A stretch of 32,601 nucleotides of DNA from Caulobacter sp. (GTDB taxonomy: Bacteria; Pseudomonadota; Alphaproteobacteria; Caulobacterales; Caulobacteraceae). Shown here in pieces: positions 1-32,601 of the stretch. How positions within the stretch are numbered: the first letter of the stretch is position 1; the number at the start of each line of letters is the position of its first letter. The notes beneath the pieces are model-generated. The model searched no databases and was not told the origin of the DNA. It saw only the letters and a program-made list of their open reading frames with translations. The stretch is taken from NCBI GenBank assembly GCA_030652755.1, contig JAUSPV010000268.1, forward strand, positions 1 through 32,601, given 5' to 3'. Both the position numbers and the translations under genes were made by a program.

Positions 1-885
<885 letters not shown>

Positions 886-945
886 GATGATCCCCGGTAC
901 GGCGGAATGCGCCCGGCCGCCTTGATCAAGCGCAACCGGGCAGAC

Positions 946-977
946 CCGATGTAGGTGTGGCCCTGGGGCAACACAAG
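946..977 (-). promoter_or_regulatory. Sigma-32 (RpoH)-like heat-shock promoter of clpB
   Basis: On the minus strand CTTG (977-974) is followed by exactly 18 bases and then CCTACATCGG (955-946). The alphaproteobacterial heat-shock consensus is CTTG, N17-18, CYTATNTNNG, so all but one specified base match. The predicted start of transcription is about 50 bases before the clpB ATG. The known heat-shock control of clpB makes the match credible; no start site is measured here. Confidence 0.6.
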
Positions 978-1014
978 GGTGTGCGGTCCCTCTTCCTCTG
1001 CCTCGTGGGAGAGG

Positions 1015-1755
1015 TCAGCGGAGATTCACCACCGTCCCGCAGAGGGTGATCTCGCCATCCCGGATCAGGCCTCGCGCTTCCGCGGCCGCCCGCACCGCTG
1101 CTGTGTCACGCACCGCCACGTCGAAGGCGCGCAGGCCATCGCCGCGGCCGTCGGTCGCCGCGCCAAAGCGCAGTTCGCTGTCATCCAGCGGGATGCGCCA
1201 GCCGTCGCCGGCTGCTTCACGCGCGACGCCCAGCACCTGGGCCCAGCGGGCCGACATGGCGTCCGGGTCGGCGCCCTGCAGCTCGGCGCCGACGATGGCG
1301 GTCGAGACGTCGGTGCGGACGTGGTCGCGCCAGACCGGGCCGCCCCATTCCCAGTGGTCCCAGCCGTCCATCCAGTCCAGCGACAGGATGGCGCCGCCGA
1401 CGTCGCGCGGGTGGATGTGCGCCGCCCGGGCGCGGGGCAGGTCGATGTCCTCGACCACCCGCGCGCCGGCGGCGGCGATGCCGGCGCGGGCCTTGTCGAT
1501 GTCGGGGACCTGCAGGATGACCATGTAGCCGCCGTCGCCGCCGCGCTTGTCCAGAAGACGGCCGGCGGTCGTGCCCTCGGCCTTGGGCGAGACGACTTCC
1601 AGGAAGGTCTCACCGATCGGGAAGACCGCGTTCTTCAGGCCGAACTTGCCGACGCCCGGATCGTCCCAGGCGTAGTCCACGCCCAGCACGGCGCGGATGT
1701 CGGCTTCGGCGGCGGCGAGGTCGGCGCCCACCAGGGCGATCTGGCGCAGGCGCAT
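1015..1755 (-). CDS. VOC (glyoxalase/dioxygenase fold) family protein, 246 aa
   Basis: The product begins MRLRQIALVGADLAAAEADIRAVLG, the beta-alpha start of a vicinal-oxygen-chelate module, then VFPIGETFLEVVSPKAEGTTAGRLL and GYMVILQVPDIDKARAGIAAAGARV. These are typical of a two-module glyoxalase-like protein about 250 aa long. The second module (about 140-240) is weaker. Metal-ligand positions cannot be assigned with confidence, so the substrate is unknown. The ATG at 1755 was preferred over in-frame upstream codons because homology begins there. It lies only 4 bases after the stop of the upstream lipoprotein gene, so the two are probably co-transcribed. Confidence 0.85.
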   Translation of the reverse strand: MRLRQIALVGADLAAAEADIRAVLGVDYAWDDPGVGKFGLKNAVFPIGETFLEVVSPKAEGTTAGRLLDKRGGDGGYMVILQVPDIDKARAGIAAAGARVVEDIDLPRARAAHIHPRDVGGAILSLDWMDGWDHWEWGGPVWRDHVRTDVSTAIVGAELQGADPDAMSARWAQVLGVAREAAGDGWRIPLDDSELRFGAATDGRGDGLRAFDVAVRDTAAVRAAAEARGLIRDGEITLCGTVVNLR

Positions 1756-1759
1756 GGTG

Positions 1760-2497
1760 TCAGCTCCGGATCTCGAGGATGTCGAGTTTTGATTCCTGCC
1801 TGGGCCAGGGCACGACCATGCGCCAGCGGCCGGCGCCGATGCGCTCGATGACGCCGACCTGGTCGCGTTCCGGCTGGGCGCCGTAGGCGGGGAAGGCCGT
1901 CTCCGCATCGCCCCAGGCCTGGGCGCCGACGTAGATCAGCCGCCCCGGGTTGTCGCTGTCGGGGTAGATCAGCCCCCGGGTTCGCTGGCTGCCGGTGGTC
2001 TTGGTCAGGATCAGGTCGCCGCCGGGCGTCAGCTCGACCGTGCAGGTGAACCAGGGGTAGGCGACGTACTTCAGGCCCTCGCCGTTCATGGAGCCGACCT
2101 TGATCGTGCGGCAGCGGTACTTGCCGGGGGCGGGCTGCAGGGGCGGGGACGCCAGCGCCGCGTCCTGCACCGCCAGCATGCCCAGGGAGTCGAGCTGGGC
2201 GCCGAAGTCGTGGTTCGCCTCGCGCAGGGCCTGCTTCCAGGCGTCGTTCAGGCGGGCGAGACGGTCCTGGTCATCGGCGCTGGCCACCGTCTTCCACTGG
2301 TCCGTGCCGCCCTGCAGCCCGCCGTCGACCGGCGCGGTGGCGGTCGGGTCGGCGTTGGGCGGTCCGGCCTCGACCGTGGTGTCGGGCGTCGCGGGCGGTT
2401 CGCGCGCCGGGGCCGGCTGCGGCTGCGATGGCGGCGAGCAGGCGGCGAGCGTCAGGGCCAGGGCCAGGGCGGAAGCGGCGAGGGTGCGGATCATCAT
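1760..2497 (-). CDS. DUF4893-like lipoprotein, 245 aa
   Basis: The N-terminus MMIRTLAASALALALTLAACSPP is a lipoprotein signal peptide with a lipobox LAAC, so the mature protein should be anchored in the envelope. A Pro/Ala-rich linker follows, then a domain with VASADDQDRLARLNDAWKQAL and the signature GKYRCRTIKVG. I recognise this as DUF4893-like, a family of unknown function from Sphingomonadales and Caulobacterales. Two adjacent ATGs (2497 and 2494) are possible starts; a longer in-frame extension was rejected because it would bury the signal peptide. It lies between the sulfatase upstream (49-base gap) and the VOC gene downstream (4-base gap). No function can be given. Confidence 0.8.
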   Translation of the reverse strand: MMIRTLAASALALALTLAACSPPSQPQPAPAREPPATPDTTVEAGPPNADPTATAPVDGGLQGGTDQWKTVASADDQDRLARLNDAWKQALREANHDFGAQLDSLGMLAVQDAALASPPLQPAPGKYRCRTIKVGSMNGEGLKYVAYPWFTCTVELTPGGDLILTKTTGSQRTRGLIYPDSDNPGRLIYVGAQAWGDAETAFPAYGAQPERDQVGVIERIGAGRWRMVVPWPRQESKLDILEIRS

Positions 2498-2546
2498 GGT
2501 TGAAGGGTGGCGCGGCCAAAGGGTTGCGTAAAGGCCTTGCGTCCCC

Positions 2547-4775
2547 CTACTGCCGCGCCATCTCCGCCTCGCCGACGGCGTCGCCGTCCAGGGCCTGGTC
2601 GTCATTCATGGTCACGGTCACCTTGCGCAACAGGCCGGTGAAGGCGAACGGGGCGGGGTAGTCGCCGACCGGGCTGCCGCGGTCCAGGCCGATGTCCAGC
2701 CCCGACCAGCTGATCAGGGTGTGGAAGCCCAGCGGCGTGGTGGTCTCCCCCGCCGGAACGCCGTCGATCAGCAGCACGATCCGCCGTCTGCCCGGTCCCG
2801 GCCGCACGGCGACGCCCAGCCGGCGGTGGCCGGGCTCCACCGGTCGGTCGCTGACCACCACCGCGTGCGTCCCGCCGATGTTGAGGTCGTGGACCAGCCG
2901 GCCGCCCTTCAGGAACAGCGAATAGCCGCTGGTCATGTCGCCGTGGGCGATCAGCACCCCTTCGTCGCCGGCCGCGACGCGGACGTCGGCCTCGATGTGG
3001 TAGCTGCGGCTGCGTACGTCCGGCGCCACGTCGGTGGGGACGTGGCCCATGCCCTTGTGGAACACGAAGCGGGTGCGGGCGCCGTGGAAGCGCTGGGCGT
3101 TCTCGGCGAAGCGGGGCCCGAAGCGGTCGTCCAGCGGCAGGACCTTGCCGGCCTCCGCCATGCGCCACCATTCGGCCTTCAGGGCGTCCAGCTTTTCCGG
3201 ATGGGCGGCGGCCAGGTCGCGGCTCTCCGAGAAGTCCTGCTCCAGGTGATAGAGCTCCCAGACGTCGTCGTCGAACGGCCGGCCCGGCGGGTGGTAGGCG
3301 ACCGCCTTCCAGCCGTCCTTCCACAGGCCCCGGTGGCCGAACATCTCGAAGTACTGCGGCGCGGCCTTGGCCGGCGCGGCCGGGTCCGTGAGCGAGGCGG
3401 CGAAGCTGGAGCCCTCCAGCGGCATCTGCGCCACGCCGGCGATGCTGTCCGGGGGGGTGACGCCCAGCATGTCGAGCAGGGTCGGGACGATGTCGCTGGC
3501 GTGGGTGAACTGGCGCCGGGTTTCGCCCGCCGCCTTGATCCCCGCCGGCCAGCTCATCACCAGCGGGTCGCGGATGCCGCCGCCGTGGGTGTTCTGCTTG
3601 TAGCGCTTGAGCGGCGTGTTGCTGGCCATCGCCCAGCCGAGCGGGAAGTTGGAGTGGGTGTCGGGCCCGCCGATGTCGTCGATGCGGGCCAGTTTCTCGG
3701 CCATCGGCTCGGGCTTGCCGTTGAAGGGGCCCATGGCGTTGACCATGCCCAAGGGTCCGCCCTCCTGGCTGGCGCCGTTGTCCGACAGGACCAGGATCAG
3801 GGTGTCGTCCCTCAGGCCCGCCTCTTCCAGGAAGCCGACCAGCCGCGCCAGATGCTGGTCGGCGTGCTCGAGCATGGCGGCGTAGGCGGCCTGCAGCCGG
3901 GTGAAGACCCGCCGCTCGTCCGCCGTATGGTCGGCCCAGGCGCGGACATGATCGTTGCGCGGCGGCAGGACGGTGTCGGCGGGGACGACGCCCAGCGCCT
4001 TCTGCCGCGCCAGCCGACGCTCGCGTTCGACGTCCCAGCCGCCATTAAATACGGCATCGTATTTCAGGATCAGATCGCGCGGCGCCTGGTGCGGCGCGTG
4101 GCAGGCGCCCAGGCCGATCCAGGTCAGCCAGGGCGTATCGGGCGCGTCGGCGGTGTGGTCGGCGATGTAGCGGATGGCTTGGTCGACCAGGTCTTCGGTC
4201 AGGTGGTAGCCGGTCTCGTATGTTCCGGGCGCCGCGACCGGCGTGTTGTCGCGCACCAGTTCGGGCGAATACTGGTCGGTCTCCGCGTCGAGGAAGCCGT
4301 AGAAGCGGTCGAAGCCCCGGCCCAGCGGCCAGCCGTCGAACGGCCCGGTCGCGCCGCTTTCGGTCAGCGGCGTCACATGCCACTTGCCCAGCATGTAGTT
4401 CCGGTAGCCGTGCGGGCGCAGCATCTCCGGCAGGATGCCGGCTTCCTTCGCGATCTTGCCGCGATAGCCGGGGTAGCCGCTGTCGAAGTTGGCCAGGCAG
4501 CCGACCCCGACGCTGTGGTGGTTGCGGCCGGTCAGCAGAGCCGCCCGGGTCGTCGAGCACATCGCCGTGGTGTGGAAGCTGGTGTAGCGCAGACCCTCGG
4601 CCGCGAGCCGGTCGATGGTCGGGGTCGCGATCGGCGAGCCGTAGCAGCCGAAGTCGGAGAAGCCGACGTCGTCGAACAGGACCACCAGGATGTTGGGCGC
4701 GCCCTTCGGCGGCCGGGGCGGCGCCGGCCACCAGGGCGTCGAGTCCTGAACGGTGCGCCCGATCTTGCCGGCCAT
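2547..4775 (-). CDS. Type I (formylglycine) arylsulfatase family protein, 742 aa
   Basis: This is a member of the alkaline phosphatase/sulfatase superfamily that hydrolyses sulfate esters. Metal-binding Asp35-Asp36 sit in NILVVLFDDVGFSDFG. Cys73 heads C-S-T-T-R followed by AALLTGRNHH, the site converted to formylglycine; Thr replaces the canonical Pro (CxPxR), a variant I recall in this subfamily. Lys131 (GKWH) and Asp332-Asn333 (LSDNGAS) complete the recognisable active site. About 200 C-terminal residues form a beta-rich extra domain usual in long arylsulfatases. No signal peptide is evident, so a cytoplasmic location is likely. The start at 4775 has a strong GGGAGGAG ribosome site. No maturase (formylglycine-generating enzyme) gene is in the window. 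The natural substrate is unknown. Confidence 0.93.
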   Translation of the reverse strand: MAGKIGRTVQDSTPWWPAPPRPPKGAPNILVVLFDDVGFSDFGCYGSPIATPTIDRLAAEGLRYTSFHTTAMCSTTRAALLTGRNHHSVGVGCLANFDSGYPGYRGKIAKEAGILPEMLRPHGYRNYMLGKWHVTPLTESGATGPFDGWPLGRGFDRFYGFLDAETDQYSPELVRDNTPVAAPGTYETGYHLTEDLVDQAIRYIADHTADAPDTPWLTWIGLGACHAPHQAPRDLILKYDAVFNGGWDVERERRLARQKALGVVPADTVLPPRNDHVRAWADHTADERRVFTRLQAAYAAMLEHADQHLARLVGFLEEAGLRDDTLILVLSDNGASQEGGPLGMVNAMGPFNGKPEPMAEKLARIDDIGGPDTHSNFPLGWAMASNTPLKRYKQNTHGGGIRDPLVMSWPAGIKAAGETRRQFTHASDIVPTLLDMLGVTPPDSIAGVAQMPLEGSSFAASLTDPAAPAKAAPQYFEMFGHRGLWKDGWKAVAYHPPGRPFDDDVWELYHLEQDFSESRDLAAAHPEKLDALKAEWWRMAEAGKVLPLDDRFGPRFAENAQRFHGARTRFVFHKGMGHVPTDVAPDVRSRSYHIEADVRVAAGDEGVLIAHGDMTSGYSLFLKGGRLVHDLNIGGTHAVVVSDRPVEPGHRRLGVAVRPGPGRRRIVLLIDGVPAGETTTPLGFHTLISWSGLDIGLDRGSPVGDYPAPFAFTGLLRKVTVTMNDDQALDGDAVGEAEMARQ

Positions 4776-4849
4776 GGTCGCTCCTCCCGCGATCTGTTGT
4801 CGGGAGCGTAGCGCAATTTCTGGAAGTTACCAGCGAGTAACGGCGGGGG

Positions 4850-6283
4850 TCAGTCGCCGCTGAGCCGCAGCGCGATGCGGCAGCGCAGGCCGTCGGGATC
4901 GAAGGCCATCGTCGTCTCGCCGTCCATGTCGACCTGGATCGACCGCTGGATCAGGCGCGAGCCGAAGCCATGGCGGGTCGGGGCCACCACGGTCGGGCCG
5001 TCGCTTTCGCGCCAGTCCAGCGTCAGCCGTCGCCCGCCGACGTCATCGCGCGTCACGCTCCAGGTCACCCGCACGCATCCGTCCGGCGTCGACAGGGCGC
5101 CGTACTTGGCGGCGTTGGTGGCCAGTTCGTGGGTCACCAGGGCGAAGGTCAGCGCCTCCTGCGCCGACAGCTTCACGAGCGGACCGTCCAGCCTGTAGCG
5201 CGCCGCGCCGTAGGGGCTGAGCTCGAGGCCCAGCAGCTCGTCGAGCCGCGCGCCTTCCCAGTTGGCCGAGGTCAGCACGTTGTGAACGCCCGACAGCGCC
5301 ATCAGCCGGGCCTCGAAGGCGGCGCGGAAGGCGACCGGATCGGGCGTGGCCCGCACGGTCTGGGCGGCGATCGACTGGACCGTGGCCAGGGTGTTCTTGA
5401 CCCGGTGGTTCAGTTCGTCGAGCAGCAGCTTGCGCTGTTCCTCGGCCCGCACGCGCTCGGTGACGTCCGAGCCCTCGACGAAGATGCCGATGACCGCCCC
5501 CTCGGGGTCGCGGATCGGCTGGTAGATGAAGTCCAGGAACCGCTCCTCCGGCACGCCGCCCGGAACGCGGACGAGGGTGACCGGCGCCGACAGGCCGACG
5601 TAGGGCTCTCCGGTCCGGAACACCGTGTCGAGCAGGTCGTAGAAGCCCTGGCCGGCCAGTTCGGGCAGCGCCTCCGCGACGGTCTTGCCGAGGATGTCGC
5701 GATGGCCGATCACCTGCTGGTAGGCGGCGTTGCTGAGGGTGAAGACGTGGTCGGGCCCCGACAGCACCGCCATGAAGCCCGGCGCCTGCATGAACAGGTC
5801 GCGCAGGCCGGCGGTCTCGCGCTGCAGGGTGCGGCTGGCGGTCTCCGCCTCGCGGGCCCGCTGCAGCAGGTCCGTCTCGCCCGGCAGCGGCCCGGCCTGT
5901 TGGCGCAGCCGGTGCAGTTCGGTCACATCGACGGTGTTCTGCATCACGAAGGCGACCTCGCCCGAGGCGTCGCGCACCGGCGTGTGCACCGCTGTCCAGT
6001 AGCGCCGCTCGACGCCCTCGCCGGTGCGGATGTCGTAGGGGATGAAGGCCAGGGTGTCGGGCTGGCCGGTGTCGAGCGCCCCTTGCAGCGAGGTGCGCAG
6101 ACGCTCGCCGTTCTCCGGGTCCGGGAACAGATCGAACAGATGGGCGCCGATCAGTTCCTCCCGCGAGCGGAAGACCGCCGCCTCGTAGGCGGCGTTGGCC
6201 TCGACGTAGCGCAGCTGCCGGTCGAGAACCATGTACGGACTGGGCAGGGCATGGAAGAGCGCCCCGAAATCAAGATCTGCCAA
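4850..6283 (-). CDS. PAS-PAS HWE-family sensor histidine kinase
   Basis: A soluble two-component sensor kinase of about 477 aa. PAS 1 spans about 8-122 and PAS 2 about 163-275, joined by a helical segment. The phosphoacceptor is His293 in LLLDELNHRVKNTLATVQSIA. The N-box is THELATNAAKYG (384-395), the W-x-E signature is DWRESDG (Trp424, Glu426), and GFGSRLI is the G-box. His plus W-x-E define the HWE family, common in Alphaproteobacteria and often light-, stress- or redox-sensing. No membrane segment or receiver domain is present and no response regulator is adjacent, so it is an orphan kinase. I chose TTG at 6283 (preceded by GGGGG) because the frame extends upstream without PAS homology and into the divergent gene; GTG at 6298 is an alternative. 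Confidence 0.9.
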   Translation of the reverse strand: MADLDFGALFHALPSPYMVLDRQLRYVEANAAYEAAVFRSREELIGAHLFDLFPDPENGERLRTSLQGALDTGQPDTLAFIPYDIRTGEGVERRYWTAVHTPVRDASGEVAFVMQNTVDVTELHRLRQQAGPLPGETDLLQRAREAETASRTLQRETAGLRDLFMQAPGFMAVLSGPDHVFTLSNAAYQQVIGHRDILGKTVAEALPELAGQGFYDLLDTVFRTGEPYVGLSAPVTLVRVPGGVPEERFLDFIYQPIRDPEGAVIGIFVEGSDVTERVRAEEQRKLLLDELNHRVKNTLATVQSIAAQTVRATPDPVAFRAAFEARLMALSGVHNVLTSANWEGARLDELLGLELSPYGAARYRLDGPLVKLSAQEALTFALVTHELATNAAKYGALSTPDGCVRVTWSVTRDDVGGRRLTLDWRESDGPTVVAPTRHGFGSRLIQRSIQVDMDGETTMAFDPDGLRCRIALRLSGD

Positions 6284-6449
6284 GCAACCCCCACGCACGC
6301 GCGCCTCGGTCCAAATGCGCGCGGTGCGGGGCTGGTTGCAAGCCTGTCGGCGCCCAAGCCCCTCTGGGCATCCGCCCGGCCGCACAGCGCTGGCGCGAGC
6401 GGGTATTTCGATGCATCCTGTGACTGTGCGGGGCGGGCGGGGATCACCC

Positions 6450-7385
6450 ATGCGGCGCTGGTGGTGGGTCAATCACACGCCGATGGCGCGGCGCGAGATC
6501 GCCGGCGGCTATCTGTGGTCGCCGCGCACCGAGCGGGGCGGCGCGCGCAGTCCCTTCTACGACAACATGCGGCGTGCGGGGCCCGGCGACCTCATCGTCT
6601 CCTACACCGCCGGGCGCCTGCGCCACGTCGGCCGGGTGCTGGACTACGCCCTCGCCGCCATTGAGCCCGACGGAGACCGCGAGGGCTGGTGGCTGCCGGT
6701 GCGCTGGACGCCGCTGGAGCCGTCGGTCAGCCCGCGCGAGGTGATCGCCGCCCTGGGCCCGCTGATGCCGGGTCGCTACGCGCCCATCGATCCGGCCACG
6801 GGCCTTGGCCGGCAGAAGGCCTATCTGACCGAGATCGGCGAGGCCGCGTTCGAGGTCGCCGTCGCGCCCGGCCGCTTCGACCGCGCGGCGCTGGAGCGGG
6901 ACCAGGCCCCGGCGCTGGAGCCGCCGCCGGCCGTGCGGGACCTGGACGCGGCGCTGGAACAGGCCATCGTCGCCGACCCGGCGCTCAGCGCGACGCAGAA
7001 GGCGCAGCTGGTCATCGCCCGGCGGGGGCAGGGCGTGTTCCGCGACAACGTCCGGGCGCTGGAGCCGGCCTGCCGCGTCACGGGCGTGGCCAACCCCTGG
7101 CTGCTGATCGCCAGCCACATCAAGCCCTGGCGGGCCTGCGCCACGGCGGCCGAGCGGCTGGACGGCGCCAACGGCCTGCTGCTGACGCCGCACGTCGATC
7201 TGCTGTTCGACCGGGGCTTCATCAGTTTCGAGGCGGAAGGGACGGTGCTGGTCTCGCCCCGGCTGGCGGCGGCCGATCTGGCCCGGCTGGGCCTGCGCGG
7301 CCTGGGCGCTCGCGGCGTGCGGCCGTTCGCGGGGCGCCAGACGGGGTATCTGGAATGGCACCGGCGGTGGGTGTTTCTGAGTTGA
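6450..7385 (+). CDS. HNH endonuclease with EVE/PUA-like N-terminal domain, 311 aa
   Basis: The first 65 residues (MRRWWWVNHTPMARREIAGGYLWSP..., then RRAGPGDLIVSYTAGRLRHVGRV) look like an EVE/PUA-type domain, which in other proteins recognises modified bases. The C-terminal part (about 185-260) carries an HNH nuclease module: ACRVTGV, ASHIKPW (His223), NGLLLTPHVDLLFD (Asn241, His248). This resembles restriction-like or defence HNH enzymes that may cut modified DNA. No methyltransferase lies beside it, so a modification-dependent (type IV-like) role is an inference only. ATG 6450 is taken as start because WWWVN homology begins there. It is divergent from the sensor kinase with 166 bases between. 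Confidence 0.83.
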   Translation: MRRWWWVNHTPMARREIAGGYLWSPRTERGGARSPFYDNMRRAGPGDLIVSYTAGRLRHVGRVLDYALAAIEPDGDREGWWLPVRWTPLEPSVSPREVIAALGPLMPGRYAPIDPATGLGRQKAYLTEIGEAAFEVAVAPGRFDRAALERDQAPALEPPPAVRDLDAALEQAIVADPALSATQKAQLVIARRGQGVFRDNVRALEPACRVTGVANPWLLIASHIKPWRACATAAERLDGANGLLLTPHVDLLFDRGFISFEAEGTVLVSPRLAAADLARLGLRGLGARGVRPFAGRQTGYLEWHRRWVFLS

Positions 7386-7390
7386 GGCCC

Positions 7391-7498
7391 TGCGTGCTTC
7401 GACACTCGGTCTGCGACCGCTGCTCAGCATGACGTGGGTGGGTAGCCTTCTGACCCCGTCATCCTGAGCAGCCGCGTAGCGGCGTGTCGAAGGACGCA
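7391..7498. repeat. REP-like inverted repeat, arms about 42 bp
   Basis: The left arm (7391-7434) begins TGCGTGCTTCGACAC and ends TGCTCAGCATGACG. The right arm (7457-7498), read on the minus strand, begins TGCGTCCTTCGACACG and ends TGCTCAGGATGACG. The arms match with a few differences and are separated by about 22 bases. A compacted relative lies at 29928-29967, so it is a dispersed palindrome. It starts 6 bases after the HNH stop codon. Confidence 0.75.
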
Positions 7499-7516
7499 CA
7501 GCGGCGCCCGACCAAC

Positions 7517-7550
7517 AAAAAAACGGGCCAGCGTCACCGCCGACCCGTTT
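7517..7550 (-). terminator. Rho-independent terminator of the cold-shock gene
   Basis: On the minus strand a 13-bp stem (AAACGGGTC, one G·T wobble, GCG) closes on the loop GTGA and ends in GGCCCGTTT, followed by a run of seven T. It lies 27 bases after the cold-shock stop codon. This is the clearest intrinsic terminator in the window. Confidence 0.88.
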
Positions 7551-7576
7551 CGCGTTGAGGCCTCTCAGCCCGCCCC

Positions 7577-7786
7577 TTAGAGCGGCTGCAGGTTTCCGGC
7601 GGCCATCTTGCCGCTGCGGCGATCCTGTTCGAGGTCGTAGCTGACCTTCTGGCCTTCGTTCAGGCTGCGCAGTCCGGCCCGTTCAACGGCCGAAATGTGC
7701 ACGAAGACATCGGCGCCGCCGTCGTCCGGCTGGACGAAGCCGTAGCCCTTCGTGGTGTTGAACCACTTCACAGTACCGGTAGCCAT
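7577..7786 (-). CDS. Cold-shock domain protein (CspA family), 69 aa
   Basis: A single cold-shock OB-fold domain that binds single-stranded RNA/DNA and acts as an RNA chaperone in the cytoplasm. RNP-1 is KGYGFVQPD (residues 13-21) and RNP-2 is DVFVHISAV (26-34). The length of 69 aa is the normal CspA size. The start [10 protein letters not shown] is the family start, preceded by GAAAGG. The gene is monocistronic with its own terminator and about 240 bases of non-coding DNA upstream. Which paralogue it is cannot be told from one gene. Confidence 0.97.
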
Positions 7787-8027
7787 AGTCGTAGTGCCTT
7801 TCAGAGCAGAGCATTACCGCCGCGGTGGCGGGTTCAGAGAGACGAAATTTGCAGGAAGATCAGGGCGAGTCCGGGGCTCGATCCAGAGAGATAGAAACGA
7901 CCGGGAGAGCGCGTCCGAGCCCTTGCAGATGACGACCAATCGAAACATGCCATATTCCCGCAAAACGGAAAAGCGGGGTTCTGCGAGACCCGGGCCGGGG
8001 GCGGCCAGGCCTTGCGGGGCCTAAGGT
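7787..8027 (-). promoter_or_regulatory. Non-coding leader/promoter region of the cold-shock gene
   Basis: These 241 bases lie between the cold-shock ATG and the stop of the next VOC gene and hold no convincing gene. CspA-type mRNAs often carry long structured 5' leaders, and the space fits one, but I found no confident -10/-35 pair. Confidence 0.35.
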
Positions 8028-8468
8028 TCAGGCCTTCGAAGGCCGCTGCAGCAGCTCGACCAGATAGCCGTCCGGGTCCTTGGCGAACCCGACCACGGCC
8101 CCGCCCAGAGTGGCGATCGGCGTCGGCTCGCGCACGATCTCCAGACCGTCGGCGCGGATGGCCTCGGCGGCCGCCGTCGGGTCGGGAACGTAGAGGACGA
8201 TCTTGATCGGGTTGTCGGCGTAGTTGCGCACCGACCCGTCCGTCCAGTGCATCAGCACCAGCGCCGACCCCCGCCCCTCGAACCCGACGACGATCTCGTC
8301 CATGTAGTCGAGCTTGAAGGTGGTGATGACCTTCATGCCGAGCACACGGGTGTAGAAGTCGGCGGAGCGGGCGAGGTCCGACACGCCGACGCCGACGGCG
8401 CCGATGTAGGCGGTGGGGGCCGGGGTGGTTGTGGGGGTGGCCGTGGTCGTGGTCGTGGCGGTGGTCAT
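8028..8468 (-). CDS. VOC family (glyoxalase I-like) protein, 146 aa
   Basis: A single VOC module: AYIGAVGVGVSDLARSADFYTRVLGMKV (20-47), MDEIVVGFEGRGSALVLMHW, KIVLYVPDPTAAAEAIRADGLEIV and GFAKDPDGYLVELLQ. The final Glu in YLVELLQ is at the usual metal-ligand position, so it resembles lactoylglutathione lyase-type enzymes; the substrate is not known. The first 19 residues are an odd low-complexity run of Thr with Ala and Pro (MTTATTTTTATPTTTPAP) that lies outside the fold. It reflects short repeats in the DNA and may be an extension or a start-site error, although no better internal start is seen. Confidence 0.88.
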   Translation of the reverse strand: MTTATTTTTATPTTTPAPTAYIGAVGVGVSDLARSADFYTRVLGMKVITTFKLDYMDEIVVGFEGRGSALVLMHWTDGSVRNYADNPIKIVLYVPDPTAAAEAIRADGLEIVREPTPIATLGGAVVGFAKDPDGYLVELLQRPSKA

Positions 8469-8579
8469 CTGCTGCGCGCTCCCGTTTTCGAAAGCCTAGT
8501 ATGGCGCGGGGCGGGGCGCCAGCGGGCTTTGGCGGGGGTGTTGGGGCGAGGCGGATGATGGTTCGCCCTGAAGCGCTCG

Positions 8580-8816
8580 TCAGGGAGCGCCGACGCCGGG
8601 GCGCGGGTGGAGCATCAACCCGCCGTCGGTGGCCCGATCCAGATCATACTTCTCGCCGAACCAGTCGGCGAACGCGCGCGGGCTGAAGCCAAACCCGAAG
8701 TACCGCAGCACGTCCTCGTCGCTCGCCCCCGCATCGTCGAGGTCGATCAGGAAGTCACGCTTCATGATCGCGTCGACTTGCAGCTTCCAGCGGCGGACGG
8801 GAGCGGATAGCGACAT
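8580..8816 (-). CDS. Small hypothetical protein, 78 aa
   Basis: I do not recognise a family. The central part (KRDFLIDLDDAGASDEDVLRYFGFGFSPRAFADWFGEKYDLDRATDGG) has the varied, acidic composition of a real soluble protein and not of a high-GC shadow frame. The start could be the ATG at 8816 or the internal ATG at 8765 (MKRDFLID, 61 aa); neither has a convincing ribosome site. Imperfect 22-base direct repeats (19 of 22 identical) lie at 8556-8577 and 8877-8898 on either side. Confidence 0.5.
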   Translation of the reverse strand: MSLSAPVRRWKLQVDAIMKRDFLIDLDDAGASDEDVLRYFGFGFSPRAFADWFGEKYDLDRATDGGLMLHPRPGVGAP

Positions 8817-8911
8817 GCAAGTAAAGGTAGCAAATCGGGTTGTGGCGTCAAGAGCGGGCGAGGGTTGGCTTTCTGGTGATGGTCAGCCCTGAAGCCCTTG
8901 ATGGAATTACC

Positions 8912-8949
8912 GCTCCTTGAGGGTCCTTGAGCAAGGCCCCTCAAGGAGC
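8912..8949. repeat. Hairpin-forming inverted repeat before the DUF3883 gene
   Basis: GCTCCTTGAGGG (8912-8923) and CCCTCAAGGAGC (8938-8949) are perfectly complementary 12-base arms. Inside them CCTT-GAGC-AAGG can extend the stem after one mismatch. No T-run follows, so it is not a standard terminator. It would lie in the 5' region of the downstream gene and could be a regulatory hairpin or a small mobile palindrome. Confidence 0.6.
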
Positions 8950-8979
8950 AAACTCTCCGACAAGGCATCAGGGAGAGGG

Positions 8980-9870
8980 ATGGTTGAGGCCCTGGTCGTG
9001 AGGTGCGTTCTGGGCCATCGTCTGCGCGTGGCGGGCAATGAAGAAATCGAAGGAACCGACTGGTCGGACGCTGAGCAGGATCTCATCGTCGCTGACTACT
9101 TCGCCATGCTCGAGGCCGAGTTGGCGGGGCAGCGGGTGAACAAGGCCGAGCGCAACCGGGCGCTTCAGGCGCTGACCGGCCGCAAGCGCGGCTCGATCGA
9201 ATACAAGCATATGAACGTGTCGGCGGCGCTCACGCGGATCGGCCTGCCGACCATCGACGGCTACAAGCCGTATCAGAACATTCAGGACTCCCTGATCGAC
9301 GCCATTGACCGCTATCTGACCAGTCGGCCGGCGCTGCTGCAGCCCCAAGCGCCGCCGCCGCTCGTGGGTGTCGCGGAACGGGCGGTTCTCTTCACTGAAC
9401 CTCCGCCTCTGCGTGGCGACAGACCGGCGCCGGAGCGCCGCCGCATGGAAGCGCTGGTCCGCAAGTTCGACCCGGTAGAGCGCGACTTCCGCAACCGGGC
9501 GCTCGGCAAGGCCGGCGAAGCGCTGGTGGTGGAGTTCGAGGAGCGGCGGCTGCACGACGCCGGCCGCAAGGACCTGGCCCAGCAGGTGCGCTGGGTCGCC
9601 GACCTCGAGGGCGACGGCCACGGCTACGACATCGCCTCCTTCGCACCGTCCGGCGAGAAGCGGCTGATCGAGGTCAAGACCACCAACGGCGGCCAGACCA
9701 CGCCCTTCTTCCTGACCCGCAACGAGGAGCGGGTGTCCCGAGAGACGGAGGCGTTCCGCCTCTACCGACTCTACGACTTCACCAGAGCGCCGAGGCTGTT
9801 CAAGCTGCGCCCGCCGCTGGGCGACAGCGTGGTGCTGGAAACGGAGACCTGGCGGGTAGGGTTTGGGTGA
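8980..9870 (+). CDS. DUF3883 (PD-(D/E)XK nuclease-like) domain protein, about 296 aa
   Basis: The C-terminal half matches the DUF3883 pattern: ALGKAGEALVVEFEERRL (about 175-191), GHGYDIASF (Asp217), RLIEVKTTNGG (Glu231, Lys233) and PFFLTRNEE (242-250). The E/D...D...ExK arrangement is that of PD-(D/E)XK nuclease folds, and DUF3883 is frequent in defence and mobile loci. The N-terminal half (TDWSDAEQDLIVADYFAMLEAE) is a conserved region of unknown role. ATG 8980, preceded by GGGAGAGGG, is the best start; GTG 9028 is possible because homology seems to begin near residue 25. It is co-directional with the three-Cys and TcmP genes, but a separate promoter region follows it. Its target is unknown. 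Confidence 0.8.
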   Translation: MVEALVVRCVLGHRLRVAGNEEIEGTDWSDAEQDLIVADYFAMLEAELAGQRVNKAERNRALQALTGRKRGSIEYKHMNVSAALTRIGLPTIDGYKPYQNIQDSLIDAIDRYLTSRPALLQPQAPPPLVGVAERAVLFTEPPPLRGDRPAPERRRMEALVRKFDPVERDFRNRALGKAGEALVVEFEERRLHDAGRKDLAQQVRWVADLEGDGHGYDIASFAPSGEKRLIEVKTTNGGQTTPFFLTRNEERVSRETEAFRLYRLYDFTRAPRLFKLRPPLGDSVVLETETWRVGFG

Positions 9871-9906
9871 TCCCGCAGCGGACAAAATTCCTATGCGAGG
9901 CGTTAT

Positions 9907-9921
9907 GTTCTTGCTATGTTC
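9907..9921 (+). promoter_or_regulatory. LexA (SOS) box GTTC-N7-GTTC
   Basis: GTTC (9907-9910), seven bases, GTTC (9918-9921). This is an exact match to the direct-repeat LexA operator of Alphaproteobacteria (GTTCN7GTTC), distinct from the E. coli palindrome. It sits in a locally A+T-rich stretch 78 bases before the ATG of the three-Cys-motif gene, with -10-like TATGTT sequences overlapping it, which is the expected position for repression. Confidence 0.75.
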
Positions 9922-9999
9922 CCACAACTAGGCGTTGGCGCCGAGCTTGCGTTGTGGAGAGCCTTCAGGATGTCGCACTCAGGAGTTCGAGTAAGGCGC

Positions 10000-10743
10000 A
10001 TGGCCGAAACTTCCATCGAATGGACCGACGCGACGTGGAACCCCGTCGCGGGCTGCGCAGTCATCACGCCGGGCTGCACCAACTGCTACGCGATGCGCAT
10101 GGCGGCGCGTCTGGAGGCCATGGGCGTCGAGAAATACCAGGGCCTGACGCGCAAGAGCGGTGACCGCTACGTCTGGACGGGCAAGGTGAAAGTCGACGAG
10201 GCGTCGCTCGAAGCGCCGCTCGCTTGGCGCAAGCCCCGCAAGATCTTCGTCAACTCGATGTCGGACCTCTTCCACGCCGACGTGCCCGAGGATTTCATCG
10301 TTCGGGTCTGGGACGTGATGCGCCGGACGCCCCAGCACACCTATCAGATCCTGACCAAGCGCCCGGAGCGGATGCGCGAGGTGGTGTCGCGGATTGCCGA
10401 GTCAATCTTGCCTAACGTGTGGCTGGGGACCAGCGTGGAGGACTCGGCGGTGCTGGATCGACTGGACGATCTGCGCGGTGTGCCGGCGCATGTGCGGTTT
10501 GTATCGTTCGAGCCGCTGATCGGGTCGGTAGCCGGGGCTGACCTCAGTGGGATCGGCTGGGCGATTGTAGGCGGCGAGTCTGGTCCCCGCGCTCGGCCGA
10601 TGAATGAGGCATGGGTCGATGAGATCAGGCTTCGCTGTGCGGTGGCCGGTACGGCATTCTTCTTCAAGCAGTGGGGCGGCAAGAACAAGAAGGCGGCTGG
10701 TCGAACTTACCAAGGACGTACTTGGGACGAGTTGCCCGCCTAG
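10000..10743 (+). CDS. Three-Cys-motif protein, phage Gp37/Gp68 family (DUF5131), 247 aa
   Basis: The protein opens MAETSIEWTDATWNPVAGC and has the three-Cys motif Cys19-x6-Cys26-x2-Cys29 (GC...PGCTNCYA). Other family blocks are KIFVNSMSDLFHADVP (81-96), ILTKRPERM (117-125), VWLGTSVED (140-148), VSFEPLIG (168-175), VGGESGPRARPM (190-201) and FFFKQWGG (220-227). These identify DUF5131. The clustered cysteines could bind an Fe-S cluster or zinc, and a radical-SAM-like TIM barrel has been suspected for the family; neither is shown here. ATG 10000 has GTAAGG upstream and begins at family homology; a longer frame from 9916 would start within the LexA box. Its partner tcmP follows 89 bases later. 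Confidence 0.92.
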   Translation: MAETSIEWTDATWNPVAGCAVITPGCTNCYAMRMAARLEAMGVEKYQGLTRKSGDRYVWTGKVKVDEASLEAPLAWRKPRKIFVNSMSDLFHADVPEDFIVRVWDVMRRTPQHTYQILTKRPERMREVVSRIAESILPNVWLGTSVEDSAVLDRLDDLRGVPAHVRFVSFEPLIGSVAGADLSGIGWAIVGGESGPRARPMNEAWVDEIRLRCAVAGTAFFFKQWGGKNKKAAGRTYQGRTWDELPA

Positions 10744-10783
10744 TTTCTTTGCAATCATAGAGAGAATCTGGCCCGATCCCTTG

Positions 10784-10808
10784 CGAGGCGCGTGTCATTC
10801 GCGCCTCG
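10784..10808 (+). repeat. Intercistronic hairpin between the three-Cys gene and tcmP
   Basis: CGAGGCGCG (10784-10792) and CGCGCCTCG (10800-10808) form a perfect 9-bp stem with a 7-base loop. No T-run follows, and the tcmP ribosome site begins 13 bases later, so it may set mRNA stability or the relative expression of the two genes, not stop transcription. Confidence 0.5.
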
Positions 10809-10832
10809 ATGGGCTTGATACAGGAGGCCGGG

Positions 10833-11996
10833 ATGGTTGCTGACATCAGTAGGTATGCCGGGCGCGAACAGGCCTACATCAAGCACTATTTCCTAGAGAA
10901 CTATCTCGAGAAGCTCATTCATAAAACCGCTGGGCGGTTCGATCACATCGCTTACGTCGATGGCTTCTCAGGGCCTTGGCAGAATAGCGATGAGAACTTC
11001 GAAGACACCTCCTTTGGGATTGCGCTTCGGGCGCTTCGGACTGCCAAGGCCTCCTGGAAGACCCTCGGCCGTGACGTTCGCATGTCGGCCTACCTCGTCG
11101 AAAAGTCGGCGTCCGCCCACGCTAAACTTGCTGCAATCGCGGCGCGTTTCCCCGACATTTCCATCGTTACCTACAATGGAGACTTCGTCGCCACGTCGCC
11201 ACGACTGCTTGCTGACATTCCCGCGGATGCATTTGCGTTTCTATTCATCGACCCCAAAGGATGGAGGATGCGCACGCAATCGATTAGCGGCCTCCTGAGG
11301 CGCCCGAATTCTGAAGTCGTGTTCAACTTCATGTTCGACTTCATCAATAGGGCAGCTTCGATGGCAGACCCTGAAGAAGGCCTCAACGAACTGATGCCCT
11401 ACGGAAGCTGGAAGGCGGGGTTGGGAGCCATCGATCGGCGGGCACCCACGGCATCGGCGCAGCGCAAGGCGGTGCTGGTGGCGGCGTTCTCGGAAACCCT
11501 CCGGAGGATCGGCGACTATGATTACGTAGCCGAGACCCCGGTCATGCGGCCTCTGGTCGATCGAACACTCTATTCGCTGATCTACGCGACAAGAAAGGCG
11601 GCTGGCATTGAAGTCTTTCGAGACTGCCAGATCAAAACCCTTCAGGAGCAAGCCTCGGTGCGGGGGATGGCGAAGGTCGCCCAGACGCAAAGCCGAAGTG
11701 GACAAGGCGAGATGTTCGCATCGGCCGGCGATATGGCATCAGACGGGATCGAGGAATATCTTGCCAGCGAACGAGAGGCAGCGAAACAAGCCCTTCTCGC
11801 CAGCGTCCCGGTTCAGCCGGAAGCGGTGATCTACGGCGAAGTCTGGCCTCAGATTCTGTCAAAGCACGCCGTTAGAAAGGTCGACCTGAACGCGTTGGCC
11901 GGCAGCCTTAGGAAATCCGGGGGCATCGTCTTTCCCGATTGGGTGCCTAAGAAGCGAGTGCCCGACGATGAGTACCGGATGAGTCGGCCAGCGTGA
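10833..11996 (+). CDS. tcmP: Three-Cys-motif partner protein TcmP, 387 aa
   Basis: This is the protein family habitually encoded beside DUF5131 three-Cys proteins. The N-terminal 175 residues have the order expected of the family: REQAYIKHYFLENYLEKLI (11-29), YVDGFSGPW (41-49), AYLVEK (86-91), YNGDF (114-118), FAFLFIDPKGW (134-144) and EVVFNFMFDFINR (161-173). The glycine loop, acidic end of strand 2 and DPxGW motif resemble a Rossmann methyltransferase core, so a nucleotide or SAM-binding role is an inference. The start is fixed by AGGAGG at 10822-10827, five bases before ATG 10833. Base composition is visibly less G+C-rich than lepA next door, a sign of transfer. It converges on lepA with 12 bases between the stops. 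Function is not established. Confidence 0.9.
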   Translation: MVADISRYAGREQAYIKHYFLENYLEKLIHKTAGRFDHIAYVDGFSGPWQNSDENFEDTSFGIALRALRTAKASWKTLGRDVRMSAYLVEKSASAHAKLAAIAARFPDISIVTYNGDFVATSPRLLADIPADAFAFLFIDPKGWRMRTQSISGLLRRPNSEVVFNFMFDFINRAASMADPEEGLNELMPYGSWKAGLGAIDRRAPTASAQRKAVLVAAFSETLRRIGDYDYVAETPVMRPLVDRTLYSLIYATRKAAGIEVFRDCQIKTLQEQASVRGMAKVAQTQSRSGQGEMFASAGDMASDGIEEYLASEREAAKQALLASVPVQPEAVIYGEVWPQILSKHAVRKVDLNALAGSLRKSGGIVFPDWVPKKRVPDDEYRMSRPA

Positions 11997-12008
11997 ACTG
12001 AGCTCCCC

Positions 12009-13814
<1,806 letters not shown>

Positions 13815-13874
13815 GCGCGCCCGTCTAGCACATTGGGCGGCCAAGGCGAGACCCGCGCGGCGGCGTGCGAGGCA

Positions 13875-13916
13875 TTCGCAGTTCGCACTTGCGAAAGGTG
13901 TCATGATCCCTAGATA
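13875..13916 (+). promoter_or_regulatory. Promoter with overlapping palindromic operator for the RND efflux genes
   Basis: TTGCGA (13889-13894), a 16-base spacer and TAGATA (13911-13916) form a plausible sigma-70-type promoter. TTCGCA-CT-TGCGAA (13882-13895) is a perfect 6+6 palindrome covering the -35, and a further TTCGCA half-site lies at 13875-13880. This is the layout of a repressor operator, TetR- or MarR-like in form. No regulator gene is adjacent, so the repressor would be encoded elsewhere. Confidence 0.5.
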
Positions 13917-13978
13917 CGGACTGCACCTGACGGGCCCTCCCGCCGGGCTTTCGGCGCATCGATCAAGGGGATAGCGAC

Positions 13979-15064
13979 GTGCGAGACATGCAAGGCCGTT
14001 TCGCGCGGCGACTGGCGGCGCTCGCCCTGGCCTCGATAGTGCTCGCCGGCTGCTCCAAGGCCGATGAAAAGGCGACCGAGCCCCAGGCCAGCCAGACCGT
14101 CACCGTCCAGACCGTGAGCATGGCCACCCTGCCGCGCCGGATCACCGCCAGCGGCGACATCGTCGCCTGGAACGAGGTCGTGGTCGGCGCCGAGACCGGC
14201 GGGCTGACCGCCGTGCGGGTGCTGGTCGACGAGGGCGCCTGGGTCCGCCAGGGCCAGCCGATGCTGCAGATGAACGCCGACCTGCTGAGCGCCCAGCTGC
14301 GTCAGCAGGAGGCCAATGTCGCCGCCGCCCGCGCCACCGTGGCCCAGGCCGACGCCGCCCTGGCCCGCGCCCGCGAGCTGAAGGAGCGCGGCTACCTGGC
14401 CCAGGCCGGGCTCGACAACGCGGTCGCGGGCCAGGCCACGGCCGCCGCCCAGCTGTCGGCCGCCCAGGCCGGGCTGTCGGAAGTCCGCACCCGCCTCAGC
14501 CAGGCCACCGTCCGCGCGCCCGTCTCGGGCCTCGTCGCCTCGCGCAAGGTCGTGCAGGGCCAGATCGTCGGGGCCGGAACCGAGCTGTTCCGCATCGTCC
14601 GCGACGGCCGGCTGGAGCTGAACGCCGAGGTGCCCGAGACCCAGCTGGCCCAGCTGCGGGCCGGCATGCCCGCCACCGTCGCCTCCGACCAGCTGGGCGA
14701 AGTGCCCGGCCAGGTCCGCATCATCACCTCGCAGGTCGATCCCCAGAGCCGGGTCGGCGTCGCCCGCATCGCGCTCAGCACCGCCGGCGGCTTCCGCCCG
14801 GGCATGTTCGCGCGCGGCGTGATCAATGTGGGCGACCAGCCGGCCATCACCACCCCGACGGTCTCGGTCGTCTACCGCGACAACAAGTCGGGCGTGTTCG
14901 TGATCGACGCCCAGTCGGTGGTCCGCTTCCGGCCCGTGGTGGTCGGATCCCGCACGCCTGACCGGGTCGAGGTGACCGAGGGCCTGAAGGCCGGCGAGCG
15001 CATCGTGGTCAAGGGCGCGGGCTTCCTGGCCGACGGCGACCGCGTTCTCGTCGTGGCGAAGTAG
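13979..15064 (+). CDS. RND efflux periplasmic adaptor (membrane fusion protein), lipoprotein
   Basis: The adaptor (361 aa) links an inner-membrane RND pump to an outer-membrane channel. The signal peptide ends in VLAGC (Cys25), so it should be lipid-anchored in the periplasm. Next come the barrel/lipoyl segments ([21 protein letters not shown]...[23 protein letters not shown]), an Ala/Gln-rich coiled-coil hairpin (about 100-175), the returning lipoyl half ([25 protein letters not shown]), and the beta-barrel and membrane-proximal domains to [24 protein letters not shown] at 13979 was chosen because AAGGGG lies 8 bases upstream; ATG 13988 is too far from it. The pump gene follows after 6 bases; no outer-membrane factor gene follows. 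Confidence 0.93.
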
Positions 15065-15070
15065 ACCGCC

Positions 15071-18000
15071 ATGCGCAACATCTCCTCCTGGTCGATCAGG
15101 AATCCCATCCCCGTCATCATGCTGTTCATCATGCTGACGTTGGCCGGCATCGCCGGGTTCAACGCCATGCGGATCAACAACAATCCTGACGTCGACTTCC
15201 CGCTGATCCAGGTCGCCGCCGGCCGGCCGGGCTCGGCGCCCAGCGAGATGGAGACCCAGGTCACCCGGCTGATCGAGGACAAGATCGCGGGCCTGAGCGG
15301 CGTGCGCCACATGCGCTCGACCGTCACCGACGGCGTGTCGGTGACCATGATCGAGTTCGAGCTCTCGACCGACGTCGAGAAGGCCACCAACGACGTCCGC
15401 AACGCCATGAGCAACCTGCGGGCCGACCTGCCGCAGGACATGCAGGAACCCTCGGTCATCCGCTGGGACATCACCGGCGATCCGCTGATCACCTGGGTGG
15501 TCCGCTCCGGCTCGATGACGCCCGAGCAGCTGTCCTGGTTCGTCGACAACGAGATCAGTCGGGCCTTGCTGGCCATACAGGGCGTCGGCCAGGTCAACCG
15601 CCTGGGCGGCGTTGACCGCGAGATCCGCATCGACCTCGATCCCGACCGCCTCGCCTCGTTCGGCGTGACCGCGGCGCAGGTCAGCCAGGCGCTGGTCAAT
15701 GTGAACAACAACCTGCCCGGCGGCCGGGTGACGGTCGGCGGCTCGGAGCGGTCGATCCGCACGCTCGGCGCGGCCGGATCGATCCAGGAGCTGGCCGACA
15801 CCCGCGTGCCCATGGCCGGCGGCGGCAGCATCCGGCTGGCTGACCTCGGCCGTATCGAGGACAACTGGACCGAGCCCCGCTCCCGCGCCCGCTACGACGG
15901 CCAGGAGGTGATCACCTTCAACTTCCTGCGCTCGCGCGACGCCAGCGAGGTCAAGACCGCCGAGAAGGTCCGCCAGGAGATCGCCAGGATCGACGAGGCC
16001 CATCCCGAGCTGTCGATCGATCAGATCAACGCCAATGTCGAGTTCGCCGAGGAAAGCTACATCGCGTCTCTTGAGGCGGTCGGGCTCGGCGCCCTGCTGG
16101 CGGTCATCGTGGTGTGGCTGTTCCTGCGCGACTGGCGGGCGACGCTGATCGCGGCCGTGGCCATGCCGCTGTCGCTGATCCCCACATTCGCGGTGCTGGA
16201 GCCGCTGGGCCAGTCGCTCAACATGATCACCCTGCTGGCGCTGTCGCTGACCATCGGGATCCTGGTCGACGACGCCATCGTCGAGATCGAGAACATCGTC
16301 CGCCACATGCGGGGCGGCAAGGCGCCGTACCCCTCGGCCATCGAGGCCTCCGACGAGATCGGCCTGGCCGTTGTCGCCACCACCGCCACCATCATCGCCG
16401 TGTTCGCGCCGGTCGGCTTCATGCCCGGGATCATCGGCCAGTTCTTCAAGGCCTTCGCCCTGGCCGCCTGCGTCTCGGTGCTGTTCTCGCTGATCGTGGC
16501 GCGGATGCTGACGCCGCTGATGGCCGCCTACCTGCTCAAGCACAAGCCCCACGAGGACAAGGATCCGCCGTGGATGACCAGCTACCTGCGCTGGCTGACC
16601 TGGGCCCTGGCCAACCGCTGGAAGGTGTTCGGCATGGGCGTGGTGATCTTCGTGCTGACCGGCCTGACGACGCTGGTCGTGCCCGTCGAGGTGCAGCCCT
16701 CGGTCGACATCGGCCGGGCGGCCTTCTCCGTCGAGCTGCCGCCCGGCGCGACCCTGGACCAGACCGACGAGGTGGTCGCCCGGGTCACGCGTGACCTGCG
16801 CAAGCGGCTGGAGGTGACAAACGTCTACGCCTCGGTCGGCGGCAGCGAGGTGAACACCGCGACCGTGACCGCCGAGCTGATCGACAAGGGTGATCGCAAG
16901 CTCAGCCAGAAGCAGTTCGTCCGCGAAATGGTCGACGCCTTCAAGACCGTGCCGGGCGCCCGCATCGGCGTGCCCTCCCAGCTCGGCGGCGGGCCGACGG
17001 ACGGCAGTGTGTTCTCCTATTCCATCCAGAGCGACGACGGCGACAAGCTGATGGCGGCCGCCCAGGCGATCGAGCGCGAGATGCGGGGCGTCGAGGGGTT
17101 TGCCAATGTGGTGAACACCGCCGCCATCGCCCGGCCCGAAATCCTCGTCACGCCGCGCGCCGACGAGGCCTCCCGCCTGGGCGTTTCGGCCGGGGTGCTG
17201 TCACAGGCCATCCGCGTCGCCACCATCGGCGACATCGACCAGGCGCTGCCCAAATACAATCTGGGCGACCGGCAGGTGCCGATCCGCTTGCGGCTGACCG
17301 AGGAGGGGCGCGAGGATATCTCCGTGCTCGAGAACCTGCGGGTGCCGACCGCCACCGGCGGCTCGGTTCCGCTCAGCGCCGTGGCCGAGGTCACCTACAG
17401 CGCCGGGCCCTCGCAGGTGAACCGCCTCGATCGCGCCCGCGTGGCGACCATCACCGCCGAGCTGAACGGCATCACCAGCGGCGAGGCGACCATCGCGGTC
17501 AATCGCCTGCCGTCCGTGAAGACCCTGCCGGAGGGCGTCCGCGAGGGCATGACGGGCGACGCGGAGTTCCTGGTCGAGATGGTGGTCGGTTTCGCCGGCG
17601 CCTTCGGCACGGGCCTGATCCTGATGTACGCGGTGCTGGCGCTGCTGTTCAAAAGCTTCACCCACCCGATCACCATCATGGCGGCGCTGCCGCTGGCCAT
17701 CGGCGGCGCCTTCGTGGGCCTGCTGATCATGGGCAGCACCTTCTCGATCTCCTCCCTGATCGGCATCCTGATGCTGATGGGCATCGCGGCGAAGAACTCG
17801 ATCCTGCTGGTCGAGTACGCGCTGGAGGCGATGAAGGGCGGGATGAGCCGGCATGAGGCGCTGATGGACTCGGCCCACAAGCGGGCGCGACCGATCCTGA
17901 TGACCACCGTGGCCATGGGCGCGGGCATGGCGCCGGTGGCCATCGGCCTGGGCGCCGACGTGGAATTCCGCCAGCCGATGGCCGTGGCCGTGGTCGGCGG

Positions 18001-18139
18001 GCTGATCACATCGACCTTGCTGTCGCTGCTCTACATTCCGGCGATCTTCACGATCATCGACGACATGCGGTCCTGGGGGCACCGTCAGCTGGATCGGATG
18101 TTCGCCAACCAGAAGGTCCTGAAGACCCCGGCGGAGTAG
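15071..18139 (+). CDS. RND efflux pump, inner-membrane permease (HAE1/AcrB type), 1022 aa
   Basis: A proton-driven drug/solute exporter with the RND layout: TM1 in RNPIPVIMLFIMLTLAGIAGF, a large periplasmic loop (about 30-330), TM2-6 from about residue 337, a second periplasmic loop and TM8-12 near the C-terminus. The TM4 proton-relay Asp pair is in LTIGILVDDAIVEIENIVRHM. GILMLMGIAAKNSILLVEYALE is the matching TM10-11 stretch with the conserved Lys. Full length and no frame break. It forms an operon with the adaptor upstream (6-base gap) and must borrow an outer-membrane channel. Substrates are not predictable from the sequence. Confidence 0.97.
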   Translation: MRNISSWSIRNPIPVIMLFIMLTLAGIAGFNAMRINNNPDVDFPLIQVAAGRPGSAPSEMETQVTRLIEDKIAGLSGVRHMRSTVTDGVSVTMIEFELSTDVEKATNDVRNAMSNLRADLPQDMQEPSVIRWDITGDPLITWVVRSGSMTPEQLSWFVDNEISRALLAIQGVGQVNRLGGVDREIRIDLDPDRLASFGVTAAQVSQALVNVNNNLPGGRVTVGGSERSIRTLGAAGSIQELADTRVPMAGGGSIRLADLGRIEDNWTEPRSRARYDGQEVITFNFLRSRDASEVKTAEKVRQEIARIDEAHPELSIDQINANVEFAEESYIASLEAVGLGALLAVIVVWLFLRDWRATLIAAVAMPLSLIPTFAVLEPLGQSLNMITLLALSLTIGILVDDAIVEIENIVRHMRGGKAPYPSAIEASDEIGLAVVATTATIIAVFAPVGFMPGIIGQFFKAFALAACVSVLFSLIVARMLTPLMAAYLLKHKPHEDKDPPWMTSYLRWLTWALANRWKVFGMGVVIFVLTGLTTLVVPVEVQPSVDIGRAAFSVELPPGATLDQTDEVVARVTRDLRKRLEVTNVYASVGGSEVNTATVTAELIDKGDRKLSQKQFVREMVDAFKTVPGARIGVPSQLGGGPTDGSVFSYSIQSDDGDKLMAAAQAIEREMRGVEGFANVVNTAAIARPEILVTPRADEASRLGVSAGVLSQAIRVATIGDIDQALPKYNLGDRQVPIRLRLTEEGREDISVLENLRVPTATGGSVPLSAVAEVTYSAGPSQVNRLDRARVATITAELNGITSGEATIAVNRLPSVKTLPEGVREGMTGDAEFLVEMVVGFAGAFGTGLILMYAVLALLFKSFTHPITIMAALPLAIGGAFVGLLIMGSTFSISSLIGILMLMGIAAKNSILLVEYALEAMKGGMSRHEALMDSAHKRARPILMTTVAMGAGMAPVAIGLGADVEFRQPMAVAVVGGLITSTLLSLLYIPAIFTIIDDMRSWGHRQLDRMFANQKVLKTPAE

Positions 18140-18156
18140 TGGCGCATCGGCCATGG

Positions 18157-18171
18157 TTAACCGCGCGTTAG
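18157..18171 (+). promoter_or_regulatory. CtrA-like box upstream of eipA
   Basis: TTAA (18157-18160), seven bases, TTAG (18168-18171) matches the CtrA operator TTAA-N7-TTAA at 7 of 8 specified bases with the exact spacing. It lies 69 bases before the eipA ATG. CtrA is reported to bind the eipA promoter directly in Brucella abortus, which makes this match more credible than chance. Confidence 0.55.
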
Positions 18172-18203
18172 GGTTCGCGCCGCAAACCGGTCCCAATGGA
18201 ATG

Positions 18204-18236
18204 GGAGTCTGTCGACTCCTCATCTGACTCGGAGTC
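18204..18236 (+). promoter_or_regulatory. Cluster of four GANTC (CcrM) sites with alternative hairpins before eipA
   Basis: GAGTC (18205-18209), GACTC (18214-18218), GACTC (18226-18230) and GAGTC (18232-18236) are four CcrM methylation sites in 32 bases, ending four bases before the eipA ATG. In RNA the same arms give two exclusive hairpins: GGAGTC (18204-18209) with GACTCC (18214-18219), or GACTCC with GGAGTC (18231-18236). The second would hide the GGAG ribosome site. Confidence 0.6.
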
Positions 18237-18240
18237 GTCC

Positions 18241-18825
18241 ATGGACCGCCGCACCCTGATCCTCTCCGGAATGGCCGCCAGTCTGGGTGGCTGCGCCAGC
18301 ACCGGCAGCCCGGGCTACCAGGAGGCGGGCGGGTCGCCCCTCCGCACCTACAGCTCCGACGAGATCGTCAACGCGACCTCCGACTTCCTGGGCGTGACCG
18401 CCGAGGCGGCCGGCTCGGCGATCGAGAGGATCTTCAAGGACAACGGCCAGCCCACCGGCTACATCGCCGGCGAGGAAGCCTCCGGCGCCATGACCATCGG
18501 CGCCCGCTACGGTCGCGGCCTGCTCTACATGAAGGAGCGGGAGACGATGGAGGTCTTCTGGCAGGGCCCGTCCATCGGTTTCGATGTCGGCGGCAACGCC
18601 AGCCGGGTCTTCACCCTCTGCTACAATCTGCACTATCCGGACATGGTCTTCCGCCGCTTCCCGGGTGTCGAGGGCTCGGCCTATGTGATCGGCGGCGTGG
18701 GCGTGAACTATCAGCGCGCCGACGGCATCACCCTGGCGCCGATCCGCGCGGGCGTCGGCCTGCGCCTGGGCGCCAACATCGGCTACCTCGCCTACAGCCG
18801 GCAGCGGAACATCATTCCGTTCTAG
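18241..18825 (+). CDS. eipA: EipA/DUF1134 family envelope protein, 194 aa
   Basis: EipA is a small periplasmic/envelope protein needed for envelope-stress resistance in Brucella and conserved in Alphaproteobacteria. Family blocks are YSSDEIVNATSDFLGVTAEAAGSAIERIFKDNGQPTGYIAGEEASGAM, ARYGRGLLYMK, VFWQGPSIGFDVGGNASRVFTLCYNL, VEGSAYVIGGVGVNYQ and APIRAGVGLRLGANIGYLAYSR. The N-terminus MDRRTLILSGMAASLGGC has a lipobox-like LGGC (Cys18), so this version may be a lipoprotein. ATG 18241 was taken because a GGAG lies 7 bases upstream and the signal peptide begins there; the frame opens at 18196 but that extension is Ser/Asp-rich leader. CtrA and GANTC sites precede it. It converges on the next gene with 5 bases between. 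Confidence 0.9.
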   Translation: MDRRTLILSGMAASLGGCASTGSPGYQEAGGSPLRTYSSDEIVNATSDFLGVTAEAAGSAIERIFKDNGQPTGYIAGEEASGAMTIGARYGRGLLYMKERETMEVFWQGPSIGFDVGGNASRVFTLCYNLHYPDMVFRRFPGVEGSAYVIGGVGVNYQRADGITLAPIRAGVGLRLGANIGYLAYSRQRNIIPF

Positions 18826-18830
18826 GGCGG

Positions 18831-19235
18831 CTAGCGCCGTCGCCTTTCGGCCGCGACCAACCCCATCGCGTCGGCGACCAGGTTCAGCTCGACGGCGATC
18901 TGGTTCAGGCGTTGCGCGTCGGCCCGGATGTCCGCGATCGAGCTTGCAGACTGCATCGTCCCGGGGATCAACAGGCCGAACGCGCCGGCGGCGGCGATCC
19001 ATCCGAGGATCCCCGCGACGGGTCCGGCGATGAAGCCCAGGGCCATCACCGCGATCCCGCCCACCAGCATGCCTCCCTCGCGTCGGAGTCTCTCTTCCTG
19101 TCTTTTCAGCGAACGACTTAGGTCACGCGCTTCTGACTTGAGGTCTTTCCGTCGGCGCTCGAGATCGAGGGCGGCGTGCAGGAGTTTTTCGTCGGAGAGG
19201 CTCGCGAGGGTCTGGACCGAGACCGGCAGTTTCAT
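18831..19235 (-). CDS. Hypothetical membrane protein with N-terminal coiled coil, 134 aa
   Basis: No family recognised. Residues about 12-55 are highly charged and helical (ALDLERRRKDLKSEARDLSRSLKRQEERLRREGG), probably a cytosolic coiled coil. Two hydrophobic segments follow (MLVGGIAVMALGFIAGPVAGILGWIAAAGAFGLLI, about 56-91), then a second helical, soluble tail (DIRADAQRLNQIAVELNLVADAMGLVAAERRRR). The ATG overlaps the stop of the upstream gene as ATGA, so the two are translationally coupled and probably act together. Confidence 0.72.
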   Translation of the reverse strand: MKLPVSVQTLASLSDEKLLHAALDLERRRKDLKSEARDLSRSLKRQEERLRREGGMLVGGIAVMALGFIAGPVAGILGWIAAAGAFGLLIPGTMQSASSIADIRADAQRLNQIAVELNLVADAMGLVAAERRRR

Positions 19236-19588
19236 CGCGCGGCGGGGTCGTCGTTGAACGCGGCGGCCATGTCTTCCGAGGCCAGATCGGCCCGGGCCTC
19301 TGCCAGAGCGACGCGTTCAAGCGAGAGCCCGGCGGACGACAGGGCATTTGCCCGCCGCCACAGCCCGAGCATGGCGAACGTGGCGGTCAGCCCGAACGCA
19401 AGCAGGAGGGCCGCGCCGGCGAACACCCACAGCGCTGCCTGTCCAGGCGTCTCGCCGCTGGCCATGGTCGTGGCTCCGGCGAAAAGGACGCAGCCCAGCA
19501 CGCCGGGCGCCATCGCGGCCGTCACAAGCTGAAGGCTGGTCGGACGGCTCGAACGGCGGTCGCCAAGGTCAGGATCTACCTGATGCAT
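19232..19588 (-). CDS. Hypothetical membrane protein, 118 aa
   Basis: No family recognised. Two hydrophobic helices are visible (LVTAAMAPGVLGCVLFAGATTMA, about 21-43, and AALWVFAGAALLLAFGLTATFAMLGLW, about 51-76), followed by a soluble Ala/Glu-rich tail of about 40 residues. The gene overlaps the downstream membrane-protein gene by 4 bases (ATGA), which makes a two-gene unit of small membrane proteins. The start MHQVDPDLGD at 19588 is the only reasonable one. Confidence 0.68.
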   Translation of the reverse strand: MHQVDPDLGDRRSSRPTSLQLVTAAMAPGVLGCVLFAGATTMASGETPGQAALWVFAGAALLLAFGLTATFAMLGLWRRANALSSAGLSLERVALAEARADLASEDMAAAFNDDPAAR

Positions 19589-19627
19589 GGCGCAATGTTA
19601 CTCCCATCGCCCCGCCCTTGTCATGCC

Positions 19628-20161
19628 TCAGTGCTTGTCGGTCAGGCTGGCCAGCCAGTCCATCAGGGCCAGCAGAACGCCGGAGACCACGAAGGTCAGG
19701 TGGATGACGACCAGCCACAGCATCCTGGCCTCGTCGATGGTCGCGCCCTCGCCGGCTTCCAGGAAGGCCTTGAGCAGGGCGATGGCCGAGATGGCGACGA
19801 TGGACGCCACCAGCTTCATCTTCAGGCCGGAGAAGTCGACCGTGCCCATCCAGGACGGCCGGTCTTCGGTCTCGCCGATGTCGAGCTTGCTGACGAAGTT
19901 CTCGTAGCCCGAGAAGATCACGATCAGCACCAGGTTGCCGGCCAGCGACAGGTCGATCAGGGCCAGGGCCAGCAGGATGGCGTCCTCGGCGCTGGCGCTG
20001 CCGGCCAGCAGAACCGGAATGACGTGGATCAGCTCCTGGAAGAAGATCACCACCAGCGCCGCCAGCGCGATGACCAGGCCGACGTACATCGGCGCCATCA
20101 GCCAGCGGGAGGCGAACAGGCCGCGCTCCAGGATCGTTTCGAGTGTGGGTTTGATGCTCAT
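19628..20161 (-). CDS. YqhA/UPF0114 (TIGR00645) family membrane protein, 177 aa
   Basis: A small inner-membrane protein of unknown function. It has the family opening LETILERGLFASRWLMAPMYVGLVIALAAL, then segments ILLALALIDLSLAGNLVLIVIFSGYENFVSKL and LKMKLVASIVAISAIALLKAFLE, and a final hydrophobic segment MLWLVVIHLTFVVSGVLLALMDWL, so about four transmembrane helices. The length (about 165-180 aa) is normal. The start at 20161 is set by a GGAGGG ribosome site; a longer frame from 20419 reads through the neighbouring gene and is rejected. It lies 22 bases after the ACT-like genes on the same strand and may share their transcript. Confidence 0.9.
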   Translation of the reverse strand: MSIKPTLETILERGLFASRWLMAPMYVGLVIALAALVVIFFQELIHVIPVLLAGSASAEDAILLALALIDLSLAGNLVLIVIFSGYENFVSKLDIGETEDRPSWMGTVDFSGLKMKLVASIVAISAIALLKAFLEAGEGATIDEARMLWLVVIHLTFVVSGVLLALMDWLASLTDKH

Positions 20162-20183
20162 GGTCCCTCCGACGGCCATCCCT

Positions 20184-20468
20184 CTACTGGCCTGTCGCGG
20201 CGGCGGGAGCAAGGCCGCCACGCCAGCCGAAGGCCAGGCGCCGGACGGACGGGCAGGCTTCCAGGCGACGGGCGAGGGCCTCGGCCTTCTGCTCGCCGGC
20301 GTCCTCGATCTCCAGGCGGATCGACAGGCCGTCGCCGACCGGTTCGGCCTCGATGCGGCTGAGCCTGGCCTGCAGGAAGGCCACGACGCCCAGCACCCTG
20401 ACCAGGGCGTCGGGCTCATTGGCGGCGCGGACCAGGAACAGCCGCCGTTTCTGGTCGTCGTCGCTCAT
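20184..20468 (-). CDS. ACT-domain protein, IlvM-like, 94 aa
   Basis: The sequence RRLFLVRAANEPDALVRVLGVVAFLQARLSRIEAEPVGDGLSIRLEIEDAGEQKAEALARRLEACPSVRRLAF reads as one beta-alpha-beta-beta-alpha-beta ACT module. It resembles small regulatory subunits of acetolactate synthase (IlvM type). No catalytic IlvB/IlvG gene is adjacent, so that assignment is an inference; it could regulate another enzyme. ATG 20468 overlaps the upstream stop by 4 bases, and the two ACT-like genes are coupled. Confidence 0.65.
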   Translation of the reverse strand: MSDDDQKRRLFLVRAANEPDALVRVLGVVAFLQARLSRIEAEPVGDGLSIRLEIEDAGEQKAEALARRLEACPSVRRLAFGWRGGLAPAAATGQ

Positions 20469-20752
20469 GATCGTCCCCACTGATGTTCGACGCGGCTGGA
20501 CAGCACGCCGGGCAGGTCGGCGAGCCGGTGGCACAGCTTGACCGCGCCGGCCTCGTCGAGCCGTTGCAGGCGCAGCACGCCCTCGACCAGGGCGCCGACC
20601 GCCTTGAGCTGCAGGTTGCAGACCTCGGCCCCGGAGGCGGCCAGGCCGTCGCGCACGGCGTCCAGGGCCGTGGAGACGTCATGGGCCGAGAACCGCAGCA
20701 CGTGGCGGGCCTCGGGATCGGGCAGGTTTATGACTGAACCGGGGAGTGGCAT
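20465..20752 (-). CDS. Small ACT-like (ferredoxin-fold) protein, 95 aa
   Basis: The pattern RHVLRFSAHDVSTALDAVRDGLAASGAEVCNLQLKAVGALVEGVLRLQRLDEAGAVKLCHRLADLPGVLSSRVEHQW again suggests a single beta-alpha-beta-beta-alpha-beta regulatory module, but the match to ACT is weaker than for its neighbour. AAGGA lies about 8 bases before the ATG at 20752. The gene starts 44 bases after an intrinsic terminator and a possible leader peptide, which suggests control by attenuation. Together with the next gene it forms a tandem pair of small ligand-binding-type domains. Confidence 0.6.
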   Translation of the reverse strand: MPLPGSVINLPDPEARHVLRFSAHDVSTALDAVRDGLAASGAEVCNLQLKAVGALVEGVLRLQRLDEAGAVKLCHRLADLPGVLSSRVEHQWGRS

Positions 20753-20796
20753 GGTGTTGGTCCTTGTTGAGAGAGGGGACCGACTGACCGCACAGC

Positions 20797-20825
20797 AAAA
20801 ACCCCGCGCCGTTTCCGGAGCGGGG
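20797..20825 (-). terminator. Intrinsic terminator, candidate attenuator before the ACT-like pair
   Basis: On the minus strand CCCCGC (20807-20802 side pairs with GCGGGG) is interrupted by one mismatch, then CCG-GAAA-CGG forms the top of the stem, and TTTTT follows (20801-20797). The 5' arm contains CGCTCCGG, which is fully complementary to CCGGAGCG at 20874-20881 inside the preceding short reading frame, an arrangement that can form an antiterminator. It could also simply end the pheST transcript. Confidence 0.7.
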
Positions 20826-20857
20826 CTTTGGAAGATCTTGCGATCAATCGGCGGTCG

Positions 20858-20908
20858 TTAAGACGCGCGCCTGCGCTCCGGTCCGGTGGGATCGGTCATA
20901 ATCATCAT
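20858..20908 (-). CDS. Possible leader peptide (16 aa) of the attenuator
   Basis: The frame ATG ATG ATT ATG ACC... encodes MMIMTDPTGPERRRAS and stops 32 bases before the terminator stem. The Met/Ile/Thr run at its start is where a ribosome would stall when those tRNAs are uncharged, and the antiterminator segment lies in codons 11-13. No Shine-Dalgarno precedes the ATG at 20908; the same frame is open from ATG 20989 (43 aa, with CAAC), which has GGAG about 10 bases upstream. A speculative call. Confidence 0.35.
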   Translation of the reverse strand: MMIMTDPTGPERRRAS

Positions 20909-21049
20909 GGTTTTGCAGGCGGCGCAGGCGTCAACGCTCACGCCCGTGGGCGCGGCGGTCATGTCAGCGATGTCGAAACGCGAAAGCATTCCGGCGGGGC
21001 TCCGTTGTGCGGGGCAAGGGATAGGCGGGAAGGCTGCGGCTGGCAAGGT

Positions 21050-21097
21050 CGGGGACAGTTTAAGGTGTCCCTGCAGGGACACCTTAACCTGTCCCCG
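21050..21097. repeat. 48-base near-perfect palindrome (REP/RAYT-type)
   Basis: The arms are 24 bases, CGGGGACAGTTTAAGG... and its complement, with 23 of 24 pairs and no spacer; the centre CTGCAG is at 21071-21076. The motif GGGGACAGnTTAAGGTGTCC is one I associate with palindromes spread by REP-associated transposases, but no transposase is in the window. It begins only 5 bases after the stop of a VOC gene remnant, so it may mark the breakpoint. Confidence 0.85.
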
Positions 21098-21102
21098 AAG
21101 AC

Positions 21103-21195
21103 TCACCGGTTGCGGTACAGGTCCTCGAACAGCGCCACGGACCCGTACGGCTCGCGCCTCGGCGCCTCGAGGAACCGCACGCCGGCGGCGGTCAT
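21103..21195 (-). pseudogene. C-terminal remnant of a VOC family gene
   Basis: The 30 codons [30 protein letters not shown] match the C-terminal block of VOC proteins (typically GVRFLEEPRREPYGTVAVFEDLYGNRWDL). The remnant stops just where family members continue with WDL. The N-terminal two thirds of the module are missing; upstream lies intact pheT. By chance or design the ATG overlaps the pheT stop as ATGA, so the fragment could still be translated. It is probably a decayed gene left beside the palindrome at 21050. Confidence 0.6.
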
Positions 21196-23594
21196 CCGCG
21201 CAGCGTGCCGCCCGCCTTGGCCGCCGCGGCCACGACCTGGGCCGACAGGGCCTCGATCTCGGCCTCGGTCAGGGTCTTGTCGCGCGGCTGGACGGTGACC
21301 TCGACGGCGACCGACTTCTGGCCCTGCGGCACGCCCTGGCCCTGGTAGACGTCGAACACCCGCGCCCCGGCGATTAGCGCCTTGTCGGCGCCGGCCACGG
21401 CCTTGACCAGGTCCCCGGCCGCCTTGCCCTCGTCCATCAGGAAGGCGAAGTCGCGGCTCAGCGGCATCAGCGGCGAGAGCGACAGCGCGCCCTTCGTCTT
21501 CGTCGCCTTCTTCTTGGGTTCGGGGATGGCCTCCACCCAGATCTCGAAGCCGTAGACCGGACCGTCGACGTCCATGGCCTTGAGCACGGCCGGATGCAGC
21601 TCGCCGAACTCGGCGATCACCGCCCTGGGGCCCAGCTGCAGGCGCGCCGAGCGGCCGGGGTGCCACCAGGACGAGGCCGAGCCCTGCGCCGTCTGCAACG
21701 AGGCGACGGGCGCGCCCATCTCCTCCAGCAGGGCCAGCAGGTCGGCCTTGAGCGTGAACAGGTCTTCGGAGGGCCGCTTGTCCCAGCCGCGCGGGGCGCG
21801 CGGGGCCAGGATGGCGGCCACGGCCAGACGCTGGTCCTGCGGCGCGTCGCCGGCGAACACCGGCCCGACCTCGAACAGCGCCGTGTCGGGGAAGCCGCGC
21901 CGCGCGTTGCGGCCGGCCGCCTCGATCAGGTTCGGCAGGATCGAGGGCCGCATGGTGTCGATCTCGGCCGACATCGGGTTGGCCAGCACCAGGGCCTGCG
22001 CCCCGCCACCGAACAGCCTGGCGACGGCGTTGCCGGTGAAAGACCAGGTCAGCGCCTCGCTGTAGCCGGCCGCGGCCAGGGCGCGGCGGGCGACGCGGGC
22101 GCGGTTCTGGCGCGCGGTCAGCACGCCGCCGGCCTGCCGGGGCGTCTCGGGCAGCGGCGTGGCGGGCAGGGCGTCATAGCCGGCGATGCGGGCCACTTCC
22201 TCGACCAGGTCGGCCTTGCCCTCGACGTCGCGACGCCAGGTCGGCGGGGTGACGGCCAGCGTGGCGTGGCCCTTGTCGATCTCGAAGCCGAGCCTGGCCA
22301 GAATGTCGATCACCCCGTCGCGCGGGATGTTCAGGCCGGCGAGCTGATGGACGTAGGCTGGGTCGAAGGCGATGGGTTCCGGGGCGGGCAGAGGCTCGCC
22401 GGCGACGACGATGTCGCTGGGCTCGCCGCCGCAGAGCTCAAGGATCAGGGCCGTGGCCAGCTCCAGGCCCGGGACCACGAAATGCGTATCCACACCACGG
22501 GCGAACCGGTACTGCGCGTCAGAGGTGATGCCGGTCGTGCGCCCAGTCTGGGCAGTACGGATGGGATCGAACCAGGCGCTTTCGACGAAGACATCGGTGG
22601 TTTCCTCCGAGCAGCCGGTGCTCTCGCCGCCCATGACGCCGCCCAGCCCGACGGGCCGCTCGCCGTCGGCGTCGGAGATGACGCTCATTTCCGGGGTCAG
22701 CTCATAGGTCTTGCCGTCCAGCGCGATCAGATGCTCGTCGCCGTTGACGCCGTGACGACCCAGCCGCGCCTCGATCGTCGTCCCGACCAGCTTGGCCAGG
22801 TCGTAGACGTGCAGCGGCCGGGCGCGATCGTAGCTGATCAGGTTGGTGACATCGACCAGGGCGTTGATCGGGCGCAGGCCGACGGCCTTGAGCCGGGCCT
22901 GCAGCCAGGCGGGGCTGGGCCCGTTCCTGACGCCGCGGATCACCCGGCCGGAGAAGACCTGGCAGGCGTCGCCGTCGACCTTCAGGCTGATCGGGCAGGG
23001 GAAGGTCCCGGGAACCGGCTTGACCGCCGGGGTCTTCAGCCGGCCAACGCCGGCGGCCGACAGGTCGCGGGCGATTCCGGCGACGCCCAGCCAGTCGGGT
23101 CGGTTGGGCGTGACCTCGAAGTCGATGACCGCTTCCTGGGCCAGGGCCACGGCGGCGGGCGTGCCGACCGCGAGGCTGTCGTCCAGCTCCAGGATGCCGT
23201 CCGACTCCTCGGCGGTCTCCATCTCGGCGGCCGAGCAGAGCATGCCGTTGGAGACCACGCCGCGCACCGGCTTCTCGACCAGGGTGACGCCCAGACCCGG
23301 CACGTAAGCGCCGATCGGAGCGTAGATGGTGGTCAGGCCGGCGCGGGCGTTGGGCGCGCCGCAGACGATCTCCTTGCGGCCGTCGACGGTGTCGACCTGA
23401 CAGACGCGCAGGCGGTCGGCGTTGGGATGCTGAACCGCCTCGACGATCTTCGCCACCGTGAAGGGCGCGAGCTTCGTCGCCGGATCGGTGACGTGCTCGA
23501 CCTCCAGGCCGGCCATGGTCATGGCGTCGACGACCTGCGGCACGGTGCAGTTGGTGTCGAGGTGATCCTTCAGCCAGGAAAGCGTGAACTTCAT
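21192..23594 (-). CDS. pheT: Phenylalanine-tRNA ligase beta subunit, 800 aa
   Basis: The beta subunit of the (alpha-beta)2 enzyme that charges tRNA-Phe. It opens [33 protein letters not shown], followed by the tRNA-binding OB domain (about 39-150; [36 protein letters not shown]), the B3/B4 editing region ([18 protein letters not shown]), the B5 and catalytic-like domains, and the C-terminal ferredoxin-like anticodon-binding domain ([25 protein letters not shown]...). Full length. ATG 23594 overlaps the stop of the small gene upstream by 4 bases, so its translation is coupled. Confidence 0.98.
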
Positions 23595-23986
23595 GCGCGG
23601 GTTTCCAGCGCCAGGATCTGGTGGAGGAAGGTTTCGGGACCGGTGAAGCCGACCGCGAAGAACATGCAGCCGATGAACTTGCAGTCCTTGAACGGCAGGG
23701 CGCCGATCATGCGGCCCGGCGCGGCCGAGCGGATGACCATCGTTCGAATGTCGCCCGCGGAATAGCCGAAGTCGGTGGAGTCGAACTCGCATCCGGTCAC
23801 GGCGGCCATGACCGCCGGCCCGTCCAGGCGACAGTTGCGGAAGGTTCGCCCCTCGATCATGGGCGAGCCGGCCCGCAGGCTTTCGCGGAACAGGTCGAAC
23901 AGCACGATCTGGTTGCTGTCGAACACCCTGGCGTTGAAGTCGGTCGGAAGGGTGAGGCCGGTCTGGCCATGCTTGATCGTGGTCAT
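23591..23986 (-). CDS. Hypothetical protein coupled between pheS and pheT, 131 aa
   Basis: I do not recognise a defined family. The middle ([71 protein letters not shown]) has short repeated units with aromatic and Cys/hydrophobic positions that resemble a short right-handed beta-helix (pentapeptide-like). No signal peptide or membrane segment is seen. The ATG shares one base with the pheS stop (TGATG) and the stop lies inside the pheT ATG (ATGA), so the protein is translated in step with both synthetase subunits. That position suggests a link to the synthetase or tRNA-Phe, but no function can be given. Confidence 0.8.
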
Positions 23987-25098
23987 CAGCTCAGTCCCGT
24001 GGCGGGGTTGGGGGCGGCGAAGGCGGAGAAGCCGTAGTGGCCGAGCCACCGGGTATCGCTTTCGAACATGTCGCGAAGATCGGGCATGCCGTACTTCAGC
24101 ATCCCCAGCCGGTCGATGCCGAGGCCGAAGGCGAAGCCCTGATAGACGTCCGGGTCGATGCCGCAGTGGCGCAGCACGTTGGGATGCACCATCCCGCAGC
24201 CGAGGATCTCCAGCCAGTCGCTGCCTGTTCCGATGCGGATCTCGCCGCCGGAGCGGTCGCAGCCGACGTCCATCTCGGCGCTGGGCTCGGTGAACGGGAA
24301 GTGGTGCGGCCGGAACCGCGTGACCACGTCCGGCGTCTCGAAGAACCGCGCGATGAAGGTCTCCAGCGTCCACTTCAGGTGGCCCATGTGGATGCCCTTG
24401 TCGATCACCAGGCCTTCCATCTGGTGGAACATCGGCGTGTGGGTCGCGTCGCTGTCGCAGCGATAGGTGCGGCCAGGCACGACGATGCGGATCGGCGGCT
24501 CCATGCCGGTGGCGATCCACGGCGCGGGCGGCGGGGTGTTGGTCTTCTTCATCGACCGCACCTGCACCGGGCTGGTGTGGGTGCGCAGGAGCTTGCGCTC
24601 TCCATCCGGCCCCGGATTGAAGAAGAAGGTGTCGTGCATCTCCCGCGCCGGATGCTTCTCGGGGAAGTTCAGGGCGGTGAAGTTGTTGAAGTCGGTCTCG
24701 ATGTCCGGCCCTTCGGCGACGGCGAAGCCCATCTCCGCGAAGATGGCGATCATCTCGTCCTGCACCTGCATGGTCGGATGCACAGAGCCCTTGCGGCGGG
24801 CCGGAGCGGGCAGGGTGAGGTCCAGGCGCTCGGCGGCCAGGCGTGTGTCGAGCTCGGCGGCTTCCAGGGCCGCCTTGCGCTCGCCGATCGCCGTCTGCAC
24901 GCGGTCGCGCAGGCCGTTGATGGCCGGCCCGGCTTCGCGGCGCTCGTCGGGGCTCATGGAGCCCAGGGTCTTGAGCAGGCCGGAGATGGAGCCGGACTTG
25001 CCGAGCGCGGCGACGCGGATGGCCTCCAGCGCGGCGACATCGGCGGCGGCGGCGATCTGGGCCGACAGCTCGGCTTCGAGGGTGTTGAGATCGGTCAT
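23986..25098 (-). CDS. pheS: Phenylalanine-tRNA ligase alpha subunit, 370 aa
   Basis: The catalytic class II subunit. The N-terminal coiled-coil arm ([43 protein letters not shown]) is followed by the class II core: [45 protein letters not shown] (motif 2 region), [18 protein letters not shown] and the motif 3 sequence [24 protein letters not shown] 25098 ([11 protein letters not shown]) fits the family start; the frame runs further upstream only through repeat DNA. A 213-base region with a terminator and a palindrome separates it from rplT, so it should have its own promoter. Confidence 0.98.
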
Positions 25099-25160
25099 GA
25101 CGGGCCGTGGTCTAAGCGGTTTTGGAGGGTGTTGGAACCGGGGTTTCCTGCTTCCGTCTT

Positions 25161-25229
25161 CCCGGCGAAGGCCGGGATCCAGATGCGGGACGGGCCGAGG
25201 GACTTCCGTGGACCCCGGCCTTCGCCGGG
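25161..25229. repeat. Palindromic repeat pair (REP-like) upstream of pheS
   Basis: CCCGGCGAAGGCCGGG at 25161-25176 plus ATCCA is matched on the opposite strand by 25209-25229, 20 of 21 bases identical. Each arm is itself palindromic (CCCGGC-GAAG-GCCGGG). The arms are 27 bases apart. It resembles a dispersed intergenic palindrome common in GC-rich Alphaproteobacteria and lies in the pheS 5' region. Confidence 0.75.
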
Positions 25230-25249
25230 GAAACGGGGAAGCAGCAAGC

Positions 25250-25282
25250 AAAAGGCCCCCCGGCTCACACCGGAGGGCCTTT
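25250..25282 (-). terminator. Rho-independent terminator after rplT
   Basis: On the minus strand AAAGGCCC-T-CCGG pairs with CCGG-G-GGGCCTTT (one T·G wobble) around the loop TGTGAG, and a short T-run follows. It lies 29 bases after the rplT stop. Confidence 0.85.
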
Positions 25283-25311
25283 CAAGTTCCAGGGACTAGT
25301 GTCCCACGACT

Positions 25312-25668
25312 CTAAGCCAGCGCGGCGCGAACCTTGTCGGCGATGGCCTTGAACGCGGTCGGGTCTTGACCGGCGATGTCGGAGAGGACCTTGCGGTCGA
25401 TCTCGATGCCCGACAGGTCCAGGCCGTGGATAAACTGCGAGTAGGTGAAGCCTTCCAGACGCGCGGCGGCGTTGATGCGCTGGATCCACAGGCTGCGGAA
25501 GCTGCGCTTGCGGACCTTGCGGTCGCGGTAGGCGTACTGGCCGGCCTTGTCGACAGCGGCCTTGGCCGTGCGGATGGTGTTCTTGCGGCGGCCGTAGAAA
25601 CCCTTGGCCTGTTCAAGAACCTTCTTGTGTTTGGCGTGGGCGGTGACGCCCCGTTTGACGCGAGCCAT
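25312..25668 (-). CDS. rplT: 50S ribosomal protein bL20, 118 aa
   Basis: A primary 23S rRNA-binding protein of the large subunit and assembly factor. It has the normal length and the diagnostic start [70 protein letters not shown]. It follows rpmI after 16 bases and ends before a clear terminator. In several bacteria L20 represses its own operon by binding the leader mRNA. Confidence 0.99.
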
Positions 25669-25684
25669 GTCTCAGCGCTCCTTC

Positions 25685-25885
25685 TTACAGGCCGTAGGGC
25701 AGGTAGGACTTGATCGTCTTCGTATCCGAAGCGCTCATGACCTTCGTGCCGCGCTGTTGGCGGATGTACTTGCCGTTGTGGCTGATCAGGCGGTGGCGCT
25801 TGCCGGCCACGCCGGCCTTCAGCTTGCCGGTCGCCGTGATCTTGAAGCGCTTTTTGGCGCCAGACTTGGTCTTCAGTTTGGGCAT
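25685..25885 (-). CDS. rpmI: 50S ribosomal protein bL35, 66 aa
   Basis: The small basic protein [46 protein letters not shown] is unmistakably bL35 at full length. It is the first gene of an rpmI-rplT transcript with its own promoter (25976-26004). In most bacteria infC immediately precedes it; here infC is about 6.6 kb away. No Shine-Dalgarno lies at normal distance from the ATG at 25885; see the leader hairpin. Confidence 0.99.
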
Positions 25886-25891
25886 TTTGCT

Positions 25892-25914
25892 CAGGGCCTA
25901 AGGCCCTGTCCTCT
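25892..25914 (-). promoter_or_regulatory. rpmI leader hairpin between Shine-Dalgarno and start codon
   Basis: On the minus strand AGAGGA (25914-25909) is followed at once by CAGGGCC-TTA-GGCCCTG (25908-25892), a perfect 7-bp hairpin, then AGCAAA and the ATG. In linear form the ribosome site is 23 bases from the ATG, too far. With the hairpin folded the effective spacing is 6. The fold may therefore be needed for translation and be a target for L20/L35 control. Confidence 0.5.
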
Positions 25915-25975
25915 GGAGAGACGCATAAGAGCCGCCAAGGCATGCCATTTGGCCCGGCGGTTCAGGAAGGCGGGG

Positions 25976-26004
25976 CTAATACGCCAAAGGCGGGGGTTAG
26001 GCAA
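25976..26004 (-). promoter_or_regulatory. Predicted sigma-70-type promoter of rpmI-rplT
   Basis: On the minus strand TTGCCT (26004-25999), a 17-base spacer and TATTAG (25981-25976) give four of six consensus bases at each element with ideal spacing. Transcription would start near 25969, leaving a leader of about 84 bases. It lies just past the end of the upstream peptidase gene. Confidence 0.5.
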
Positions 26005-26018
26005 GGCCGGCGGCCGCG

Positions 26019-27947
26019 CTAGCCCGGCGGATTGTGTGTCTGCAGGAAGGCCAGCGTGGCCTCCAGCATCCGCAGCCGGGTCTCGCCGCGCGCCAGATCG
26101 TGGTCCTCGCCCTTCAGCGTGACCAGATCCACGCTCTTGCCGGCCCGCTTCAGCGCTTCGGCGAAGAGCGCGGACTGCTCGTAGGGCACAACGGTGTCGT
26201 CCTTGCCGTGAATCAACAGGATCGGCGCGTCGGCCCTGGCGGCGTGGCGCAGGGGCGAGATCTCGTCGAGCGCCGGATCGTTGCGGCCGCCGCCCATGAA
26301 TCGCGTCCAGTACCGGGTCGTCTCGCTCTTCTCGCCATAGCGGTTGGCGCTCCAGGTGAGCATCCGGCGAAGGTCAGAGACGCCGGCGACCGCCACCGCG
26401 CAGCGATAGTGGCCGGGATCCAGCGTCGGTCCGGCCATGGCCGCGTAGCCCCCGTAGCTGCCGCCGACGATGGCCACGCGTCCGGGGTCGATGATCCCCG
26501 CGGCGGCCAGCGCCTTCACCCCGTCCGACAGGTCGGTCTGCATCCTGCGGCCCCATTGGCCAAAGCCCGCCTGAAGATGCTCCAGGCCCTGGCCGGTCGA
26601 TCCGCGGAAGTTTGGCTGCAGGACGGCATAGCCCCGCGAGGCCAGCGCCTGGGCCCACCAGTCGAAGGTCAGTTCATTGTGTGACGCCGGCCCGCCGTGC
26701 GGGAGGACGATCAGCGGCAGGCCCTTCGCGGACGACAGCCCGGGCGGCAGGGTCAGGTAGCCCGGGATGTCGAGGCCATCGGACGCCTTGTAGGCATAGG
26801 GCTTGATCTCGCCGATCCAGTCGGCGGTGACCAGGGGCCAGGCCTCGCCGACCAGATCGGCCCGCCGCGCATCGAGATTGACGAGGTAGTAGGCGCCCGA
26901 ATTGGCCGCGCCCTCGACAAAGACAACGATCTTGCGGCTGTCCGCCGACCAGGCCTGCGGGAAGACCCGCTGTCCCTTGAAGGTCTTCTGCACGCTCTCC
27001 CAGGAGGCCTTCCGCACCGGCTCGAAGTAGTCGAACCGGCTGTAGTCCTCGAACCACATTCCGCCGATCATCCGCGACGAGCGGGCATGGCGCAGGATCG
27101 CCCGGTAGGCCCGGCCCGACGGGATGGCCAGGCGCGCGCCGCCGTCCGCCTTCACCTCGACGTACTCGTAGCCCTCCTCGTCGAACACCGAGACGACGGC
27201 CCCCTGGCCATCGGCGGTCAGGGCTTCGAGCCAGGGCCTGTCCAGCAGCGCCCTGCGCTGGAAGACTTCCGGCCAGATGCCGCCCCGCCGCAGCGCGACG
27301 GCGAACATGCCGCTGGACTGGTCGTAGCGGGACCTGGCCACCGCCTCGCCCGACTCCGACACCATCCAGTTGCCGGTCTCGGGGTTGGCCGAGTCGATGA
27401 TGGCGACCGCGCCGTCGGTGACGGCGATCCGCGCCAGCACGATCTGCGTCGACGTGCCCAGGGTGATGACCGTGCAGTAGGCGAAGGCCTTGCCGTCGAT
27501 CACCCGGATCTCCGGCACGCGCAGCACAAAGCCCAGCGCCCTGGGAACGCGGCTGGCCAGCTTGATGAAGCGCTTCCGGGAGAGGCTGTAGGTCTGGGCC
27601 GAGTAGAATTCGCTCAACGGCAGGCCCAGTTCCGGGGCGGCGGTTGTGCGGGCGGTGGTCACGACGATGTCGTCGTTGCCGGCCCACTGGATGTCGATGA
27701 CCTTGGCGTCGTCCAGGCCGATGACCCCCAGCAGCGCGCCGTCGATGGTCTGCAGCACAAGCCGCCGGGCGTCGCCGCTGACGCCGATGAAGGCCAGCCG
27801 CGTGGCGTCGTCGGACAGGGCGACCTGCTCGATGGCCGGCAGGGCGCCCCAGCCCGACAGGGGCGGGGCCGTCCGGGCCAGGCTTGTCGATGCGCCGCCC
27901 AGCCCCAAGGCCATGGCCGCGCCCGCGCTGAACTCACGCCGATTCAT
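26019..27947 (-). CDS. S9 family serine peptidase (prolyl oligopeptidase type), Tat-like signal, 642 aa
   Basis: An alpha/beta-hydrolase peptidase that cleaves short peptides, with an N-terminal beta-propeller (about 40-370) and a C-terminal catalytic domain. The triad is Ser497 (GGSYGGY), Asp584 (HGKDDTVV) and His616 (GEDHD). The oxyanion region is LPHGGPASH. The N-terminus MNRREFSAGAAMALGLGGASTSLA has a twin-arginine RRxF and a hydrophobic core, suggesting Tat export. ATG 27947 is used with GGGGGC upstream; a TTG one codon earlier is less likely. It is a paralogue of the gene at 29996-31966. It is closest to acylaminoacyl/dipeptidyl-peptidase-like S9C enzymes; exact specificity is not predictable. 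Confidence 0.93.
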   Translation of the reverse strand: MNRREFSAGAAMALGLGGASTSLARTAPPLSGWGALPAIEQVALSDDATRLAFIGVSGDARRLVLQTIDGALLGVIGLDDAKVIDIQWAGNDDIVVTTARTTAAPELGLPLSEFYSAQTYSLSRKRFIKLASRVPRALGFVLRVPEIRVIDGKAFAYCTVITLGTSTQIVLARIAVTDGAVAIIDSANPETGNWMVSESGEAVARSRYDQSSGMFAVALRRGGIWPEVFQRRALLDRPWLEALTADGQGAVVSVFDEEGYEYVEVKADGGARLAIPSGRAYRAILRHARSSRMIGGMWFEDYSRFDYFEPVRKASWESVQKTFKGQRVFPQAWSADSRKIVVFVEGAANSGAYYLVNLDARRADLVGEAWPLVTADWIGEIKPYAYKASDGLDIPGYLTLPPGLSSAKGLPLIVLPHGGPASHNELTFDWWAQALASRGYAVLQPNFRGSTGQGLEHLQAGFGQWGRRMQTDLSDGVKALAAAGIIDPGRVAIVGGSYGGYAAMAGPTLDPGHYRCAVAVAGVSDLRRMLTWSANRYGEKSETTRYWTRFMGGGRNDPALDEISPLRHAARADAPILLIHGKDDTVVPYEQSALFAEALKRAGKSVDLVTLKGEDHDLARGETRLRMLEATLAFLQTHNPPG

Positions 27948-28014
27948 CAAAGCCCCCGGATACCCGCGAACAACCTATCCGCGCGTAGGGCCGACGGGCA
28001 AGGGCTCTCGCCCG

Positions 28015-29238
28015 TCAGGCGCTGCGCCGCATCGCCTTGCTGACGCGCCAGGCCATGAACAGGGCCGGGATGCAGAGGCCGGCCGCCACCGCGAAAGGCG
28101 CGCTGGGACCGAAGTTCATGAACAGCGGCGCGGCCATCAACGGTCCGATGATCCGGGCCAGGGCGCCGGCGGCGGTGTTCAGGCCCATCATCTCGCCCTG
28201 CCGCTCGGGCGAGGCGGATCTGGAAATGATGGCGCTGATGTTGGGGAAGGCCAGCGACTGGCCCAGCGCCACGGTGACCATGCCGACGATGGCCAGCTGC
28301 CAGGTCGGCACGAACGGCTGCATCGCGAAGCCCAGGAAGATCAGCGACAGGCCGATCATCAGGGTCGTGGTCTCGCCGATCCGCCGGGCCAGGAACCCGG
28401 TGAGGAAGCCCTGGGCCGTGGCGGCGGTGATGGCGATGGCGAAGAAGCAGAAGCCGATCTCGCGGGGGCCCCAGCCGAACTTCGCCTCGGCCCACAGGCC
28501 GAAGGTGGCCTCCATGCCCGCGAACCCGGCCATGGAGATCAGGGTCACGGTGAGCACCCGCCAGATGATCGGATGGGCCAGCGCGTCGTTCAGCCCGGCC
28601 AGCCGCGCCCGGCGCGGGGCGTCCCTGTGGCCGTGGCGGGTCTCGCGCACGAACAGGTAGATGCCGATGCCGGCCGCCAGCGCCAGGGTGGCGGCGAAGA
28701 ACAGCGGCGGACGGAAGCCGGCCACGCCCAGCTCCTCGCGGGCCAGCAGGCCGCCGATGGTCGGGCCGGTCATGAAGCCCAGGCTGAAGGCCGCGCCCAT
28801 CAGGCCGAGGCGCCCGGCGCGGCGGTCCGGCGGGGTGACGTCGGCGATATAGCCCTGGATCGTCGAGATGTTGCCGGTCAGCACCCCGCCGGTCAGCCGG
28901 ATCAGGCAGGCCACCCACAGGTTGGGCGCGAAGGCCAGCAGCACATAGGTCAGGGCGTTGCCGAAGATGGTGATCATCAGCACCGGCCGCCGGCCGATGC
29001 GGTCCGACAGCCGGCCCCAGATCGGCTCGGCGAAGAAGTTGCCGACCGAGTAGGCGGCGAACAGCACGAACACCTGCCAGTCCGGCGCCCCGAACGACTT
29101 GGCGTAGAACGGCAGCAGCGGGATGATCACCCCGAAGCCGGCGATGTTGATGAACACCACCGACAGCAGGACGTAGAGCGCCTTGCTGTCGCCCTGGTCG
29201 GCGGGGGCGGTCACGGGGGGCTGGGCGGACGCGGACAT
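28015..29238 (-). CDS. MFS transporter, drug-efflux type, 407 aa
   Basis: A twelve-helix major facilitator antiporter. The sequence has LYVLLSVVFINIAGFGVIIPLLPFYAKSFGAPDWQ (TM1), the inter-helix 2-3 motif GRLSDRIGRRPVL and a TetA/Bcr-like TM4-5 stretch (GGLLTGNISTIQGYIADVTPPDRRAGRLGLMGAAFSLGFMTGPTIGGLL, here with GGVLTGN). ATG 29238 begins the soluble N-terminus MSASAQPPVTAPADQGDS; no good ribosome site is seen. The upstream alternative TTG at 29277 is less likely. It lies between the two S9 peptidases on the same strand, so peptide or amino-acid related export is possible but not shown. Confidence 0.93.
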   Translation of the reverse strand: MSASAQPPVTAPADQGDSKALYVLLSVVFINIAGFGVIIPLLPFYAKSFGAPDWQVFVLFAAYSVGNFFAEPIWGRLSDRIGRRPVLMITIFGNALTYVLLAFAPNLWVACLIRLTGGVLTGNISTIQGYIADVTPPDRRAGRLGLMGAAFSLGFMTGPTIGGLLAREELGVAGFRPPLFFAATLALAAGIGIYLFVRETRHGHRDAPRRARLAGLNDALAHPIIWRVLTVTLISMAGFAGMEATFGLWAEAKFGWGPREIGFCFFAIAITAATAQGFLTGFLARRIGETTTLMIGLSLIFLGFAMQPFVPTWQLAIVGMVTVALGQSLAFPNISAIISRSASPERQGEMMGLNTAAGALARIIGPLMAAPLFMNFGPSAPFAVAAGLCIPALFMAWRVSKAMRRSA

Positions 29239-29340
29239 GAGGCAAGGGGCTCTACGCCCGTCGGCGGACGGAGGCAAATTCGGCGCGGCGGGCCTGCGTC
29301 AATCGCCGGGGCCAGGTCGGTCCTTGTCCTGCGGCTCAAG

Positions 29341-29787
29341 CTAGCCATGCTCCAGCAGGCGGAGCCTGGTGTTGACGCCCAGAAGGAAGGTGGTCGACCA
29401 GGCGAACAGCATCACGCCGTTGGCGGCCTCGATCGCGCTCAACAGCCGCCAGCGCGGCGACAGGACGATGTCCCCGAAGCCCAGCGAGGCGAAGGTGACG
29501 GTCGAGAAGTACAGGGCTTCCTCAAGGGCGCGCATCTCGCCCAGCAGCAGATAGAGCGACGCGTAGAGCCAGATCTCGATCGTATGAAGTCCGAACAGGC
29601 CGAAGACGACCAGCAGGATCAACGCCGCCTGGTGCGTGTGGCTGGTATGGGGCCGCAATCGCTTGCTGCCACTTCGCATCAGATAGGTCAGAAAGATCAG
29701 ACCCCAGAAATGGACGAGCACGGTGCCGGCGACCATGCCGCTCGCCAGGGCGAGATTTGCGATCAGCTGGGCGAGTTCCGGGGACAT
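29341..29787 (-). CDS. Two-TM potassium-channel-like protein (Ion_trans_2), 148 aa
   Basis: The C-terminal half is a pore module: helix FGLFGLHTIEIWLYASLYLLLG (about 62-83), pore loop ALYFSTVTFASLGFGD (91-106) and a last helix AIEAANGVMLFAWSTTFLLGV. The filter is SLGFGD in place of TVGYGD, so selectivity for potassium is uncertain. An extra N-terminal helix (MVAGTVLVHFWGLIFLTYLM) precedes it. No ligand-binding (RCK) domain is present. ATG 29787 (MSPELAQLIANLAL) is preferred over a longer arginine-rich frame upstream. It is on the same strand as the MFS and peptidase genes. Confidence 0.85.
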   Translation of the reverse strand: MSPELAQLIANLALASGMVAGTVLVHFWGLIFLTYLMRSGSKRLRPHTSHTHQAALILLVVFGLFGLHTIEIWLYASLYLLLGEMRALEEALYFSTVTFASLGFGDIVLSPRWRLLSAIEAANGVMLFAWSTTFLLGVNTRLRLLEHG

Positions 29788-29927
29788 GGCGGGTTTCCGT
29801 ACACCATCCTCACGGCGTTGGCATCGGCCCGGCTCGGCGTCACGATATCGGCAGCAGGCGTCTTTTGGCCGCGGCGACAGTCTCCGCCCTTTGCCGCGGG
29901 GCCGGGAAACGCGGCCGAGATGGATCC

Positions 29928-29967
29928 TGTGCGTCCTTCGACACGCCGCGTCGCGCTGAAGCACGCA
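29928..29967. repeat. Compacted copy of the REP-like palindrome
   Basis: The first 22 bases (29928-29949, containing GCGTCCTTCGACACGCC) are identical to the minus-strand end of the repeat at 7391-7498. The arms TGCGTCCTTC (29930-29939) and GAAGCACGCA (29958-29967) still form an inverted repeat with one mismatch, but the middle of the element is lost. Confidence 0.6.
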
Positions 29968-29995
29968 AGGCGGCTTTCCCGCTCACTCCCACCCC

Positions 29996-31966
29996 TCAGT
30001 CCGGCGGGTTGTGCCTCAGCACGAAGGCCACAGACGCCTGGAGCATGGCGATGCGGGTCGTCTCGCCCGACAACCCGTGATCCTCGCCCTCCAGCACCAC
30101 CAGCTCCACCGGTTTGCCCGCCGCCTTCAGCGCCCGTTCCATGCGCCGGCTCTGCTCGATCTTCACCACCGTGTCCTCCTTGCCGTGGATCAGCAGGACC
30201 GGCGCGTCGGCGCGGGCGGCGAGCTTGACCGGCGAGACGGCGTTCAGCTCGCCGACCCAGCCCGGGCGGTCCGCGCCCAGGAAGGCGCGCCAGTAGCGAA
30301 CGCCGGCGTTGCGGCCGCCGGTGTCGGCGATCTCGCTCTCCAGCATGTAGACGGGGTCGGCGACGCCGGCGACGGAGATCGCGCAAGCGTAGAGGCCGTT
30401 CTGCACCGTCACCCCGGCCAGCGCCGCGTAGCCGCCGTAGCTGGACCCGACGATGCAGGCGCGGCGGGCGTCGACGATCCCCTCCCGGGCCAGGGCGGCG
30501 AGACCGTCGCTGATGTCGGTCTGCATCTTGCGGCCCCATTCTCCCAGGCCGGCGTCGCGGAACGTCTTGCCGTAGCCGCTGGAGCCGCGAAAGTTGGGCT
30601 GGAACACCGCGTAGCCGCGGGCGGCGTAGGCCTGGGCCCACCAGTGAAAGCCCAGGTCGTCGAACCCTTCCGGTCCGCCGTGCGGCAGGACCACGACCGG
30701 CAGCCCCCGGGCCTCGCGTCCCGGCGGCAACGTGAGAATGCCCTCCATGGCCAGGCCGTCGGCGGCGGCCCAGGCGAAGCGGCGGGTCTTGCCGACCTTC
30801 GACGGCGTCACCCGGGGATAGGCCTCGCCAAGCGGATCGGCCTTCAACGCCTTCAGGTCGACCAGCCAGTAGCTGCCCGAGTCATCGCCGCCGTCGGTGT
30901 AGACCACCACCCGGTCCTGCGAGGCGGAGGCCGACATCACCCACGGCCGCTTGCCGCTGAAGGCGCGGGCGATCTTGTCCATCTGCGCCTGCCGCGCCGG
31001 GTCGAAATAGACCGTGCGCCGGTTCGCGCCGGCGACCGCGTAGCCGACGAGAAGGTTGCTGTCGTGCTGGTAGAGCGGGGCGTGGAAGACATCGCCGGCC
31101 CCGACCAGCGGCGGGCCCACCGTTCCGTCAATCAGCGACAGCTCGCGGGCGTTGGGGGAGCCGTCCTCGCCCCATACGCCCAGCAGGATGGTGTCACGGG
31201 AGCGGCCCAGGCCATAGACCGCCACCTCGCCGAACGGTTCGACACCGCTGGCCAGGACGGCGGCCGACTCGCCGCGCGTCACCGACCAGGCGCCCGTCCT
31301 GGCCGAGTAGGACGCGCGCGCCGCCACTACCCCGCCGTCCATCACCCAGCTGAAGGTGTCGGGCCGTCCCTTGTCGACCAGCATGATTTCGCCGGTCTCC
31401 AGGTCGATCCGGAACAGGTCGGGAAAGTAGTCGGCGAACTCGACGTCGCCCGCGACCATCCGGCGGGTCTGCTCCAGGGTCGAGAAATAGCCGTAGTCAC
31501 GACCGCCGAGGCGGGCGGTTCCGAACCGCCCCATGATCACGTCCCAGCTCTTGGTGGCCCGGCCGAAGATCGGCGTGGTCTTGCGGGTCTCGACGTCGAG
31601 CACGAAGCCGGCCGTGTACTCCGCCGCCGGGACGTCGACGGCCAGCCGCCGCTGCTCGCTGATCAGGAAGATGACGAACCGCTCGCCGCCCCAGTAGAGG
31701 CCGCGCAACCGCTTGTCGGCCAGCGGCACCACCGCCAGCGGCTGGCCGGCGACGGTGCGCACGAACAACTTGCGCCCCTCGCCGTCGCTGGCCACGAAGG
31801 CGAGACGCTCGCCCGACGGGGAGAGATCGACCCGGTCCATGGCCGGCAGTCGGCCATAGGCCTCCACCGGCGGCGGCTCGGGCGGCGCGGGCAGCGCCTG
31901 GGACGTCCAGCCGAGCGCCAATCCGGCGACCAGCGCACACACCGCCGCGATCCTGACCATCCCCAC
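29996..31966 (-). CDS. S9 family serine peptidase (prolyl oligopeptidase type), secreted, 656 aa
   Basis: A paralogue of the peptidase at 26019-27947. Same two-domain layout, with the triad Ser509 (GSSYGGY), Asp598 (HGKEDTVV) and His630 (GEDHGLSG), the block LPHGGPEGFDDLGFHWWAQAYAARGYAVFQPNFRGSSGYG, and the same terminal HNPP. The N-terminus VRIAAVCALVAGLALGWTSQALPAPP is a Sec-type signal peptide, unlike the Tat-like signal of the paralogue, so the mature enzyme should be periplasmic. GTG 31966 has GGGAG at good distance; ATG 31960 two codons later is an equal alternative. Likely an acylaminoacyl/dipeptidyl-peptidase-like enzyme for peptide scavenging; specificity unknown. Confidence 0.93.
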   Translation of the reverse strand: MGMVRIAAVCALVAGLALGWTSQALPAPPEPPPVEAYGRLPAMDRVDLSPSGERLAFVASDGEGRKLFVRTVAGQPLAVVPLADKRLRGLYWGGERFVIFLISEQRRLAVDVPAAEYTAGFVLDVETRKTTPIFGRATKSWDVIMGRFGTARLGGRDYGYFSTLEQTRRMVAGDVEFADYFPDLFRIDLETGEIMLVDKGRPDTFSWVMDGGVVAARASYSARTGAWSVTRGESAAVLASGVEPFGEVAVYGLGRSRDTILLGVWGEDGSPNARELSLIDGTVGPPLVGAGDVFHAPLYQHDSNLLVGYAVAGANRRTVYFDPARQAQMDKIARAFSGKRPWVMSASASQDRVVVYTDGGDDSGSYWLVDLKALKADPLGEAYPRVTPSKVGKTRRFAWAAADGLAMEGILTLPPGREARGLPVVVLPHGGPEGFDDLGFHWWAQAYAARGYAVFQPNFRGSSGYGKTFRDAGLGEWGRKMQTDISDGLAALAREGIVDARRACIVGSSYGGYAALAGVTVQNGLYACAISVAGVADPVYMLESEIADTGGRNAGVRYWRAFLGADRPGWVGELNAVSPVKLAARADAPVLLIHGKEDTVVKIEQSRRMERALKAAGKPVELVVLEGEDHGLSGETTRIAMLQASVAFVLRHNPPD

Positions 31967-32095
31967 CCCGCCGTCTCCCGTCTTCCGCAGGATGGAGAGT
32001 AATCGCGCAGGTCGTCAAGCGCCGGGGCATCAACTGTGGCGACAGGGGGCTGACTGGATCCTTGGGCGGTTCGAGACGAGGCACGCTCGTCGCCG

Positions 32096-32419
32096 CTACT
32101 CCCAGGGATACCCGTTCGACTTCATGATATCCTGTGCCGGCTTGTGCCCTTGCTGCGCGGCGAGGGTGAACCAGTCGAGCGCCTCGTACTCGTCATGGGC
32201 GACCCCTCTGCCGTCCATGTACATGACCGCCAGGCTGTACTGTGCGTCGGCAAGGCCCTGGTCCGCCGCGCGGCGGAACCACTGCGCCGCCTCGACATCG
32301 TTACGGGTGACGCCATGGCCCTTCTCGTACATCAGTCCGAGGTAGTACTGGGCGTCCTTGGCTCCCTTGTTCGCCAGAGGTTGCAGGTTGGTCAGGGCCA
32401 GCGCCTTCGCCCCCTGAAC
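32096..32419 (-). pseudogene. Sel1-repeat gene lacking its 5' end
   Basis: The frame reads VQGAKALALTNLQPLANKGAKDAQYYLGLMYEKGHGVTRNDVEAAQWFRRAADQGLADAQYSLAVMYMDGRGVAHDEYEALDWFTLAAQQGHKPAQDIMKSNGYPWE, two to three Sel1 (TPR-like) repeats of the AxxxLGxMYxxGxGVxxD type. Sel1 homology extends about 29 codons upstream of the first possible start (ATG 32332), yet the open frame between there and the infC terminator contains no ATG, GTG or TTG. The start and probable signal peptide are thus missing. A short protein from ATG 32332 (78 aa) might still be made. Truncation seems recent because no stop or frameshift has accumulated. Confidence 0.65.
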
Positions 32420-32463
32420 AGGTGGGTCACATGCCGGGCGTCTTTCAGCGATGCCCCCACAGC

Positions 32464-32496
32464 AAAAACGCCCCGGCCTTGCGGTCCGGGGCGTTT
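32464..32496 (-). terminator. Rho-independent terminator after infC
   Basis: On the minus strand AAACGCCCCGG pairs with CCGGGGCGTTT around a short loop, followed by TTTTTGCTGT. It lies 30 bases after the infC stop. The tail TTTTTGCTGT is the same as that of the terminator at 20797. Confidence 0.88.
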
Positions 32497-32525
32497 CTTC
32501 ATTCTGGATGGCTGAACCTAGCGCG

Positions 32526-32601
32526 CTAGCGCGGCGCCAGGATCATGATCATCTGGCGGCCTTCCATGCGGGGCTCGTACTCGACCTTGGCGATCTCGTC
32601 G
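32526..32601 (-). CDS. infC: Translation initiation factor IF-3, C-terminal end (gene runs off the right edge)
   Basis: The last 25 codons read DEIAKVEYEPRMEGRQMIMILAPR and stop with TAG. The KVExEPRMEGRQMxMxLAP ending is diagnostic of the IF-3 C-terminal domain, which binds the 30S subunit and checks the initiator tRNA. The rest lies beyond the window. A terminator directly follows, so infC here does not run into rpmI-rplT as in many bacteria. Confidence 0.93.
   Translation of the reverse strand, partial: DEIAKVEYEPRMEGRQMIMILAPR

Follow-up and report, generated by a model that had tools for sequence, protein, structure and literature searches.

The question raised by this locus is whether a DUF5131 gene and its partner tcmP are under the control of the SOS response and, if they are, what the two proteins may do there. 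Within the window, meaning the whole 32,601-nucleotide stretch of Caulobacter sp. DNA that was analysed, a sequence-only reading had placed an exact LexA-type operator (GTTC-N7-GTTC) before a DUF5131 gene encoding a C-x6-C-x2-C cysteine cluster, followed by tcmP with an AGGAGG site and the motifs DGFSGP, LVEK, NGDF and FIDPKGW. Each of these features was found in the sequence (Table 1), with 78 bases separating the box from the DUF5131 ATG. The DUF5131 protein scores 327.3 bits against PF07505 (gathering cut-off, 28.9) and TcmP 129.5 bits against TIGR04474 (cut-off, 53). DUF5131 may begin earlier, at the in-frame ATG at 9970, and both starts are kept in a relative, G278, whose DUF5131 is 92% identical to that of the window and has the box upstream at the same place. 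A scan of 9800-12050 found no sigma-70-type promoter, and nothing in Rfam exceeded its gathering score.

Table 1. Features of the DUF5131-tcmP locus, numbered from the first base of the window
Feature	Position	Strand	Remarks
NOV_C-domain gene, PADLOC PDC-S36	8917-9870	+	start uncertain; PF13020 67.8 bits; PDC-S36 356.3 bits
LexA-type operator GTTCTTGCTATGTTC	9907-9921	+	GTTC-N7-GTTC; putative operator of DUF5131
DUF5131 gene	10000-10743	+	247 aa; radical-SAM-like; alternative in-frame start at 9970 possible
C19-C29 codons	10054-10086	+	three-Cys cluster C19, C26, C29; putative [4Fe-4S] site
C213 codon	10636-10638	+	fourth conserved Cys, outside the cluster
AGGAGG	10822-10827	+	ribosome-binding-like site of tcmP
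tcmP	10833-11996	+	387 aa; predicted RlmJ-like methyltransferase core
DGFSGP	10959-10976	+	putative SAM-binding-like motif I of TcmP
FIDPKGW	11244-11264	+	putative motif IV-like segment of TcmP

Taken as a bare pattern, GTTC-N7-GTTC is not significant in the window: 41 of 100 shuffled windows hold at least one (mean, 0.48), which speaks for a reading in which the box is an accident or a relic and expression of the pair does not depend on LexA. The window box is significant because its interior bases score high and because it recurs at relatives. The genome itself holds 98 GTTC-N7-GTTC sites versus 34 for the reversed pattern, and among the 98 the window box ranks fourth (28.2 bits) on a matrix built, with an assumed base composition, from 28 boxes of the PA0069 radical-SAM family, this genome's own included; no site in 7 Mb of sequence from a first-order Markov model scored as well. 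GTTC-N7-GTTC is stated as the Caulobacter LexA motif in the accessible parts of PMC12700426 and PMC4211646, and according to the former GTTCttgttatGTTC is found at two early SOS genes of C. crescentus that were studied with mitomycin C; the window box GTTCTTGCTATGTTC differs from it by a single base. The genome also has the repressor: its lexA scores 178 bits against TIGR00498 (cut-off, 110.95; match at C65:3243-3935, minus strand), and a GTTC-N7-GTTC in the opposite orientation (C65:3993-4007) precedes the matched start by some 58 bases. For recA, the match of 28.5 bits stayed under the cut-off in a genome rated 99.99% complete, and an assembly gap is probably the reason.

The PA0069 family that served for the matrix is separate from DUF5131 and is present in 126 of 149 Caulobacteraceae genomes. 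In this genome its gene scores 503.7 bits against NF033668 (L020, 401-1486, minus strand) and has the LexA-type box GTTCTTGTTATGTTC, again one base off the window box, and such boxes stand at 28 of 30 PA0069 loci (the best 30 of the 126 genomes matched, with L257-L286 among the loci). According to the accessible part of PMC3323433, a splB homologue of alpha- and betaproteobacteria has LexA sites, and the PA0069-type gene is probably the splB of that paper. The PA0069 boxes are thus probably not a new finding; the published LexA regulation of splB does, in turn, support a place for such enzymes in the alphaproteobacterial SOS response.

How far the box recurs was assessed at loci drawn from 3 sources: 299 Caulobacteraceae genomes (41 with a match), 385 class-wide genomes (54 with a match), and named genome loci (the best 80 of at least 585). 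Removal of identical proteins left 163 DUF5131 rows, of which 154 were kept, with L131, L146, L150, L151 and L153 dropped as labelled non-alphaproteobacterial and L199, L203 and two of L204 as fragments. A purpose-built profile recognised TcmP in 116 of the 154 fetched stretches; the flanks extended at most 1.5-4 kb, and some ended with their contig, so that a distant TcmP could be missed. A forward box lies within 200 bp upstream of DUF5131 at 29 of the 116 loci with TcmP, the remainder lacking one, versus 0 of the 38 loci without TcmP, and upstream of TcmP in 7 of 124 stretches. Eleven anagrams of GTTC, searched in the same way, gave 0-3, 0-1 and 0-2 in these 3 sets, and at DUF5131 any spacing but 7 yielded 0-2 of 116. 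When both orientations and both genes are allowed, an exact box within 200 bp upstream is found at 37 of 116 pair loci and is missing from the other 79. The reading without LexA may draw on those 79 loci and on the distance from box start to conserved ATG, 93 in the window compared with 17-39 in 18 of 31 forward-box rows, but distances of 59 or more also occur in 12 of the other 30 such rows, and the box is kept at the same place in G278. With these points, the anagram and spacing controls and the rank of 4 in 98, a chance box was rejected, and expression of the pair independently of LexA seems very improbable.

A further idea, that the box goes together with TcmP, did not survive scrutiny. 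At face value the contrast is strong, 37 of 116 loci with TcmP versus 1 of 38 without (either orientation, either gene; Fisher p = 6e-5), and it is seen in the class-wide sample (15/27 versus 0/19) and the Caulobacteraceae sample (9/24 versus 0/16), with 13/65 versus 1/3 in the named sample (the best 80 of at least 585). However, 31 of the 38 loci without TcmP have a long DUF5131 of 283-386 aa, whereas at all 116 loci with TcmP the protein has 247-270 aa, and the boxes of the former set fall 0/31 in the long and 1/7 in the short class. Among short DUF5131 alone the comparison (37/116 versus 1/7) is not significant (p = 0.30), and 5 independent contrasts on the DUF5131 tree showed no TcmP-box link; the association was therefore rejected as mostly one of short versus long DUF5131. 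What stands is that LexA-type boxes at the short, TcmP-type DUF5131 genes greatly outnumber control patterns, and that none of the 31 long genes has one.

The distribution on the tree is patchy. The state of the box changes at least 22 times, and it is thus often gained or lost. In the clade of the window's DUF5131 the box is present in 5 of 6 rows (that of L075 in reverse orientation), and one clade of 14 rows has it in 11, ten of these forward at DUF5131 and 25-34 bases before the profile-inferred start. As to gene order, convergent pairs at L082, L097 and L111 have a separate box at each gene, and the TcmP-first pairs at L126, L159 and L184 have it at TcmP, although 6 of 9 TcmP-first loci have none. 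The SOS control proposed by the sequence-only reading is thus partly supported: the box turns up repeatedly at each of the two genes, with a spacing of 7 and on many branches of the tree, but not at the majority of pair loci. For the window itself, these operator-like features make SOS control of the locus likely, and we hold to it with considerable confidence.

Outside the Alphaproteobacteria the proposal fared less well. Our scan, reaching 250-300 bp upstream, took in 10 plasmid and phage records (L225-L230 and L232-L235, the last with a long DUF5131 and without TcmP) and 4 named gammaproteobacterial loci (L146, L150, L151 and L153). Neither the alpha-type site nor GAAC-N4-GTTC was present at any of these 14 loci, and single CTG-N10-CAG matches at L228, L230, L146 and L153 were judged, by position and sequence and without statistics, to be due to chance. 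Two alphaproteobacterial plasmid loci, of S. meliloti (L224) and Leisingera (L231), likewise had no alpha-type box at DUF5131. As the scanned non-alphaproteobacterial loci gave no convincing site, we rejected the view that LexA governs the pair wherever it occurs; a more widespread module seems to have been wired to the SOS response within the Alphaproteobacteria.

What, then, would be induced? In an alignment of 106 DUF5131 sequences, the window protein included (159 were eligible), C19, C26 and C29 are each present in all 106 and C213 in 105. The three-Cys cluster aligns with the CxxxCxxC of the PA0069 radical-SAM proteins, and the families PA0069/Rv2578c (NF033668, NF038135) are remote DUF5131 homologues. 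Moreover, the structural model has a radical-SAM type barrel, and its closest match, a confident one, is spore photoproduct lyase, with viperin second and lower by about 2 Z. The suggestion that the cysteines hold an Fe-S cluster has thereby been sharpened to membership of the radical-SAM class, of which we are very confident; DUF5131 would accordingly be expected to carry a [4Fe-4S] cluster and to cleave S-adenosylmethionine. The canonical CxxxCxxC is the motif of spore photoproduct lyase. The spacing in DUF5131 is C-x6-C-x2-C, and identity with SplB in model alignments is 12-13%; with that spacing we do not class DUF5131 as a spore photoproduct lyase but liken the two in fold alone, and a shared fold gives no substrate. 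The Radical SAM mobile pair A/B (TIGR04471/TIGR04470) is another relative of sorts, DUF5131 resembling A (68 bits) and PA0069 resembling B (89 bits), but these scores are far below the cut-offs of 355 and 410, and the partner differs. A search of PDB sequences with the DUF5131 profile gave no match.

For TcmP, the same reading had pointed to methyltransferase-like motifs. D43, G47 and D140 are invariant in an alignment of 89 sequences, again including the window protein (126 eligible), and a profile of the family finds the 23S rRNA methyltransferase RlmJ among known chains, but as a weak match (E = 0.017). The DGFSGP region aligns with RlmJ DTHAGAGRY (motif I), the FIDPKGW region with the IDP of RlmJ, and GSPLIA is shared as well; the TcmP of the window differs in having DPKG, where RlmJ has DPPY, and an added C-terminal part. 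The RsmJ model used to check for RlmJ (PF04378) matches 2 of 89 TcmP members, with E up to 0.1, and does not match P0002. The methyltransferase guess is weakly supported by the likeness to RlmJ, and TcmP probably belongs to that class. The RlmJ likeness also brings up a reading in which the SOS-induced pair modifies tRNA or rRNA, adjusting or repairing RNA under stress. Its attraction is the analogy with the radical-SAM enzyme RlmN on the one hand and RlmJ on the other, and we consider it improbable.

The association between the two genes had been given as a known one, and the survey bears this out. TcmP exceeds its cut-off in 29 of 385 class-wide genomes, and all 29 also carry DUF5131; 6 further genomes have TIGR04474 matches under the cut-off only and lack DUF5131. 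The pairing is thus near-obligate on the TcmP side; of the 54 genomes with DUF5131, 25 lack a TcmP that exceeds the cut-off. The genes occur in co-directional, convergent, TcmP-first and divergent orders, and on plasmids, phages and chromosomes of several phyla: co-directional or convergent pairs are found on plasmids of Pseudomonas, Streptomyces, Micromonospora, Nocardia and Deinococcus, and the pair is also present in Gordonia and Synechococcus phages. In some convergent pairs the 3′ ends overlap, at 5744-5747 of a Streptomyces plasmid (L226), 5728-5738 of a Gordonia phage (L228) and 6702-6747 of a Synechococcus phage (L227). At one locus (L204, G017:C1 ~463125-465037) the pair is broken into pieces with stop codons, and a LexA-type box still stands some 30 bases ahead of where DUF5131 starts. 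Besides TcmP, no neighbour recurred in more than 5 loci among ORFs of at least 130 aa in the fetched flanks; L078, L079, L083 and L090 have in common an ORF that resembles, by eye, the DNA-repair protein RadA.

Taken together, we infer an order of events that begins with DNA damage, which would activate RecA and lead to cleavage of LexA. With the box acting as LexA operator, DUF5131 would then be derepressed, and in many arrangements TcmP too. DUF5131, holding a [4Fe-4S] cluster on C19, C26 and C29, would cleave S-adenosylmethionine and direct the resulting radical chemistry at a nucleic-acid substrate, its fold being nearest to that of spore photoproduct lyase. TcmP would be a class I methyltransferase resembling RlmJ, in many cases with a winged helix at its C-terminus, and would work on the same substrate; the two would jointly repair or modify damaged nucleic acid, travelling as a two-gene cassette. 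For this whole account, a module that is induced by the SOS response and repairs or modifies nucleic acid, our confidence stops somewhat short of even. A narrower and bolder form, in which a divergent enzyme like spore photoproduct lyase reverses or marks a DNA lesion together with a dedicated methyltransferase, making the pair a mobile SOS-induced direct-repair pathway, we regard as a tentative suggestion and rather unlikely. If it is true, the SOS response of Alphaproteobacteria would have in the pair, next to the LexA-regulated splB, a second branch with a radical-SAM enzyme and, to our knowledge, the first such branch with a partner enzyme; we know of no methyltransferase partner for spore photoproduct lyase.

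The main rival is that the pair is an anti-phage defence module and that the SOS response serves as its infection alarm. DUF5131 would then act like the antiviral radical-SAM enzyme viperin, which makes chain-terminating nucleotides, or would modify nucleic acid, with TcmP as its partner. PADLOC does list such a pair as a phage-defence candidate: PDC-M30 and PDC-M41 likewise consist of two genes, a B part that corresponds to DUF5131 at 321-349 bits and an A part that resembles TcmP, although the match of PDC-M30A to the window TcmP is weak (38.4 bits). The PDC-S36 gene next door and the second place of viperin in the fold comparison point in the same direction. Candidate status, however, is a prediction, and the resistance figure is correlative, taken across strains that each carry many systems. 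PDC-M30 was put forward by "guilt-by-embedding" (PMC10855318), and in the available portions of that paper and of PMC11878078 it figures in counts only. Likewise, TcmP is listed in tables in the available text of PMC12445080 and PMC12429752, and the former, which has both TcmP and lexA, uses lexA there as an expression yardstick only. Our literature search, which covered a minority of subscription papers, found no paper naming DUF5131 and no assigned function for the pair. The better modelled fit of spore photoproduct lyase argues against defence, as does the carriage of the pair by phages themselves, though phages may also carry defence genes. We therefore consider defence possible but doubtful. 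Between repair or damage-linked modification on the one side and phage defence on the other the call is about even, and the former is modestly favoured because the best fold match is to spore photoproduct lyase, because of the SOS control, because a related radical-SAM gene belongs to the regulon, and because phages carry the pair. Under the repair reading there would be a further direct-repair enzyme, one with a methyltransferase partner; under the defence reading, a candidate defence system tied to the SOS response. From the LexA-type operators and the fold like that of spore photoproduct lyase come 2 testable claims, namely induction by damage and radical chemistry on nucleic acid.

The local setting also suggests a cassette. 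PDC-S36, DUF5131 and TcmP are flanked by a glyoxalase gene (8028-8468) on one side and lepA (12009-13904) on the other. In G179, which has a LepA with 96% identity, the same slot holds about 690 bases with, by eye, two small ORFs (region L318, 3300-4480). With contents differing in this manner, the slot between lepA and the glyoxalase gene looks variable and cassette-accepting. A lepA near the pair is also found at L222 (in G278), L075, L040 and L148, and PDC-S36 stands beside DUF5131 at the first 3 of these; PDC-S36 is dispensable for the pair. Elsewhere in the window, an HNH endonuclease gene (6231-7385, plus strand; PF13391; PADLOC HNH 71.6 bits) gives a sub-cut-off match to a phosphorothioated-DNA restriction enzyme and is possibly a restriction enzyme for modified DNA. 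Lastly, in the list of ORFs, 2 similar long S9-type-peptidase-like ORFs at 26019-27950 and 29996-31966, both on the minus strand, flank a transporter-like ORF.
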